Below are positions 1 through 64,000 of a stretch of DNA of 64,000 nt, piece by piece. Under the pieces are notes generated by a model, which ran no database searches, was not told the origin of the DNA, and saw only the letters and a program-made list of their open reading frames with translations. Origin of the DNA: Paenibacillus sp. JZ16 (GTDB lineage: Bacteria; Bacillota; Bacilli; Paenibacillales; Paenibacillaceae); NCBI RefSeq assembly GCF_015326965.1, contig NZ_CP017659.1, positions 1,302,001-1,366,000 of the forward strand, given 5' to 3'. The number at the start of each line of letters is the position of its first letter. The stretch's first letter is position 1. A program made the translations under genes and the position numbers.

Positions 1-1
1 C

Positions 2-1057
2 AGCTTCGCCATTGCATATGCCCTCGGAACGCCGTTTGCCGTTACGCTGCTCGGACGCATACCACGGCATGTTACCATTCTGACAGCGTATATAGCAGTG
101 TTAGTGTTTAATTATTTGACCATCTTTGCCACTACGTACCCCGTCATGTTATTCATTCGCGTCATGACCGCGATGCTGTGCGGACTAACCTTATCGCTGG
201 CGATTGCCGCGACCAGCGAGCATATGAGCGCTTCCCGCAGAGCCGGTGCGGTTGCCTGGATCATCGGAGGTTTCTCGATTGCCAATGTCCTTGGCGTTCC
301 CGTCGGAACGCAGATCGGCCAGATGGCAGGATGGCAAACGGCTTTCATTGTTACATCATTAGTTGGGATCATCCCGCTAGCCTTGATGCTGGCCGTCATG
401 CCCAAGAGCAATACGATTAGCGTAAGCTCCATGAAACAGCAATTTGCCTTGTTCAAGAACAGGCGAATCCGACTTGCCTTCTTCATTCCGGTCCTTGGCG
501 TAGGCTCCGTTTTTATTGTATACACGTACATAACGCCGCTATTGGAAAATGTGATGGGGATTCCGCAGCAATGGATCAGCACTGTTCTGCTCGCTTACGG
601 CGCTTTCACGATTCTTAGCAATTGGCTCGGGGCCAAGGTAGCACAAGGCAATTCAAGGGTTAAATTGAAAGTGATTTTCACCATCCAAGCGATGATTATG
701 ATGGCTCTTGCCCTTACCCTATCACTCCCCTGGATGGCCTTAGTGTCGTTAATGCTGGTCGCCTGCTTTTCCTTTGCACTCAGTACCGCCGTTCAGCTAT
801 ACCTGATTGACCTGGCGGATGAATCTTCACCCGGCTCCAAGGACTTCGCTTCCACACTCATGCCGGTTGCATCCAATTTGGGTATCGCCATCGGTTCCCT
901 GCTGGGCAGCCTTGTCGTGGATAACGTCGGCCTTGAATACCTGCCTTGGGCTGCAGTAGTGTTCGCTATCGGAGCATTTGCCGTTACTTCCCGCTGCCAT
1001 CAGCTGGATCAAGAACAACTGGACTTAACGCTGCTGACATCAGCTAAAGCATCATAG
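2..1057 (+). CDS. MFS transporter, 5'-truncated by window edge
   Basis: The frame is open from base 2 to the stop at 1057 and gives about 351 residues, so the N-terminal part (roughly one helix, judged from the usual ~390-400 residues of the family) lies outside the window. The protein is a chain of hydrophobic helices with the alternating glycine-rich pattern of major facilitator drug/sugar efflux permeases of the AraJ/YdhP type, for example GTPFAVTLLGRIPRH early on, which resembles the family loop 2-3 region. It should sit in the cytoplasmic membrane and export a small molecule by proton antiport; the substrate cannot be read from the sequence. An internal GTG at 98 opens a shorter ORF but the upstream residues are clearly part of the same protein, so it is not the true start. 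Confidence 0.85.
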   Translation, partial: SFAIAYALGTPFAVTLLGRIPRHVTILTAYIAVLVFNYLTIFATTYPVMLFIRVMTAMLCGLTLSLAIAATSEHMSASRRAGAVAWIIGGFSIANVLGVPVGTQIGQMAGWQTAFIVTSLVGIIPLALMLAVMPKSNTISVSSMKQQFALFKNRRIRLAFFIPVLGVGSVFIVYTYITPLLENVMGIPQQWISTVLLAYGAFTILSNWLGAKVAQGNSRVKLKVIFTIQAMIMMALALTLSLPWMALVSLMLVACFSFALSTAVQLYLIDLADESSPGSKDFASTLMPVASNLGIAIGSLLGSLVVDNVGLEYLPWAAVVFAIGAFAVTSRCHQLDQEQLDLTLLTSAKAS

Positions 1058-1135
1058 ATCGCTATTCTTCAATCCTTCTCATTTTCTGGTGAGAGGGATT
1101 TTTGGGTACCGGCCGGAAATCGGTCACTCACGTAT

Positions 1136-1509
1136 GAACAGATATCATATCGGAGGAATCCCACAGTAATTAAGAACAGATACCTTATCGGAAGAATGAC
1201 ACAGTAATGAGAACAGACACCTTTTCGGAAAAATGCCACAGTAATTAAGAACAGACACCTTTTCGGAAAAATGTCACAGTAATTAAGAACAGTAACCTTA
1301 TCGGAGAATGTCACAGTAATAAGAGCAGTAACCTCATCGGAAGAATGTCACAGTAATAAGAACAGTAACCTTATCGGAAGAACGACACAGTAATAAGAAC
1401 AGTAACCTTATCGGAAGAATGTCACAGTAATTAAGAACAGTAACCTTATCGGAAGAATGTCACAGTAATTAAGAACAGTAACCTTATCGGAAGAATGTCA
1501 CAGTAATAA
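1136..1509. repeat. Ten tandem copies of a 37-38 bp repeat
   Basis: Units begin with gaacag at 1136, 1174, 1211, 1249, 1287, 1323 (gagcag), 1360, 1397, 1435 and 1473, so the period is 36-38 bp. The core AACCTTATCGGAAGAATGTC is followed by acagtaat and a variable ta spacer. Copies 5 to 10 are almost identical while copies 1 to 4 are diverged, as expected if the array grows from its right end. There are no unique spacers between units, so it is not a CRISPR array. It begins about 80 bp after the MFS stop codon. Confidence 0.9.
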
Positions 1510-1555
1510 CGTTTTGTTTCAACGGAAAACTAATGAGAAGAAAGGAGGAACATTC

Positions 1556-1592
1556 AAAAAGCTTACCCGTTATGTAACGGCGTAAGTTTTTG
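1556..1592. terminator. Bidirectional hairpin with T tract
   Basis: A stem built from AAGCTTACCCGTT and AACGGCGTAAGTT around the loop atg is flanked by A5 on the left and T5 on the right. It follows the tandem array and could end transcripts that pass through from the MFS gene. The pairing has one or two mismatches, so the call is moderate. Confidence 0.45.
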
Positions 1593-1799
1593 CCTACCTC
1601 TTCTGCCTTCTGTCCGCATGTGTCACAAAAAGGCCGAGCCCCGCGTTCAACAAACAGTAATTAAGCTCAGCAGCGATTAGCCGCGTTCAGCCCCCTCGTT
1701 AGGATACGGCTACCCGGCATTGTTAACATCCACCGAGTTACAATCTTTGCGGACACTGATTCCGCTATTTCCTTGTTTCTACCCGATTCACAACAATAT

Positions 1800-1878
1800 G
1801 CGGTCAAGAGATCCGCTATTGCGAGATTTTTTGGGGATTAGTCCGTGATTATGGTGCAATAGCGGATCCTGTGTCCGC
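1800..1878. repeat. 79-bp inverted repeat, copy 1 of 4
   Basis: The arm gcggtcaagagatccgctat pairs with atagcggatcctgtgtccgc about 35 bp downstream. The inner 11 bp ATCCGCTATTG/CAATAGCGGAT is a perfect match. The loop contains the constant phrase ggggattagtccgtgattatgg. Confidence 0.8.
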
Positions 1879-2155
1879 ATAAACTCCATAATCGGCCGAT
1901 TTCAGTGAAATAACGGATCTTCTGTCCTCCCGGACTCCATATCGAGCGAATTTCAGCACATAGCGGGTCCTCTTCTCTCCACATGTGCCCAAAAATAGAC
2001 CGATTTCCCCGTGAACAACTGTTATTCAATTCAGCGCGAATACAGATCCTCATTTCGGTAACGCCATTCGATATCGTTAACATCCAATTGGAGTTGCGAT
2101 ATTTGAGGACACTGGTTCCGCTATTTCCTTGTTTCTACCCATTTCACAACAATTT

Positions 2156-2234
2156 GCGGACAAGAGATCCGCTATTGTGAGATTTTCGGGGGATTAGTCC
2201 GTAATTATGGTGCAATAGCGGATCCTGTGTCCGC
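2156..2234. repeat. 79-bp inverted repeat, copy 2 of 4
   Basis: Same structure as at 1800-1878, with gcggacaagagatccgctat on the left and the complementary arm ending at 2234. The inner match here is interrupted only outside ATCCGCTATTG. It lies 356 bp after copy 1. Confidence 0.8.
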
Positions 2235-2624
2235 GTAATCTCCATTATCGGCCGATTTCCGCAAAATAACGGATCCTCTGTCCTCTTGATCCCCATTATG
2301 GGCGAATTCCGGTATATATAGCGTGACCTCTTCTCTCCATATGTGCCTAGAACATGCCGATTTCGGCATAATATCGATCCTCTAGCCTCATGATTCCCTT
2401 ATAAGCGAATCGCAGCATGTGACGGATTCTCTTCTGCCTTCTGTCCGTATGTGTCACAAAAAGGCCGAGCCCCGCGTTCAACTATAATTCAGCTCAGCCG
2501 CGATTAGCCGCGTACAGACCCCACGTTAGGATACCGCCACCCGGTATCGTTAACATCCAATTGAGTTGCGATATTTGAGGACGGTTCCGCTATTTCCTTG
2601 TTTCTACCCGATTCACAACAATAG

Positions 2625-2703
2625 GCGGACAAGAGATCCGCTATTGCGAGATTTTTTGGGGATTAGTCCGTGATTATGGTGCAATAGCGGATCCTGTGTC
2701 CGC
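2625..2703. repeat. 79-bp inverted repeat, copy 3 of 4
   Basis: Same structure, 469 bp after copy 2. The inner arms ATCCGCTATTG and CAATAGCGGAT are perfect and the full 22-bp arms match at 19 positions. Confidence 0.8.
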
Positions 2704-3093
2704 ATAAACTCCATAATCGGCCGATTTCCGCAAAATAACGGATCCTCTGTCCTCTTGATCCCCATTATGGGCGAATTCCGGTATATGTAGCTTGACCTCT
2801 TCTCTCCATATGTGCCTAGAACATGCCGATTTCGGCATAATATCGATCCTCTGGCCTTTTGATCCCCTTTGGGCGAATCGCAGCATATGACGGATTCTCT
2901 TCTGCCTTCTGTCCGCATGTGTCACAAAAAGGCCGAGCCCCGCGTTCAACTATAATTCAGCTCAGCCGCGATTAGCCGCGTACAGACCCCACGTTAGGAT
3001 ACCGCCACCCGGTATCTAACATCCAATTGAGTTGCGATATTTGAGGACACTGGTTCCGCTATTTCCTTGTTTTTACCCATTTCACAACAATTT

Positions 3094-3172
3094 GCGGACA
3101 AGAGATCCGCTATTGTGAGATTTTTGAGGGATTAGTCCGTGATTATGGTGTAATAGCGGATCCTGTGTCCGC
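3094..3172. repeat. 79-bp inverted repeat, copy 4 of 4
   Basis: Same structure, exactly 469 bp after copy 3. One arm carries a single change (taatagcggat in place of caatagcggat). Confidence 0.8.
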
Positions 3173-3636
3173 GTAAACTCCATTATCGGCCGATTTCCGC
3201 GAAATAACGGATCCTCTGTCCTCATGAACTCCATAATGTGCCGACTTTGGGCCCTCTGTCCTCCTCCACTCCATATCGATCGAATTTCAGCACATAGCGG
3301 GCCCCCTTCTGTCCACATGTGCCCAAAAATCGACCGATTCCTGCAATAACGGATCCTCTGTCCTCTTGATCTTCTTAATAGGCGCATATAGAATCGGCCT
3401 TCCACACGAAATCCATAACGGGCGAATTTCAGCATATAGCAAAGCCTCTTCTGCCCGCATGTGCCCAAAATAGGCCGATTCCCGCCTATAGCGATTCTTC
3501 CCGCACCATCCTACTGTTCAATGGATGCCCTGCTTAAGCAGCCATCTCCCGGCACGCTTTCGCACATCGAAAGCATGCTTCAACTTGTGAAGATTATATG
3601 AGGATGTTGTATTATTTCGATTCAATTGGCAAACAG

Positions 3637-3665
3637 AAAAGACGACTGCATCGCAGTCGTCTTTT
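3637..3665. terminator. Bidirectional terminator
   Basis: A perfect 13-bp stem, AAAAGACGACTGC with its complement, around the 3-nt loop atc ends in TTTT on both strands. It stands just left of the 22-bp tandem array, so transcripts of the cat gene on the minus strand would read the array before reaching it. Confidence 0.8.
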
Positions 3666-3863
3666 CTTGCTCATTTTGATCATGAATCTTATTCATTTTG
3701 ATCATGAATCTTGTTCATTTTGATCATGAATCTTGCTCATTTTGATCATGAATCTTGTTCATTTTGATCATGAATCTTGTTCATTTTGATCATGAATCTT
3801 GCTCATTTTGATCATGAATCTTGTTCATTTTGATCATGAATCTTGCTCATTTTGAGCATGTAT
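3666..3863. repeat. Nine tandem copies of a 22-bp repeat
   Basis: Eight nearly identical 22-bp units containing CATTTTGATCATGAATC start every 22 bp from 3666 to 3820. A ninth, diverged unit ends at 3863, where it meets the stop codon of the cat gene. Variation is limited mostly to one C/T position per unit. Each unit holds the palindrome TGATCA. No unique spacers are present. Confidence 0.9.
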
Positions 3864-4519
3864 TATGTTAACCAATCGTCAAAAGAATCCGCCAACCTTT
3901 GCAACTCCTGAAAGAACATGCTGGCATGATAACCATCACACACAGCATGGTGCACCTGCAATGAGACTGGAAGCAGAATACGGCCTCCCTGCTTGGTATA
4001 TTTTCCGCCGGTTATGATGGGAAGAAGATAGTCTGCTTCATTGACAATGTTTAGATTAAATCCGCTAAAGCTTGCCCAGGGTATCATGGATATGGGAAAC
4101 GTGTTCGGAGGTGGATTCTCTTTAACGAACAGCCCCTTTGTATCCCGATATTGCTCCATGTCCTGCTCGTAATGATCATGGAATCGATAGAAATCATTCG
4201 AAAATGCTGTCCATAAACAGGAGAACGTATGGTCATCGTTATGGAAAAAGGTATAACTCGGCGTCATTCGATCCCAGTAACCCAATTCCCCTTCGGGACT
4301 ATAGGAAGTTTTGAATTCAACCCAGTCATTGACAACTCTTGTAACCATATAAATAAAAGCTGGATAAAGCTTGAATCCATTAGTTTTTAAAGAATACAGC
4401 AAGCGAGTAATGTCGATATCCACGGTGATACTGAAGGTACATTTATTCGATCGAAGATAATGCTCGTAATAAGGCTTTCTCGTCCACTCTTCAACATTAA
4501 TAATGTGAAACTTCATCAT
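3863..4519 (-). CDS. cat: Chloramphenicol O-acetyltransferase, type A
   Basis: The 218-residue product has the length of CatA enzymes, which are cytoplasmic trimers that acetylate chloramphenicol from acetyl-CoA. Seen in the sequence: an N-terminus of family type (WTRKPYYEHYL), the central ASFSGFNLNI segment, and the catalytic HHAVCDG motif near residue 190 with its general-base histidine and structural Asp-Gly. The start at 4519 is chosen because AGGAGGG lies 6-8 bases upstream; an in-frame ATG at 4564 lies upstream of that site and has no ribosome binding site of its own. That Shine-Dalgarno is locked in a 13-bp hairpin (separate entry), as in drug-inducible cat genes. The gene stands alone. 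Resistance function is inferred from the family; some chromosomal members act poorly on the drug. Confidence 0.88.
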   Translation of the reverse strand: MMKFHIINVEEWTRKPYYEHYLRSNKCTFSITVDIDITRLLYSLKTNGFKLYPAFIYMVTRVVNDWVEFKTSYSPEGELGYWDRMTPSYTFFHNDDHTFSCLWTAFSNDFYRFHDHYEQDMEQYRDTKGLFVKENPPPNTFPISMIPWASFSGFNLNIVNEADYLLPIITGGKYTKQGGRILLPVSLQVHHAVCDGYHASMFFQELQRLADSFDDWLT

Positions 4520-4524
4520 TTTTG

Positions 4525-4559
4525 CCCTCCTAAAATAATTTCGTTCTATTTCAGGAGGG
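4525..4559 (-). promoter_or_regulatory. RBS-sequestering hairpin of cat leader
   Basis: On the minus strand CCCUCCUGAAAUA pairs with UAUUUUAGGAGGG over 13 bp (one G-U pair) with a 9-nt loop. The right arm contains the whole Shine-Dalgarno AGGAGGG of cat. There is no T tract, so this is not a terminator. Inducible cat genes such as cat-86 use such a stem, opened by a ribosome stalled on a short leader ORF. No convincing leader ORF with a spaced ribosome binding site was found upstream (only ATG at 4587 encoding MACD), so the trigger is open. Confidence 0.65.
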
Positions 4560-4824
4560 TACATCCACTGATCTAATCACACGCCATCACTCCAAAGTTA
4601 CCGTAGTAGTATAGCTATTACATATTTTAACCTTTACAGTAATTCCTTTAAATTAACAATCTGTTATATCTTCAAATTTATCTGATTCTGCCCAGCTTCA
4701 TTATTATAAATGATACAGCCGTCAAAAAAAATAGGTGTCTGTTTATGAGCCCACTGGGTACTTGTGCACTCAACACATGCACAGGATACGTATGATATAC
4801 CAATTCAAGGGGAGGTGTTCGCGG

Positions 4825-6237
4825 ATGGGGTGTCCATCTAGGAAGGTCAAACGCTGTCGGAAGAAAAAAATGATTCTCATACGCAAACCGAAAAAGAAAA
4901 AACGTCGATGTATTATTACCAGAAGGAAAGTGATCCGGGTAAAATGTCCACCGCCCACGATCATAAACGGAGCTGCAGGGGTACAAGGTTCACAGGGAAT
5001 CCCGGGCCTACCGGGACCTCCGGGCATTCCAGGTCCACCGGGACCGCAGGGAATCCCGGGTCCTCAAGGTGCTCAGGGAGTACCAGGCCCTCAAGGCGCT
5101 CAGGGTCCTCAAGGTCTTCAAGGACCTGCGGGTGAAAGTCCAACGGATCCCTGTTTTGAAGAATTGAGGGATACTTTGCTGCAATTAGACAATCAATACA
5201 TTTCGGTTTCGACTTCCGGCTTCACCGATAGTATCGAGGGTCGGATTTTGCGAACCGGAGAAGGAACGGTTATTCTTACCGGTGTATTCGGAACGCGAAT
5301 CATTCCGGTATGCTCCATTAATTCCGTGGACCACGGTCCCTTCGCTTATGCTTTATTTGCTTTCAACGATGTCATCACCGTCATTAATACGGCTACAAAT
5401 ACCATAATGGGCTTCATACCAGTCGGAGATAGTCCAAACGATATTGTCTTCACCCCTGACGGTACTCGTGCCTATGTAACTAATTTTAGCGATGATAATG
5501 TCCAAGTGATTGATACCGCCTCCAACACCATCATCGGCCCGCCAATTCCGGTTGGAGATGGTGCCAATCGAAATGCCATCACGCCGGATGGTTCGCGGGT
5601 ATACGTCACGAATTTTATTGACAGCACGGTCTCTGTCATCGAAACGACCATAAATATGGCCATCGGAACGCCAATACCCGTAGGGGCCGGTCCTAACGGA
5701 ATTGCCATTACGCCGAACGGCTTGCGAGCCTATGTCGTTAACTCAACCGATGGAACCGTTTCCGTTATCGATACGGCTTCGAATACAGTACTCGGCTTGC
5801 CAATACCGGTTGGTTTATTGCCTCAGGAGGTCGCCATTACGCCGGATAGTACTCGAGCGTACGTCACCAATTTCTCAAGCGCCTCTGTCTCCGTCATCGA
5901 TACCGCCTCCAACGTGGTCATTGCGACCATCCCGGTCGGAAATAACCCTACCGGAATCGCGATTATGCCTGACGGATCTCGGGCCTATGTCACGAATGCC
6001 GGCTCCGATACTGTATCCATCATTCATATTGCTGCCAACACGGTTATTGCTCCAACAATCACGGTTGGAGATAGTCCGAACGGTATCGCAATTACTCCAG
6101 ATGGTACAAGAGCGTATGTAACGAATACACTGAGTCCCAACATTTCAATCATTAATACGTCATCCAACACGGTTACCTCAATACCATTAACCAATACGGG
6201 ATACACGGGGATTGGCATAACGCCTATAACGATCTAG
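4825..6237 (+). CDS. Collagen-like repeat protein with YVTN beta-propeller
   Basis: A 470-residue protein. Residues 1-45 are very rich in Lys/Arg and Cys. Residues about 51-110 are some 19 collagen Gly-X-Y triplets (such as [10 protein letters not shown]). After a linker comes a series of about seven YVTN beta-propeller repeats, each with the pattern P-V-G-x-x-P-x-x-I-x-x-T-P-D-G-x-R-A-Y-V-T-N. There is no recognisable signal peptide or sorting motif. Collagen-like proteins of spore formers often sit on the spore surface, and YVTN propellers are extracytoplasmic surface modules; a spore-coat or surface role is inference. The start at 4825 follows GGGGAGGTG; ATGs further upstream lack a site. 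The DNA of the propeller part is itself repetitive, so copy number may vary between strains. A 56-codon gene follows 41 bp downstream. Confidence 0.85.
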
Positions 6238-6278
6238 ATGGTTCATAGGAATCAATAATCGATGAGGGAAGGTGTAAT

Positions 6279-6449
6279 ATGCGGAAAAATGATATACATG
6301 CTTGGATTCGAAAAGAGCTGAATGATCATCCCGATATCACAAGCGTCGAGCTTGCAGAGAAAATTCGAATTCCGCTGCATATCGTCCAGATTTTTAAAGA
6401 AAAATTAATCAAGAATGTCGATCGTACACCACTTCAAGAGCATGAGTAA
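6279..6449 (+). CDS. Small HTH-like protein (56 aa)
   Basis: ATG at 6279 follows GAGGGAAGGTG at good spacing and opens a 56-codon frame ending at 6449. The product begins MRKNDIHAWIRKELNDHP and continues with a helix-turn-helix-like pattern (SVELAEKIRIPLHIVQIFKEK), reminiscent of a small winged-helix half or anti-repressor. It lies 41 bp after the collagen/YVTN gene in the same direction, so the two may form an operon. No family was recognised. Confidence 0.65.
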   Translation: MRKNDIHAWIRKELNDHPDITSVELAEKIRIPLHIVQIFKEKLIKNVDRTPLQEHE

Positions 6450-6739
6450 TACCATGTTCCTTTTCCAATACGAAGATTGAAAATATGTTGTAGTATCTGA
6501 CATTAGCTGGGCACTAGCGCACGATTTCCTCGTCCTCCAATTAAAACGGAGACTCCGTATGAAAAAATACACCTAAACGCCCCACTCAGGAAAAAGAAGA
6601 CACAGTGCCCAGCAGAAGGAAACGATCAAGACCATGCATTCACACCACGCGCCTTACCTCTTGTTATTCTCCTAACAACAATAAAGACTTCACTCCTCAA
6701 GCGGGTGCTCAAGTCGTGAAGCCTAATTGTAATCAGTTC

Positions 6740-8998
6740 TTAATGATGTGCTTCAGGCATTTGGGTAAACAGCAGGTTTACTGGCAAATTGCTCCCTGGC
6801 GCAGCCGTCAGCATGATTTCAACCTTTTGTTCGTAATCGCCTGTACGATAGAGAACCGCTTGCTCGCCAGGAGCTACCTGTCCAAGGGAATAGATCGGTA
6901 CAATCGTTCCATTTACCATAGCATATCCCGAGTACTTACCGCCCCGCGGGTTAAACGAGATCAGAGTATCCGGCGCTACGCGATCCAATGTTATTTTATA
7001 CAGGACACCAAAGTTACCCGTGTTGTGCGTAATGTCCCCAACCATAGGGTCCATACCTTCCAGGTTAGGGTCATCCTGATTGTCTCCAAGTACGAGACGC
7101 TCGGAATTTGCACCCACCAGTTCGGAATAATGGATGACTCGTGTTGAATCCGGATAGGTTCCACGGTTGTGAACCCCATCGCGATTCAGGATGGGCAGCG
7201 TGCTTAAAACCTTCAATGGATCCGATTTCTCATCAATCATCACGACATCGAACTGAATCGGCAGGTCGCTGTACATATCCGAGTATAGGGAAATGACATG
7301 TCCTTGCTTCATTCTCACATCGCTCAGTTCCGTCATAACCAGTTTCTGTTCGCCTGGTGCAAGCGTCACTGAAGCCCGCTTCGAATCGTCCTGCATCGAT
7401 TGGAAGTAGTTCAGCACAGACTTCTTGCCTGCTGCCGTAGCGATCGGCGATGGACCAGCAAATCCCAAGTAATCTTGTCTAAGCGTTACCGGAGTGCTGT
7501 TTTTGTTCGTTGCAATAACGTACATTTTCACATTTTTATTCAAATTGTTCACATGGTGAATCATAAAGCGCATATCGCCAACCGCCGTCTCTTGGTACAC
7601 AATACCTTCGCTGTTGACGGTTTCCGGGCTGTTACTGCGAATCAACGTGCTTGGCTCATCGTAAAAATCGTAATTAATCTTCGGACGCGAAGTCACATTG
7701 CCGAGGAACGTGAATTTTTCCCCTTCCGGGATAAAGAGCATATTGAAATCCTCTTCTTGATATAAGGTCTCGTTCGTCACGTTAATCGTCGTCTCGTAGG
7801 TAGAGCTAAGTCCCTTCTTGTCCGTGGCCGTTAACTTGATCGTATAAACGCCCGGTGTGAAGAATGCATACTGTTTATTTTCCCACTTGTACGTCAGATC
7901 CTCAGGCTTGTCCTGGTCATCTGTAGTTTGATTCGTATAGGTAATCAACTCACCCATTTTATACTCGGACTTATCGGTCTCGAACATGGCGACAGGCGGA
8001 AGATTCGGCTGAATGACCGTAATCGTTTGGCTATAAGGCTCGCTCCACGCCCCTGTAGAATCTTGAACCGAGTAAGTGACTATGTATTCGCCTGGTACAT
8101 CGAAGATATCCTGTTTTCCTTCCCAGCGTTCATTGATGATTTCACCTTGTACATTCTCCAGCTGCGGTGTATAGGTCACCGTGGTTTGTCCTGCATAAAT
8201 CTCCTTAGGCCCCACCGTAAACTTGGCTACTGGCTTGGTTTCCAGATTCATAATGACACGTTTGCCTACATTATCCACTTTATATTGAATATCAAGCGCT
8301 TGGGTTATAGCTGTCAGCGGAACCATGAAGGTGCTTTTCGTCTGGTAGGAGGTTCCTTTCATCTCTTTGGTTACGCCATTCACGGTATACTTGCTGCTGT
8401 CTGTTTTGAAGCGAAGCTCATTGGTTCCTTTGGTTATAACGGTTTCTTTGGTCTTCTTATCGTAAGTGACCTTGAAGCCTACACGGTCCACAAGGGCACG
8501 AATGGGAACATAGGATACTCCCTTTTTGACTTGCATCGGCTGCGGTGCATTGTAGGTAACGCCGTCTTGTACCATTTTTGTACTATTGAAATATAAAATA
8601 AGTTCTTTCCCCGTCACGGTTTGCTGGTTATTCTGGTTGCCCTGCTCTCCCGTAGTTGTTGCCGGATCTTGCACTTCGCCGGTTTCCTCTACCGGTCCTT
8701 CGGTTGTTCCTGTTTCATTAGGCTCTTGAGAGCCTTCTGTCTCTGTCGTAGTAGTTGTTTCCGTTGTTTCTGTTGTTTCTGTTGTTTCTGTTGTTTCTGT
8801 TGTTTCTGTTGTTTCTTGAGCAGCGTCTGTACCCCCAGATGTTACTGCTTTGGTTGCCGCAGCGTTTTGCTCGTACACTTCTTGGGTGACTGACTGTTGT
8901 GGTTTGTCTGCGGTATTTGCATCCGCGCTCGCCGGATAAGCTGCCGCTAATTGGGCAACAGCCAATACGGTTAGCAATGATCGTTTCTTCAGTTTCAT
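6740..8998 (-). CDS. Secreted stalk-domain/PKD-domain protein
   Basis: A 752-residue exported protein. Residues 1-25 form a signal peptide (charged KLKKR start, hydrophobic core, PASA cleavage motif). Residues about 55-130 are a Thr/Glu-rich linker with perfect 9-bp coding repeats giving TTETTETTE. Residues about 130-255 match the copper-amine-oxidase N-terminal-like 'stalk' domain common in Paenibacillus exoproteins (VPIRALVDRVGF, then MVPLTAITQALDI). Two PKD/Ig-like domains follow (about 260-330 and 333-405, each with PGxYxxxxxxxD). The last ~345 residues were not recognised. No LPXTG motif or SLH domain is present, so it is probably released or loosely wall-bound. The start is supported by GAAGGAG 8 bases upstream. 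No catalytic motif is visible; an adhesive or structural role is inference. Confidence 0.8.
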   Translation of the reverse strand: MKLKKRSLLTVLAVAQLAAAYPASADANTADKPQQSVTQEVYEQNAAATKAVTSGGTDAAQETTETTETTETTETTETTETTTTTETEGSQEPNETGTTEGPVEETGEVQDPATTTGEQGNQNNQQTVTGKELILYFNSTKMVQDGVTYNAPQPMQVKKGVSYVPIRALVDRVGFKVTYDKKTKETVITKGTNELRFKTDSSKYTVNGVTKEMKGTSYQTKSTFMVPLTAITQALDIQYKVDNVGKRVIMNLETKPVAKFTVGPKEIYAGQTTVTYTPQLENVQGEIINERWEGKQDIFDVPGEYIVTYSVQDSTGAWSEPYSQTITVIQPNLPPVAMFETDKSEYKMGELITYTNQTTDDQDKPEDLTYKWENKQYAFFTPGVYTIKLTATDKKGLSSTYETTINVTNETLYQEEDFNMLFIPEGEKFTFLGNVTSRPKINYDFYDEPSTLIRSNSPETVNSEGIVYQETAVGDMRFMIHHVNNLNKNVKMYVIATNKNSTPVTLRQDYLGFAGPSPIATAAGKKSVLNYFQSMQDDSKRASVTLAPGEQKLVMTELSDVRMKQGHVISLYSDMYSDLPIQFDVVMIDEKSDPLKVLSTLPILNRDGVHNRGTYPDSTRVIHYSELVGANSERLVLGDNQDDPNLEGMDPMVGDITHNTGNFGVLYKITLDRVAPDTLISFNPRGGKYSGYAMVNGTIVPIYSLGQVAPGEQAVLYRTGDYEQKVEIMLTAAPGSNLPVNLLFTQMPEAHH

Positions 8999-9181
8999 TC
9001 CATAACTCCTTCTAATCCTTTTTTGATATTTATTTAGGTCATACTATTAGACGCAAATTTTGGTAAAAAAGTTTCTCTGATCTGTTAATAATATTTACGA
9101 TAAAATAGATTAATGTAAAACCTATGAAAAATCCCTCAACAGCACGATGGCTATTGCGGGATTATGATGTTGCATAATATT

Positions 9182-9796
9182 TCAGGATAGATGCCCCTGC
9201 AAATTCGTAGCCGCGATTATCTTTTTCCCGCTCCGATCATATCTCCATAGATGAACGCCTGTATCGCCTGTCGGAATATGAATATCCGTATGATAAGGAA
9301 GATTCAAAAAACTTCGGAATAACATCGTGATCATCCCGCCGTGGGAGACAATACAAACCCTTTTCAAATCAGGCTCGCTATGAATTGTAGTAAACAGCTT
9401 GGATATGAATTGTTCGGCTCTTGCTCTGAACTGTACTTCAGATTCTCCGCCTTCGATTGCATCGTGCCGTTTTCTTCCTCCATCAGGCAGGGGATATTTA
9501 AGTAAAGCCTCTTCTCTTAGCATACCGGCGATGACCCCATTATTTTGCTCCATTAAATCATCATCATAGGTAACGGGGACTTTTGTCGTTTCAGCAATGG
9601 CTGCCGCGGTCTGCTTGGCCCGGTTTAACGTACTGGAGAATATGGCATCCAAAGTATATTCACGATGAATCCACTCTGCCAGGAGCCGTGCCTGCTGCTG
9701 GCCAAGATCCGTCAGTGCAAAGTCAGCCCGTCCTTCACACCGATTCATAATATCCGCTTCCGATTGTCCATGTCTGACGACCAGAATTTCAACCAT
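9182..9796 (-). CDS. Histidine phosphatase family protein
   Basis: A 204-residue member of the phosphoglycerate-mutase-like histidine phosphatases. The phosphate-accepting histidine lies in VVRHGQSE (His near residue 9), and the second catalytic His in VSHGGMI near residue 150; the mid-protein ENNGVIAG/E-box region fits too. Such enzymes dephosphorylate sugar phosphates, nucleotides or adenosylcobalamin precursors; the substrate cannot be inferred here. The start has AGGGGGATG upstream. It is the last gene of a minus-strand run that includes the VOC protein 28 bp upstream. Confidence 0.85.
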   Translation of the reverse strand: MVEILVVRHGQSEADIMNRCEGRADFALTDLGQQQARLLAEWIHREYTLDAIFSSTLNRAKQTAAAIAETTKVPVTYDDDLMEQNNGVIAGMLREEALLKYPLPDGGRKRHDAIEGGESEVQFRARAEQFISKLFTTIHSEPDLKRVCIVSHGGMITMLFRSFLNLPYHTDIHIPTGDTGVHLWRYDRSGKKIIAATNLQGHLS

Positions 9797-9824
9797 GTCA
9801 CATCCCCCTGTTCTCCTTTACTCT

Positions 9825-10199
9825 CTATAACTTATTACCAATCGCGATCCATCGCCCGTCCACATCCTCAAACACAAACTCATGATTGTTATAATCCGTT
9901 GTCGATAAAGCCCTGACAATCTTCACGCCCAAATCCATAAGCTCTTGCTGGATTTCCCGTTGTCCGTAAGTAATAAAATAAGCATCGTACCCATATCCGT
10001 AACGGATTCGATTCGGAACAACCTCAATCTCCGTCTTCGTTAATACAATCTCAACAGAGTCCTTGTAGAGGCATACATGCGGTTCTGCTGCATCAAAATA
10101 GTTCATGGCACGGAACCCGATTCGCTCATAAAACTCGCTGGTTTTCTCGAAGTTAGAGGTCGGGAAAATCTGCAAACAATGCGAAAACCCTTTATTCAT
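9825..10199 (-). CDS. VOC superfamily (glyoxalase/bleomycin-resistance-like) protein
   Basis: A 124-residue single VOC module: it opens with CLQIFPTSNFEKTSEFYERIGF, typical of the first beta-alpha unit, and ends in FEDVDGRWIAIG with a metal-ligand-type acidic residue. VOC proteins dimerise and bind small molecules or a metal; members include glyoxalases, dioxygenases and antibiotic-sequestering proteins. The start follows AGGAGAAAG. The function is not resolved. Confidence 0.75.
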   Translation of the reverse strand: MNKGFSHCLQIFPTSNFEKTSEFYERIGFRAMNYFDAAEPHVCLYKDSVEIVLTKTEIEVVPNRIRYGYGYDAYFITYGQREIQQELMDLGVKIVRALSTTDYNNHEFVFEDVDGRWIAIGNKL

Positions 10200-10220
10200 C
10201 GCTCTTTCTCCTGTATAAGC

Positions 10221-10454
10221 TTATTTATGATCCTTCTCATTGCCACGCTTAAAATTACCGGTCACTTTAGCCATCATCAGTTGGGCTTCTTTGAAGTCTG
10301 CCCCGGTTACCCTGGAAAGAAATTTATCACTTTCTTTACCCGACAGGATCTTGACTTGTTTCCCCATCCAATAAATGAATACTTTATGATCTTTGGTAAC
10401 CGAATAAGTAAACACTTCTTCATCCAGTCGATTGCGTTTATCCACATTGCCCAT
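10221..10454 (-). CDS. Hypothetical protein, 77 aa
   Basis: A small soluble, strongly charged protein with the core KVFIYWMGKQVKILSGKESD and a C-terminal segment AQLMMAKVTGNFKRGNEK. The start has a near-perfect AGGAGG eight bases upstream. It lies 27 bp downstream of the 49-aa membrane peptide gene and may be co-transcribed. I recognise it as a conserved-looking small protein but cannot name a family. Confidence 0.7.
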   Translation of the reverse strand: MGNVDKRNRLDEEVFTYSVTKDHKVFIYWMGKQVKILSGKESDKFLSRVTGADFKEAQLMMAKVTGNFKRGNEKDHK

Positions 10455-10481
10455 TTTTACTACCTCCTGAAGATAGTAACT

Positions 10482-10631
10482 CTATTGCTTATTCTTAATT
10501 TCCCGTATATCTTTGATCATCATGTCGAGTCTCTCAATGATTCTCTCGTCATTGTCCAGTTTCTTTTTGAGTCTAACCTCAATCACAATGAGTTCAATAA
10601 TAAGCAACACGATAAGAACACCGATAATCAT
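10482..10631 (-). CDS. Single-pass membrane peptide, 49 aa
   Basis: ATG at 10631 follows AAAGGAG with a 6-base spacer and opens a 49-codon frame. Residues 2-18 (IIGVLIVLLIIELIVIE) form one transmembrane helix; the rest (VRLKKKLDNDERIIERLDMM...) is a highly charged, probably helical or coiled-coil tail that should face the cytoplasm. The gene is followed after 27 bp by the 77-aa gene. Function unknown. Confidence 0.7.
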   Translation of the reverse strand: MIIGVLIVLLIIELIVIEVRLKKKLDNDERIIERLDMMIKDIREIKNKQ

Positions 10632-10680
10632 AGCCCGCTCCTTTCTGAACCTGATACCTTCACCATGTTATACATGAAGC

Positions 10681-11121
10681 TCAAGTCATCCGATCTTCCT
10701 TCATCCTCTCGGTAATCGGAGCCGTTCCAAACAGATGAAGGATAGCCAGGTAGAATGGGTACAACGCCAAAACAGCGATGGCCATGAGTCCTGTTACAGG
10801 ATTCGGTTTGTCTGCCGGATGGGTGATCGGAAACCATGCAGCCACAATATAGGTCAATATAATGAAATAGGGGATCCACAAAATTAGCGAAAAGAAAGAC
10901 GCTTTACGGCCACCTAACCAATGCCTGATCAGCTTCGGAAATCCGAAACCCGATAGAAGCAGGCCAACAAAGAAGAAAACCAAAATCACAATATTCACGT
11001 GATCCAGCCCCCAGCCTGTCACTCGACTGATTCGGTAAACGTTGGCCATGAGCTCAATCCCGACAAAAGGGAACCAGGCATACAAAAAACTCGACATATT
11101 TAATCGAATGACGAAGCTCAT
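10681..11121 (-). CDS. Predicted four-helix membrane protein
   Basis: A 146-residue polytopic membrane protein with about four hydrophobic segments (near residues 10-27, 41-58, 74-96 and 109-129). There are no motifs I can tie to a known transporter or enzyme. The start follows AGGAGAG. Its neighbours (GNAT, GrpB) read the same way but the gaps suggest separate units. Annotated as hypothetical. Confidence 0.65.
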   Translation of the reverse strand: MSFVIRLNMSSFLYAWFPFVGIELMANVYRISRVTGWGLDHVNIVILVFFFVGLLLSGFGFPKLIRHWLGGRKASFFSLILWIPYFIILTYIVAAWFPITHPADKPNPVTGLMAIAVLALYPFYLAILHLFGTAPITERMKEDRMT

Positions 11122-11176
11122 GTTTCACTCTCCTGAAACTTATATAGCTGAAGCCGATGATTAGCAGAACGATTTA

Positions 11177-11686
11177 TTAAACCAGCTCTTTAATCAGATA
11201 CAGGTTCAGATCGTCATCCGCACATACCATGTCACCGGGCACCACAGATTCGTTGTTGTACATAATTCCGTTGCCGTCCGGAATATAGCCGCGCCGGACA
11301 TATATTCTTTGAGCCGCACCGTAGTCCCTGTACAATCCAACTCCGATACCGATACGCGGCATTTTTTTGCGGACGATGTTCTCGAATTCTTCCATGATGC
11401 TATTAGCTATGCCGTTTCTCCGGTACTCCGGGAACACATTCAGATCATTGATTTCCGGAATGCTCTGCTCTCGAAAATAGGGATAACTCGATTCGTATTT
11501 CAAGTGGGAAACACCGGCCAGCTCCTCATGAACAAAAGCCAACAAGGTGACACGCTTGTCGATTTGGTTCTCATATTCGCATAAATCGTAATACTCATCC
11601 GGGCGCATTATATTTTGCTGCTGAAACGCTTCCTTCCAGATGCTTTTAAGCTCCGTGTTATCTAACACCTTTAATGTAACGTTCAT
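11177..11686 (-). CDS. GNAT family N-acetyltransferase
   Basis: A 169-residue acetyltransferase of the GNAT fold. Seen: the beta4 segment INDLNVFPEYRRNGIANSIMEEFE, in which PEYRRNGIA is the acetyl-CoA pyrophosphate-binding motif A, then a beta5 region GIGVGLYRDYGAAQRIYVRRGYIPDG that closes the cofactor site. It transfers an acetyl group from acetyl-CoA to an amine; the acceptor is unknown. GAGGT precedes the ATG. Confidence 0.8.
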   Translation of the reverse strand: MNVTLKVLDNTELKSIWKEAFQQQNIMRPDEYYDLCEYENQIDKRVTLLAFVHEELAGVSHLKYESSYPYFREQSIPEINDLNVFPEYRRNGIANSIMEEFENIVRKKMPRIGIGVGLYRDYGAAQRIYVRRGYIPDGNGIMYNNESVVPGDMVCADDDLNLYLIKELV

Positions 11687-11767
11687 TGGTTTACCTCGCT
11701 GTTATGTATTTTGTTGGTAGGATTCAGCTCAAGATATAAGATGTTACGTTGGATTTCTTTCAACATT

Positions 11768-12304
11768 TTAGCGTGCGACCTGCTTCAATACCCGCTGGAT
11801 AAAGTCGGATTTGCCTTCCGTATAGGCTTTTCGATCATTACGAAAAGTTATGGCTAGTTCTTTCTTTAATGAGGCGTATTCTTTGACAAGCTCCGGGTTA
11901 TTGATGAGAGCATCCCGAAAAGTAATATGCCTGTATAGTTCTTGGCTGTCCCGATGGCAGACATATAAATGCTGGGTCATTCTCAAACTAATCTCCTCGC
12001 TGTAGGGAACATACTCATCTTTCCTATCAAAAGCTTCCCTGCCCTCGACCCCTAAATCCCCCTGATGGCTATAGCCAAGGGTTTCTAATTTCGCAATGAC
12101 CGCCGGAAGCGATTTCATGGATTCGATCACAACATCGATATCCAATATTGGCTTCGCGGCAAGCTTTGGTACGGAGGTGCTTCCCACATGCTCGATACTC
12201 AGCGCATCAGCACCAAGAGTAAGTGCCAATATGGATTGAATCTCCTGAAACATTTTTGGCCATTCGGGATTATATTCCTCGATGATGACGGGTTTAGGTG
12301 TCAT
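11768..12304 (-). CDS. GrpB family protein
   Basis: A 178-residue GrpB/UPF0157 protein, a branch of the nucleotidyltransferase fold. Diagnostic parts are the opening IIEEYNPEWPKMFQEI, the SIEHVGSTSVPKLAAKPILDIDVVI segment with its GST and D-x-D metal-binding pattern, and the YSEEISLRMTQHLYVC segment. The molecular role of most members is unknown; some are fused to dephospho-CoA kinase. It lies 51 bp downstream of the phosphotransferase gene, so they may be co-transcribed. The start follows GGAGCC. Confidence 0.85.
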   Translation of the reverse strand: MTPKPVIIEEYNPEWPKMFQEIQSILALTLGADALSIEHVGSTSVPKLAAKPILDIDVVIESMKSLPAVIAKLETLGYSHQGDLGVEGREAFDRKDEYVPYSEEISLRMTQHLYVCHRDSQELYRHITFRDALINNPELVKEYASLKKELAITFRNDRKAYTEGKSDFIQRVLKQVAR

Positions 12305-12355
12305 TTATGCGGCTCCTTCAGCAGATTATATCATGTAAAAATCCATGATTATGTT

Positions 12356-13234
12356 TCATCTAAAATCTCGTATGCCTGCCTCAAACGCCTCAGCGTCTTG
12401 ATGAATGACTCCATGCAGCGCCTCTTGCAAGGCAAACGTGCTTCTATAAAAATGAACGCGCTCCGCGATGTGGTCTCCATTCGGGTACATGGCGATACAC
12501 TTTTCGAAAAACTCTTGACCATAACCCGCTAGGATTCCCGCTAAATCATATGCCGGGTCTCCAATCCCTGAACCCCCAAAATCAATGATGCCCGTCATTC
12601 GACCTTTCTCCGGACTCCAAAGTATGTTGGACGTGCCAAAGTCACCGTGAATGCAGGTTGGACGAATGTCACGATTCGCAGGGTTGTTCAGAAATCTTGT
12701 GAAGTTGCTTGAGATTTCCTCTTGTGCATCGGGCCTGATGAAACGAAACAACTGGTCTTGAATTTGTGTGTACAATCCGGACATCTCTTCGTGGACATTT
12801 ACAACATTTCTATCGTCAGCGATCCATTCATTGATCTCCACAGTATGAAGCTGAACGAGAAATTCGACCATCTGTTCTGCTACCCTATCCTCGATGTCCG
12901 AATTCCTGTGTAAAAGCAGATCTTCTGACCATAACGGCTGACCCTCGATTAACGGATAGCCCATGAACATTTTACCCACCTGCAAATCGTCAAATGAAAC
13001 ATACATCGGATTCGGTATAAGCAGAGTTACCTTGTTCTTGATCCTATTCAGTAATTGAGTTTCTCTGATCATCGCTTGGAGACTTTCTGCATACTTAGGA
13101 AATCTGAAGACCAGCGTCTGATTCAAAATCAACACATCGTTGTTCTGACCTATGTTGTTCATCTCAACGTCTTGAATATCCAGGTGCGGATAAACTTCTT
13201 GGATGCGCTGGGTATATGACGGTATCGGGTTCAT
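12356..13234 (-). CDS. Aminoglycoside phosphotransferase-like kinase
   Basis: A 292-residue kinase of the APH/choline-kinase fold. Seen: FRFPKY in the N-lobe with the ATP-binding Lys region, the catalytic loop CIHGDFGTSNILW (HGDxxxxN, catalytic Asp and metal-ligand Asn) and the metal-binding IIDFGGSGIGDPAYDLA motif. It phosphorylates a small-molecule hydroxyl; aminoglycosides are one possibility, but homoserine, fructosamine or choline kinases share this core, so drug resistance is not demonstrated. The start follows AAGGAG. Confidence 0.82.
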   Translation of the reverse strand: MNPIPSYTQRIQEVYPHLDIQDVEMNNIGQNNDVLILNQTLVFRFPKYAESLQAMIRETQLLNRIKNKVTLLIPNPMYVSFDDLQVGKMFMGYPLIEGQPLWSEDLLLHRNSDIEDRVAEQMVEFLVQLHTVEINEWIADDRNVVNVHEEMSGLYTQIQDQLFRFIRPDAQEEISSNFTRFLNNPANRDIRPTCIHGDFGTSNILWSPEKGRMTGIIDFGGSGIGDPAYDLAGILAGYGQEFFEKCIAMYPNGDHIAERVHFYRSTFALQEALHGVIHQDAEAFEAGIRDFR

Positions 13235-13407
13235 TGCATAAACTCCTTCTACTTGCGAATGTCGTTAACCTCTATTTTAATGCTTTTCCTTAACCTGGTA
13301 AATCATGACGGAGCAATATTGGCGACTTCGTTGGAAATTTTCTGCATGACAAGCTACAAAATATCAGAAGTTCGTTCCCAAATTTCTGACAGTAATTCTC
13401 CTTAATT

Positions 13408-13440
13408 GAAAGGGCCAGAACACGTGTCCTGGCCGCTCTT
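13408..13440. terminator. Possible terminator palindrome
   Basis: A 22-bp near-perfect palindrome, GGCCAGaACACGTGTcCTGGCC, is followed by gctctttcct on the plus strand. The T tract is weak, so a protein-binding palindrome is an alternative. It sits between two minus-strand genes. Confidence 0.35.
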
Positions 13441-13495
13441 TCCTGATGATAACAATGCTATATAACGGTTTCACGAAAAGGATATCCGATCTCGC

Positions 13496-13771
13496 CTATT
13501 CTTTCATTCGTTCTGCCCGAATAATTCTACGGATCGATTGCTCCGTTAAATAATATCGTTCTGACAATGTACGGATGGAGTCGCCATGCAAATAACTTTT
13601 GAGAATGCTCCGATTCCGAATATCCAGGTCCTTCTTGACCCCGGTTTGTTCACCCCAGGACTTCCGGTTCTCCGACTTTCTCGGAATATAAATATAACTT
13701 CCATCAATATATTGTTGAATGGTTTTGACTACATGTTCAGGTAAAATATCAAGTGCTTTCTCGTATTTCAT
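13496..13771 (-). CDS. CD3324-type HTH protein
   Basis: A 91-residue protein resembling the small CD3324 family of Mor-like DNA-binding proteins: a conserved N-terminus (ALDILPEHVVKTIQQYIDG), the central YIPRKSENRKSWGEQTG with invariant Trp-Gly, and a C-terminal helix-turn-helix (SIRTLSERYYLTEQSIRRIIRAE). It probably binds DNA as a small regulator. AGGAGCAGAGAAA precedes the ATG. Target genes are unknown. Confidence 0.75.
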   Translation of the reverse strand: MKYEKALDILPEHVVKTIQQYIDGSYIYIPRKSENRKSWGEQTGVKKDLDIRNRSILKSYLHGDSIRTLSERYYLTEQSIRRIIRAERMKE

Positions 13772-13845
13772 TTTCTCTGCTCCTATCTACATAAAATCGT
13801 GTAAATAGTGAGCAAAGCCGGCACATGAAATATTGCGGTTCTAAT

Positions 13846-13953
13846 TCATGTTGAAGAAGGCTCCGAACAAATTATGCCCGATATTTCCGTGCGGCTTTGC
13901 CCGGAGCCTGATTTAACGACTTGAACGGTTGTGCTTCTAACGTGAGCCATCAT
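13846..13953 (-). CDS. Candidate small peptide, 35 aa
   Basis: A 35-codon frame starts with a double ATG (13953/13950) behind GGCGAGGTGAAAATC. The peptide is MMAHVRSTTVQVVKSGSGQS followed by a Ser/Thr-rich tail with one Cys. It is hydrophilic and has no signal peptide. Part of it overlaps a long imperfect inverted repeat (GGCTCCG at 13860 with CGGAGCC at 13904). Only the ribosome binding site and start support it. Confidence 0.35.
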   Translation of the reverse strand: MMAHVRSTTVQVVKSGSGQSRTEISGIICSEPSST

Positions 13954-14139
13954 GATTTTCACCTCGCCAGATTGGATATTTCAAAGTTTACTCGGTTCTA
14001 CTTGTTATTCTAACAAATTTGTTCCCCTTTTTAACCATCAATCCGGATAGGACTCACTCCACATGGTATACTTTTCCCATAAACCAGTTAATGAGGAGCC
14101 TGTTTCCGTGGGGCCGATTGGTTGAATATAGACAAATGA

Positions 14140-14164
14140 AAAAGGACCTGATTCAGGTCCTTTT
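14140..14164. terminator. Bidirectional terminator of the lyase gene
   Basis: AAAAGGACCTG and its complement pair perfectly around a 3-nt loop, with A/T runs on both sides. It ends one base before the stop codon of the minus-strand lyase gene. Confidence 0.85.
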
Positions 14165-14165
14165 G

Positions 14166-15269
14166 TCATGCGCTCGCAGCTTCCCGCAATTTCTCATTCA
14201 ACAATTGAAAAGCTTGCTGAATGCTTTCTCTTGGCGTCTTGCTGTACCGCTCCCCAATGTGAACTTCCGTATAACATTGGCTTCCCCCTGCTTCGTTTAG
14301 ATAACTGATCAATCCGACGCCCGTCGCGCGGTAAACCTCAATAAGAATCGGTTCAAGCTGTTCTTTGTCCCATTCAAAATGTACATGAAACATATTCGAT
14401 ACGGGCACGGCAGGCTTCGTATTCACGCCCTTGCACTGATTAAACAGCGCTGCGAGCTCTTTAGCTTCCTCGTAATACCGGCCCATATTACCTATTCTTT
14501 CCTTGTAATAATAACTTGAACTGATGATATACGGGTAAAGACTGACCAGATCCCCGCCATGACGCCTTTTCCATACTTTGGATTTCTCCACAAAGTCGGT
14601 GCCGCCAGCCAGAATAGCGCCGGCAATCCCGCCTATACCTTTATAGAAGGACACATATACACTGTCAAATAGAGCACAGATTTCGGCCGCCGTTTTTTGA
14701 TAATACGGAGTGATCTCGAACAATCTTGCCCCGTCCAGATGCAGCTTTATGCCTTGAGAACGACAATACGCCGATATGGCCTCCAACTCTTCGTATTCGG
14801 GCAGCTGCCCTCCGATTTCACGCTGCGGCAGCTCCAGCAGCAAACATGCAATTTCGCGATTCAGATTCTGCACGTCTTCAAGCGTAATCAAACGCTCTTT
14901 ATCAGCAAGAAGAATCGGTTCGATATGATGCAGCTCCTTAAGCCCGTCCTCTTCGTGAATCTCCAGATGACAGAGGGGATGATAAGCCACTTGTTTCAGC
15001 CCAGCATCATCGCACCAGATCCGCAAAGCAATCTGCTGCGCCATGGTTCCGCTCGGAAAAAAGACAGCCGATTCCTTGCCCAGAACGTCTGCCATGCGCG
15101 CCTGAAACTCCTCAATGATGGCGCCTTTGCCGTATGTATCCCCCATCTGCGACCCATCCACATCCCGAAATGCCTCCAGCAGCACCTCGAGATTCCTGCG
15201 GCTATGTCCAATCAATGGATAGGCTGTTTCGCTATAAGCTTCGCTAATCGATTTACGTTGTTCTCCCAT
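14166..15269 (-). CDS. Threonine-aldolase-family PLP lyase
   Basis: A 367-residue fold-type I PLP enzyme of the beta-eliminating lyase/low-specificity threonine aldolase family. Seen: SAVFFPSGTMAQQIALR (cofactor phosphate site), the LHLDGARLFE segment with the PLP-pyridine Asp and substrate Arg, and SFYKGIGGIAGAIL with the Schiff-base lysine. It would cleave threonine or allo-threonine (or a related beta-hydroxy amino acid) to glycine and an aldehyde, which fits a strain with a large glycine cleavage locus, though they are 13 kb apart. The ORF reaches a GTG at 15281 that overlaps AAGGAG; ATG at 15269 has that site at proper spacing and is preferred. Confidence 0.8.
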   Translation of the reverse strand: MGEQRKSISEAYSETAYPLIGHSRRNLEVLLEAFRDVDGSQMGDTYGKGAIIEEFQARMADVLGKESAVFFPSGTMAQQIALRIWCDDAGLKQVAYHPLCHLEIHEEDGLKELHHIEPILLADKERLITLEDVQNLNREIACLLLELPQREIGGQLPEYEELEAISAYCRSQGIKLHLDGARLFEITPYYQKTAAEICALFDSVYVSFYKGIGGIAGAILAGGTDFVEKSKVWKRRHGGDLVSLYPYIISSSYYYKERIGNMGRYYEEAKELAALFNQCKGVNTKPAVPVSNMFHVHFEWDKEQLEPILIEVYRATGVGLISYLNEAGGSQCYTEVHIGERYSKTPRESIQQAFQLLNEKLREAASA

Positions 15270-15410
15270 GACGCATATCACTCCTTCTCTTTAACCGATA
15301 ATAAGAACTCATCATCAGACGTAAAAATTTAATTTCTTCGCTTATCAAGCATACTAGATAAATGAATAAGTGGAAAATCATATTCGCTTTCGTAATACCT
15401 TCGGAAAAAC

Positions 15411-15461
15411 TTGACAAAAGCAAACCGAAGGATTACATTGTATATGAGCATATGTTCATAT
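15411..15461 (+). promoter_or_regulatory. SigA promoter with ArsR/CzrA-like operator
   Basis: TTGACA at 15411-15416 and TACATT at 15434-15439 are 17 bp apart. Three bases downstream begins the imperfect 20-bp palindrome ATATGAGCATATGTTCATAT (15442-15461), of the type bound by ArsR/SmtB-family metal sensors such as CzrA. The site would cover the transcription start of the CDF exporter gene. No ArsR gene is visible in the window, so the repressor must lie elsewhere. Confidence 0.75.
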
Positions 15462-15531
15462 TATAAATAACGCAAATGGTTCCATGATTATTGATTTATT
15501 CCACAGTTGGATTCGAAGGGAGTTTTCGATT

Positions 15532-16455
15532 ATGCATCATCATAACCACCATCATGGGCATGACCACAGCCACCATGATCATGCCCGCTCAGGAAACAAA
15601 AAAGGACTTGCCATTGCCCTCATCATCACACTTGGCATCATGATTCTAGAGTTTATAGGGGGCTTGCTGACCAACAGTCTGGCTCTGTTATCCGATTCCG
15701 GGCATATGTTAAGTGATGCCAGCGCTTTGCTGCTCAGTCTGGTCGCATTATGGTTTGCCACAAAGCCCTCATCGCCGAATAAAACCTATGGCTTTTACCG
15801 TTTTGAAATATTGGCAGCACTACTAAATGGCGTCGCCTTGTTTGTCATCGCCGGCTTTATCGTATGGGAAGCGATTCAGCGCTTTGACGACCCGCCAACC
15901 GTCGCCAGCGGAAGCATGATGCTCATTGCAGCCATCGGCTTGTTGGCTAACCTTCTCAGTGCCTGGTTCTTGATGCGAACGGGAGATGTAAAGAACAATG
16001 TGAATCTCCGCAGCGCATACCTCCACGTTATCGGCGATGCGCTCGGCTCGGTAGGAGCCATCATCGCCGGGATCGTGATGATGGCCTTCGGATGGTATAT
16101 TGCGGATCCTATCATATCCATCCTTGTGTCGATCTTGATTCTGAAGAGCGCTTGGAGAATCATACAGAATACCGTTCATATTCTGATGGAGGGAGCACCG
16201 GCAGCGATAAACCCTGAAGAGGTAAAGAAATCCCTGCAGTCTATACCTGGGGTCACCGGCATCCATGATCTTCATATTTGGACGATTACGTCCAATTTCG
16301 ATTCCTTAAGCTGCCATCTCGTCGCCGAGGATGAAGCGAGCAGTTATGAGATTCTGCAACAAGCGATCGATCTTCTGGACAGCCGATTCCACATCGAGCA
16401 TTCAACGATCCAGATTGAGAACTCCACTATCACGCATCGTGATAATAAAGTCTAA
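15532..16455 (+). CDS. czcD: CDF family Zn/Co/Cd exporter
   Basis: A 307-residue cation diffusion facilitator of CzcD type. The N-terminus is His-rich (MHHHNHHHGHDHSHHDH), a likely metal-collecting tail. Six membrane helices follow. The transport site shows both H/D pairs: SDSGHMLSDA in helix 2 and HVIGDALGS in helix 5. The C-terminal ~90 residues (IPGVTGIHDLHIWTIT...) are the ferredoxin-like metal-sensing domain. It exports Zn2+ (and probably Co2+/Cd2+) in exchange for protons. The ORF opens at 15484, but AAGGGAG nine bases before 15532 marks the real start. Regulation by an ArsR-type repressor is indicated by the operator upstream. Confidence 0.92.
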   Translation: MHHHNHHHGHDHSHHDHARSGNKKGLAIALIITLGIMILEFIGGLLTNSLALLSDSGHMLSDASALLLSLVALWFATKPSSPNKTYGFYRFEILAALLNGVALFVIAGFIVWEAIQRFDDPPTVASGSMMLIAAIGLLANLLSAWFLMRTGDVKNNVNLRSAYLHVIGDALGSVGAIIAGIVMMAFGWYIADPIISILVSILILKSAWRIIQNTVHILMEGAPAAINPEEVKKSLQSIPGVTGIHDLHIWTITSNFDSLSCHLVAEDEASSYEILQQAIDLLDSRFHIEHSTIQIENSTITHRDNKV

Positions 16456-16610
16456 TCTCTTCTCTGCGGTAGTCCTTTAGTTCATGAAAAGGGGAAAAAA
16501 AGCTGCCGAGGTTTACACTTTTTACAAGCTCGGTTGACCTCCATAATGAGAGTATCAAGACATTCTACCGGCGTTACAGCAAACTCCGAATGTCTGATAG
16601 GGAGGTTAAC

Positions 16611-16817
16611 ATGAGCAACGATTTTTATACACTGGAAAAACTGAACGAATACCAGCAAGCAAAATGGGACGAACTTGATCGTCAAGGAAGATTCATTATT
16701 CATGACGAGATCGCATGTGAATCGCAGCATACCTCAAACAATACTCGAATTATCGATAAACTTTATGGCTTCTTTCGAAAGCGGAGATCCCGAAGAAGCC
16801 GCACAAAATCCTTATAA
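16611..16817 (+). CDS. Hypothetical protein, 68 aa
   Basis: ATG at 16611 is preceded by GGGAGGTTAAC, better than the in-frame ATG at 16590, which has no site. The protein begins MSNDFYTLEKLNEYQQAKWD, is acidic and helical in its first half, and ends in an Arg-rich tail (FFRKRRSRRSRTKS). No family was recognised. It is closed by a strong bidirectional terminator. Confidence 0.65.
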   Translation: MSNDFYTLEKLNEYQQAKWDELDRQGRFIIHDEIACESQHTSNNTRIIDKLYGFFRKRRSRRSRTKSL

Positions 16818-16823
16818 GAAATA

Positions 16824-16858
16824 AAGAGCAAGCGCGGTTGTTCGCGCTTGCTCTTTTT
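16824..16858. terminator. Bidirectional terminator
   Basis: AGAGCAAGCGCG pairs perfectly with CGCGCTTGCTCT around gttgtt, followed by T5. It serves the convergent 68-aa gene and the SgrR-like gene. Confidence 0.9.
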
Positions 16859-16869
16859 ATGAGAAGAAA

Positions 16870-18657
16870 TCATACACGCCAAATCTGCTTGAAATCCAGC
16901 CATCCCAGATTATTGATGACAACCCCTTTATAAGAAGGATCCAAGCTTGCGTAAAATCTCGTATGAACCAAGAATGATACATGCGCTTCCTCCCGAAGCC
17001 TCTCTTCAATATGGGACAACAAACTCAAACGCTCCTCATACCACTCGCTGGCAAGCGCATCATCCACGCAATCCTTCACCCAATGATGCAGCGATGGATC
17101 CATGAACTCTTTAACCACGCTTCCCTTCTGCTCGTAATTCTCGATTAAACATACTTCTTCACCTGGAAGAACAAGGCCGTGCAAGACACAATCCATGGTG
17201 TTCATCACATCCGATTGGTGTATGGTATCCATCCTCTCCTCCCGGATGATCAATGGTATCCCGATGGAAGCGCACTGCTTCTGAACCCATTCGGCGTCTT
17301 TGATATGATTTGCGAGCGTAGCCATGGTAATGGGAGAGCCGTCATAACCCGACTGTTTCAGCAGTGACTTTGCGAGCTCGGGATCATGTCGGTCTTTACG
17401 GTAAGGCGCTTGCTCATCCATGATGAATCCTTTGGCCGGGTATAGCCGGTTGCCGCCAAGTTCGCGTATCATCTCGGCACGGTTCAGAATCAGGCTGAAT
17501 GCCCGGCGAAATTCGATGGACTGATAGGGCCCCGGCTTCTTCATATTCCACGTAATCAAAGTCGTACAGCCTTCGGAAGATTCTATGATATCCACAGCAT
17601 GCTTCTCACCTTTATGCTCGATACGCTCCGGATCTTGCAGCAGCCGCTCCCAGCTGACCTCGCAATGCTCCGCATCTTCGGGCATCATGATAATGTGGAT
17701 GTTGTCCAAATGCGGCCGTCCCTGATAATAATGGGGATTGGCACGTATGGTCAGCCGTTCATCGGTCCATTCTTCCACCTGAAAAGGGCCCGTTCCGACA
17801 GGAAGCTTCCAGAACTGTTCTTCATTAAGACTCACCAAATGTTTGGGCACGATGGACATGCAAATGGAGCTAACAAACCGGATAAAAATTCGATTCGGCT
17901 TGTTAAGAATAAAACGAACCTCCCGAGGCGATACCGCCTCTACTCGCTGCAGTTCACGCACGATCCAAGCATTTCGTTTATCCCGTCCCAGGCGTTCTAC
18001 CGTGAATTTCACGTCCTCCGCCGATAACTCTCTACCGTCATGGAACCGGATTCCTTTACGCAGGTGAAAAGTCCAGACCGTTCCATCCTCATTGCTGTTC
18101 CAATAATGCGCGATAACGGAAAGATATTGATCGTTGGCATTATCGTATATCACCAGCCGGTCAAATATCTGCTGGATCATATGAGCTTGAAAACTGTAGT
18201 AGCATTCGGCGGGATCCAACGTTTCAATCAAGCGGTACACGGGAAGCCGCAGCGAATCCCTTGCTTCCGCTTCCCCTTCTCTCATCTCCTTGCTAAAGCC
18301 AAAATGCCCGTTCATCCATTCCACGTAAGAATCGTTGGTGTGAATACCTTGACCATAGGTTCGCAGCAGTTCGAAGGCCTGCCGATATTCCCCTTTTAAC
18401 GCGAGCTGCTGCGCAGCTTCCTGAAGCAGATCAGCTTGATCGGCTAGAAAGGTAAGCTTGGAACGATTTCCTCGCCCGCGTCCTGCCTTCCACATAATCC
18501 AACCCTTCTCCTCGAGCTTGCGTATAACGAGCTTGGCATTCCGCGTTGTGCAATATAGCGTTTCGGCGATCTGCTCAAGCGTCACTTCCGTAGCCGTGTT
18601 GGCCGGAGCGTTAACAGCAAGCTTTTGGTGCAGCATGAAGAATTGTTCGTACAGCAT
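16870..18657 (-). CDS. SgrR-family transcriptional regulator with solute-binding domain
   Basis: A 595-residue protein with an N-terminal winged-helix domain (residues ~10-110, LEQIAETLYCTTRNAKLVIRK as recognition region) and a C-terminal domain homologous to the periplasmic peptide/nickel-binding proteins (SBP_bac_5), here without signal peptide. Diagnostic segments are YDNANDQYLSVIAHYWNSNEDG, HLRKGIRFHDGRELSAEDVKFT and PVGTGPFQVEEW. SgrR-type regulators sense a cytoplasmic small molecule with the binding-protein domain and control neighbouring genes. No sugar-phosphate stress gene or transporter is beside it, so its target is unknown. The ORF extends to 18819, but GGGGGGAG sits before ATG 18657, where homologues also start. 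Confidence 0.85.
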   Translation of the reverse strand: MLYEQFFMLHQKLAVNAPANTATEVTLEQIAETLYCTTRNAKLVIRKLEEKGWIMWKAGRGRGNRSKLTFLADQADLLQEAAQQLALKGEYRQAFELLRTYGQGIHTNDSYVEWMNGHFGFSKEMREGEAEARDSLRLPVYRLIETLDPAECYYSFQAHMIQQIFDRLVIYDNANDQYLSVIAHYWNSNEDGTVWTFHLRKGIRFHDGRELSAEDVKFTVERLGRDKRNAWIVRELQRVEAVSPREVRFILNKPNRIFIRFVSSICMSIVPKHLVSLNEEQFWKLPVGTGPFQVEEWTDERLTIRANPHYYQGRPHLDNIHIIMMPEDAEHCEVSWERLLQDPERIEHKGEKHAVDIIESSEGCTTLITWNMKKPGPYQSIEFRRAFSLILNRAEMIRELGGNRLYPAKGFIMDEQAPYRKDRHDPELAKSLLKQSGYDGSPITMATLANHIKDAEWVQKQCASIGIPLIIREERMDTIHQSDVMNTMDCVLHGLVLPGEEVCLIENYEQKGSVVKEFMDPSLHHWVKDCVDDALASEWYEERLSLLSHIEERLREEAHVSFLVHTRFYASLDPSYKGVVINNLGWLDFKQIWRV

Positions 18658-18848
18658 TGCAATCCGCTCCCCCCTGGTAACATCTATACGATTTATTCTA
18701 CTTGGAGATCGTTTCGAGCGCGAGTCCCTTTTCGGTAGAAAACCATTATATTCGAAAAAGAACAAAGGCATTCCATATGTCGGCCTACACAAGTTGTTAG
18801 TCATGAGTTTACACGCCATGATGGATAAGCGCGGCTTCCGTCATGTTA

Positions 18849-20132
18849 TCATTCACAGGATTGAATGATAAGCTCAACCGCCTTCTGCAGAGTCAATGCA
18901 AGCTCCTTGCCCTCGGTCATATTCTTCAATCGAACCATGCCCGCCGCCGCTTCATCTTCGCCGATTAGGATGGCATATGGAATACACTCAGCTGAAACAG
19001 AAGCTAATGTTTTCTTCAATTTACGGCGGTTGTCCGCCAATCGCGTATGAATCCCGCGATTCCGGAGTGCCGCTGCAGCCGTCAATCCTTCGGGTATGGT
19101 TTCTCCTATCGGGATAATCATAACGAGCGGCTTGTTTGTTTCAATCGGACGGTTTCGGATCATCTCCATGATGGATTCCATGCCGAACGAAAGACCCACC
19201 GTAGGATAAAGAGTGTCCTCGCGTCCAACGAGCTGCCCGATAATCGCGTCATACCTGCCGCCTCCACCCAAGCTTGAACGAAAGCCCTGAGATGCGTCAA
19301 AGATTTCATAAACGGTTCCTGTGTAGAAGGACAATCCTCGGGAAAGAAACGGATCAAATACGCAGATGTCTTGCAGCCCGACGCGCTGCAGCATATTTTG
19401 CAGGATCCGGACTTCTCGTGCTCCGCGCTCGTTGTCCAGGTTGTATTCGCTTGTTATTTGCGTTAATGTCGGCTCCTTGAGATCAACAAAATCAAGAATT
19501 TGACGACAAATCTCCGATGCGAGCTCCTTACCCGCAAGCTCTTGTCGAACACCCTCCTTACCCATCTTGTCGAGCTTATCCAGCGTCAGCATGACGGATG
19601 GTTTCATCTCTTCCGGTACGCCCAAAGCTCCAAGAATTTCACCAAGGAAGCTTCGGTTGTTCCACCGGAGCATGATCGGGATTTCAAGTCTCCGAAACAC
19701 TTCGGCTGCAAGCTGCATTAGCTCAACCTCCGCTTCCGGTCCCGAGATCCCCACCACATCAACGTCGCACTGCAGAAACTCCCGCAATCTTCCCCGTTTG
19801 ACGGGACCATCGCGGAATACCTTCCCCATCTCATAACGTTTGAAGGGCTGGCTGATGGCGGGATTCAGCGCGATTACCTTGGCGAATGGAATCGTCAAGT
19901 CGTACCGGAGGCCCAGACGTCGCGTTCCCTGATCTGTCAGCTGGTACATTTCCTTCAGAATTTCTTCCCCTCCTGCGTATTTGGAAGACAATAACTCGGA
20001 TTCATTCAGAATGGTTGTCTCCATTTCAGCATAGTCATAACATTCAAACACTTCACGCAGCGTCGATTGCACCTTTCTTCGGATCGCCTGTTCTTGGCCA
20101 AAATAATCATACGTTCCTTTTACGTTCTGCAT
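18849..20132 (-). CDS. hisS: Histidine--tRNA ligase (second-type HisRS)
   Basis: A 427-residue class II synthetase. Seen: motif 2 region KRYEMGKVFRDGPVKRGRLREF, the histidine-specific signatures RGLSFYTGTVYE (HisA motif 1) and GGGGRYD (motif 2), a motif 3 Arg in VGLSFGMES, and a C-terminal anticodon-binding domain (VMIIPIGE ... IHTRLADNRRKLKKTL). The full binding domain and intact signatures argue against HisZ, the regulatory paralogue, which lacks the anticodon domain. It charges tRNA-His. The start at 20132 is chosen because AAAGG lies nine bases upstream; ATG 20141 directly abuts that site. Upstream lie a strong promoter, a leader peptide with three His codons and an intrinsic terminator (separate entries), so expression should respond to histidine supply. 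A main hisS probably exists elsewhere; this copy may be an inducible backup. Confidence 0.85.
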   Translation of the reverse strand: MQNVKGTYDYFGQEQAIRRKVQSTLREVFECYDYAEMETTILNESELLSSKYAGGEEILKEMYQLTDQGTRRLGLRYDLTIPFAKVIALNPAISQPFKRYEMGKVFRDGPVKRGRLREFLQCDVDVVGISGPEAEVELMQLAAEVFRRLEIPIMLRWNNRSFLGEILGALGVPEEMKPSVMLTLDKLDKMGKEGVRQELAGKELASEICRQILDFVDLKEPTLTQITSEYNLDNERGAREVRILQNMLQRVGLQDICVFDPFLSRGLSFYTGTVYEIFDASQGFRSSLGGGGRYDAIIGQLVGREDTLYPTVGLSFGMESIMEMIRNRPIETNKPLVMIIPIGETIPEGLTAAAALRNRGIHTRLADNRRKLKKTLASVSAECIPYAILIGEDEAAAGMVRLKNMTEGKELALTLQKAVELIIQSCE

Positions 20133-20162
20133 CGTAATCATCCTTTCGTTCTAAATAAAAAT

Positions 20163-20195
20163 AAAAAACGCGCCGGACCTCATGGTCCCGCGCGC
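20163..20195 (-). terminator. Attenuator terminator upstream of hisS
   Basis: On the minus strand CGCGCGGGACC pairs with GGTCCGGCGCG around atga (one mismatch), followed by T6 and a T-rich tract. It lies 31 bp before hisS, between promoter and gene, and so can only act as an attenuator. Confidence 0.85.
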
Positions 20196-20206
20196 TGAAT
20201 ATGCGG

Positions 20207-20267
20207 CAGGGAGGCCAACGCGAACAGCGTTAGCCCACCCTGTAGAATGACAGGCGTGCTAACGCTG
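20207..20267 (-). promoter_or_regulatory. Mutually exclusive hairpins of the hisS leader
   Basis: Arm 1 CAGCGTTAGC (20267-20258, inside the last leader-peptide codons) is perfectly complementary to arm 2 GCTAACGCTG (20234-20225), with an inner CCTGT/ACAGG stem. Arm 2 together with CAGGG (20242-20238) can instead pair with arm 3 GCGTTGGCCTCCCTG (20221-20207). The two structures exclude each other, as in ribosome-controlled attenuators. The stretch AGGGTGGG at 20241-20234 also resembles the T-box core with the base expected for tRNA-His, but there is no room for a T-box stem I. Confidence 0.65.
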
Positions 20268-20306
20268 CTTGTGATGATGAAGTTGATTGAATTTGATGTT
20301 GATCAT
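20259..20306 (-). CDS. His-rich leader peptide (15 aa)
   Basis: ATG at 20306 follows GAAGGGGAT at 6 bases spacing and encodes MINIKFNQLHHHKQR, with three consecutive histidine codons (20279-20271) just before the stop. The stop codon lies in arm 1 of the downstream hairpin. This is the classical layout of an amino-acid leader peptide. Its Shine-Dalgarno can pair with CCCCTT near the transcript 5' end. Confidence 0.7.
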   Translation of the reverse strand: MINIKFNQLHHHKQR

Positions 20307-20347
20307 GGTATAATCCCCTTCACTGTTTAGCCAAATGATTAAGGGGA

Positions 20348-20376
20348 ATTATAGCGCAATCGTGTTATATATTCAA
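20348..20376 (-). promoter_or_regulatory. SigA promoter of the hisS leader
   Basis: TTGAAT (20376-20371) and a perfect TATAAT (20353-20348) are 17 bp apart on the minus strand, ending just after the catalase stop codon region. The transcript would begin near 20341, giving a leader of about 175 nt to the terminator. Confidence 0.8.
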
Positions 20377-20389
20377 GGGCAATCCATTC

Positions 20390-22459
20390 TTAGATCGTAC
20401 GCGACCAATGGCGATGTGCCGCAATGGCATGAATGAAGGCCTCGCCGAAAGGCTTCAAATCCTCATTCTCTTGCGCAACCACGACCCCTTCACCACTGGA
20501 TGATGGAAGCAAATTTGCCCCTTCGGCTATGGCTGCGATCGGCTTGAAATGCTGATACGCTTCCTTGACAAAATCCAGCACCTTCGGCTCCACCAGGAGC
20601 TCCGATACGCTTAACGCGCCGCCTGCGACAAGCACCGCATCGAACAAGACGGAATCCGCCCCAAGCAGCGAATGGTTCACTTCCAGTTCCGCGCCGGCTT
20701 TGCCTTGAATGACGCCGAGCTTTGCGCTAACCACCTCGGTGATGACGCCGGCTTGCTGCAGCTGCGTAAGCACAAACGGGAGTTCATCCGTGAATCCGTT
20801 GCCTGCCAGCACCGCCACTTTACGGGTTAACGGGAGCTTCACGGTATTCATCATGCTCAGTGCCGGAGAAGACTCGCTGGAAGCGGAGAAGCTGGTTTGC
20901 GGTGGCATGGTTCCGATGCCCTCCGAAATCCGGGTGGCAAGTTCGCTATCGACGTTCGCGAACAGGTCAACGACTTGCTGGCGAATTTCCTTTCGCTGTA
21001 CTTTACCCAGTTCGAACTGGAATGCGGATACGATATGCTGCTTCTCGACCTCGGACATGCTGTTCCAGAACAGGGCCGCTTGGCTGAAATGATCCTTAAA
21101 GCTGTCACTGCGTGCCTGCACCTTACGCCCTTCCACCTTCTCGGTGTAATGCTCATAACCCCCGCGCTCCGCTGGAACCGGCTTCGGCGTGTTACCGGCA
21201 ATACCGTTCTTATGATAGCTGACAGGGCCCTTATTGATGGTCATACGATGCATCCCGTCACGCTGATTGTTATGAACCGGTGCGATTGGACGGTTGATCG
21301 GAATTTCGTGGAAATTGGGTCCGCCGAGCCGTGAAAGCTGGGTGTCTGTATAGGAGAATAAGCGGCCTTGCAGTAGCGGGTCATTAGTAAAATCGATGCC
21401 CGGTACGACATGTCCCGGATGGAAAGCAATCTGTTCCGTCTCCGCAAAGAAATTATCTGTATTGCGATTGAGTGTCATTTTGCCAATGATTCTGACGGGA
21501 ATGAGCTCTTCGGGCCAAATCTTGGTCGGATCAAGGATGTCAAAACCAAAATTGAATTCCTCATCCTCCCGAATCATTTGAACGCCAAACTCAAATTCCG
21601 GATAATTTCCTGATTCGATCGCATCCCACAGATCACGCCGGTTAAAGTCGGGATCCTTGCCTGCCAGTTTCTGCGTTTCATCCCATACGAGGGAATGCGT
21701 GCCGAGCACAGACTTCCAGTGAAACTTCACAAAATGTGCATGTCCTTCTTCATTCACGAAACGGAAGGTATGGACGCCGAAGCCCTCCATCATTCGGAAG
21801 CTTCGCGGAAGCGAGCGGTCGGACATCGCCCACATGATCATGTGCGCGCTTTCCGAATTGTTCGCTACAAAATCCCAGAACGTATCATGGGCGGATTGCG
21901 CTTGCGGAATCTCGTTATGCGGCTCAGGCTTGACTGCATGAACGAAATCGGGAAACTTCATCGCATCCTGTATGAAAAAGACCGGCATATTGTTGCCCAC
22001 AAGATCATAATTCCCTTCTTCCGTATAAAACTTGGTTGCGAAGCCGCGTACGTCCCTGACGGTGTCGGCTGATCCCCTGGAGCCAGCCACCGTGGAGAAT
22101 CGGACAAACACCGGCGTGACGACGGAAGGGTCCTGCAGAAATTTGGCTTTTGTATAATCTTTCATGGATTCATATAGCTGAAAATAGCCATGAGCCCCAA
22201 AACCGCGGGCATGCACGATCCGTTCCGGAATCCGCTCATGGTCGAAATGCGTCATCTTCTCTCTGAAATGGAAATCCTCCATCAAGGTTGGACCGCGCTC
22301 GCCCGCTTTAAGCGAATGTTCATCTTCAGCGACTTTAAGTCCATGATTGGTTGTCAAGTCTTTGCCGTCATTGTCTACCGTAAATTGTTCCAGCTGTTGG
22401 TCCTTGCTTGTCTTGCCCCGGCTGTTGTTAGCATTCGAATGGGTGTTGGATTTGTCCAT
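20390..22459 (-). CDS. katE: Large-subunit catalase (KatE type)
   Basis: A 689-residue clade-2 monofunctional haem catalase that disproportionates H2O2. Seen: [22 protein letters not shown] with the catalytic His, the [20 protein letters not shown] segment with the haem-proximal residues, [17 protein letters not shown] with the distal Asn, and [14 protein letters not shown] with the haem-ligand Tyr. The C-terminal ~150 residues ([20 protein letters not shown]...) form the DJ-1/GATase-like domain that marks the large catalases. The ORF begins at 22513, but AGGAGG nine bases before ATG 22459 fixes the start. In Bacillus, KatE is a SigB-dependent stress enzyme; no clear SigB promoter was identified here. 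Confidence 0.93.
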
Positions 22460-22654
22460 TTGTCGGAACCTCCTGGTATGTAGGTAGTAGATGCGTGTCT
22501 GACGTAAATGCACTTGGTAACAGATCCGCTTGCGAACCCGAAATGTATTTACCCTGCATACTGGAATACGAATCCAGAATCAAACTTCCTTCATGAAAAG
22601 CTCATCTAACCGTCCGATTAGGTTTCGCGCCTGCACCTCCGGTTTCCAGCAAAA

Positions 22655-22688
22655 AAAGCAGCCCCCTCCCTAGAGGCGGACTGCTCTG
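22655..22688 (-). terminator. Terminator of the ECF sigma gene
   Basis: On the minus strand GCAGtCCgCCTC pairs with GAGGggGCTGC around a short loop, followed by T7. It lies 32 bp after the sigma-factor stop codon. Confidence 0.75.
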
Positions 22689-22719
22689 AATGTACTTCGT
22701 CGATGTTCCTAGCCTAAAC

Positions 22720-23580
22720 TTAAATCCCCTCAAGTTTATCCGGATTCCTCACAATATAAATATTTTGCAGCAATCCGTTCCGAATATTGACAAAGATAAC
22801 GCCGGTAACACTTCCTCCCTGGCGGAATATAACAGCGGTTTGATGGTTCAGTTCCTTTACCTCGATCTCCGGCGCTACTCCATCCTCCAGCTGCGCTTGG
22901 TGAAGAATGCCGATGAGGAAACGGGCAACCCGCTCCTTGCTCTCGACCGGTCTCGCAGCTGCGATCACTTTACCGCCGCCATCGGACAACAATACAGCAT
23001 CATCCGCTAGCAGGGATAGGACATGTTCGGCATCTCCTTCGGATAGGGCCGTGAAGAACCGGCTCACCCATTCCTCTGCCATGGACCCCACGCCAATCAG
23101 ATCGTCCTCCGTGATCCCCATCTTTCCTCTCGCCCTGCTCATAAGCTTGCGGCAGTTCGCCTCGGTTTTATCGATCAGTCCGGCGATTTCCGGATAATCG
23201 AATCCAAGCGCTTCCCGCAGAACAAACACGGCCCGCTCCGAAGGAGACAGCCGCTCCAGCAGAACCAGCATGGCATAGGAGAGCAGTTCATGATTTTCGA
23301 CGGCTTCATAGGACTCGCTATAGGCTTCCGGGATCGGTTCCGGAAGCCAGGGCCCGTAGTACTGCTCTCTTCGATTTCGAGCTGACTTGATTTCGTCGAT
23401 GCAGCGATTCGTCACCATTTTGCACAGATAAGCTTTTGGCTCCTCCAGCTTCTCCAGGGGAAGACTGTGAACTTTCACGAACACATCCTGTACCGCGTCC
23501 TCTGCGTCCGACACCGTTCCGGTCATTTGATAAGCAAGATGAAACAGGAGCCCCTTATACTGCTCATACAGCTCTAACAT
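22720..23580 (-). CDS. ECF41 (SigJ-type) RNA polymerase sigma factor
   Basis: A 286-residue ECF sigma factor. Region 2 is at ~5-70 (DAEDAVQDVFVKVH, then KAYLCKMVTNRCIDEIKS) and region 4 at ~105-160 (LSPSERAVFVLREALGFDYPEIAGLI). The C-terminal SnoaL-like extension carries the three marks of group ECF41: WLPEP near residue 78, DGGGK near 201 and NPDKL at the C-terminus. In this group the extension, not a separate anti-sigma factor, controls activity, and the sigma usually activates a neighbouring carboxymuconolactone decarboxylase, oxidoreductase or epimerase gene. Here the adjacent gene is an oxidoreductase, and the group-specific promoter lies before it. AAAGGA precedes the ATG. It lies 39 bp downstream of that gene. 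Confidence 0.92.
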   Translation of the reverse strand: MLELYEQYKGLLFHLAYQMTGTVSDAEDAVQDVFVKVHSLPLEKLEEPKAYLCKMVTNRCIDEIKSARNRREQYYGPWLPEPIPEAYSESYEAVENHELLSYAMLVLLERLSPSERAVFVLREALGFDYPEIAGLIDKTEANCRKLMSRARGKMGITEDDLIGVGSMAEEWVSRFFTALSEGDAEHVLSLLADDAVLLSDGGGKVIAAARPVESKERVARFLIGILHQAQLEDGVAPEIEVKELNHQTAVIFRQGGSVTGVIFVNIRNGLLQNIYIVRNPDKLEGI

Positions 23581-23619
23581 GCCGTTTCTTCATTCCTTTC
23601 AAGCAGGATTGCTGCTAAT

Positions 23620-24804
23620 TTATCGAACCATGCTGGAATAATTCCACATGAACGATTTGACCTTGTAAGCCAGCTTTCCTGTGATCATAATATCCATTCC
23701 CCAGGTACGCGACCAGACTAACCCATGTCCTGGCCCCAGACCGACCGTATAACCCTCCGGTACACTCTTATGCTTGGCTGCAGGCGCATCGATCAAATCC
23801 GCATGCACAATGCCGCCAAGTCGCGTCGCTTGGGGGATCGCTTCCTTGCATGTCATCCGGTCGGCAGCACCGTTAGCGGGATCAACCACATGCGCGCAAT
23901 CGCCGATGCCATATACTCCCGGGGCATCTTTGACACGATAGCTTTCATCTACAACGATTTGACCGTCCATCGTAACCGGCAGTCCGAGGCTGAGGAGCGC
24001 GGGGTTAGGAGTGAGGCCAAGCGTCCATACCGTTAGGCCCACAGGGATCGGAGATCCATCGTTGACATGAACCAGCCCCAGCTCCTCTTTGATCACTCTT
24101 CTTCCATGATGAAGGACTACGCCAAGATCGGTTAGATATCGTTCAAGCCGATGCGCCACCTTCGCAGGTCCTTCCAGGAACAACCGTTCCTGAGAATTGA
24201 ATAGGTGCACACGGATTAACTTCGGATCTAAACCAAGGTTAACCGCCTCTGTCCGCATGGCGTGGACCATCTCGGCTGACGTTTCGATGCCCGTTATGCC
24301 GGCACCAGCGACGGCTGCACTCATCAGCCGCTGCTTCTCCTGCGCATTCGTTTCCTTTACTGCCAACTTAAGGTTTGCGTGCCACCGTTCCCGGATCCGC
24401 TCCGCCGCTTCCAAGCCTGTCAGCGATATTCCGCCTTGTTCCGGTGCTGCCTGCCGCACGATGCTTCCTATGGCCACCACAAGGACATCATATTCCAGCT
24501 TATGTTCCAGACCTGTGCTGTCTTCCAAAGTCAGCTGCTTGCTCTCCTTATCCATGCCGATCACCCTGCCCTGTATGAAACGGGTACCTTCCGGCATGAC
24601 CTGTTCCCAAGGAACGGTAATCCCCTCCTCACTCACTGCAGGACGGAACAGCAGCACTTTCCGCACATGGGCGGAACCCATATCGATCAGGATCAGGCGC
24701 AGCTTCCTTCCGCCTATTCCTTTATGACAAGCTTTATGAATCGCTTTTAGAGCATGTATACCTGCAAAGCCTCCACCAACGACAATACATGTTAGATCCT
24801 TCAT
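23620..24804 (-). CDS. NAD(P)/FAD-dependent oxidoreductase (NDH-2-like), ECF41 partner
   Basis: A 394-residue two-dinucleotide-fold flavoprotein. The FAD-binding GGGFAG motif is at residues ~9-14, the second nucleotide site is AGAGITGIETSAE near 165, and the closing FAD motif is VYGIGDCAHVVD near 300. It resembles type II NADH dehydrogenases and sulfide:quinone-like reductases and would pass electrons from NAD(P)H to a quinone or small acceptor at the membrane. It is the 'O' partner expected next to an ECF41 sigma gene, which it precedes by 39 bp. ATG 24804 behind AAGGAGATG is preferred over the longer ORF from 24879, since the conserved sheet starts right there and the longer frame would run through the promoter. 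Confidence 0.88.
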   Translation of the reverse strand: MKDLTCIVVGGGFAGIHALKAIHKACHKGIGGRKLRLILIDMGSAHVRKVLLFRPAVSEEGITVPWEQVMPEGTRFIQGRVIGMDKESKQLTLEDSTGLEHKLEYDVLVVAIGSIVRQAAPEQGGISLTGLEAAERIRERWHANLKLAVKETNAQEKQRLMSAAVAGAGITGIETSAEMVHAMRTEAVNLGLDPKLIRVHLFNSQERLFLEGPAKVAHRLERYLTDLGVVLHHGRRVIKEELGLVHVNDGSPIPVGLTVWTLGLTPNPALLSLGLPVTMDGQIVVDESYRVKDAPGVYGIGDCAHVVDPANGAADRMTCKEAIPQATRLGGIVHADLIDAPAAKHKSVPEGYTVGLGPGHGLVWSRTWGMDIMITGKLAYKVKSFMWNYSSMVR

Positions 24805-24847
24805 GAGACAACCCATCTCCTTTTGTTTTATGCGATTTTGCACATAA

Positions 24848-24874
24848 CACGAGAAAAGGGCAGTTTTTGTGACA
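24848..24874 (-). promoter_or_regulatory. Putative ECF41-dependent promoter
   Basis: On the minus strand TGTCACA (24874-24868) and CGTG (24851-24848) are separated by 16 bp and lie 44 bp before the oxidoreductase start. ECF41 sigma factors are known to use TGTCACA as -35 and CGTC as -10 element, so the -35 is perfect and the -10 matches 3 of 4. It suggests an autoregulated oxidoreductase-sigma operon. Confidence 0.7.
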
Positions 24875-24968
24875 TTCAATCAGACCGTTTTTTTAAAATA
24901 TTCCGTATTTATCGGCAGACATGATCTCTACATGACTTCGAGAAGAAATTCATTACTCACGTAATTGT

Positions 24969-26429
24969 TCATGCCAACGAGCCATGCTTCACCTGCTCCG
25001 AAATCTCGACGAGACGACGAATTCCCTCTTCCAGCTGAACTTCGCTGATATAGGAGTAGCTGAGTCTGATCCACGAATCCATCTGATCCAGCGGGTCGCA
25101 TATACGCCCCGGCACAAAAGCTACGGATTCCGCCAGGCATTGCCGCAACAACGCATCCACGTTGATGTTTTCCGGCAGCTGTATCCATAGATTCAAGCCG
25201 CCGCCGGGGCTGTTCCATCGCCATTCTGTAGGCTCAAGCAGCTTCTCCATCTTATCCTTACGAAGCTCCAGGGCAATCCGCAGCTTGGCCACATGCTCCT
25301 GAAGTCTGCTCGAGAAGAAATAGTGCTGGAAAATCTTTTGCGTCAGCAGCGGCGTCCCGTTGTCCGACAGCGCCTTGGTCGGCAGGATGACATTCATCAG
25401 CTCCGGACGTGCCGCCAGCACCGATATCCGCAAGCCAGGGGCCACATATTTGCTGAAGCTTCGAATGTGAATGACATAGCCCTCGGTATCATAATAAAAA
25501 AAGGGCAGCGGCGGCGGATCTCCAAAATAAATGTCGTGATAGACCTCATCCTCCACCAGAATGCATTGATATCGTTCCGCCAGTTCAACCAGCGCCTTGC
25601 GCTGCGTAATCGGCACCGTGTAGCCTGTCGGATTCTGAAAGGTCGGGTTCATATAGAACAGCTTCGGCTTCTCCGTCCGCATAAGACATTCAATCTGCTC
25701 CAGGTCATATCCTTCCGGCATAATCTCAATGGGAAGCAGCTTGACATTTTGCTGCACAAAAACATCGATCGCCGGACTATACGTCGGCCGCTCAATCAAC
25801 ACCGAATCTCCGCTTTTGACAAGCGAACGCGAGATCAGGTCGATCGCTTGCTGGGATCCCGTCGTAATGAGCAGCTCATCCGGATGGACCGATATGCCTT
25901 GTTTGTCCATAAAGTACCGGGCCATCTCCTCGCGCAGCTCCAAATCTCCGGACACGGAAGAATACGTGCTTAATACCTTCGGATACATGTCAAACACTTG
26001 TTTCACGTGATTGGACAGGAACGCGTTCGGCAGCAGCGCAGGATCAATCAGCGCTTCCGACATCTGGTAATCGACCTGATGTCTGTGAATGTCGGACAAG
26101 CGGCTGCGATTGACATATATCGATTTCGCCTGATATTCCCAAGACCGGCTGGATGTATAGAGTTCCGGCAATGTCGCAGGCGCCTTAGCCGCTACGAAAT
26201 ATCCTGATTTATATTTCACTTCCACGATCCCGTCTTCAAGCAGCCGCTGATAAGCCTTCAGCACCGTTAACCGGTGAACGTTCAAACGCTCGGCCATCGC
26301 TCTCACGGACGGGATTCTTTCAGTCTCCTTCCACTCTCCCTGAGCAATTCCTTCTCGAATGGTGTCATAGATCGACTGCTGCAATGTCCGCTTACCTTGA
26401 TGTTTGTCGTCCAGCGTTGATAATTCCAT
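24969..26429 (-). CDS. MocR-type GntR regulator with aminotransferase domain
   Basis: A 486-residue MocR/GabR-like regulator. Residues ~10-80 are a GntR winged helix (IREGIAQGEWKETERIPSVRAMAERLNVHRLTVLKAYQRL); residues ~110-480 are a fold-type I aminotransferase-like domain with the PLP lysine in HIRSFSKYVAPGLRISVL and the cofactor Asp/Tyr region LVEDEVYHDIYF. Such proteins sense PLP or an amino acid and activate a divergent gene. Here the divergent gene is an EamA exporter 99 bp away, and three TGTTCTA-type boxes lie between. The ORF reaches a TTG at 26480, but ATG 26429 (after GGGGGAAAAACAG) is where the domain begins and it leaves the operator free. Confidence 0.88.
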   Translation of the reverse strand: MELSTLDDKHQGKRTLQQSIYDTIREGIAQGEWKETERIPSVRAMAERLNVHRLTVLKAYQRLLEDGIVEVKYKSGYFVAAKAPATLPELYTSSRSWEYQAKSIYVNRSRLSDIHRHQVDYQMSEALIDPALLPNAFLSNHVKQVFDMYPKVLSTYSSVSGDLELREEMARYFMDKQGISVHPDELLITTGSQQAIDLISRSLVKSGDSVLIERPTYSPAIDVFVQQNVKLLPIEIMPEGYDLEQIECLMRTEKPKLFYMNPTFQNPTGYTVPITQRKALVELAERYQCILVEDEVYHDIYFGDPPPLPFFYYDTEGYVIHIRSFSKYVAPGLRISVLAARPELMNVILPTKALSDNGTPLLTQKIFQHYFFSSRLQEHVAKLRIALELRKDKMEKLLEPTEWRWNSPGGGLNLWIQLPENINVDALLRQCLAESVAFVPGRICDPLDQMDSWIRLSYSYISEVQLEEGIRRLVEISEQVKHGSLA

Positions 26430-26451
26430 CTGTTTTTCCCCCGATCCGATA

Positions 26452-26489
26452 TAGAACATATCTGTTCTACCAACCACCAATCTGTTCTA
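26452..26489. promoter_or_regulatory. MocR operator: three TGTTCTA boxes
   Basis: TAGAACA (26452-26458) and TGTTCTA (26463-26469) form a perfect palindrome, and a direct repeat TGTTCTA recurs at 26483-26489, exactly 20 bp after the first. MocR regulators typically bind two direct boxes about two helical turns apart plus an inverted one. A TATAGT-like -10 at 26503 for the EamA gene lies just to the right. Confidence 0.7.
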
Positions 26490-26528
26490 TTAACTACCTA
26501 TTATAGTATAGAAAAAGGAGGATGCTAC

Positions 26529-27443
26529 ATGATTATTTTTAACTACTTGCTTATGTGCGCCATATTCAGCACGACGTTTCTCGCCATCAAGATTGGCGTT
26601 GAAGCAGGACTGCCGCCGTTTCTCTCGGCGGGACTTCGGTTTCTTCTCGCGGGCGCCATCATCTTCCTGTGGATGGTATTGCAGCGGAAGGTAAAACCAA
26701 GCCTTCTCCTGCACAAGGAATTCCTTCTAATCGGGATGACCAGTACATTCTTGACGTTTGCAACGCTATATTGGGCCGAGCAGCACGTGTCCTCAGGGAT
26801 CGCTGCCATCCTATCGGCAACAGGCCCCATGATGATTCTGATGATTCAATCGGTTGTAATGCGAAAGAATGCCCGGCGCAGTGATTATTGGGGGTGCGGG
26901 GTCGGTTTTGCGGGAGTATGTTTGCTTATCATGCCCGAGATAGCAATGGGGAGCGACCTCATCTGGATTCTGAGCTGCATCGCCATTCTTATAGGCGAAA
27001 TCGGTTATAGCGTGGGCTCCCTCGCTACCCGAAAATTATCCTTTGACATGCCGGATATCTCGCCAATTATGATCAATGCGGTGCAGATGATGTATGGCGG
27101 CGCTGCCCTATTGCTGTTATCCCTGTTCAGTGAACAGGTACAATGGAATGGTATTCTAACGCTGCCAGCCCTCGGTTCTGTCTTGTATTTAACGATAGTC
27201 GGCTCGATGCTGGGGCATAGTCTGTATGCTTGGCTGCTAAAAGCAACAAATGCCTTTTTTCCGTCTACCTGGCTCTTTGTTTCTCCGATCATCGCGTTAG
27301 GATTAGGCGCATTTCTGTACGGCGAAGCGATTTCTCTTTATTCCATCGTCGGCAGCTTGCTCATCATCGGCGGAATACTGATCTTGAATCTGCCTGAGCT
27401 TCGAGCACGCCGGATCGCGCGCCGTGTGGCTTCAAGCACTTGA
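26529..27443 (+). CDS. EamA/DMT family exporter
   Basis: A 304-residue drug/metabolite transporter with about ten membrane helices in two EamA halves (the first ends near GVCLLIMPEIAMG, the second carries GSMLGHSLYAWLLK and PIIALGLGAFLYGEAIS). Such carriers export amino acids, purines or other metabolites. The start follows AAAGGAGG. Its position opposite a MocR regulator suggests induction by that protein, probably in response to an amino acid or a vitamin B6 compound; the substrate is not known. Confidence 0.88.
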   Translation: MIIFNYLLMCAIFSTTFLAIKIGVEAGLPPFLSAGLRFLLAGAIIFLWMVLQRKVKPSLLLHKEFLLIGMTSTFLTFATLYWAEQHVSSGIAAILSATGPMMILMIQSVVMRKNARRSDYWGCGVGFAGVCLLIMPEIAMGSDLIWILSCIAILIGEIGYSVGSLATRKLSFDMPDISPIMINAVQMMYGGAALLLLSLFSEQVQWNGILTLPALGSVLYLTIVGSMLGHSLYAWLLKATNAFFPSTWLFVSPIIALGLGAFLYGEAISLYSIVGSLLIIGGILILNLPELRARRIARRVASST

Positions 27444-27485
27444 TATCGAACCCTTCAAGGTTCCAAGGATTAGCACCATCATTTA

Positions 27486-27531
27486 AAACGGCTGCCACTC
27501 GTAAACCTCATTACGAGTAGCAGCCGTTATG
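27486..27531. terminator. Bidirectional terminator between eamA and gcvH
   Basis: AACGGCTGC-ACTCGTAA pairs with TTACGAGT-GCAGCCGTT around a 6-nt loop with one bulge, flanked by A and T-rich ends. It separates the two convergent genes. Confidence 0.85.
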
Positions 27532-27560
27532 TTTCATTATGCAATGTTATGATTCAATCC

Positions 27561-27950
27561 TTAATCCACTTTGGCACGATATGCCTCTGCAGTCAGCAGC
27601 TTTCCGAGTGCTTCCTCCAGGTCACCTTCCACCTCAACCTCAATGATCCAACCGCCTTCGTACGGCTCTTCGTTCACAAGCTCCGGCAGGTCTTCCAGAG
27701 AAGCATTCACTTTCGTGATGGTACCTGAAACAGGGGAATACAGTTCCGATACGGTTTTGACCGACTCAATGGTACCGATGCTGTCACCTGCGGCAACGAC
27801 AGCGCCGGTCTCGGGGAGTTCAACGAATACGATATCGCCCAGCTGACATTGCGCATGATCGGAAATACCGACGCGCACCACATTACCATCTACCTTCAAT
27901 GCCCATTCATGATCGTCGCTGTAGACCAAATTCTCTCTGATTTCGCTCAT
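27561..27950 (-). CDS. gcvH: Glycine cleavage system H protein
   Basis: A 129-residue lipoyl carrier that shuttles the aminomethyl group between P, T and L proteins. The lipoylated lysine is Lys65 in GTIESVKTVSELYSP, and the flanking VGISDHAQCQLGDIVFVELP is typical. It is encoded apart from and divergent to gcvT-gcvPA-gcvPB, with its own promoter and glycine riboswitch. Confidence 0.97.
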   Translation of the reverse strand: MSEIRENLVYSDDHEWALKVDGNVVRVGISDHAQCQLGDIVFVELPETGAVVAAGDSIGTIESVKTVSELYSPVSGTITKVNASLEDLPELVNEEPYEGGWIIEVEVEGDLEEALGKLLTAEAYRAKVD

Positions 27951-28011
27951 TTACGGATACTCCTCTTTTCTTAAAGAAATGAAATTAAGGTAAATAAATG
28001 AAAAAAAAGGA

Positions 28012-28034
28012 CGCGAAAAAAGGCATTTGCCTTC
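28012..28034 (-). terminator. Riboswitch terminator of gcvH
   Basis: On the minus strand AAGGCAAATGCCTT followed by T6 directly after the second glycine aptamer. It is the expression-platform hairpin about 60 bp before gcvH. Confidence 0.75.
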
Positions 28035-28240
28035 TCTCTGTCCTCGGTACCTGAGAGTTTATGATCGACCGCTTCTTATGGTCCGATCTTTCCCCTTGGG
28101 TGGCTTGCGCACTCTCCAGAGCTGCGTCAGATGGCGGTTCGTTTACCTGAGAGATTACTCGTCAGCCTGGCGGGCGTAACGGTTTGCTCCTTCGGTGCCG
28201 CCAAGGTTTCACCCTTCGCGAGGCGGTCTCTCCCATCCAT
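28035..28240 (-). ncRNA. Tandem glycine riboswitch controlling gcvH
   Basis: Two consecutive glycine aptamers on the minus strand. The first starts GGGAGAGACCGCC (28237), contains ACCGAAGGAGCAAACC and TAATCTCTCAGGTAAACGAACCG; the second starts CTCTGGAGAGTGCGC and ends in AAACTCTCAGGTACCGAGGACAGAG. The CTCTCAGG motifs and the short linker are the signature of the gcvT RNA class. Glycine binding should allow read-through into gcvH. Confidence 0.93.
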
Positions 28241-28275
28241 CGTCATCCGCATATTCGGTTGGCTTATTCTCCCAC

Positions 28276-28304
28276 AGAATAAAACAGGGACGAAGTGATG
28301 TCAA
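28276..28304 (-). promoter_or_regulatory. SigA promoter of gcvH
   Basis: TTGACA (28304-28299) and TATTCT (28281-28276) are 17 bp apart on the minus strand, about 40 bp before the first aptamer. Confidence 0.8.
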
Positions 28305-28353
28305 GATATCTGACAAAAATTTTAAGATTGAAAATATTTTAGTGAAATAAAGG

Positions 28354-28384
28354 TTGACACTTTATGGCGAGACACGTTTATAAT
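28354..28384 (+). promoter_or_regulatory. Promoter of the gcvT-gcvPA-gcvPB operon
   Basis: TTGACA (28354-28359) is followed by TATAAT (28379-28384). The 19-bp spacing is long; an alternative -10 TTTATA at 17 bp overlaps it. The first aptamer starts about 60 bp downstream. Confidence 0.7.
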
Positions 28385-28440
28385 AATCACAAGAACGCAA
28401 GGAAGATGATGACAACTCAATAATTTTCACGCGGATGATG

Positions 28441-28650
28441 GTAGCGGGAGAGATTACCGACAGGATTGACAGGTAGCGCCGAAGGAGTAAGCCGTAACAC
28501 GGTGAATCTCTCAGGCAAAAGGACCTTTACCGGACGCACCTCTGGAGAGAATTCTGAATGTAGAATCACCCACGGGGAAACTCACACACGCTTGACATTA
28601 TACTTACATGACATGTGGGGTAACTCTCAGGTACAAAGGACAGAGCAGAA
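28441..28650 (+). ncRNA. Tandem glycine riboswitch controlling gcvT operon
   Basis: Two glycine aptamers in series. The first opens with GCGGGAGAGATTACCGACAG, includes GCCGAAGGAGTAAGCC and AATCTCTCAGGCAAAAGGACC; the second opens with CCTCTGGAGAGAATTC and closes with AACTCTCAGGTACAAAGGACAGAGCAG. It mirrors the one upstream of gcvH on the opposite strand; their 5' ends are about 200 bp apart. Confidence 0.95.
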
Positions 28651-28712
28651 GGATTACGCAACGAGCGGGCTTTTTTCAGCACGACTTGTTATCCTTCTGT
28701 CTGTCCTTTTTT
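28638..28712 (+). terminator. Riboswitch terminator of gcvT operon
   Basis: GGACAGAGCAGAAGGAT pairs with ATCCTTCTGTCTGTCC, one 2-nt bulge, followed by T6. Its left arm overlaps the 3' end of the second aptamer (GGACAGAG), as needed for ligand-controlled folding. Confidence 0.85.
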
Positions 28713-28755
28713 GGTGTTTCCCCGATTGATCATGCCAATTCGAAGAGGTGAAGAG

Positions 28756-29868
28756 ATGAGTTCATTACAACGTACACCGCTTTACCCGCTTTATTCCGAT
28801 TTTCCTTCTGCCCGCTGCATCGACTTTGGCGGCTGGGAACTGCCCGTGCAATTTTCAGGCATTGTGCAAGAGCATGAAGCCGTACGCAAGCACGCCGGCC
28901 TGTTCGACGTCTCCCATATGGGTGAATTTATCGTCACCGGACAAGACGCTGAAGCATTTATCCAGAAGATGACCACGAATGACGTAACCCGCATATCGAT
29001 GGGTCAGGCCCAATACACGTTGATGTGTTACGACAACGGCGGTACGGTAGATGACCTGCTTGTGTATAAACTGTCGGCTGACCGATTTATGCTGGTTGTT
29101 AACGCATCCAACATCGACAAAGACCTCCAGTGGCTTCAAGACCATCTTGCAGGTGATGTCACCATCCGTAATGTGTCCGCTGAGACGGCTCTGATTGCAC
29201 TTCAGGGACCTGCGGCCGTGAACATCATGTCACAGGCCACGACTGAGGTCTTAGACGAACTCCCCTCCTTCCATTTTATCCAGAACGCACAGGTTTGCGG
29301 CTGCTCCGCCCTACTGTCCCGTACCGGTTATACCGGAGAAGACGGCTTTGAAATTTATTGCTCCGCTGAGGATGCTCCCGCAATTTGGAGAGAGCTCTTA
29401 ACCGCCGGAGAACCACATGGCCTTGTTCCAACCGGACTGGGCGCACGTGATACACTCCGTTTCGAAGCGAAACTGCCATTGTACGGCCAAGAGCTTTCGA
29501 GCACGATCTCTCCGCTTGAAGCCAGTCTCGGGTTCTTTGTGAAGCTGGACAGCGGCGATTTCATCGGTCGGGAAGCGCTTCAACAGCAAAAACAAGACGG
29601 TGTGCCGCGTAAGCTGGTCGGCATTGAACTCATCGATCGCGGTATCCCGCGCTCCCACTATCCCGTATACAACCATGAAGGAGAACCCATCGGTGAAGTG
29701 ACCAGCGGTACCCAATCCCCTTCACTCAAGCGAAATCTCGGATTGGCCTTGATCGAAACGCCATATACGAGCCTCGATACCGAGGTATGGGTTGAGATCC
29801 GCGGTAAGAAGTTAAAAGCCAAAGTAGTAAAGACACCATTCTACAAAAGAGGAGCTGCCTTAACATGA
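28756..29868 (+). CDS. gcvT: Aminomethyltransferase (glycine cleavage T protein)
   Basis: A 370-residue tetrahydrofolate-dependent aminomethyltransferase that releases NH3 and forms 5,10-methylene-THF from the H-protein-bound intermediate. Seen: [25 protein letters not shown], the folate-site region [18 protein letters not shown] and [20 protein letters not shown]. The ORF extends to 28711, inside the terminator, but AGAGGTG before ATG 28756 matches the family start. It overlaps gcvPA by 4 bp (ATGA). Confidence 0.96.
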
Positions 29869-31214
29869 AGCATCGTTACTTGCCTATGACGGATCAGGAT
29901 CAAGCCGATATGCTTGCTGCGGTCGGCGCGGAAACGATCGAAGATCTGTTTGCCGATATCCCCCAAGCGGTCCGTTACAACGGCGTCCTCCCCATGTCAA
30001 AACGGCTGGGTGAGCCTGAACTTCTGAAGCATATGCGTGACCTATCGGACCGAAATGCCGATTTTGACCGTTATACAAGCTTTCTCGGGGCCGGTTTGTA
30101 CGACCACCATATTCCGGTTGTGCTCAATCATGTGATTTCCCGCTCTGAATTCTACACGGCGTATACGCCATACCAACCGGAGATCAGCCAAGGCGAGCTG
30201 CAAGCGATTTTTGAATTTCAATCCTATATCTGTGAATTGACCGGCATGAAAGTGGCCAATGCCAGCATGTATGACGGTTCCACGGCGCTTGCTGAGGCTG
30301 CGGCTCTCGCCAGCGGTGCAACCAAACGGAAGAAAATCGTCATATCGCGTGCCGTCCATCCCGAAGCCCGGGAAATCGTTTTGACTTCGGCTCGCGGCCT
30401 CGATCTGGAAGTCGTGGAAGTCGGCATCGTCAATGGTGCTACCGACCAGGATGCGCTCGCCGCTGCCATAACGGAAGATACCGCCGCCGTCCTTCTGCAA
30501 TCACCGAACTTCTTCGGCTGCATTGAAGACGTGAAATCGATCGAACCGCTGGTTCATGAGAAAAAAGCATTGCTTGTCCTGAGCGTAAACCCGCTGTCCC
30601 TCGGTTTACTGGAATCCCCTGGCGTGCTTGGAGCCGACATCGTTGTCGGCGATGCCCAGCCGCTCGGCATTCCAGCTTCTCTTGGCGGACCGACGTGCGG
30701 ATTCTTCGCGGTATCCGAGCCGCTGATGCGCCGCATTCCCGGACGTATTGTGGGTCAAACCGTCGATCAGGACGGCAAACGCGGTTTTGTACTGACGCTG
30801 CAGGCACGTGAACAACATATTCGCCGCGAAAAAGCAACGTCGAACATCTGCTCGAACCAGGCGCTGCTCGCGCTGTGTGCATCCGTTTATATGTCCACCC
30901 TGGGTAAAGCAGGCATGCAAGAGGCAGCGCTTCTGAATGTGCGCAAATCCCATTATGCTGCCGACCGTGTCGCCAAAGGCTCCCTCTCCCTTCCATTCAG
31001 CTCGCCGTTCTTCAATGAGTTTGTGGTAAAGCTGCCTGAAGGAACGAACGTGAAGGAGATCAACTCGAAGCTTCTGCGTGCAGGTTACATCGGAGGTTAT
31101 GATCTTGGCGCTGCGTACCCTGAGCTTCGAGGATGTATGCTGATCGCTGTGACCGAACGGCGGACGAAGGAAGAAATCGACCAATTTATTGGTGAATTGG
31201 AGGCGATCGTATGA
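29865..31214 (+). CDS. gcvPA: Glycine dehydrogenase (decarboxylating) subunit 1
   Basis: A 449-residue protein forming the N-terminal half of the P protein. With GcvPB it makes the PLP enzyme that decarboxylates glycine and loads H protein. Seen: [30 protein letters not shown], and the [14 protein letters not shown] cofactor-site segment. The gene overlaps gcvT by ATGA and gcvPB by ATGA, so translation is coupled. Split P proteins are the rule in Bacillales. Confidence 0.96.
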
Positions 31215-32668
31215 AACCGGAAAAAGCATTGATATTCGAACTCAGCAAGCCCGGCCGTGTCGCCTATTCCCTTCCCGAATGCGACGTACCGGAGATCGAC
31301 GCCGCATCATTAATACCAGAGGGCCTGCTGCGCAGCAAACCGGCCGAACTGCCGGAAGTATATGAAGTGGATGTCATTCGTCACTATACGGAGCTGTCGC
31401 GGCGTAATTTCGGCATCGATAACGGCTTCTACCCGCTCGGCTCATGCACGATGAAATACAACCCGAAGATCAATGAGGACGTTGCCCGTTTTGCCGGCTT
31501 TGCCAAGATTCATCCGTACCAGCCAGAAGAAAGCATTCAAGGCGCTCTGGAGCTGCTTTACACCCTGCAGAATGATCTGGCGGCACTTACCGGGATGGAT
31601 CAAGTAACGCTGCAGCCCGCTGCGGGTGCGCATGGGGAGTGGACGGGACTCATGCTGATCCGTGCTTACCATGAAAGCCGCGGCGAGAAACGAACCAAGG
31701 TCATTGTTCCTGACTCCTCGCACGGCACCAACCCAGCCAGCGCAACGGTTGCCGGTTACGACACGATCACGATTAAATCCAATGAGCGCGGCATGGTTGA
31801 TCTGGAGGCTCTGCGCGCCGTCGTTGGTGATGATACGGCCGCACTAATGCTGACGAACCCGAGCACGCTCGGACTATTTGAAGAGCAAATCGTGGAAATC
31901 GCCGAAATCGTGCACGAGGCAGGCGGTCTTCTCTACTATGATGGAGCCAATTCCAACGCCATCATGGGCATCACCCGCCCAGGCGACATGGGCTTCGACG
32001 TGGTCCATCTCAACCTGCACAAAACGATGAGCACGCCGCATGGCGGCGGTGGCCCCGGTGCAGGCCCTGTCGGCGTAAAGAGTTTGTTGATCCCGTTCCT
32101 GCCAAAACCGATCGTGTCCAAACGCGAGGATGGCACCTATTATTGGGATTACGATCGTCCGCAATCCATCGGCCGCGTGAAGGCGTTCTATGGCAACTTT
32201 GGCATCCTGGTCCGCGCCTACACGTATATTCGCACCTATGGACCGGAAGGACTTCGCCGTGTCTCGGAGCTTGCAGTGCTGAATGCCAACTATATGATGC
32301 ACCGTCTGGCTCCATATTACGAAGTTGCCTACCCTGGCCTGTGCAAGCACGAATTCGTGCTATCCGGCAAAAAACTAAAAGAGTTTGGCGTGCGGACCCT
32401 GGATGTTGCCAAGCGGCTGCTTGATTTTGGCTATCATCCGCCAACCATCTACTTCCCGCTCAACGTAGAGGAATGCATTATGATAGAGCCGACCGAGACG
32501 GAGAGTAAAGAAACACTGGACGGTTTCATTGACACGATGATCCAGATTGCCAAAGAAGCCGAAACCACGCCAGAGGTTGTCGTAGGCGCCCCTTATACCA
32601 CGGTCGTGAAACGACTTGACGAAACGACGGCGGCACGTAAACCGGTTCTGAACTGCACCTGTGGTTAA
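31211..32668 (+). CDS. gcvPB: Glycine dehydrogenase (decarboxylating) subunit 2
   Basis: A 485-residue protein, the C-terminal half of the P protein. The PLP Schiff-base lysine is Lys271 in [16 protein letters not shown], and [17 protein letters not shown] is the typical cofactor segment. It is the last gene of the operon and is followed by a strong terminator. The dihydrolipoyl dehydrogenase (L protein) is not in the window. Confidence 0.97.
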
Positions 32669-32695
32669 TATTGAATTGATCTATATTCCGTAAGA

Positions 32696-32743
32696 AAGGG
32701 TGTCCCTCGCCGTAGGATCGGTGATAAGGGACACCCTCTTTTT
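32696..32743 (+). terminator. Terminator of the gcv operon
   Basis: AGGGTGTCCC pairs perfectly with GGGACACCCT across a 21-nt loop, followed by cT5. The remaining ~210 bp to the nat gene hold nothing I recognise. Confidence 0.85.
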
Positions 32744-32957
32744 ATGCACTCAAGTACCAGAACGGGGGAAAGTAACCTTGCTGTGTTACCCTAGACGGGC
32801 TATAGCTGCCCGAAGCGCCGCGGCATCCATTGGCATAGTCCCTCTTCCGCCTTCTTCTTGTTCTCTATTAGAAAATCCGAATATATGATATAAAGTATAT
32901 AATTAGATACGGCTTACTTCTACCAAGCTGACAAAAGACGAAAGATGCGGTGATCAA

Positions 32958-33740
32958 ATGAGTAACCCGATACATGGCCTGGATGTAAACCCATATCTTG
33001 AGCGTATTGGATACACGGGCCCGATTGTAAACAGCGCTTATATGCTCGCCAGATTGCAGGAACAGCATGTACATACCGTACCCTATGAAAATCTCGATAT
33101 CCTTGATCGAATTCCACTGTCCCTGGATATCCCCGATCTTTACGATAAAATCGTAACTCGGCATCGCGGCGGCTATTGCTTCGAGCTCAATGCGTTGTTT
33201 GGCTGGCTGCTGCAGAAACTGGGATTCAAGGTCACTCATTACTTCGGACGCTTCTGGCGGGATGAAACCGATACGCCTGCTAAACGTCGGCATCATATTC
33301 TGCAGGTGGATATTGAAGAACAACGATATATTGCCGATGTCGGCGTCGGAGGAGCCGGACCTCGCCATCCTCTGGAATTGGTGGATGGCCTTGTGCAGAC
33401 CCAGGGGAACGAGACCTATCGGCTCGTCCAAACTGAAGCGTATTGCTGGATGCTCGAAGAGTGGAAAAAAGAAGCCTGGGATCCCGTCTTCTCCTTTACG
33501 GAAGAACCTAACCTGCCGAGAGATTTCATCACCACTTCATTCTGGTGCGAGTATGCCCCCGATTCGCCTTTTAACAAAACGGCTCGCGTATCCATTCGTA
33601 CGGCAGAAGGCAGAAACACCGTGGATGATGACGAATTCAGAATTTACAAAGCCGGCGGCGTCCACACCTTTAAACCGGGCAATGCACGGGAATATGCCGA
33701 AGCACTCTATACATATTTCGGCATTCCTATCCATAAATAA
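32958..33740 (+). CDS. nat: Arylamine N-acetyltransferase
   Basis: A 260-residue NAT enzyme that moves acetyl groups from acetyl-CoA to arylamines or hydrazines through a Cys-His-Asp triad. The catalytic Cys74 lies in RGGYCFELN, the His in the later segment HHILQVDI, and the Asp in YIADVGVGGAGP. The N-terminal VPYENLDI is also typical. A weak GGTGATC site precedes the ATG. It is followed by a bidirectional terminator. Confidence 0.9.
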   Translation: MSNPIHGLDVNPYLERIGYTGPIVNSAYMLARLQEQHVHTVPYENLDILDRIPLSLDIPDLYDKIVTRHRGGYCFELNALFGWLLQKLGFKVTHYFGRFWRDETDTPAKRRHHILQVDIEEQRYIADVGVGGAGPRHPLELVDGLVQTQGNETYRLVQTEAYCWMLEEWKKEAWDPVFSFTEEPNLPRDFITTSFWCEYAPDSPFNKTARVSIRTAEGRNTVDDDEFRIYKAGGVHTFKPGNAREYAEALYTYFGIPIHK

Positions 33741-33743
33741 GAA

Positions 33744-33782
33744 TAAACCGGGCTTTCCCATGCAGGGAGCCCGGTTTTATTG
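33744..33782. terminator. Bidirectional terminator between nat and guaD
   Basis: AAACCGGGCT and AGCCCGGTTT flank an 18-nt loop with some internal pairing, with A/T-rich ends. It serves the convergent genes nat and guaD. Confidence 0.8.
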
Positions 33783-34262
33783 TTAATATTCGACTTTGCG
33801 CTCGGCTGCGCTCCACGCTTGAAATGGCAGCAAATAATCCGCTGTTTGAACCTGCTTCATTGGGATGGAGCGCTGGTCCATCGGCATCGCGATTTCATCG
33901 TATATGAAATGATCGTCGAATCCGATCTCAGCCGCATCCTTCTTCGTGCTTGCATAATAAACGGCATCAGGTCTGGACCAGTAGATGGCCCCCAGACACA
34001 TCGGACAAGGCTCGCAGCTGGTATAAATCGTACAGCCTTTTAATTGGAAATCCTCCAGGTGTTGACATGCTTCCCTTATGGCTTGCACCTCGGCATGAGC
34101 CGTCGGGTCGTTCAGCGCGGTAACCAAATTACGGCCCCTGCCGATCACTTGACCATCCTTCACCACAATCGCTCCAAAAGGACCACCCTCCACATGTTGA
34201 ACGTTTCGATGGGCCTCTGCAATCGCTTGACGCATCCAGTACTCATGATTATGTTCGCTCAT
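33783..34262 (-). CDS. guaD: Guanine deaminase
   Basis: A 159-residue cytidine-deaminase-fold enzyme closely resembling the 156-residue GuaD of Bacillus subtilis, which converts guanine to xanthine. The zinc ligands and proton-shuttle Glu are in TAHAEVQAI (HAE) and TSCEPCPMCLGAIYW (PCxxC). The C-terminal GFDDHFIYDEI and SPFQAW-like LLPFQAW segments are specific to GuaD rather than to TadA. The start at 34262 follows AAGGGAG; the ORF itself begins earlier at 34322 without a site. Confidence 0.9.
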   Translation of the reverse strand: MSEHNHEYWMRQAIAEAHRNVQHVEGGPFGAIVVKDGQVIGRGRNLVTALNDPTAHAEVQAIREACQHLEDFQLKGCTIYTSCEPCPMCLGAIYWSRPDAVYYASTKKDAAEIGFDDHFIYDEIAMPMDQRSIPMKQVQTADYLLPFQAWSAAERKVEY

Positions 34263-34403
34263 TGTGTACAGCTCCCTTCCCATGTTCATCCTGATCCCGG
34301 TGCTGTTATCCATCCATGCCAATCACCTGGGACAGCTAATTATCATCATAGCATACCTTCCTTTAATCTCCTCCATTTTTCCAGTTGAATGGAGAAAAAT
34401 GGA

Positions 34404-34458
34404 TTGACGAAGTGTATACAAACGTATACAATCACTTTAATAGTATACAAATGTATAC
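34404..34458 (+). promoter_or_regulatory. Promoter with two GTATAC palindromic operators
   Basis: TTGACG (34404-34409) and TACAAT (34427-34432) are 17 bp apart. Two 16-bp palindromes, GTATACAAACGTATAC (34414-34429) and GTATACAAATGTATAC (34443-34458), lie in the spacer/-10 region and just after it, 29 bp centre to centre. A dimeric repressor binding both would block the promoter. The cognate regulator is not evident in the window. Confidence 0.75.
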
Positions 34459-34487
34459 GTGATTATTGATAAGGAGGTTGATGTTAT

Positions 34488-34832
34488 ATGCGCCAAGAGG
34501 ATCAGGATACATCTGGTCAAAAACGGGCGGAGCCTCGCGAGCGTGATAGCAGCCACCGGCACGGCGGGCGGCACGGAAGACGGCGAGAGGAAGGCTACGG
34601 CGGCAGGGAAGGCGGTAAGATGGCGCAGACGTTCCGCCGGGGGCGCGCGCTTTCCTTTTTGGACAATTTGATTGTGAAACGGGAGACTTTGAAGAAACAA
34701 GTGAATGACCCGGACTTTGAAGCCATCAGAGAAGTGGTCAGCGGAGAGCTGAAAGCGGTAGACCAGATCATTCAGGAGTACATTCAGGCTTTTGAGCTGT
34801 ATGACACGAAACCATCGCAAGACACCCCATAA
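34488..34832 (+). CDS. Hypothetical Arg/Gly-rich protein, 114 aa
   Basis: ATG at 34488 follows a perfect AAGGAGG. Residues 1-50 are low-complexity and highly charged (runs such as SHRHGGRHGRRREEG); residues 51-105 (ALSFLDNLIVKRETLKKQ...) look helical and ordered. It has no DNA-binding motif I recognise, although its GC-rich N-terminus looks unlike its neighbours. It lies 63 bp before an ABC exporter gene, downstream of a doubly operated promoter, so it is probably its operon partner, perhaps an accessory or regulatory factor. No family was recognised. Confidence 0.7.
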   Translation: MRQEDQDTSGQKRAEPRERDSSHRHGGRHGRRREEGYGGREGGKMAQTFRRGRALSFLDNLIVKRETLKKQVNDPDFEAIREVVSGELKAVDQIIQEYIQAFELYDTKPSQDTP

Positions 34833-34895
34833 TGGCTGTCCGCTAATCTTAAACCAATAACCCTAACAGAGGTAGAACTTGGAGTGTGATAATTC

Positions 34896-36602
34896 TTGAT
34901 CAGAAAGTTTTTTTCGTACTATCGGCCCTATAAGGGATTGTTTATTTTGGATTTTACGTGCGCCGTTATTGCCGGACTGCTGGAGCTTGTTTTCCCGCTT
35001 GCCGTCAGCAAATTCATTGACGATCTGCTGCCCAGCCAGGATTGGCCGCTTATCCTGATTGCCTGCATCGTCCTTCTCTCCATCTATGCGCTGAATACCG
35101 CACTGCAATACATCGTGACTTACTGGGGGCATATGCTCGGCATTAATATCGAGACGGATCTGCGGGAGAAAATGTTTTCCCACATTCAGAAGTTATCCTT
35201 CCGTTTCTTTGATAACAACAAAACCGGCCATCTCATGGGACGCATCACAAATGATCTTAATGACGTCGGAGAAGTAGCCCACCATGGACCGGAAGACGTG
35301 TTCATTGCCGTTATGACACTGCTCGGTTCCTTCTCCTTAATGGCTTACATCAACTTAGAGCTAGCGCTTCTGACTTTTATCATTGTGCCGTTTATGGCAT
35401 GGCTGATCATTAAGTTCGGAGGCAGAATGACTACGACCTATCGTCAACTGTTCCGTAATGTAGGGAATTTCAACGCCCGCATCGAGGACAATGTCGGGGG
35501 TATCCGTGTGGTTCAATCGTTTGCGAATGAGGAGCATGAGAATAAACTGTTTCAGGAAGAGAACAAGCAATTTCGGGCGACCAAACTGCTGGCTTATAAA
35601 ACGATGGCAAAAAGCATGTCCATCAGCTATATGCTGATGCGTCTGATCACGGTATTTGTCATGATCTGCGGTGCCTGGTTCTTCATCCAAGGCAAAATTG
35701 AGATGGGTGAATTCATGGCCTTCCTTCTGCTCTCCAACATCTTCTTCCGTCCGATCGAGAAGATCAATGCCGTTATTGAGAGCTATCCCAAAGGGATTGC
35801 CGGCTTTAAACGTTACCTGGAAATCATGGATACCGAGCCGGAGATCGCCGATGTGCCTGATGCCGTATCCCTTTCATCTGTACGGGGAGATATCCGCTTT
35901 GAAGGCGTTACCTTCGGATACGAACCATCGCGGACGATACTGAATAACATCCATCTGACGATCCGTGCCGGAGAAACGGTTGCGTTTGTAGGACCGTCCG
36001 GTGCGGGAAAGACCACCATCTGCAGCCTTCTCCCCCGTTTCTATGACGTGGATCAGGGGACGATTACGGTGGATGGGATCGACATCCGGAATATCAAATT
36101 GCAAAATCTTCGCAAGCATATCGGCATCGTGCAGCAGGATGTTTTCCTCTTCTCCGGTACGATCCGTGACAATATCGCTTATGGCGACTTACATGCCACG
36201 GACCAGCAAATCTGGGAAGCTGCACGGCGTGCTTCGCTCGATGAACTGATCCGAAGCCTGCCGGACGGTATGGAAACGGTGATTGGGGAACGCGGCGTCA
36301 AGTTGTCCGGCGGTCAGAAGCAGCGCTTGTCCATTGCGAGAATGTTCCTTAAGAACCCGCCGATTCTTATACTGGACGAAGCCACCTCGGCACTCGACAC
36401 GGAAACGGAAGCGCAAATCCAGAAGTCCCTGGCTGAGCTGTCCGTCGGCAGAACAACGCTGGTGATCGCTCACCGGCTCACCACCATTCAGAGCGCGGAC
36501 CGGATTATCGTTGTCAATTCCGAAGGCATTGCCGAACAGGGGACGCATCAGGAATTGATTCATTCCGGCGGCGTGTACAGCAGGCTTCACCAAGTTCATT
36601 AA
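34896..36602 (+). CDS. ABC exporter, fused permease and ATPase
   Basis: A 568-residue half-transporter of the MsbA/LmrA type. Residues ~15-290 contain six helices with the typical FSHIQKLSFRFFDNNKTGHLMGRITND cytoplasmic loop; residues ~335-568 are the ATPase with Walker A GPSGAGKTT, signature LSGGQKQR, Walker B ILILDEATSALD and the switch IAHRLTT. All catalytic residues are intact, so a homodimer can work. The start is a TTG at 34896 behind GGAGTG. It shares a promoter with the 114-aa gene upstream. The substrate (drug or lipid) is unknown. Confidence 0.9.
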   Translation: MIRKFFSYYRPYKGLFILDFTCAVIAGLLELVFPLAVSKFIDDLLPSQDWPLILIACIVLLSIYALNTALQYIVTYWGHMLGINIETDLREKMFSHIQKLSFRFFDNNKTGHLMGRITNDLNDVGEVAHHGPEDVFIAVMTLLGSFSLMAYINLELALLTFIIVPFMAWLIIKFGGRMTTTYRQLFRNVGNFNARIEDNVGGIRVVQSFANEEHENKLFQEENKQFRATKLLAYKTMAKSMSISYMLMRLITVFVMICGAWFFIQGKIEMGEFMAFLLLSNIFFRPIEKINAVIESYPKGIAGFKRYLEIMDTEPEIADVPDAVSLSSVRGDIRFEGVTFGYEPSRTILNNIHLTIRAGETVAFVGPSGAGKTTICSLLPRFYDVDQGTITVDGIDIRNIKLQNLRKHIGIVQQDVFLFSGTIRDNIAYGDLHATDQQIWEAARRASLDELIRSLPDGMETVIGERGVKLSGGQKQRLSIARMFLKNPPILILDEATSALDTETEAQIQKSLAELSVGRTTLVIAHRLTTIQSADRIIVVNSEGIAEQGTHQELIHSGGVYSRLHQVH

Positions 36603-36670
36603 TGATCCTATGATCCGTTGTTTTACATGAATACTGAACTGATCGTCTTGAAATCCCTCAAATATATAAA

Positions 36671-36707
36671 GGATGCCTCCGCTTAGAAGCGGGGGCATCC
36701 TTTTTTT
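36671..36707 (+). terminator. Terminator of the ABC exporter operon
   Basis: GGATGCC-CCGCTT pairs with AGCGG-GGCATCC (one mismatch), followed by T7. Confidence 0.9.
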
Positions 36708-36852
36708 CGAGACTATTTATGAATTGAATCATTAGACAATCTATCAAGATATCACGCAACAGAATTTTCGCCTCATTGTCCTTGGATAAAAAAGTTGCTG
36801 CATGGAAACATTAATGGCGTACTACAAAGACATCAATTTCAGGAGGCCCTTT

Positions 36853-37200
36853 ATGTTTTATATCTACAGTGTCGGTCTACTCTTCGGCGGACTGTCGATG
36901 ATCAACCTTGTTTTCTCGTACCAAACCAAGCATATCCAGCACCTGTTCTGGCCTACGCTGCAGTTTCAGTTATTCATGCTTCCTCTGTTCCTCATCGCCA
37001 ACATGTGCATCGGATACGGGATCCGTTATGGATATAAAGCCACCGATCAGTTAGGCTATACGTTGATCTTCTCCAAATGCCTGGAAATCCTGATTTCGTT
37101 AGGGGTGGCATACTTGTTCCTGAAGGAAGTCCCTACATGGAAAAATTGGGCCGGCATCGGTATCATTGCGCTGGGCATATTCCTTGTTAAACAGAAATGA
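36853..37200 (+). CDS. Small DMT/SMR-like membrane protein
   Basis: A 115-residue protein with four membrane helices, resembling a half-size EamA or SMR transporter. The end (FLKEVPTWKNWAGIGIIALGIFLVKQ) has the WxGIxxIxxGI pattern of the last helix in these families. Such proteins work as dimers and move cations or metabolites. AGGAGG six bases before ATG 36853 sets the start; an in-frame ATG at 36802 has no site. Substrate unknown. Confidence 0.75.
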   Translation: MFYIYSVGLLFGGLSMINLVFSYQTKHIQHLFWPTLQFQLFMLPLFLIANMCIGYGIRYGYKATDQLGYTLIFSKCLEILISLGVAYLFLKEVPTWKNWAGIGIIALGIFLVKQK

Positions 37201-37283
37201 GCGTATCTAGTGCACGGATGCTTTTTTCGCCTTATCCCCATCTCTGCCAACATCCTTTCGGACGTCAGATCCCCGTTGTTAAG

Positions 37284-37937
37284 TTATCTCTTCCCCATCC
37301 AACCTTGTTCGTAGGCATAACGAGTCAGCTGGACCCGATTATCCAAATGCAGCTTTTGCAAAATGTTCTTCAGATGGTTCTTGACCGTATTCTCTGATAT
37401 GCACAAGTCAACCGAAATATCGCGGTTGGACAACCCCTCGGCGACGAGCCCCAATATTTCTTTTTCCCGTGCCGTTAATGGACTATTGCTTGGATCCGGC
37501 TTGTCATGCTGCGAAAATTCCTTCAATATACGGAAAGCAAGCTCCCTGCTCATCGGCGCTTCGTCTACGGCAATAGCCTTGAGGTACTCGTGCCATGATT
37601 CGGGATTCAGATTCTTTAGCAGATAGCCTTGCGCTCCACGTTTCAGGGCGTCAAACAAGTGAGCAATGTCGTCGGACACCGTGACCATGACAATCTTAAC
37701 GTAAGGAAATTTGTCCTTCACTCGCTTGGTCGCTTCCAATCCGTCCATCCCAGGCATCTGAATATCCATGAGAATAATATCAGGCATCCATATTTCGGTC
37801 AGTTCCAGCGCTTCCTCGCCGCTTTGTCCTTCGGCCACGACTTCAAAGGTCGGGTCACCGCTTAGAATGGTGCGAATTCCTTCTCTGGCAAGATCGCTGT
37901 CATCGATGATTAACACGCGAAACGGCTGCTCGTTCAT
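37284..37937 (-). CDS. NarL/LuxR-family response regulator
   Basis: A 217-residue response regulator. The receiver domain has the acidic pair DD (12-13), the phospho-acceptor Asp58 in IILMDIQMPG and the conserved Lys near 107; the LuxR-type helix-turn-helix is at ~150-210 (LTAREKEILGLVAEGLSNRDIS, then NTVKNHLKNILQKL). It overlaps the kinase gene by 4 bp (ATGA), so the two are translationally coupled. AAGGAG precedes the start. Targets unknown; the small membrane protein next door is convergent. Confidence 0.92.
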   Translation of the reverse strand: MNEQPFRVLIIDDSDLAREGIRTILSGDPTFEVVAEGQSGEEALELTEIWMPDIILMDIQMPGMDGLEATKRVKDKFPYVKIVMVTVSDDIAHLFDALKRGAQGYLLKNLNPESWHEYLKAIAVDEAPMSRELAFRILKEFSQHDKPDPSNSPLTAREKEILGLVAEGLSNRDISVDLCISENTVKNHLKNILQKLHLDNRVQLTRYAYEQGWMGKR

Positions 37938-38761
37938 GCGGTATTCTCCTTCCGAATGCTGATGATCGTCTTGTTGTTGCGTCTTTCCACCATGAACTTC
38001 CAGCCCATGGCCTCAGCCCGATCCTTCATGATTTTGATTCCATACCGGTTGCTGCCGAGCGGCTTGTCCAACTCAAACCCTTTGCCATCATCGCTGACGG
38101 AGCAATGCCAGCTTGAGTCCGCCGCTGTCGCCGTTATTATGACGTGCTTCGCTTCGGCATGCTTATGGATATTCAATAAGGCTTCCCTGATCGAAGCCAG
38201 CAGCTCCACCTTTTCTTTGGCAGATAGCATCTCATCCGGAATTTCCCACTGCACGTCGAAGTGCAGATTCGTCTCCTCCTTAATTTCCTTAATCAAGCTG
38301 TCCATGCTATGCATCCACGGAATAGCTTGCGGATCTGCCGGATATCGGAGATTAGCGATAGCTTCTCGTACATAGGCATTGGTTCGGTGGACACTTTCCT
38401 TAATATCCTGATATGGAATTTCTCCGGTTAGCCCCGATTTCTCAATTCGGTCAATCTGTGCGTTCAGCAAGAACAAGGATTGGGCGATTCCGTCATGGAG
38501 CTCTCGGCCAATCTTCTCCCTTTCATGCATGGCCGCTTGCAGTGCTCTGGATTGGTTCAGTTCCTCCTGGTTCCGTTCAATCAATGAGAACAACTGGGTA
38601 AGAAACAGAATGGAAACCAAGAACACGATTACAGGCGCAAGCAGATTGCCAAGATCCATCGATATATAAGGCAGCAGAAACTCATGCCGAACATACTCCC
38701 ATATGCCAATCGTCAAAGTGGGAATGATCAGAATCAACCATTTCATTTGTTTATAGGACAT
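37934..38761 (-). CDS. Sensor histidine kinase (HisKA_3 type)
   Basis: A 275-residue NarX/DesK-like kinase. Two membrane helices (residues ~7-21 and ~41-60) leave almost no external domain, so it may sense a membrane signal. The phospho-acceptor is His89 in REKIGRELHDGIAQ, the N box is RNI-like LLNIHKHAEA and the G box is DDGKGFE with GIKIMKDRAEAMGW. It passes the phosphate to the response regulator encoded by the overlapping gene. AGGAGG precedes the ATG. Confidence 0.92.
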   Translation of the reverse strand: MSYKQMKWLILIIPTLTIGIWEYVRHEFLLPYISMDLGNLLAPVIVFLVSILFLTQLFSLIERNQEELNQSRALQAAMHEREKIGRELHDGIAQSLFLLNAQIDRIEKSGLTGEIPYQDIKESVHRTNAYVREAIANLRYPADPQAIPWMHSMDSLIKEIKEETNLHFDVQWEIPDEMLSAKEKVELLASIREALLNIHKHAEAKHVIITATAADSSWHCSVSDDGKGFELDKPLGSNRYGIKIMKDRAEAMGWKFMVERRNNKTIISIRKENTA

Positions 38762-38920
38762 ACCCTGCCTCCTATTTCATTTCAAAACATAAATGCACCC
38801 GTCGCTTTATCTATCATTTAGCAACTGGCTATCCCTTCATTGTAATCAAGATTGACCATAAACGGAATGACTCTAAAGAGCTACTGACCTTACCAGTTTC
38901 ACCCGTACTGAAATAACCTA

Positions 38921-38950
38921 TTTACAATTCGAGTACAAATCGCGTATAAA
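38921..38950 (+). promoter_or_regulatory. Putative SigA promoter
   Basis: TTTACA (38921-38926) and TATAAA (38945-38950), 18 bp apart, lie 52 bp before the alpha/beta hydrolase gene. Confidence 0.5.
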
Positions 38951-39001
38951 GAGTAAAAGATATCCATTCATTCCATTTCCGATGAAGGGAGCTGCAGTTA
39001 G

Positions 39002-39847
39002 ATGAAGCAAAAAATTGCAGTGATCATTGTACACGGATTGGGAACACAAAAGAAAGACTATGCGGATAAATTTATGAAAAAATTGAGAGGAACCTTCTCT
39101 CAAACATCTGGCATTCCGCATGAGCAACTGGCCATGGAGGCCGTGCATTGGGCCGATGTATTCGCAGGACGCGAGTCCGAATTAATCAGCAGCAGCATTA
39201 AACCTTACCGTTTACGTTATCAGCACCTTCGGCAGTACGTGATCCACAATCTGGCGGATGCCGTAGCTTACCAACCCGTGGAAGCCGAGGATCAGAATTA
39301 TGAGGCCATTCATCGGACCATCAGTGAAGCGCTGCACCGACTTGCCCTCGCAGCGGGCCCCCAGGCTCCATTATGCGTGATTTCTCATAGCCTGGGATCC
39401 GTAATCGCCAGCAATTTCTTCTATGATCTGCAATTCTCCTCCCGCGGGCATCGTCTTGTCGTTGACCCGGAAGCTCCGTTGGAGCGGGGAGAGCTCCTGA
39501 CCTTATTCTATACGCTGGGAACCACCTTGCCGCTGTGGAGCATGCGGTACCGCGATTTTGATAGGCCGATCGAAGTCCCTTCCATAAAGCTGAAGCACTA
39601 TCATGATCGGCTGCTGGGAGAATGGGTTAATTTCTACGATAAAGACGACATCCTTGCTTACCCTCTCAAAGGCATAAATGAAGAATATGACCGCACGGTT
39701 CGTAACGATATATCCGTTAATGTGGGAAACTGGCTAACCAGCTGGAATCCCCTGTCACACAGCGGTTATTTCTACAGCAAACCGATCCTGGAGTATATTG
39801 CTTCAAGTTTGGAAGCTACCTGGCGGAGTGTCAACCAAGTTAAATAA
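39002..39847 (+). CDS. Alpha/beta-hydrolase-fold protein (lipase-like)
   Basis: A 281-residue cytoplasmic protein. The start VIIVHGLGTQKKDY gives the oxyanion-type HGLG, and CVISHSLGSVIASNFFYDL carries the nucleophile elbow (Ser in SHSLGS). The later residues include a candidate Asp (DKDDI). It resembles uncharacterised serine-hydrolase/chemotaxis-like proteins rather than a secreted lipase; no signal peptide is present. GAAGGGAG precedes the ATG. Substrate unknown. Confidence 0.75.
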   Translation: MKQKIAVIIVHGLGTQKKDYADKFMKKLRGTFSQTSGIPHEQLAMEAVHWADVFAGRESELISSSIKPYRLRYQHLRQYVIHNLADAVAYQPVEAEDQNYEAIHRTISEALHRLALAAGPQAPLCVISHSLGSVIASNFFYDLQFSSRGHRLVVDPEAPLERGELLTLFYTLGTTLPLWSMRYRDFDRPIEVPSIKLKHYHDRLLGEWVNFYDKDDILAYPLKGINEEYDRTVRNDISVNVGNWLTSWNPLSHSGYFYSKPILEYIASSLEATWRSVNQVK

Positions 39848-39851
39848 AGTT

Positions 39852-39884
39852 ATGCCGCAAAGACCAGACGTCTTTGCGGCATTG
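39852..39884. terminator. Bidirectional terminator
   Basis: ATGCCGCAAAGA and TCTTTGCGGCAT pair perfectly around a 7-nt loop, between the convergent hydrolase and GNAT genes. Confidence 0.85.
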
Positions 39885-39888
39885 TTCA

Positions 39889-40365
39889 TCATAGGGTTAT
39901 ATTCATCACCCATTGTTCTCCGATCGGCCCCATTCTTCTCCTGCCCGTATCTTGGAAACCAACCCGTTCATAAAGCTGTTGGGCCGGAACATTCTTATGG
40001 TTTACGGCCAATACCACCTCATTGCAGGTAGGAAACTGACTCCGAATGAAGGATGACAGCGCAAGCATCCCTCTCCTGGCATATCCCTTACGCTGCTGCC
40101 GATGGTCAATGGATAAGGTGGTTAGCAGCATCGCATGAGGATTGCTTGTGTACTCTTTGACGCGTTCCGTCGCGTGCAGGATAAAGAAGCCAACCGGATG
40201 ACCATCCGCTAAAATAACGATAGGATGCTGACCCTCAACTTCGTTAAGTGCTTCTTTCGGATGAGCGGTAAATTGGACTTGCTCATCCGGAAGCTCGAAT
40301 TCTTTCAAGATGGGCAGGTGTTCAGCCGAACGGAAATCCAGCTGAATATGTTCTGCTTTTTGCAT
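39889..40365 (-). CDS. GNAT family N-acetyltransferase
   Basis: A 158-residue acetyltransferase with the acetyl-CoA motif LSIDHRQQRKGYARRGM and the closing segment EVVLAVNHKNVPAQQLYERVGFQDTG, both standard for GNAT enzymes. Substrate unknown. The ATG follows GAGGAG. Confidence 0.82.
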   Translation of the reverse strand: MQKAEHIQLDFRSAEHLPILKEFELPDEQVQFTAHPKEALNEVEGQHPIVILADGHPVGFFILHATERVKEYTSNPHAMLLTTLSIDHRQQRKGYARRGMLALSSFIRSQFPTCNEVVLAVNHKNVPAQQLYERVGFQDTGRRRMGPIGEQWVMNITL

Positions 40366-40438
40366 GGGTACATCTCCTCTGTATATGGTGAAATGGATAC
40401 ATAACTTACTCTATCCACTGCAATCCTAATCAACTTGA

Positions 40439-42302
40439 TTATCCTGTTTCTTCGCCATACCACAGCTGTCGGAAGCTATCGCTTGAAGCCAGCAGCTGTT
40501 CCGCCGTGCCTTCGGCTTCAATCTCTCCTCCGTTCAACACGATAATATGGTCAGCATGGTTAAGCGCGGCTTTTCGATGGGATACCACGAGACAAGTCGC
40601 TCCTCCTCGCTCGCTGAACAATCTCTCCCATAACTTGCGCTCCGTCTCAACATCCAATGCACTTGATAAATCGTCAAACACATACAGCTCCGCGTCCCGT
40701 ACGAGCATCCGTGCAGCTGCAGTCCGCTGAGCTTGACCACCGGACAGCTTGACTCCGCGTGGTCCTACCATCGTCTCCAGGCCATGCTGCAGATGCTTGA
40801 TATCTTCTTCCATTACAGCAGCATGAAGTGCGCGTTCCAAGCTCCCCGGCTCTTCGGTTATGCCTAGCAGGATATTGTTTCGCAGTTTATCGCTGTACAG
40901 CCTGGGGATCTTGTGCCGTATATGCACTTTGAGGCGGGATGAAGAAATCAGCTGGCTCCGTCACCCTTTCACCGTTCCACCGGATTTCGCCCTTTTCGGC
41001 AGGAAGTAAGCCCAGCAATGTGCGAACTAACGTCGTTTTGCCGCTGCCAATCATCCCCGTAACGACAGTAAAAGTACCCCTCTTTAGGGTCAGATTAATA
41101 TTCGAAATGCCGCGCCCGGTTTCGGGATATCGATACGACAGTCCTTGCGCTTCAAGCAACGAGAGGGGCGGTGCCTTGATAATAGCCGTTTCCATGCCGT
41201 CTTCGGCAGCGGAAATAGCGGAAGGATTGAATCTTCCTTGGGTCAACGAATTCATCTGTGCCCTGCGATCAGGATGAGCTTCCTTCTCTTGATTCCGTTT
41301 GTTCTTAAACTTACCGATACCGATATAATTGGCAGCCGTAAGCAGCGAAGCAGGTGCCCCTTGAAGCATGGATTTGATGCGCTGAAAGCTGACGCCCATC
41401 TGCTTGTAGTAAGTCATGAAGTTGCCTACGTTCGATATAAGCTGTGTGACAAAAGTTAAATAATATACAAAGAGCGACAAGTCCCCAACCGTAAAATCGC
41501 CACTTCGCATCTTAAGACTCGCAAGCACAAGGATCAATCCTGTACCGAGATTCACGGAGTTGGTGAACACGGAAGACAAGGTTTCCGTTAACAGTTTATC
41601 CTTCACCATGGACTGGCGCCGCTTCTCACTAAGGCTTACAAACCGTTCCACTACGCGTTTCTCAGCCCCTGCGACTTGAATGGCTTGCACATTGGCAAAC
41701 ATTTCGCTAATCGCACCGGTTACCTTTGCCGTCGATTCCCGACTTGCGGCCCTGTATTTCTGAATCCGTGCGGTCGCAATCTGGGCAGCAGTAACCACCA
41801 ATATCAAAGGAACGAATACGAGAATCGTCAGCTGCAGATCAATGGATATGAGAATCCAGCTGGCAACGATTACGAATCCGACGAGTCCTAGAGTGTCCAC
41901 GGACCAGCTTGTCGCTTCTTCGGCCTGATCGACGTCATCCCGGAAATTGCTGATGGCTTCTCCCGGAGAGCAGGGTATTGCCCGTGCTCCAGGCTCTTTC
42001 ATGACATGGGACAGCATATTTCGGCGAAGCAAGGTGCTGATTCGGAAGCGAAAATGCACGTCTGTCATGAAACCGCCGAAGATCAGCGCAATTCGGGCTA
42101 ATGCAGCGCCAATGAGCAGCACGGCAATTGCCCAAACGCCGTAGGGAAAAGTATATGTACCTTCCAAATGGTCGAAGAAAGCCTTAGTTAACAGTCCGGG
42201 AACAAGCGGTGCCATATGGATAAGGGACCACGCGAACAGGTTGATTAGGTACAACCCCGGGCGGTACATAATCAACCGCCAGAAAAAATGCCTTGTTTTC
42301 AT
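40439..42302 (-). pseudogene. ABC exporter subunit, frameshifted in the ATPase domain
   Basis: Two frames together encode one exporter half. The first (42302-40887) has the six-helix permease domain and Walker A VTGMIGSGKTTLV, and runs through FIPPQSAYTAQ; the second (from about 40927 to 40439) continues with IPRLYSDKLRNNILLG, signature KLSGGQAQR, Walker B YVFDDLSSALD and switch VVSHRKA. In a healthy gene YTAQ would be followed directly by IPRL, so one extra base near 40910 breaks the frame. The Walker B glutamate is Asp here, marking the degenerate site of a heterodimeric exporter. The partner is the gene upstream. A sequencing error cannot be excluded. Confidence 0.8.
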
Positions 42303-44085
42303 GCCAGCACCTCCTCCATTCCAACGGCAAGCATGCGGCTAAACCGTGATTGCGGGTTTGAGGCAAGCTCTTCCCGGCGTCCGCTTCGAGCATTCTACCA
42401 TTCTCCAGTATGAGAATTCGGTCGGCACGCTGAACCGTAGCCAAGCGGTGGGCAATGATAATACAGGTCTTCTCCTGAAGCAGGCGCGTAATGGCTGCTT
42501 CAATCCGGTACTCCGTTAACGGATCGAGGCGGGACGATGCTTCATCAAGGATGACGAGACCCGGATCCGTCAAGAAGACGCGGGCAAACGCCAACAGCTG
42601 GGCCTCACCGGCCGACAGGCTTCCGCCGCCTGAGGCAAGGCTCGTACCGAGTCCTTCGGGAAGCGAAGCATACCAGTCTCCAAGCCCAAGCTCCTCTAGC
42701 ACGGATATAATTCGGCGATCCTCGATGCCTTCACCAAACAAGGTCAGATTATCACGAACTGTCCCTTCCAAAATCTCAATATTCTGCGTAACCATCGCGA
42801 CCTTGCGCCTCAGTTCATGAAGCTTGCAGTCCCGGATATCCGTTCCTGCCAGCTCGATGCTTCCCTCCTGCGGATCATAGAAACGCAGCAGCAGGCGGGC
42901 GATCGTCGTTTTTCCGCTGCCTGTACGCCCGAGCAGCCCCAGAGTCTGGCCCGGCTCGAGCCGCAGCTGCAGATTTTCGAGCGTAGCCTGCCCGCCCTCT
43001 TCATAGGAGAAGTTTAGGTTGCGGAATTCCACCGACAACGGGCCTGCCGGAAGCGGAGCTCCGGGCCCGTCTTTGATCTGGGGCTCGGTTGCAAGCAATT
43101 CCCGGACTCGCATCAAGCTGGCATCCGCCTTTTGCAGGTCCTCCAATTGGGTGCGGATCTTCTCGATCGGTTTGGCTAGCAGCTCGGTATAATAAAACAC
43201 TAAATATATGGAGCCGATCGTCAAACCGCCCTGTCCGTTCTTCCACAGTATGGCGCAGACGATAAATGCGGCCGCATTGCCAAGCGCAAACACCAATATC
43301 GTTGTGCTCCACATGAGGAAAAATCCGATGAATGCACGTACTCGAACCGGCAGCATGCGTCTGGCCATCTCGTAGAATCGATTCATGACATATCCTGCCG
43401 CCCCGTTAGCACGCGTATCTTCAGTGCCTTCGAGGTGTTCGCCAATGAATCCGTAGAAATCCGCATTCAGCTCGCGCCAGCGCTTCCATACCGGTATGGC
43501 AAATCGACGGATATGTTGAATGACGTAAATGCTGCCGACAACAAACACGGTCATGACAAATCCAATCCAGAAGTTCTCCCGATACAGGAGAGCCAGAATT
43601 CCGATCATAAGGAGCAGATTGCCGAACAGATGGATAATAAAGCTGGAGAAGAAATTGGCAAGCGCATTCACATCGCCATCGACTCGTTCGATTAAAGAGC
43701 CCGACGTTTGGGTTTTGTGAAAGCTCATATCCAGCGACAGGCAGTGCTCCGCCAATTCTGCTCGAAGCTTGTTGGTTGTCGTCCAGCCCAGATTCTCGCT
43801 ATAGTAAGCAGCCGCAATGGAAACGCCTTGTTGGAGCAATGAAAATACGATAAAAAAACCTGCCGCATAATAAAGGGATGTCAGACTTCCCTCTCCTTGA
43901 GCCGTATCGATAAAATACCGGATGATCTGCGGATTAATCAGTTGCAGCCCGATTGAAAATAACAGTAGCACGCTCAAAGCTACCAGTAATTTCTTATGCG
44001 GGAATACGTATCGGAATAACATTTCCCTATACATGCCAATCCCCGTGGTCCTTCGCTTGCTGTTTAACATGCGATCGCTTTGCAT
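42299..44085 (-). pseudogene. Partner ABC exporter subunit with 3' frameshift
   Basis: The permease domain and ATPase (Walker A GRTGSGKTT, Walker B VILDEASSRLD, switch IAHRLATVQ) are intact up to ILENGRMLE. There the frame shifts near 42386: the annotated frame runs on with unrelated residues to 42184 (633 aa in all), while the other frame continues as expected for the family (GRREELASNPQSRFSRML) and stops at 42299, overlapping the next gene's ATG as ATGA. One missing base explains this. The signature is SLSAGEAQ instead of LSGGQ, matching a degenerate site shared with the Asp Walker B of the partner. GGGGGG precedes ATG 44085. Because only the last ~30 residues are affected, activity might survive. 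Confidence 0.75.
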
Positions 44086-44255
44086 TCGTCTATAATCCCC
44101 CCGCTTCAGGTTAACCCTCTTGATAATAATAAGCTTCCTGGGTAGATATGACAAGAACATGGGTTCTTGTTTTCGAAAAAATTTACAGCCGATTGATTAA
44201 AGACACATCTGCCGCAATATCGGTAATATCAAAGTGACCCTTTTGAGCATACGCC

Positions 44256-44292
44256 AAAAAGACCAGCCCCCTCAGCATGGAGACTGGTCTTC
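44256..44292 (-). terminator. Terminator of the 81-aa gene
   Basis: On the minus strand AAGACCAG pairs with CTGGTCTT across a 17-nt loop, followed by T5. Confidence 0.7.
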
Positions 44293-44324
44293 AAAACCGT
44301 TACGTATAGAGAATCAATCACATC

Positions 44325-44570
44325 TTATGTTTCTGCCACTAATTTCAAGAATTGATTAATCATTTCGGGGGTTATTTCCTGGTTCTCTGGCATACTGACA
44401 GCCGGGCTCTTATCAACGGATTGGATGGCCACATTGGATCTGGCCGCACTTGAAGCGATACCCGATCGGGCTTGTCCATCATGCACATTGTCATGATTAG
44501 CTAGCATCATCATCAGAAAAGCACTCCCAAGTCCTAACGACCACATACTCATTTTGTTTTTCTTATTCAT
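44325..44570 (-). CDS. Small exported or membrane protein, 81 aa
   Basis: ATG at 44570 follows AAGGAG and encodes MNKKNKMSMWSLGLGSAFLM, a positively charged start and hydrophobic stretch that looks like a signal peptide or anchor. The rest is hydrophilic and Ser/Ala-rich, ending EITPEMINQFLKLVAET. No family was recognised. Upstream in-frame starts to 44621 lack a site. About 210 bp separate it from the TPR gene; that gap holds only a weak inverted repeat (ACATAA/TTATGT at 44752-44769). Confidence 0.65.
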   Translation of the reverse strand: MNKKNKMSMWSLGLGSAFLMMMLANHDNVHDGQARSGIASSAARSNVAIQSVDKSPAVSMPENQEITPEMINQFLKLVAET

Positions 44571-44783
44571 TTGCGTTGCTCCTTCCATCACTTGTAGTGA
44601 CATACCTAGTATAAGGTCCAAACCTTAACGAGAGATGAAGGCAGCCTAAAATCCAGTTAAGCAAAGTGAAGAAACGATTATTTGCATGAATTCCATCACT
44701 GCTATAAAACAAGCCACATTTTATGATTATCAGACGCTATTTCTCAGTTTACATAACATTAATTATGTAGTAATCCTTGTAGA

Positions 44784-45266
44784 TTACTTCCAAATCTGAT
44801 CGAGCTTATCCGAATAGAAAGCAATCGCCTTCTGGTAGCTTTTGATTCCCTCGTCATTACTGGTTTCGCCTATTTCTTTAAGCAGAAGTGCCATCGCCTT
44901 ATCGTATTGTCCCAAATTGTACAAGGTCATCGCATAAAATACGTTAAACTCCCTCGCCTCGGGATATTCCTGCAAGCCCTGCTCCAAAATCCCCTTGGAT
45001 TTGTCGTACATTCCCAACGTACGATAGGTGCTTCCAAGTCCAAGCAATGCACCGCATCGCTCAGGATTTTTCAGGCCAGAAGAGATCGCCTTCTCATAAT
45101 AAGGAACCGCCTCACCCTCAAGCCCCATCAGATCATGCACCCAGGCCAGCTGATACAGGAGTTCGGGATCGTCTGGGGATTGGGCTAACAGCCCGAGGAG
45201 AATTTCTTTGGCTTCCTCCGGTAGACCTGCAGTGCGGAGTTCAATAGCCTCTTGCATCGTTGCCAT
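44784..45266 (-). CDS. Tetratricopeptide repeat protein
   Basis: A 160-residue soluble protein built of about four TPR units, for example PDDPELLYQLAWVHDLMGLEGEAVPYYEKAI-type with the W-L-G-Y-A-P signature positions. It likely acts as a scaffold for protein contacts. The partner is unknown. AAAGGGATG precedes the ATG. Confidence 0.85.
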   Translation of the reverse strand: MATMQEAIELRTAGLPEEAKEILLGLLAQSPDDPELLYQLAWVHDLMGLEGEAVPYYEKAISSGLKNPERCGALLGLGSTYRTLGMYDKSKGILEQGLQEYPEAREFNVFYAMTLYNLGQYDKAMALLLKEIGETSNDEGIKSYQKAIAFYSDKLDQIWK

Positions 45267-45410
45267 AAGTCACATCCCTTTTGATTGATAACGCCGCCCT
45301 CTCCCTTATCTTACCAGCTCCCATTCATGCTCGTCAAAATCGTCAACAACCACCTTCATCTCTTACTTAACCTTAAGATGAGGTGGTTGTCACAAGAATT
45401 ACTGATTGAT

Positions 45411-45640
45411 TTACGCTTTATTCTCAATACTTAAGCGTTGATTGTCCTCTTCGGTAACCAACTCGGGATTGCCTGGCCAGAAAGCCCACTTGCCCAAGAG
45501 TGCTGTGATCGCGGGTACCAGGAAATGTCTTACGATGAACGTATCCAGCATAACACCGATGACCGTGATGATCCCAAACTGTACCAATACTTGAATCGGA
45601 AGCGTATATTTATTTTGAAAAAGCGACCGGCATGTCTTAC
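45411..45640 (-). pseudogene. C-terminal remnant of an MMPL (RND-like) transporter
   Basis: Only about 70 residues remain: NKYTLPIQVLVQFGIITVIG, MLDTFIVRHFLVPAITALLG and KWAFWPGNPELV, which are the last two helices and tail of MMPL lipid/drug exporters of the YdfJ type. Upstream in this frame is a stop (at the TetR promoter region), and there is no start or ribosome binding site. More than 90% of the gene is missing. It faces the TetR-like gene, the usual layout of an MMPL-TetR pair, so a deletion removed the transporter's 5' part. Confidence 0.8.
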
Positions 45641-45660
45641 ACTATAGGCAGGAGGTCATC

Positions 45661-46285
45661 ATGACAAAAATACGCAACCCCCCGAAATCCCGGGCGTCCC
45701 AAAGCAGCTGCCGATCAGGCTCCTATCCAGGAAACCATCCTCTGGACCGCCTCCAAGTTATTCATGGAGAATGGCTATGAGTCCGTATCCTTACAGCAGA
45801 TCGCTAAGGCTTGCCAAGTGACCAAGGCTTCCATCTACTATCATTTCACAAACAAACCCGAGCTGTTTAAAATAGCGGTGACCACGATTCTCGATAAAGC
45901 GTATGCTTCCACTCATCGCTTTCTGCAAGAGGCCGATACGCTGGAGTCCGGATTAATCCGGGTGGCTGAAGCGAAGATCGCCCGTCCGCATGCCGAGATG
46001 GAGACGATGATGCGGGAAGCGGAGCCTTTTTTATCCCAGGAGCAGATGTCCGCGATCCGTGAGGCGGAACAGCGAATTCATGAAGTCATTGCCGATCGGT
46101 TTGATCAAGCGATGCGTTCCGGCGAGCTTCGGGAAGGCAATCCTCTGCTTATGGCGCAGGCTTTCTCGGCGATGCTGATGCTGGGCAATCGTGAAGATAC
46201 CCGGAGCGGTTATGCCAGCGCTCGTGATATGGCTGTTGAGATCGTGGATCTATTCTTGCATGGAGCAGTGAACCTTCCAAAGTAA
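45661..46285 (+). pseudogene. TetR-family regulator, frameshifted near its start
   Basis: The true start is ATG 45661 behind GGCAGGAGG, encoding MTKIRNPPKSR; the frame then breaks near 45697 and family residues RPKAAD...ETILWTASKLF continue in another frame, whose first ATG is 45764 (173 aa to 46285). The HTH (SLQQIAKACQVTKASIYYHFTNKPEL) and ligand domain are otherwise intact. A net loss of two bases or gain of one at the cgggcgtccc stretch explains the shift. The shortened ORF from 45764 would lose the first HTH helix. Its former target was probably the adjacent, now truncated MMPL gene. Confidence 0.75.
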
Positions 46286-46364
46286 CACTGGGCTCTATAA
46301 CTGCATCCTTCAATCATGAATCGGCGAGAATTAGTTCTTCGAATCAGGGGCATCGATCAGTGTT

Positions 46365-47000
46365 TTAGATTTTATTCCAGAAAGCAACGTCTTCAAGCGG
46401 CAATCTTATCGTTGGCCGACCTGGAGCGGCTGCTTTCCCGATAGCAATCAACATCACGCTGCGGTAATGGGCAGGAATATTGAACTCTTCCACGAATTGC
46501 ACTTTGTTATATCCGCCCATCGGCACGGTATCATAACCCCTTGCGCGTGCACTCAGCATCAGTTGCATGGAGATCAGTCCAGCATCCACGTCCACGATGC
46601 TTTCTTTCACGGATTGATCCATATTCGCATAAAGATTTTCGGCCGTATGGATAAAGTATTGCTTCACCTCTTCGGTCATATATCCCGCTTCTTCAGACAT
46701 CGAATAAATCTTCTCGCCCTTCTCATACCATTTCATATCACCCAGCACAGCTATGACGGCCGAGGCTTGAAGTACATGCTCCTGATTGTTTGCAATCGGA
46801 TGCAGCTTCTTCAAAAGCTCAGCATCATCAATCACAAGAAAGCGCCATGGCTGCAGATTGCTTGAGGAAGGTGCCAGTGTAGCATCCTTCAGAATCGCTT
46901 CCATCTCTTCTCTTGGAATCTTTACCGACGGGTCGTACTGACGAACCGAGTGGCGTTCCTGAATCACGGTTTGAAAATCGGGTTTTGTTATGGTAGACAT
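46365..47000 (-). CDS. Nitroreductase family protein
   Basis: A 211-residue FMN-dependent oxidoreductase. Seen: RHSVRQYDPSVKIPREEMEAIL with the FMN-phosphate Arg/Ser, the APSSSNLQPWRFLVIDD loop typical of the family, and the C-terminal IGKAAAPGRPTIRLPLEDV. It reduces nitro compounds or quinones with NAD(P)H. GGAGGGG precedes the ATG. The Rrf2 gene lies 124 bp upstream and two palindromes fill the gap, suggesting that this regulator controls the gene. Confidence 0.9.
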   Translation of the reverse strand: MSTITKPDFQTVIQERHSVRQYDPSVKIPREEMEAILKDATLAPSSSNLQPWRFLVIDDAELLKKLHPIANNQEHVLQASAVIAVLGDMKWYEKGEKIYSMSEEAGYMTEEVKQYFIHTAENLYANMDQSVKESIVDVDAGLISMQLMLSARARGYDTVPMGGYNKVQFVEEFNIPAHYRSVMLIAIGKAAAPGRPTIRLPLEDVAFWNKI

Positions 47001-47024
47001 GGTTTTTCCCCTCCAAAATTATAT

Positions 47025-47108
47025 TGTGCATTTTTCTGCACAGTTTAAATCTCAAGTTAACTGTGTTGTTTAATGCACAGTATATAGCAGGCTGGATTTC
47101 TTTGTCAA
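47025..47108 (-). promoter_or_regulatory. Nitroreductase promoter with two palindromic operators
   Basis: TTGACA (47108-47103) and TATACT (47084-47079) are 18 bp apart on the minus strand. Directly downstream is TGTGTTGTTTAATGCACA (47062-47079 plus strand), and further on a perfect palindrome TGTGCATTTTTCTGCACA (47025-47042). Both have the TGTGCA-N6-TGCACA pattern and are probably bound by the Rrf2 protein encoded just upstream. Confidence 0.7.
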
Positions 47109-47124
47109 TCACTTTCTGAAAAGT

Positions 47125-47574
47125 TCACTGAGCGATGTCCGCAATCGTCCGGGATTCCAGTATTTTCAGGGTACTGTCCTCAATCTCGGATAAAATGCCG
47201 ACAAAGGATTCCTTGATTTCCTCGGCAAAACAATGTCCGGAAGCCGCATCCAGCATACTGTCGCTGATGGAGCTGTGGACTTGAAGAATCGAGTAAACTT
47301 CAGCCAGTGTAATGTCGCAGGCATTCTTCTTCAGCCGGTATCCGCCGTCTCTTCCTTCACGCGACTCAATCATATCGGCTTGCGCAAGTGTTTTCAGCAC
47401 GCGTCGAATTAAAGTTGATTCCGAGTGCAAATACGAGGCGATATCGCCGCTCGAGCATTTACCGGAGTGACGTTCAAGCGTAACCAGCGCTTGTACAGCC
47501 AGACTGAAGGTTTTATAAGTGGACGGGCAGGCCATTGTCGATTTTTTGGAGGCCGCTTCTTTATGGATGCTCAT
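47125..47574 (-). CDS. Rrf2-family transcriptional regulator
   Basis: A 149-residue winged-helix protein: SLAVQALVTLERHSG, then HTH region SSGDIASYLHSESTLIRRVLKTLAQADMIESREGRDGGYRL, typical of Rrf2 (YwnA/NsrR type). It has Cys residues (near 16, 40, 88 and 114) but no clear NsrR-like triad, so an iron-sulfur cluster is uncertain; redox or electrophile sensing by thiols is possible. GGGGGTAGGAAC precedes the ATG. It lies upstream of the nitroreductase gene and its operators. Confidence 0.88.
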   Translation of the reverse strand: MSIHKEAASKKSTMACPSTYKTFSLAVQALVTLERHSGKCSSGDIASYLHSESTLIRRVLKTLAQADMIESREGRDGGYRLKKNACDITLAEVYSILQVHSSISDSMLDAASGHCFAEEIKESFVGILSEIEDSTLKILESRTIADIAQ

Positions 47575-47707
47575 GTTCCTACCCCCTTTTTCAAGTTTAG
47601 ATTTGCCTTAAATAGGCATTCTGCAGCTTTAGCTGTCGTTCCCAACAAGCTTTTCATTATTGTAACGTAAACCTGACACTCCATCAAGCGCAACAAAGGA
47701 CCATCGT

Positions 47708-49711
47708 CTAATGGCCCTCATCTTCAACCAGTGCTTGAGACTCATACAAATTCGCCTCTCGGTAATTCACATCCATTCTCAGATGGCTCGCCAATGACCT
47801 GTCAATATCGCCCTGTTCGAACATGCTTTGAATCTCGTTACGCTCGGATTGAATGGCTTTAAGTTCCAGTTCCCGGCGTTCACTGCTAAGCTTCTGCTTT
47901 CTTCGACTCCACACACGATCATTCTGAAGAAAATGCTCCATTGCACGATAGTCTGCAATAACGGCTTGCAGGATTTCCTGCCTCTGTGCCGGTTTCACCG
48001 TTTGGATCTCATGTATTGCAGCACGAATCGCCTCCAGCTTTAGTGCCTTATACATATCCCAATCCGGATGGTCCGGAGACATGCGCGTTTCATGGGACTC
48101 GTTTTTTTTCAGCAAGTTCTTCAAGTTCCGCCATAAATTCCTCATAAGCAGCTTGAACTTATATCGGCTGGTAAGCAGCATCTCGACTTTGTTCAGCGAG
48201 GATAGGAACAGCTCCGCGACCCTTGCGGATGCTTTATGTTCCTTAAGCCACGTTTCCGCAACGTTCCGTTCCGCTGCGAGTCCGATTTTTCTTACTGCGA
48301 TGGTGGCTTTCCAGAACTCCCGCATGTCGCTCTTATCCGTTATTTGTGATTGCTGAAGCCGCTTCGTATACGCATAGATAAGCTGAACTGCCTCTTCCTT
48401 ATTTTCATCCGTCATTTCTTCACGCACGGTACGTATACCCGCTTGCAGCATATGAAGCCGTGCTTCTTTCTCGCGATTGATCACCGCGGACGAATCCACA
48501 TGTTTCTCCCGTGTCAAAAGCGGAAGCAGAACACTCGCGATCACCAGCGTTAACAAAATCACGCCCGCACAGATGAATAACATTAAGCTTCGTTCTGGGA
48601 AAGGACGATTGTCCGAGAGGGTGAGCGGGATAGAGAAAGCCGCAGCCAGCGTCAATGCTCCCCGTACGCCCGATAGTGCAGTCAACAGGGAAGATTTATA
48701 CTGACGGTTCGTAGATGCCCAGACCCATGCGAAACGCAGCAATATCAATACAGCCGTTATAAGAAAAATATAGCCGAGAACTTGTCCATTGTTATAGGCA
48801 GGGTCACTCCATATTTGATTAACGACTCCTGGGATTTCATGCCCGAGCAGAATGAACACCAGCCCATTTAGCGTGAAGAGAATGACCGACCAGGTGCTGT
48901 CCGATACCACTCTGAGCTTTATGGACGCCGATCGCATGCGATCCCTCTCAACCGCATGGGTGACACCCGCCGCAACGACAGCCAGAATCCCGGATAGATG
49001 AAATTCCTCGGCGATAAGGTAGATGATGAATGGCGTCAGAATGATGATCAGCATATGAAGCGTGACGTCCTCCATACCGAGACGGCGAAGCAGCATTCGG
49101 AACCAGATCACAAGAAATCCTAGAAGTGCGCCGATCACGATGCCTCCAACCGCAATGACAAAAAAACTGCCGATGGCATTCGTTAACGAAAAATAACCCG
49201 TTACGGTAGCTGCAATCGCAAAATTAAATGCAACGAGACCGGATGCATCATTCATCAGCGCTTCGCCTTCAAGCAAATGCATGATTTTTCCCGGCAGCTT
49301 CACCCTGCCTGACAGGGAGCCCACCGCAACCGCATCGGTAGGCGAGAGTATCGCCGCCAGCGCAAATGCAGCCGATAACGGTATGGTCGGAATAAGCCAA
49401 TGAATGAAAGGGCCCGCGATCAGTACCGTTGCAAATACGAGACCTAGCGCCAGCAGCAGGATACTGGACCTGAGCTTCCATAACTCTTCGCGCGGGGTAA
49501 GCTTCCCGTCATTGAACAAGAGCGGTGCGATAAACAGAACCATGAACAATTCCGAGTTCAGCGGAACGTGATGGAACCCGCGAATATAGGCGGCCCCGAT
49601 CCCAAGCGCAATCTGAATCAACGGGACAGGTATGAACGGCAGAAATCGATTAATAATGTTTGAAATACCGACAAGGACCAGAAACATAAGTACCATAAGA
49701 AATATTTCCAC
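47708..49711 (-). CDS. Na+/H+ antiporter, CPA1 family
   Basis: A 667-residue antiporter of the NhaP/YjcE type. The N-terminal ~400 residues hold about 12 helices, with SPTDAVAV (helix 5 region), GEALMNDASGLVAFNFA (the ion-binding ND motif) and SGVRGALTLAAAFSIPL. The C-terminal ~270 residues are hydrophilic and helical, probably a regulatory cytoplasmic domain. It exchanges Na+ (or K+) for H+ for pH and salt homeostasis. The start is a GTG at 49711 behind GGAGGGAG. Confidence 0.92.
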   Translation of the reverse strand: MEIFLMVLMFLVLVGISNIINRFLPFIPVPLIQIALGIGAAYIRGFHHVPLNSELFMVLFIAPLLFNDGKLTPREELWKLRSSILLLALGLVFATVLIAGPFIHWLIPTIPLSAAFALAAILSPTDAVAVGSLSGRVKLPGKIMHLLEGEALMNDASGLVAFNFAIAATVTGYFSLTNAIGSFFVIAVGGIVIGALLGFLVIWFRMLLRRLGMEDVTLHMLIIILTPFIIYLIAEEFHLSGILAVVAAGVTHAVERDRMRSASIKLRVVSDSTWSVILFTLNGLVFILLGHEIPGVVNQIWSDPAYNNGQVLGYIFLITAVLILLRFAWVWASTNRQYKSSLLTALSGVRGALTLAAAFSIPLTLSDNRPFPERSLMLFICAGVILLTLVIASVLLPLLTREKHVDSSAVINREKEARLHMLQAGIRTVREEMTDENKEEAVQLIYAYTKRLQQSQITDKSDMREFWKATIAVRKIGLAAERNVAETWLKEHKASARVAELFLSSLNKVEMLLTSRYKFKLLMRNLWRNLKNLLKKNESHETRMSPDHPDWDMYKALKLEAIRAAIHEIQTVKPAQRQEILQAVIADYRAMEHFLQNDRVWSRRKQKLSSERRELELKAIQSERNEIQSMFEQGDIDRSLASHLRMDVNYREANLYESQALVEDEGH

Positions 49712-49840
49712 AACCCTGCTCCCTCCTCGAAGAATTATCTATGTAACATTAGGATATCCATCAATAGACTGGTATAGGTTGTGTAGAATATTAAAGGTTT
49801 ATTTATGAGTTGGAGAAGTTTCAACCTTTATACCACCGCA

Positions 49841-49882
49841 AAAAAACAAGGCTTCCTAAAGGAGGTATCCTTTAGAAAGCCC
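49841..49882 (-). terminator. Terminator of the SDR gene
   Basis: On the minus strand GGCTTtCTAAAGGA pairs with TCCTTTAGgAAGCC around tacc, followed by T7 after a short gap. Confidence 0.85.
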
Positions 49883-49901
49883 TTGCGCTTGCTCTTGCTT
49901 A

Positions 49902-50660
49902 TTAATATGCAGTCCAGCCTGCATCGGCTGTTACAACAGTACCATTGACGAAGCTAGCTTCATCTGAAGCCAGGAACAGTACGACTTTCGCGATCTCTTC
50001 CGGTTCGCCTGCCCGCGGGTTCAGGTTGATACCAGCCATCGCTCTTTCCATGCCGAACGAATTCGGCGCGTTGAGGGTGGTGCTGATATTCGTGATGACA
50101 CCTCCTGGAGCAACCGCATTACAGCGGATTCCCTGCGTTGCATATTGGAAACCGACATTCTTCGTTAATCCGACAACGGCATGCTTAGCGGCCGTATATG
50201 CTGCACCCGCTCTGGACCCCATTAGACCTCCAGCAGATGCAATGTTGACAATGACTCCGCTTTTCTTCTCCAGGAAGATTGGCAATGATTTACGAATGGT
50301 CCTCATCGGTCCCGTCGTGTTGATGGAAAATACGCGATCCCATAACTCATCCGTTAGATCGGCAGCCGGTACGAAGTTGTCCATAATGCCAGCGTTGTTG
50401 ATCAAAATATCAAGCGTTCCATATTCATTAACAGTAGCATCTACCAGCTGCTGAACATCTTCTTCCTTGGCCACATTCGCTACCAATGCCAGGGCCGTGC
50501 CGCCTTTTGCCGTAATTCCGTCAACAACGGCTTGCGCTGCCTCAAGACGCAGGTCAGACACGACAACCTTTGCGCCTTCGGCGGCAAACAGTTCCGCTGT
50601 CGCTTTTCCCATACCGGAAGCAGCACCCGTAACAATCGCAACTTTACCAGCTAATCTCAT
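49902..50660 (-). CDS. SDR family oxidoreductase
   Basis: A 252-residue classical short-chain dehydrogenase. Seen: cofactor motif TGAASGMG (12-19), the NNAG motif (LINNAGIMD), catalytic Ser in IVNIASAGG and the YxxxK pair in AAYTAAKHAVVG. It oxidises or reduces an alcohol/ketone with NAD(P). ATG 50660 is preferred (GGGGGTATGGAAC before it); the ORF extends upstream to 50738. A divergent TetR gene lies 224 bp away and probably controls it. Confidence 0.9.
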   Translation of the reverse strand: MRLAGKVAIVTGAASGMGKATAELFAAEGAKVVVSDLRLEAAQAVVDGITAKGGTALALVANVAKEEDVQQLVDATVNEYGTLDILINNAGIMDNFVPAADLTDELWDRVFSINTTGPMRTIRKSLPIFLEKKSGVIVNIASAGGLMGSRAGAAYTAAKHAVVGLTKNVGFQYATQGIRCNAVAPGGVITNISTTLNAPNSFGMERAMAGINLNPRAGEPEEIAKVVLFLASDEASFVNGTVVTADAGWTAY

Positions 50661-50883
50661 GTTCCATACCCCCATTATTGGTTTGATATCATTTCGAAAT
50701 TCAGTGACAACATTCAACAACTGTACAATACATGACATATGTCTATTCTAGTATAATTGTAGTATGATTTAGGTCACAATCATTAAAAAACGTGGAAATG
50801 TACGATACCGAACAAAAAACATAAATTTGTTTATATTTTAATAATTAAATTCGTTATATTTGTAACCGAAAGGACTCGAATCT

Positions 50884-51492
50884 ATGCAAACGAGAAATAA
50901 CAGGACCGACCGTCGCGTCGTCCGCAGCCAAGAGGCTTTAAAGCAAGCGCTTCTATCACTCCTCTCGCAGAAGAGCTTCTCCAGCATTTCCATTACGGAA
51001 ATCGTAGAGTTAGCGAATTACAATCGAGGAACCTTCTATACCCACTACGACAACAAAGAGTCTCTACTTGATGATATCCTGACCCCTTTAATGGAGGAAC
51101 TGATTGCTTCCTTCAGGGCTCCCTACGGGGAAGTCGACGTATTTCATATCGATGAGCTGCCTGCTAATGCGGTAAAAATATTTGATCATATTCATCAAAA
51201 TGCAGACGTATATACAGCCTTATTCAAAAGCGATGTTCTGCCGCTGGTCCGGGATAAAATGTTCTCGGCATTAAAGCAAATCGCCATGGAGGATCTGGAC
51301 TATCCCGGTGAAGAGCTCAACCATGAACTTCTCATCATCTACAACATGCACGCCTTAATCGGCCTGGTATTCCACTGGATCGAGAACAATTTCCACTATT
51401 CCGTCCCTTATATGAGGGATCAGTTGGTTCTCATGATCAACTGGAGGCCGAGAAGCGTTAGAACACAAGTCAAGCGCACGGATCCTACATGA
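50884..51492 (+). CDS. TetR-family regulator, divergent from SDR
   Basis: A 202-residue regulator with the N-terminal HTH (SSISITEIVELANYNRGTFYTHYDNKESLL) and a C-terminal effector domain of the TetR_C-like/YxaF kind. Its position, head to head with the SDR gene, suggests it represses that gene and itself until an unknown ligand binds. AAAGGA precedes the ATG. Confidence 0.88.
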   Translation: MQTRNNRTDRRVVRSQEALKQALLSLLSQKSFSSISITEIVELANYNRGTFYTHYDNKESLLDDILTPLMEELIASFRAPYGEVDVFHIDELPANAVKIFDHIHQNADVYTALFKSDVLPLVRDKMFSALKQIAMEDLDYPGEELNHELLIIYNMHALIGLVFHWIENNFHYSVPYMRDQLVLMINWRPRSVRTQVKRTDPT

Positions 51493-51660
51493 AATCAGAG
51501 CTGATAACATAGAAAAAAGCACAAAAAACCATCAACCCGATCAATTAGCAAATCGAACGGATAATGGTTTTGGTTGTTTAGATAAGCCAAAGGCCGCTTC
51601 CAAAGATAGTTTTGAACTACCCATGGGTACGGCCTTTTCTTTAATACCGATCAATTATAT

Positions 51661-52260
51661 CTATACTCTAGAGAAAATAGCGTCGAGTGTACTTTCGACG
51701 ATTCGATCGGCTAACTCCCGATTCATCGTAGCGGAGTTCATCACCCGCAGTCCGTAATAGCTGCTTAAGAATAAACTAGCCAGCTGCTTCGCAGAGCGTT
51801 CACCTCGTATCTCCCCCGAATGAATCGCCTCTTCCATCACGCGGACCAAGTCTTCCTCGAGATCATAAATATATTGCCCGAATATCCGCTCGACCATCGG
51901 GTCCCGCCCAGCTCGTTCCATACTAATATTAACCGCCATGCAGCCGCGATGATTCGGATCCGAAAAATCCATGCCGATCGCCCATTCAAACAAGGCGCGC
52001 AGCCTTTCCTTAACCGGGACGGACCGGCCCAGAATCTCTCTGGATATCTTCAGGCCTTCATCATTGTAACGCTGAAGCACCTGCTCGAACAACTCATTCT
52101 TGCTGCCAAACGCATTGTACAGGCTCCCTTTACCAAGCCCTGTCTTCTCGCACAGCTCTTGCGTGGAACTCGCTTCATAACCCTTGGACCAGAATACGTC
52201 CATGGCTGCATCAATGACAGCTTCTTTCTTGAACTCACGCGGTCTACCGTTCGTGGTCAT
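51661..52260 (-). CDS. TetR-family regulator
   Basis: A 199-residue repressor: GRPREFKKEAVIDAAMDVFW, HTH ELCEKTGLGKGSLYNAFGSKNELF and a C-terminal domain with HRGCMAVN, a pattern common in the AcrR/YezE-like branch. It lies downstream of and in the same direction as the GH2 gene, 71 bp away, but no shared function is apparent. ATG 52260 is preferred to 52269 because of the AAAGGG spacing. The 170 bp to its left hold only a weak AGGCCG/CGGCCT hairpin (51590-51635). Confidence 0.85.
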   Translation of the reverse strand: MTTNGRPREFKKEAVIDAAMDVFWSKGYEASSTQELCEKTGLGKGSLYNAFGSKNELFEQVLQRYNDEGLKISREILGRSVPVKERLRALFEWAIGMDFSDPNHRGCMAVNISMERAGRDPMVERIFGQYIYDLEEDLVRVMEEAIHSGEIRGERSAKQLASLFLSSYYGLRVMNSATMNRELADRIVESTLDAIFSRV

Positions 52261-52331
52261 TCCCCTCATCCCTTTTGAACATGATCTTTGTTATCTAAAA
52301 GTATAGGGTTTATGTACCACTCAGTCAAATA

Positions 52332-54014
52332 TTATGATTCTCCCATAAAAAGTCTTCGAACGGTTTCATACGCCAGCTTCGGACGCCGATATTCATCCAC
52401 GATGCCTTTGCTGTTCCGCGTGCAAGAACGATTCAGCAGCCAGCCAAGCCCTTCCGTCACGCGGCAATCGCTAAATTGCCATATGAACATCCCGGAAATG
52501 TATTCGCGCTCCATGTATGCCTTCAGATTGCTCGCGATAATATCGGCCTGACGCTCCTCGGAGCCTTTCTCCCGATTCGGACTGCGGAATCCGTAGAACC
52601 CATCCCCTCCGAATTCACTCATAATCATCGGTTTACCTTCTCCGCCGAGCGCATCTGCCCAGCTTCTGGCCAGATCCGCCAGTTCCCCAGGATTCTCGTC
52701 GGTATACCAGCCTGGATAGAGATTGAATGACACGATCTCCGCCAAATCAAAACATTTCTCCTGATCACGGTGATGGGAAGCGAAGGACCGGGGCCTACTT
52801 GGATCAAGCTTCCGAATAATGGTTAACTGCTTCGCGTAGTGAGCTCTCCCCTCCTCCGTATTACTGGCGCATTCATTCAGAATGGCCCATATCAGAATGG
52901 ACGGATGGTTAAAATGCTGCTGCACCATTTCACGAGTCACCTGCTCGCTCTGCCAACCGAAATTCGGGTGCAGCATCTGCTCCAGACTCAAACCGCGGGC
53001 GTGATTTTCTTCCCACACCGCAATCCCTCGTTCATCGCATAGATCGAGAAATCGCTCATCGTTCGGATAATGGCTCGTCCGAACGGAATTACAACCAAGC
53101 TCTATTATGAGGTCCACATCTTTTACCATGAGGGGCAACGGAAGTGCGGAACCGGCCATGGGATGGTCCTCATGCCGGTTAACGCCTTTGAGCACGAGAT
53201 TCTGGCCGTTCAATTGGATTTTTCCGTGATGCGTTGTTATCTCGCGAAAGCCTATGCGGTCCAGCCAATCATCGCAATCCGTACCATCAACGGCAAGGAC
53301 CGCTCGCAGCACATACAAATTCGGGTCGTCCAGCGACCATTCCAACACACCTGGATACGATACGGTGGCTATTCGTTCGACCCGCTCCCCTGGCTTCACT
53401 TCAAAGCTTCCAAGCACCCCCTCCACCTCAGCCAGCGAACCGCGGAGTGATCCTTTCTTCACAAGGCTTCCAAGGTTTCGGATCACTACCTTCCAAGAAC
53501 CGTGCCAAACCCCGCCCTGTTTATATGGAGTGAACATGACGTGTTCAATGTATAAATCGCTTATCTCCTCCAGGGCAACCGGCCGAATAATGCCGCCGTA
53601 CGTATAGTAATCGTTAGGAACATGAAGGGCCGATTCCTCGTTGAAGGAATTATCCACATACACCAGCAGTTCATGTTCACCGGCTTGAACTTCCGGGATG
53701 ACCATGTCAAAGGCGGTATATGCGTTATAATGACGGACTGCCAATTCCCCGTTGAAATAAACATGTGCCGTGTGGCTGACCCCTTTGAATTCGATTCGCA
53801 AATTGGTTTTTCGGGACAGCGAGATGATCTTGCGGTATACCCCAACTCCCCTATAGTTTCCGAAGCGTGGGTGCATCTCCCAGCAACCGGGAACAGGCAG
53901 CTTGTCAGTGTAACTGGCTGGTCGCTCCCCTATGCCGGCTACTGGAGCAAACTCCCACATTCCCTCCAGTTCCTTGCACTTTCGAATATGGTGGGTATCA
54001 AATAATCGCAGCAT
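52332..54014 (-). CDS. Glycoside hydrolase family 2 enzyme
   Basis: A 560-residue GH2 enzyme with the usual order: jelly-roll sugar-binding domain (residues ~1-160), Ig-like domain (~165-265) and TIM barrel (~270-560). The acid/base Glu lies in AILNECASNTEEG and the nucleophile Glu in IMSEFGGDG; NGVNRHEDHP-like LKGVNRHEDHP marks the substrate pocket. The family includes beta-glucuronidase and beta-galactosidase; the short length and NRSCTRNSKGIVDEYRRPK end are most like beta-glucuronidase. No signal peptide, so it acts on imported sugars. AGGAGG precedes the ATG. The AraC gene is divergent. Confidence 0.88.
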   Translation of the reverse strand: MLRLFDTHHIRKCKELEGMWEFAPVAGIGERPASYTDKLPVPGCWEMHPRFGNYRGVGVYRKIISLSRKTNLRIEFKGVSHTAHVYFNGELAVRHYNAYTAFDMVIPEVQAGEHELLVYVDNSFNEESALHVPNDYYTYGGIIRPVALEEISDLYIEHVMFTPYKQGGVWHGSWKVVIRNLGSLVKKGSLRGSLAEVEGVLGSFEVKPGERVERIATVSYPGVLEWSLDDPNLYVLRAVLAVDGTDCDDWLDRIGFREITTHHGKIQLNGQNLVLKGVNRHEDHPMAGSALPLPLMVKDVDLIIELGCNSVRTSHYPNDERFLDLCDERGIAVWEENHARGLSLEQMLHPNFGWQSEQVTREMVQQHFNHPSILIWAILNECASNTEEGRAHYAKQLTIIRKLDPSRPRSFASHHRDQEKCFDLAEIVSFNLYPGWYTDENPGELADLARSWADALGGEGKPMIMSEFGGDGFYGFRSPNREKGSEERQADIIASNLKAYMEREYISGMFIWQFSDCRVTEGLGWLLNRSCTRNSKGIVDEYRRPKLAYETVRRLFMGES

Positions 54015-54214
54015 TTCTTCTCCTCCTATCCATCATGCGGCTTTGAGGATCCCCTCAAAAATCCGATAAGTAAACACTAGATTATTGATGCAGCGTACTC
54101 CATAGAAAAGCCGATACAAAACATGTAAAAATCGCTCCTTGCATCCCTGGCGATTGTTGCGATCCTGAGTTATTCTTTTCATATATCACCTATCAGGATG
54201 GAGGCTGGACTGCC

Positions 54215-55051
54215 GTGTATGATGCTCGAGATTTGGTTGTGCGGATCAACTGGACCTTCCGAAAGACAACCTCTTCCGATTGGTCTGATATCCGTAATAA
54301 TACGTCAGTGCACAGTTTCTACTGGATCCATGAAGGCAGCGGAATCTTCTATGCGGATCAAGCATATCCGGTAAGTCAAGGCATGCTGTTTTATATGGAA
54401 CCAGGCTTGCAGATGCGTATGAAAAACGCTCCGGAAGCCCCTCTTACCATAAGCATGGTGCTGTTTGAATGCTGCTGTCTTCAACATTCCCGGTCTGAAT
54501 GGCAGCTCCCTCAAAGCGTTCAGCGGCTTGATATCCCATTTATGGCCCATTATCTAGGCGAGCAAGCCATCGGGATGGACCATGGTTTCAGCGAGTTGAC
54601 AAGGGCTTGGGTTCCCGGGAATACGGAGAGTGAATTGGAAAGCAGCGCCCTGCTTCTAAGGATGATCGCCAAATTACATCAGGAGAACAAGCCGTCTCTA
54701 ATAGAGCCCGCATATGAGGCATATCACAGGATAAAATCAGACATCGAAGACCATTACGCCGATCCGCTTCATATTGGATCCTTAGCAAAGAAACATGCCA
54801 TTTCAGAGTCATATTTGCGAAAGCTGTTTATGAAGCATCTGCATGTTTCTCCCAAGGACTACCTGACCGACATCCGTATGCGGCATGCAGAGCGTTACTT
54901 GGCATACACGTCGTATACATTGAGGGTTATCGCCAACGCATGCGGATATCATGATGAATTTCATTTCAGTAAAGCATTTCATAAGTACAAAGGGATGGCT
55001 CCCGCAGCGTTTCGAAAAAGCTCAAAACATGCGAATCATTCTACCCTGTAA
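54215..55051 (+). CDS. AraC-family regulator
   Basis: A 278-residue regulator: an N-terminal cupin-like sensor domain (residues ~15-150) and a C-terminal double HTH (HIGSLAKKHAISESYLRKLFMKHL and LRVIANACGYHDEFHFSKAFHKYKGMAPAAFRK). It starts with GTG at 54215 behind GGAGG. It is divergent from the GH2 gene 200 bp away and probably activates it when the cognate sugar is present. Confidence 0.88.
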   Translation: MYDARDLVVRINWTFRKTTSSDWSDIRNNTSVHSFYWIHEGSGIFYADQAYPVSQGMLFYMEPGLQMRMKNAPEAPLTISMVLFECCCLQHSRSEWQLPQSVQRLDIPFMAHYLGEQAIGMDHGFSELTRAWVPGNTESELESSALLLRMIAKLHQENKPSLIEPAYEAYHRIKSDIEDHYADPLHIGSLAKKHAISESYLRKLFMKHLHVSPKDYLTDIRMRHAERYLAYTSYTLRVIANACGYHDEFHFSKAFHKYKGMAPAAFRKSSKHANHSTL

Positions 55052-55255
55052 CTGTTGCTGATTGGTGTATCGGGGTATACTCTCGAATCTAAGAAAACCT
55101 TATGTAAGCGAAATAAAATTGTATACCAAAAAACGGACTTTAGAGACGTTATTCAACACTAGCAGCAAATCAACTGCCATTGCCCATAATACGACTCTGT
55201 CGTCCGTTTTAACTGGAACATGATTCTTGGTGTAACCGATTGTCTCTAGAAAATT

Positions 55256-56266
55256 TTATCCCGGCGGCGGGGCCGTGGATCGGCGGATGACCAGCTCTGG
55301 GGGGAGCACAATCCGCTGTGGAGGTTCTCCCTGGCTGGACAGATTCCTGACTACAAGGTCTACCGCCAGGCGGCCCATCTGTTCCATCGGCTGGGCAATA
55401 ACGGTGAGCGGCGGATCGGTTACCCGGGCGAGAATCGTATCGTCAAAGCTGACGACCGAACAGTCCTCCGGAACGCGCAGCCCGAGCTCGCGGATCGCCT
55501 GAAGGGCGCCGATCGCCAGCAGGTCGTTGCAGCAAAACAGCGCCGTGGGCGGTTCCTCCAGCTCCAGAATAGCTTTGGCTCGGCGGTATCCGTCCTCGAT
55601 CTTATGGTCACAGGCCGCCATATAGTCGGGAGACGGCTCCAAACCGAGCAAGGCGGCAGCCTCGACAAAACCCCTTACCCGCTCATTGCTGCTCGTCACC
55701 CGTTCATGCTCGGCGAGTACCGCCAGCCTGCGGTGACCGAAACGAAGCAGATGCTCAGCAGCCAGACGGCCCCCTTCCAAGTCATGAACCCGAACGCTGC
55801 TTGCGCCAAGTGCCGGATTGTCGCGAGCGATAAGCGCTATAGCCAGCGAATGCTCCTGAAGCGGCTTAAGCAGCTCGCCATGGGATACGCCCGTACCGAT
55901 AATAACGCCGTCCACCTGCTTTTGTCTCAGCAGGCTGACATAGCGCTTTACCTTCTCTTCCTGGTTGTCCGTGCTGCAGATGATCACGCTGTATCCAAGC
56001 TGATGCCCGTGATCCTCGACCGATCGTGCAATCTCGGCAAAAAAGGGGTTCGAGATGTCAGGAACGAGCAAGCCCAGGGTATAGGTTTTTTTGCCGGCGA
56101 GGGCTGAGGCAATCGCATTCGGCCGATAATTCAGGCGCTGCATGATATCGAGAATCTCCTCACGCCGTTCGCGACTGATCTTGCCCTTGCCGTTCATGAC
56201 GTGAGAGACGGTGGCAATGGAGACGCCGGCTTCGCGCGCAACGTCATAAATAGTCGCTCTTATCAT
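55256..56266 (-). CDS. LacI-family regulator of the iol operon
   Basis: A 336-residue LacI/GalR protein: HTH TIYDVAREAGVSIATVSHVMNG at the N-terminus and a periplasmic-binding-like effector domain (TLGLLVPDISNPFFAEIARSVED...). It is the last gene of the inositol operon, 148 bp after iolB. Bacillus subtilis uses a DeoR-type IolR instead, so this regulator is a replacement or acts on linked genes; its role is inferred from position. The left flank (55052-55255) shows no feature. Confidence 0.85.
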   Translation of the reverse strand: MIRATIYDVAREAGVSIATVSHVMNGKGKISRERREEILDIMQRLNYRPNAIASALAGKKTYTLGLLVPDISNPFFAEIARSVEDHGHQLGYSVIICSTDNQEEKVKRYVSLLRQKQVDGVIIGTGVSHGELLKPLQEHSLAIALIARDNPALGASSVRVHDLEGGRLAAEHLLRFGHRRLAVLAEHERVTSSNERVRGFVEAAALLGLEPSPDYMAACDHKIEDGYRRAKAILELEEPPTALFCCNDLLAIGALQAIRELGLRVPEDCSVVSFDDTILARVTDPPLTVIAQPMEQMGRLAVDLVVRNLSSQGEPPQRIVLPPELVIRRSTAPPPG

Positions 56267-56414
56267 CCCTTGAACTCCATTTGTTTAATTTTGGCATTTC
56301 AATTTATTATGAGCTTTCATCTCGTTTAGCGCAAGACCGTTTAGTCGTTATTACTGCCTGCAGACATGCACACCTTAGGATCCTGGTCCATAACACGTCC
56401 CATGATTTCCAGCT

Positions 56415-57215
56415 TTATCTCATAAGCCAATCATGATCCGGATCATTGCGGAATTTCCATATTCGCTTCGGCCCCGCCATGACGTTCAGATAGTACACAT
56501 CATATCCGGGAGGCGCGGATACCGGATGGTAGCCCTCAGGCACCATAACGGCCTCGCCGTCTTTGACCGCCATCGTTTCGTCCAGCGAACGGTCATCGGT
56601 GTAGACCCGCTGAACGGCAAAACCGCATTCCGGCTGAACCCGGAAATAGTAGGTTTCCTCCAGCAGCGACTCCTCCGGCAGCTCGTCGCGGTCATGCTTG
56701 TGCGGCGGGTAGCTGGACCAGTTGCCCCCGTCCGTAAACACCTCGACCACCAATAGACTGTCCGCAGGCTTTTGCTCCGGCAAAATATGATGCACCAGAC
56801 GCGACATGCTCCCGCTCCCGCGGTTCTCCACGCCGACCTCTTCCGGCGCGATGAGACGGGCCTGATGCGTGCCTTTCCCCGGGGCAAGGCACACCGCCAG
56901 CTCCATTTCAGTTAGTGCTGTGACCTCGAACTCTTTCTGTGAGGGCACATAAACCGTATAGGGAGGCGTCTTTTCAAACACGCTCATGCGTTTGCCAATG
57001 TTGTGCCAGCTCTCTCCCCCGGCCCTCACGTCGGCTCGCCCAGTTAACAGAACAACAGCCGCTTCCTGATCTCCCGTGACTCTTCTCAGCGTCTGTCCTT
57101 CCCGTAAACGGAATACTTCAAATCCCACATATGTCCAGCCTGCGCTTTGCGGCGTTATAGACAGCACGCGCCCGTCCAGGTCCGGCGTCGTTAGGGGTAC
57201 AATTAAGTTCGGCAT
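56415..57215 (-). CDS. iolB: 5-deoxy-glucuronate isomerase
   Basis: A 266-residue cupin-type isomerase that converts 5-deoxy-D-glucuronate to 2-deoxy-5-keto-D-gluconate. Seen: WSSYPPHKHDRDELPEESLLEETYYFRVQPECGFAVQRVYTDD with the metal-binding His/Glu set, and VPEGYHPVSAPPGYDVYYLNVMAGP with the second His. AAAAGGAGGAAT precedes the ATG. The 225 bp to iolG hold no convincing gene. Confidence 0.93.
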   Translation of the reverse strand: MPNLIVPLTTPDLDGRVLSITPQSAGWTYVGFEVFRLREGQTLRRVTGDQEAAVVLLTGRADVRAGGESWHNIGKRMSVFEKTPPYTVYVPSQKEFEVTALTEMELAVCLAPGKGTHQARLIAPEEVGVENRGSGSMSRLVHHILPEQKPADSLLVVEVFTDGGNWSSYPPHKHDRDELPEESLLEETYYFRVQPECGFAVQRVYTDDRSLDETMAVKDGEAVMVPEGYHPVSAPPGYDVYYLNVMAGPKRIWKFRNDPDHDWLMR

Positions 57216-57440
57216 GATATTCCTCCTTTTTGTTTCTAGCTCTGCAAATGAGGAAGCTCCAACAGATAGTTTTCCCGTTTGAGTAAGATCTTCCAGCGCT
57301 TGGGCGACAGCTTCTCATATATCGATTTCAAGCAGATATTGAGGCTAGCGAACACAAACGATGATGTCTTCTTGTTCAGCCAGCTTAGCCATCCCCTCTC
57401 GACAGCCCGCTGCCAATTACAGCCTCTTCTGATTTCAGGT

Positions 57441-58475
57441 TTAGCCTGCGGAGGATATGCCGGTGGTGAGCTCGGCAAGCCTCACCGGGCGGCCCTGCTG
57501 GAGCGAACGCTTGGCCGCCAAGGCGATCAGCTCTGCCTGAAGGGCGTCATGGCCGCTGACTGGCACCGCGGTACCGTTTTGCAAGCTATCGATAAATTGC
57601 CGCGTCTCGTTCATGTACGCTTCCTTGTACCGCTCCAGAAAGAAGTACAGTGGTTTGTCGCGGGTAACGCCATCCGGACCGCTGACAATGGCGGTGCTTG
57701 GATAGTCGTTGTCAGCGGAGACGCAGCCGCCGGAGCCGAACACCTCGATCCGCTGATCGTAACCGTAGACGGCCTTGCGGCTGTTGTCGATGACGCCGAG
57801 CGCTCCGTTTTCAAACCGCAACGTTGTTAGGGCGGTGTCGATGTCGCCCAGCTCTCCGATGGCAGGGTCCACGAGTACCGCTCCCTGGGCATACACTTCG
57901 ACCACCTCGCTGCCCGATAAAAAACGGGCGATGTCGAAATCATGAATAGCCATATCCATAAACAGCCCGCCGGACACTTTAATGTAATCCGGATGCGGCG
58001 GACTCGGATCACGCGAGGTAATCTTGATCAGATGGGTATCCCCGATTCTCCCCGCGGACACAATCTCCCGAACCCGGCTGAAGTTATGGTCAAACCGGCG
58101 GTTGAAGCCGATCTGCAGACTTACGCCTGCCGCTTCCACGGCCGCCAGCGCCTCGCGGGTCTGATCCACGCTCATGCTGACCGGTTTCTCGCAGAAAATA
58201 TGCTTGCCGTTCGCCGCGGCCTGCTTGATCAGCGGGACATGCGTATCCGTCGAGGAGCAGATCAGCACGGCATCGATATCCGGATGTTCCAAGATATCGT
58301 TACTATTAGTCGTAACTACAGGAATGCCGCGCTCCGCGGCCCAGGACCTTAGCTCGTCGCCGGCGAACAAATCGCCGATGGCTGCAATTTTTGCACCAGG
58401 CATGCGCAGCAGATGATCCGCATGGATTTTCCCGATACGTCCGGCACCGATAATGCCGATATTAATGGTTTTCAT
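57441..58475 (-). CDS. iolG: Inositol 2-dehydrogenase
   Basis: A 344-residue Gfo/Idh/MocA oxidoreductase: NAD site GIIGAGRIGKIHADH, catalytic Lys in FCEKPVSMSVD, and HDFDIARFLSGSEVVEV with the substrate-site Asp/His. It oxidises myo-inositol to scyllo-inosose (first step). It is placed 24 bp after iolA in the same direction. GAGGAG precedes the start. Confidence 0.9.
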   Translation of the reverse strand: MKTINIGIIGAGRIGKIHADHLLRMPGAKIAAIGDLFAGDELRSWAAERGIPVVTTNSNDILEHPDIDAVLICSSTDTHVPLIKQAAANGKHIFCEKPVSMSVDQTREALAAVEAAGVSLQIGFNRRFDHNFSRVREIVSAGRIGDTHLIKITSRDPSPPHPDYIKVSGGLFMDMAIHDFDIARFLSGSEVVEVYAQGAVLVDPAIGELGDIDTALTTLRFENGALGVIDNSRKAVYGYDQRIEVFGSGGCVSADNDYPSTAIVSGPDGVTRDKPLYFFLERYKEAYMNETRQFIDSLQNGTAVPVSGHDALQAELIALAAKRSLQQGRPVRLAELTTGISSAG

Positions 58476-58499
58476 ATGAACGTCTCCTCTGCTTTAAGG

Positions 58500-59945
58500 C
58501 TACCAGCGCGCCGTTACCATTTTTTTGCGAGTATAGAACTCCACGCCGTCCGTTCCATTCGCATGCAGATCCCCGTAGAAAGAATTTTTCCAGCCGGAGA
58601 ACGGAAAGAACGCCATCGGCGCTGGAACGCCGAGGTTGACGCCAAGCATGCCGGCATCGATATGCTCACGGAACTGGCGCACGTCGCTGCCATTCTGCGT
58701 GAACAGGCAGGCCCCGTTCGCAAAGTCCGAGCGGTTGGAAATTTCAATCGCTTCTTCCAGCGATTCCGCACGCATGACAGACAGCACGGGGGCAAAAATT
58801 TCGTCCTTCCAAATCCTCATCCCGCTGGTCACCTCATCAAAAATCGTCGGTCCGACAAAATATCCGTCCCCCCTCACGGCCTCATCGCTCCGTCCGTCGC
58901 GCACCAGCTTGGCGCCTTCTTGCTCGCCCGCCTCAATATAAGAGAGCGTGCGCTCCTTATGAGCTCGCCTGATAACCGGTCCGAGGAAGACCCCTTCGTC
59001 CGCTCCGTTGCCGATGGTAATCTCATCGGCCGCTTGTTTCAGCTTCTCCAGCAGCGGCTCCGCCACGTCGCCCACGGCGACGACAACGGAGCAGGCCATG
59101 CAGCGCTCGCCGGCAGAACCGAAGGCCGCGCTGATGATCTGGGTCACGGCCCCATCCAAGTCGGCAGTCGGCATCACGATGCTGTGATTCTTCGCTCCGG
59201 CCAAGGCCTGCACACGCTTGCCGTGGGAAGAAGCGGTTTTGTACACATACTCTGCCACCGGCTGGGAGCCGACGAAGGACACAGCGGCAATGCCGGGATG
59301 TTCCAAGATGCCGTTGACTACATCATGAGCGCCGTGGACGATATTCAGAACGCCGTCCGGCAGACCGGCATCGGCGAACAGCTCCGCCAAACGCTGAGCC
59401 AAGAGCGGCGTGCGCTCCGACGGCTTCAGCACGAACGCATTGCCGCAAGCGATGGCGAGCGGGAACATCCAGCACGGCACCATCATCGGGAAGTTGAACG
59501 GCGTGATCCCCGCCACAACGCCGATCGGATACCGGTACATGCCGGACTCCAGGTTGGTGGCGATGTCGGGAAGCTGCTTGCCCATCATCAGCGTAGGTGC
59601 GCCGGCCGCAAACTCCACGCATTCGATGCCGCGCTGCACCTCGCCGTAGGCTTCGGCATAGCTTTTGCCGTTCTCCGCCGTAATCAGGCGTGCCAGCTCC
59701 TCCCAGTGCTCCACGAGCAGCTGTTGATATTTGAACAAAATGCGAGCGCGGCGAGGAACAGCTGTCTTGGCCCAGGCACGTCCCGCTTTGGCGGCCGCCT
59801 GCACAGCCTGTTCCACCTCCTCTTTGGTGGATAGAGGAACGTAAGCAATGATCTCTTCCGTCGCCGGATTGTATACGGGATCGGTGGATTCGGATCGGGA
59901 TGGAACGAATTGTCCGCCGATATAATTGCTCAGGGTTTGCGTCAT
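58500..59945 (-). CDS. iolA: CoA-acylating methylmalonate-semialdehyde dehydrogenase
   Basis: A 481-residue aldehyde dehydrogenase of the MMSA type that makes acetyl-CoA from malonate semialdehyde (last step). The catalytic Cys is in [17 protein letters not shown]; the general-base Glu of ordinary ALDHs is replaced as usual in this CoA-dependent branch ([20 protein letters not shown]). The start follows GAAAGGGGCC. A long antisense ORF on the plus strand (58413-59834) is only a shadow. Confidence 0.93.
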
Positions 59946-60042
59946 GGCTGGTTGGCCCCTTTCGATTGGATCAGTAAATTAGAACAGAACGAAACATCAG
60001 TGATGACAGATCTCCAACATAGCTCCTGGCCATGAACCAAGC

Positions 60043-61056
60043 TCAGGAATTGGACGTAATTTCGCCTCGCTTGCAGCGCTCGATATAATCGTGAACCGCC
60101 GCGCTCGTCGGCATCGCATCGGAGCAGCTGTGGCTGGAGATGACAATGCTTGCCGCCGCGCTGCCGAACTCCATGCAGCGCTCGATGGGCCAGCCCTGCA
60201 TCAGGCCGTACAGAAAACCGGCGGCGTATGAATCCCCCGCTCCGAACGTCTTGATAACCTTCGCCGGAAAGCTTTGTGCCGTATGGCTGGCACCGCCAGG
60301 GGTATACGCAATGGAACCTTCCTTGCCGTGCTTGATAATGACGATCTTGGCGTTGTAATCAAACCACTTGGCGGCCGTGATGCGGTCGCTTCGTTCCGGG
60401 TTGCCACCGAACTGCTCCATTATGTCGAACTCCTCGCGTGTGCCGAGGATAATATCGCATGTTTCCGCCGCTAAATTGTAGTAGATCGCCGTCTCCTGCG
60501 GAGATTTCCATGTGTACGGACGGTAATCGAGGTCAAACGCGATTACGGCCCCGTGGCGCTTGGCATAGTCCAGAGCCAGAAACACAGCTTCCCGGGAAGG
60601 ACTGACCGCGAGCGCGGTTCCGGAGATCAGCACCATTTTGGCGGAGGCGATCAGCTCTTCGTTCACGTCCCCTGTCTCCAGCAGCAAGTCCGCGGCGTTG
60701 TCGCGGTACATGAGAATGCTGCAGTCGGTGGGACTCTTGATCTCGGTAAAAGCCAGACCCGTCACGGCTCCCGTGTAGTCGGTGGACACGCCTTGAGTCG
60801 CAATCCCGTTATTCTCAAGGTATTTTTTAATAAAACGTCCCATCTGATCGTCCGCAACCTTGCCGATAAAGCCCGTGTTCAGTCCCAGACGTGCCATCCC
60901 GATGCAGATGTTGGCGGGTGATCCGCCCACGTACTTGGTAAACGTGCTCGTTTCCTCCATCGGCCGGTTAATTTCATTGGCGTTCAGGTCGATGCAGAGC
61001 CTCCCTACAGCCACGAAATCCACCGGTTTTTCGTTATTGAACGTGATTTCACTCAT
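60043..61056 (-). CDS. iolC: 5-dehydro-2-deoxygluconokinase
   Basis: A 337-residue PfkB-family kinase that phosphorylates 2-deoxy-5-keto-gluconate. Seen: the sugar-binding GRLCIDLNANEI and YVGGSPANICIGMARLG, and the catalytic base/anion hole motif KTFGAGDSYAAGFLYGLM. AAGGAGGTTAATCC precedes the ATG. Confidence 0.94.
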   Translation of the reverse strand: MSEITFNNEKPVDFVAVGRLCIDLNANEINRPMEETSTFTKYVGGSPANICIGMARLGLNTGFIGKVADDQMGRFIKKYLENNGIATQGVSTDYTGAVTGLAFTEIKSPTDCSILMYRDNAADLLLETGDVNEELIASAKMVLISGTALAVSPSREAVFLALDYAKRHGAVIAFDLDYRPYTWKSPQETAIYYNLAAETCDIILGTREEFDIMEQFGGNPERSDRITAAKWFDYNAKIVIIKHGKEGSIAYTPGGASHTAQSFPAKVIKTFGAGDSYAAGFLYGLMQGWPIERCMEFGSAAASIVISSHSCSDAMPTSAAVHDYIERCKRGEITSNS

Positions 61057-61293
61057 GGATTAACCTCCTTCTCCTTGATCAGATCGGCCCATGCTGCGAG
61101 CACCAATAAACGCATGGCTCCCACTCTCCAATGGCCGTAATTACCTGCAATTCTTTATCCTTTGACACCTGATCACCTACAGCTCTTAACCATCGAAGCC
61201 CGAAGTCTGCTATGCATGCTTTTATCTGTGTTCTCGAGCGATGTCGAATCGCCATGAGCCTGGTTTCAACGATCATGCCGCATAACTTCAGCC

Positions 61294-62202
61294 CTATAGT
61301 TTCTGCTGGCCTTCCAGCCGTTCCAGGTATTCGATGGCCTGCTGAGCGTACTCCTTGGCAGGATGCAGTGCAGGGTCCTGTTCACCCTCCAGCATCGCCC
61401 AACCGTCATAGCCGCGCTTGACGAGCTCGCCGATAATCGGCGCAAAGTCAATGCAGCCGTCTCCTGGAACCGTGAACACGCCTCTGCGAATGCAGCTCAC
61501 AAAATCGCACCGAGCCTGTCGTGCCTGCTCCAAAACATCAAGCCGGACATCCTTCAGATGGATGTACGCAATCCGCTCATAATGCTTGCGGAGCAGTTCA
61601 AGCGGATCTGCTCCCCCGTAATAGGCATGACCGGTATCGTACAGGAGAAACACCAGAGAAGGATCGGTCATGGCCATCAGGCGGTCGATTTCGTCCGGCT
61701 GCTCCACGACCGTGCCGCCATGGTGATGGTAAGCCAGCTTCATGCCATAACTCGCCGCAATCTCGCCAGCCTGGTTCAGTCCTTCCGCCAGGCTTTCCCA
61801 TCCGGCGTCATCCAGACGGAGAACGATACTCTCATTCGGCGTCCGTCGGGGATCGAAGTGAAGTGATCCCCCTACCTCCGCCGTGCTGATGACTTTGCTG
61901 CCGAATCCGGCCAGAAACTCCGCGTGCCGCCGGTAATCCTCCAGCTCCTGCTTCCGGTAATCGGGATCAGAGAACAGCACCGACTTCCACTGGGAAACCA
62001 GCTGAATGCCGCGCGCATCCAGCTCCCGTTTCAGTATCGTCCGATCCTTGGGGAATTTTCTTCCCATCTCCGTACCAGTCAGTCCCAAAGCCGCAATATC
62101 ATCTACAATCATCTCAAAGGTCGTGTCGTCCCCATGCTCCCTTACATCCTCGCCGACCCAGTTGATGGGGTGGATCCCCAGCTTGAACAGCCTGTTACTC
62201 AT
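61294..62202 (-). CDS. iolE: Myo-inosose-2 dehydratase
   Basis: A 302-residue TIM-barrel protein of the xylose-isomerase-like fold. It opens with KLGIHPINWVGEDVREHG and shows the metal ligands in KLAYHHHGGTVVEQ, LLYDTGHAYYGG and YIHLKDVR. It dehydrates scyllo-inosose (second step). AAAGGAGG precedes ATG 62202; the ORF extends further into iolD's 3' end but without a site. The 237-bp gap to iolC has no clear gene. Confidence 0.9.
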   Translation of the reverse strand: MSNRLFKLGIHPINWVGEDVREHGDDTTFEMIVDDIAALGLTGTEMGRKFPKDRTILKRELDARGIQLVSQWKSVLFSDPDYRKQELEDYRRHAEFLAGFGSKVISTAEVGGSLHFDPRRTPNESIVLRLDDAGWESLAEGLNQAGEIAASYGMKLAYHHHGGTVVEQPDEIDRLMAMTDPSLVFLLYDTGHAYYGGADPLELLRKHYERIAYIHLKDVRLDVLEQARQARCDFVSCIRRGVFTVPGDGCIDFAPIIGELVKRGYDGWAMLEGEQDPALHPAKEYAQQAIEYLERLEGQQKL

Positions 62203-62225
62203 AACCAGCGCCTCCTTTGTGTGGT

Positions 62226-64000
62226 TTAGTAGAGTCTTGCTTCCTTGCTTCGGGCAGCCATCTGGCGCTGCGCTTCGGTTACCTTGCCTGAGGCCGACAC
62301 CTCCGGCACCTCTACGCGCCACCAGGATTCATAACCATCGGTGTTCGTCCCCGGAACGACCGGAATCTCGATCAGCGTCGTGACGGTTTCCTTCTGCGCC
62401 AGGAGAAGTGCTTCATGCAGTGCTTCCGGCGAGTTGGCCTTGTAGGCTTTAGCCCCAAGCGCACGAGCGTGTGCCGCGAAATCAATCGGGAGGTATTCAC
62501 CTGTCAAGCGACCCGTCCCCACTTCGCGGCGTCGGAACTCATTGCCAAACCCATCGCTGCCGTTGCTCCGCTGCAGATTATGAATACATTGGAATCCGTG
62601 GTTGTCGAACAACAATATCGTAATCTTGCGGCCTTCCTGCAAGCTGGTGATCAGCTCCGAGTGCAGCATCAGGTAACTGCCGTCGCCGACCAGCGCATAG
62701 ACTTCACGGTCCGGCTCCGCGAGAGCGGCTCCCAAGGCGCCGCTCACCTCATACCCCATGCAGGAGAAGCCATACTCCATGTGGTACGTCTTCGGTTCGG
62801 AAGGTCTCCATAACCGGTGCAAGTCTCCCGGAAGGCTGCCTGCGGCACAGACGATGATGGAAGATGGGGAGATGACCTCATTGATGACGCCAAGGGCTCT
62901 TGTCTGAGACAAGCCGTCCGGATGCTCGGCAGCGTACAAGCGGTCCACCTCGCAGTCCCACGCTGCTTTCAAATCGGCAAGCTCTCGATCTTCGTAACCC
63001 GCTTGATAGCCAACCCGAGACAGCTCCTGATGCAGCGCTTTCAACCCTTCCTTCGCATCGGCAATCAGCGCTTCGCCGCCGAGCTTGGCGCCATCCGCAC
63101 CGTTGACATTCAGGTTCAGGAACGATACATCCTCCCTTTGAAACGCCCATTTGGAGGACGTTGTAAAGTCCGAATATCGGGTGCCGATACCGATAATCAG
63201 ATCGGCCTTAGCGGCAGCGCGATTTGCCGCCAACGAGCCCGTTACGCCCATGGCGCCCAGGTTCAGGGGGTGGTTCCAGGGAAGCGCACTTTTGCCGGCC
63301 TGCGTTTCTGCGACCGGGATGCCGAAAGCTTCCGCAAATGCAGCCAGGTCGGTGGCTGCATCACTGTAGTGCACGCCTCCTCCGGCAATGATGAGCGGAC
63401 GCTTGCTGGCTGCAATCCGTCCCGCCGCACGCTTCAGTCGCTCCGCCGACGGCGGGCGGCGGTCGATGACGTGTACCGTTTTCTCAAACAGCGAATCCGG
63501 ATAATCGTACGCCTCAGCCTGCACGTCCTGAGGCAGCGCCAGCGTAACCGCTCCCGTCTCCGCCGGATCAGTAAGCACACGGATCGCCTGGCGGGCGGCC
63601 GCGATAAGCTGCTCCGGCCGGGATATCCGGTCCCAATACCGGCTCACCGGCTTGAAAGCATCTGCGGCCGATACGGTATAATCCGACGGTGTCTCTATCT
63701 GCTGCAGCACCGGATCAGGCTGGCGGCAGGCGAAGTTATCACCAGGCAGCAGCAGCACCGGGATGCGATTCACCGTTGCCGTAGCTGCCGCGGTGACCAT
63801 ATTGAGCGCACCGGGTCCGATGGACGAGGTGCAGGCCCAGATCTGCCGCCGGTTCTTTTGCTTCGCGTATGCCGCAGCGGTATGCACCATGCCCTGCTCA
63901 TTTTTGCCCTGAACATAAACCAGGTCACCCGCGCTTCGTTCCAAGGCCTCGCCAAGACCGGTTACATTGCCGTGTCCGAATATTCCCATTACCCCATGCA
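62226..64000 (-). CDS. iolD: 3D-(3,5/4)-trihydroxycyclohexane-1,2-dione hydrolase, 5' end outside window
   Basis: About 591 residues are visible of the ~640 expected; the frame is open to the window edge (HGVMGIFGHGN). It is a thiamine-diphosphate enzyme that hydrolyses the diketone ring (third step). Seen: GIFGHGNVTGLGEALE, KNEQGMVHTAAAYAKQ with the ThDP-activating Glu, VSRYWDRISRPEQL and the cofactor motif LVGDGSYLMLHSEL...ILLFDNHGF. The stop is 24 bp before iolE's start. The internal ATG at 63989 is not the start. Confidence 0.93.
   Translation of the reverse strand, partial: HGVMGIFGHGNVTGLGEALERSAGDLVYVQGKNEQGMVHTAAAYAKQKNRRQIWACTSSIGPGALNMVTAAATATVNRIPVLLLPGDNFACRQPDPVLQQIETPSDYTVSAADAFKPVSRYWDRISRPEQLIAAARQAIRVLTDPAETGAVTLALPQDVQAEAYDYPDSLFEKTVHVIDRRPPSAERLKRAAGRIAASKRPLIIAGGGVHYSDAATDLAAFAEAFGIPVAETQAGKSALPWNHPLNLGAMGVTGSLAANRAAAKADLIIGIGTRYSDFTTSSKWAFQREDVSFLNLNVNGADGAKLGGEALIADAKEGLKALHQELSRVGYQAGYEDRELADLKAAWDCEVDRLYAAEHPDGLSQTRALGVINEVISPSSIIVCAAGSLPGDLHRLWRPSEPKTYHMEYGFSCMGYEVSGALGAALAEPDREVYALVGDGSYLMLHSELITSLQEGRKITILLFDNHGFQCIHNLQRSNGSDGFGNEFRRREVGTGRLTGEYLPIDFAAHARALGAKAYKANSPEALHEALLLAQKETVTTLIEIPVVPGTNTDGYESWWRVEVPEVSASGKVTEAQRQMAARSKEARLY

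Follow-up and report, generated by a model that had tools for sequence, protein, structure and literature searches.

The window analysed here, a 64,000-nucleotide stretch of the genome of Paenibacillus sp. JZ16, contains a gene for an auxiliary histidyl-tRNA synthetase (HisRS), here named hisS2 (18849..20141, minus strand, 430 aa as listed), for which the second ATG, at 20132, is the probable conserved start. The encoded protein matched the NCBIfam model NF009085/PRK12420 with 598 bits, above the curated cut-off of 540, and carries the Pfam domains tRNA-synt_His and HGTP_anticodon. It is one of three HisRS-like genes detected in the genome (E ≤ 0.001), next to the main hisS (TIGR00442) and hisZ. 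An SgrR-like regulator gene (SgrR_N + SBP_bac_5, window 16870-18819, minus strand) starts about 30 nt after hisS2; it was considered as a partner of hisS2 and rejected, since such a gene was downstream at only 4 of the 40 loci examined (1.5-3 kb flank each), two of the four being the same record and the resulting three genomes all close relatives.

An earlier note on this DNA had described a promoter, a ribosome binding site, a leader peptide, alternative stems and a terminator ahead of hisS2, and all of these were found on the minus strand, as follows:

20348..20376, minus strand: sigma-A type promoter, TTGAAT-17-TATAAT
20315..20321, minus strand: Shine-Dalgarno sequence of the leader, GAAGGGG, with the ATG 8 nt downstream
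20259..20306, minus strand: leader peptide ORF, MINIKFNQLHHHKQR, ending in a stop codon
20271..20279, minus strand: His codons CAT CAT CAC, being codons -6, -5 and -4 before the stop
20250..20269, minus strand: arm 1, AGCAGCGTTAGCACGCCTGT, which starts within the Lys codon and includes the stop codon
20225..20243, minus strand: arm 2, ACAGGGTGGGCTAACGCTG, which includes the T-box-like AGGGTGGG and can partner arm 1 or arm 3
20203..20222, minus strand: arm 3, CGCGTTGGCCTCCCTGCCGC, which can partner arm 2, or arm 4 with the terminator loop and arm 5
20180..20194, minus strand: arm 4, CGCGCGGGACC, and the terminator loop ATGA
20163..20179, minus strand: arm 5, GGTCCGGCGCG, and the U-run T6

The intrinsic terminator thus consists of a hairpin followed by T6, running from 20194 to 20163. 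A 170-nt segment beginning shortly ahead of the leader and reaching hisS2 folded better than all of 200 dinucleotide shuffles (z -4.93). With lenient patterns, a start codon and a Shine-Dalgarno-like stretch of the leader, and a -10-like hexamer upstream of it, were also recognised in 77/77 relatives.

Conservation of the leader and of its His codons, which the earlier note had named as a check, was assessed in 295 Paenibacillaceae genomes, sampled from a larger group. Close relatives of hisS2 (E ≤ 1e-120) were present in 81 of these genomes, spanning 9 of the 19 sampled genera. A strict pattern detected the leader upstream of hisS2 in 77/81, and three leaders at other spacing (HHHHRR, LYHFHRR and HHHHRR) brought this to 80/81; at the remaining locus (G279, L088) no leader was read, and the covariance-model match described below is found upstream, at a distance of 746 nt from the hisS2 match. 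Many of the genomes are close kin, the 77 leaders representing 48 distinct tails when the last ten residues are compared. Codon -6 was CAT in 66/77, codon -5 CAT in 63/77 and codon -4 CAC in 57/77 leaders, while a His residue was found at these positions in 66, 65 and 57 leaders, respectively, being otherwise replaced by Tyr or Phe and once by Arg (leaders with Tyr or Phe include L023, L026-L029, L031, L035, L038, L089, L094, L108 and L112). Over the last eight codons, 48 of the 77 leaders contain three His codons, 22 contain two, four contain one and three contain four, and longer His/Tyr runs such as HYYH and HHYY arose via 3-nt insertions, which preserved the frame. Residues QL ahead of the His run and KQR behind it are conserved, and the third base of codon -4 is C in 77/77 leaders. 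The idea that the leader senses queuosine (N, H and Y codons) was dropped because Phe codons are present too. The predicted ORF is short and carries tandem codons of the presumed regulating amino acid, as expected of a leader-peptide attenuator, and its conservation lends good support to the earlier proposal of leader-peptide attenuation by His codons. We consider it highly probable that the element is a translated-leader attenuator keyed to His codons.

The five arms form a chain in the leader RNA, in which arm 1 can pair with arm 2 (1:2), arm 2 with arm 3 (2:3), arm 3 with arm 4 and the terminator loop (3:4 plus loop), and arm 4 with arm 5 (4:5), and both computation and comparison give mutually exclusive folds, one of them an intrinsic terminator. 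We compared these pairings in 79 distinct aligned rows, obtained from the loci of 75 of the 81 genomes plus L014, L016, L020 and L053. The core pairs of 1:2 were kept in 78-79 rows, those of 2:3 in 60-79, those between arm 3 and the loop in 77-79, and those of 4:5 in 78-79 with the exception of one position (38/79); five of the six 3:4 pairs were kept in 79/79 rows and the sixth in 55/79, and pairs between arms 3 and 5 (3:5) were kept in 41-79 rows. The earlier note had found a gap in the switch, as the left arm of the terminator did not clearly overlap arm 3; this gap is now largely closed, since arm 3 pairs with both that left arm and the terminator loop.

A home-made tree-null covariation test over all column pairs returned none at E ≤ 0.5, many columns never varying; since the sequences are very conserved, we subsequently counted same-branch changes and changes in the pairs of the named structures. 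By same-branch compensatory changes the best pair was the arm 3-loop pair at columns 85-117, which had 3 of them, against an expectation of 0.21 co-changes, and was paired in 79/79 rows (TA 63, TG 10, CG 6). A further seven column pairs equalled it with 3 events, being paired in only 41-80% of rows and having higher expectations. The neighbouring pair 86-116 was retained in 77/79 rows. By eye, the arm 3/loop variants include CCUC/GAGG, CCUA/UAGG, CCCA/UGGG, CCCU/AGGG, CCCC/GGGG and CCCG/UGGG, joined in the wider set by CCUU/AAGG and, with the register shifted by one base, CCCA/UGGG and CCUG/CGGG, with the last pair missing in L041 and L127 and only two or three arm 3-loop pairs in several of the loci preceding NUDIX hydrolase genes (see below). 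In a 47-row alignment, two-sided changes were counted at 8 pairs and in 26 cells for the fold combining 1:2 with 3:(4, loop, 5), a level reached in 0/500 shuffles (mean 3.3 pairs and 7.7 cells, kinship ignored), with four of the eight pairs in 1:2 and four in the helices of arm 3. There was little covariation in the fold combining 2:3 with 4:5, where 2 pairs and 3 cells had changed on both sides, levels reached by 29/500 and 2/500 shuffles, respectively, and by 77/500 for the covariation score (kinship again ignored). Covariation in the stems, another check named earlier, was found for 1:2 and the arm 3 helices, hardly for 2:3 with 4:5, and for no pair at E ≤ 0.5 in the tree-null test.

We propose that the hisS2 leader is a ribosome-mediated transcription attenuator which senses the charging of tRNA-His and controls the auxiliary HisRS, with a probability of roughly 0.7. 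Sequence and comparison show the leader with its His codons, and also the alternative pairings; His as the signal, the footprint of the ribosome and the identity of the terminating fold are inferred. The leader would be translated during its transcription, and upon shortage of charged tRNA-His the ribosome would be arrested immediately before arm 1, on the first of the His codons, and arm 1 would stay free. Free arm 1 would allow 1:2 to form, arm 3 would remain unpaired and could then engage the left arm and loop of the terminator, and transcription would continue into hisS2. When charged tRNA-His is plentiful, the ribosome would reach the stop codon within arm 1 and mask this arm, so that 2:3 would form, followed by the local 4:5 hairpin with its U-run, and transcription would stop. 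An absence of translation altogether would spare arm 1 too, like the stall at the first His codon. This polarity would be the reverse of that of the trp attenuator; it is uncertain, and we hold it at only slightly better than even odds. In the trp layout, arm 1 itself contains the regulatory codons and the stop codon follows it, ahead of arm 2; here the His codons precede arm 1, which holds the stop codon. Tandem His codons and ribosome-controlled alternative folds are also features of the enterobacterial his operon leader (RF00514), in which stalling masks the first arm, whereas a stall in the hisS2 leader seems to spare arm 1; an Rfam search with the RF00514 covariance model gave no match at the hisS2 leader.

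The folding computed for different ribosome positions is consistent with such a switch and places it on a narrow edge. With a 12-nt footprint and the A-site at the stop codon, the terminator 4:5 formed in 79/79 rows, while with the A-site at codon -6 the alternative fold was obtained in 29/79, including this window, where the probability of 4:5 was 0.06 at this first His codon versus 1.00 at the stop. With the A-site at -5 only 8/79 rows switched (probability of 4:5 in this window 0.96), and at -4 none did (0/79). A 15-nt footprint shifted the switch point to -7 (29/79), with 8/79 switching at -6 and a 4:5 probability of 0.96 in this window. The modelled boundary between ON and OFF would thus lie at the first His codon or next to it, and the switch point is razor-thin: in this window, the computed outcome of a stall at the second or third His codon is the terminator. 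For a transcript ending before arm 5, 3:4 had a probability above 0.5 in 67/79 rows with the A-site at -6 versus 36/79 at the stop. The terminator is favoured at equilibrium in 50/79 rows even with arm 1 free, and the genomes concerned would need kinetic trapping. Furthermore, the helix at the base of 3:5 (CGCG with CGCG) abuts the U-run, and the supposed antiterminator fold might therefore terminate too. Reversed polarity does not account for the second and third His codons, and codon conservation hardly favours the first, since a His is barely more constant at -7 or -6 (75/77 leaders) than at -5 or -4 (72/77).

Similar arrangements were found outside the Paenibacillaceae, where there were 25 hisS2-type places (E ≤ 1e-100), 24 of which were examined (all except G652). 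A His-rich leader preceded 21 of the 24 (L053, L056-L073, L176 and L177), with non-contiguous His codons in L056, and no such leader was found at the other three (L074-L076), nor in the stretch inspected at a hisS2 fragment in G539. A second form, with a different sequence and a similar layout, lies before hisS2 in another family of Bacilli (16 loci, 13 distinct), and by eye has the same chain of arms as the Paenibacillaceae leader. Before arm 5 is transcribed, the probability of 3:4 in this form was 0.99 for a ribosome holding the first His codon in its A-site versus 0.72 (12-nt footprint) or 0.34 (15-nt footprint) for one at the stop, and in the full-length RNA 4:5 was still favoured (0.78-0.81 vs 1.00). 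A third form (L056 and L073) folds with 1:2 and a terminator.

The same attenuator might alternatively act with the classical trp polarity, with a stalled ribosome masking arm 1, 2:3 serving as antiterminator, the long 3:(4,5) hairpin as terminator, and fast release at the stop codon permitting 1:2, an arrangement we judge unlikely. It would fit the position of the 3:5 base pairs, which abut the U-run and are mostly kept, the computed masking of arm 1 by stalls at the second and third His codons, and the His retained at -5 or -4 in 72/77 leaders. However, once arm 1 is masked the probability of 4:5 exceeds 0.5 in 79/79 rows, and as 2:3 leaves the 4:5 hairpin and T6 free, starvation would lead to termination; moreover, the stop codon being part of arm 1, a ribosome that has reached it would mask this arm too, and the second form has no counterpart of the 3:5 base pairing that is visible by eye.

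Less probable still is that the leader responds to something other than His charging, such as translation that slows down generally, or arrest by the nascent peptide of the kind known from antibiotic-inducible leaders. The replacement of His by Tyr and Phe at several positions, the conserved QL and KQR around the run and the invariant C ending codon -4 are all compatible with this, although KQR overlaps arm 1 and can be accounted for by RNA pairing. A His is nevertheless retained at -7, -6 or -5 in 76/77 leaders, and the second form keeps tandem His codons amid different flanking residues, both of which favour His charging as the signal.

The earlier note also entertained a hybrid or ancestral T-box system, a suggestion based on the similarity of AGGGTGGG to the T-box core. 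A T-box, or such a hybrid, would read the acceptor end of tRNA-His via this word; TGGG would fit the discriminator C73 of tRNA-His. This reading fails on several grounds and is very improbable. The Rfam search at the hisS2 leader site gave no match to the T-box (RF00230), no leader-peptide family or any other family reached its threshold, and a relaxed threshold added only three matches (ncr1175, ncS037 and snoR9), all far under their gathering scores. The same genome has 33 T-box matches elsewhere (E ≤ 0.001), of which 15 exceed the family cut-off, and one is upstream of the main hisS (76.4 bits, E 2.5e-16, under the Rfam cut-off of 93), ending about 240 nt ahead of the aligned part of the gene. 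The T-box core AGGGUGGN is invariant, whereas the T of AGGGTGGG varies freely in the hisS2 leaders (A 29, T 24, C 17 and G 9 in the 79 rows), and AGGGTGGG belongs to arm 2. The leader is, as noted earlier, too short to accommodate a T-box stem I. Finally, that the ORF is there by chance, ahead of a terminator that acts constitutively or of promoter-proximal RNA, and that nothing is regulated, is equally improbable given its conservation in 81 genomes of 9/19 sampled genera, with changes that preserve the frame and alternative pairings maintained by compensatory change.

The kind of system is already known, as Naville and Gautheret (2010, PMC2965389) predicted a histidine leader peptide upstream of both hisS* and hisZ in bacilli. 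In that paper's account, as here, the paralogue stands beside a T-box-controlled hisS and has a short ORF with a His run and a predicted terminator (the T-box match at our main hisS, E 2.5e-16, being below the Rfam cut-off), a likeness of layout. The earlier remark that leader-peptide attenuation of a synthetase gene is unusual in Bacillota is fair in general, yet the prediction of such a leader for a hisS paralogue of bacilli was already in print. The main text of PMC2965389 makes no mention of Paenibacillus or Brevibacillus, and its section on this leader argues by clustering of UTRs without an arm-by-arm mechanism. Ashniev et al. (2022, PMC9413887) described further attenuators with His leaders at his operons of the Bacillus cereus group, Peptostreptococcaceae with Lutispora, and Erysipelotrichales; these share three to five consecutive His codons and alternative hairpins with the hisS2 leader, but control biosynthesis operons, with hisS absent from the main text. 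Table 2 of PMC9413887 places the his operons of Paenibacillus under the HisR repressor, and its Paenibacillus passages, as far as consulted, concern HisR. Our searches of the open-access literature found no report combining Paenibacillus, leader peptide and attenuation, and no description of the Paenibacillaceae His leader, the arm 3-loop pairing or the copies before NUDIX genes. What the present analysis adds is a likely mechanism and the spread of the hisS2 His-leader attenuator.

This spread was investigated with a covariance model built from 47 sequences, 43 of which came from the 81 genomes with hisS2. In the genome of strain JZ16 the model found no further copy of the motif at E ≤ 1 besides the hisS2 leader; two antisense matches, both weak (E 0.16 and 0.31), overlap the site of this leader. 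Within the family the motif was detected (E ≤ 0.001) in 109 of the 295 genomes, comprising all 81 with hisS2 and 28 more, some weakly. Besides one match per hisS2 genome there were 46 matches, six being weak antisense echoes and 40 representing other loci, whose downstream ORFs were classed by eye. Fourteen of these 40 precede one type of NUDIX hydrolase gene (L144-L147, L150-L154, L156-L159 and L161; the L152 protein was scanned and matched PF00293, and the ORF of L147 is short), and their leaders end in HHH and three residues in 12 cases, and in HYH or HCH and three residues in the other two; the weak match L170 has a NUDIX-like ORF further downstream. At two loci (L134:398-524 and L142:439-562) the motif precedes a protein of 123-137 aa, that of L134 having no Pfam or NCBIfam match, and at seven loci (L131, L132, L135, L136, L139, L140 and, weakly, L169) it precedes broken or divergent hisS2-like ORFs. 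Three loci with YYHF leaders (L138, L141 and L143) are followed by ORFs of 261-283 aa, which may be decayed copies of hisS2; the start of the L138 ORF is faintly hisS2-like, and the L138 and L143 ORFs had no Pfam match when scanned. In L160 an arylamine N-acetyltransferase-like ORF (PF00797) follows the motif at a distance of 154 nt, and the remaining 12 loci were weak or without class (L133, L137, L148, L149, L155 and L162-L168).

Taken together with the reversed polarity, the occurrence of the module before unrelated genes (backup HisRS, NUDIX hydrolase and small protein) allows the tentative suggestion, which we hold at less than even odds, of a dispersed stress regulon in Paenibacillaceae that responds to the charging of tRNA-His. 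Through the RNA switch, whose wiring looks unusual, the cell can probably detect when charged histidine tRNA runs short. Ribosome-mediated attenuation has reportedly been described by Vecchione and Sello in 2010 for the gene of the auxiliary, antibiotic-resistant TrpRS1 of Streptomyces coelicolor, likewise a spare synthetase, with Trp rather than His. With a T-box match at the main hisS and none at hisS2, our data suggest that T-box and leader peptide divide the labour between two HisRS genes of one cell. If hisS2 is induced upon loss of His-tRNA charging, this would suggest a backup enzyme that steps in upon failure or inhibition of the main HisRS. In a review on synthetase duplicates (PMC9437257), as far as consulted, no auxiliary function is given for HisRS. 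The roughly one hundred aligned examples are a resource for testing attenuator logic, and if the proposed polarity is true, the rules for how a leader ribosome steers termination would be wider.

A single intergenic region elsewhere in the window contains glycine riboswitch aptamers on both strands (28125-28246, minus; 28435-28536 and 28540-28645, plus). The two plus-strand aptamers form a tandem pair before glycine-cleavage genes (function assigned by eye), and the third is oppositely oriented.
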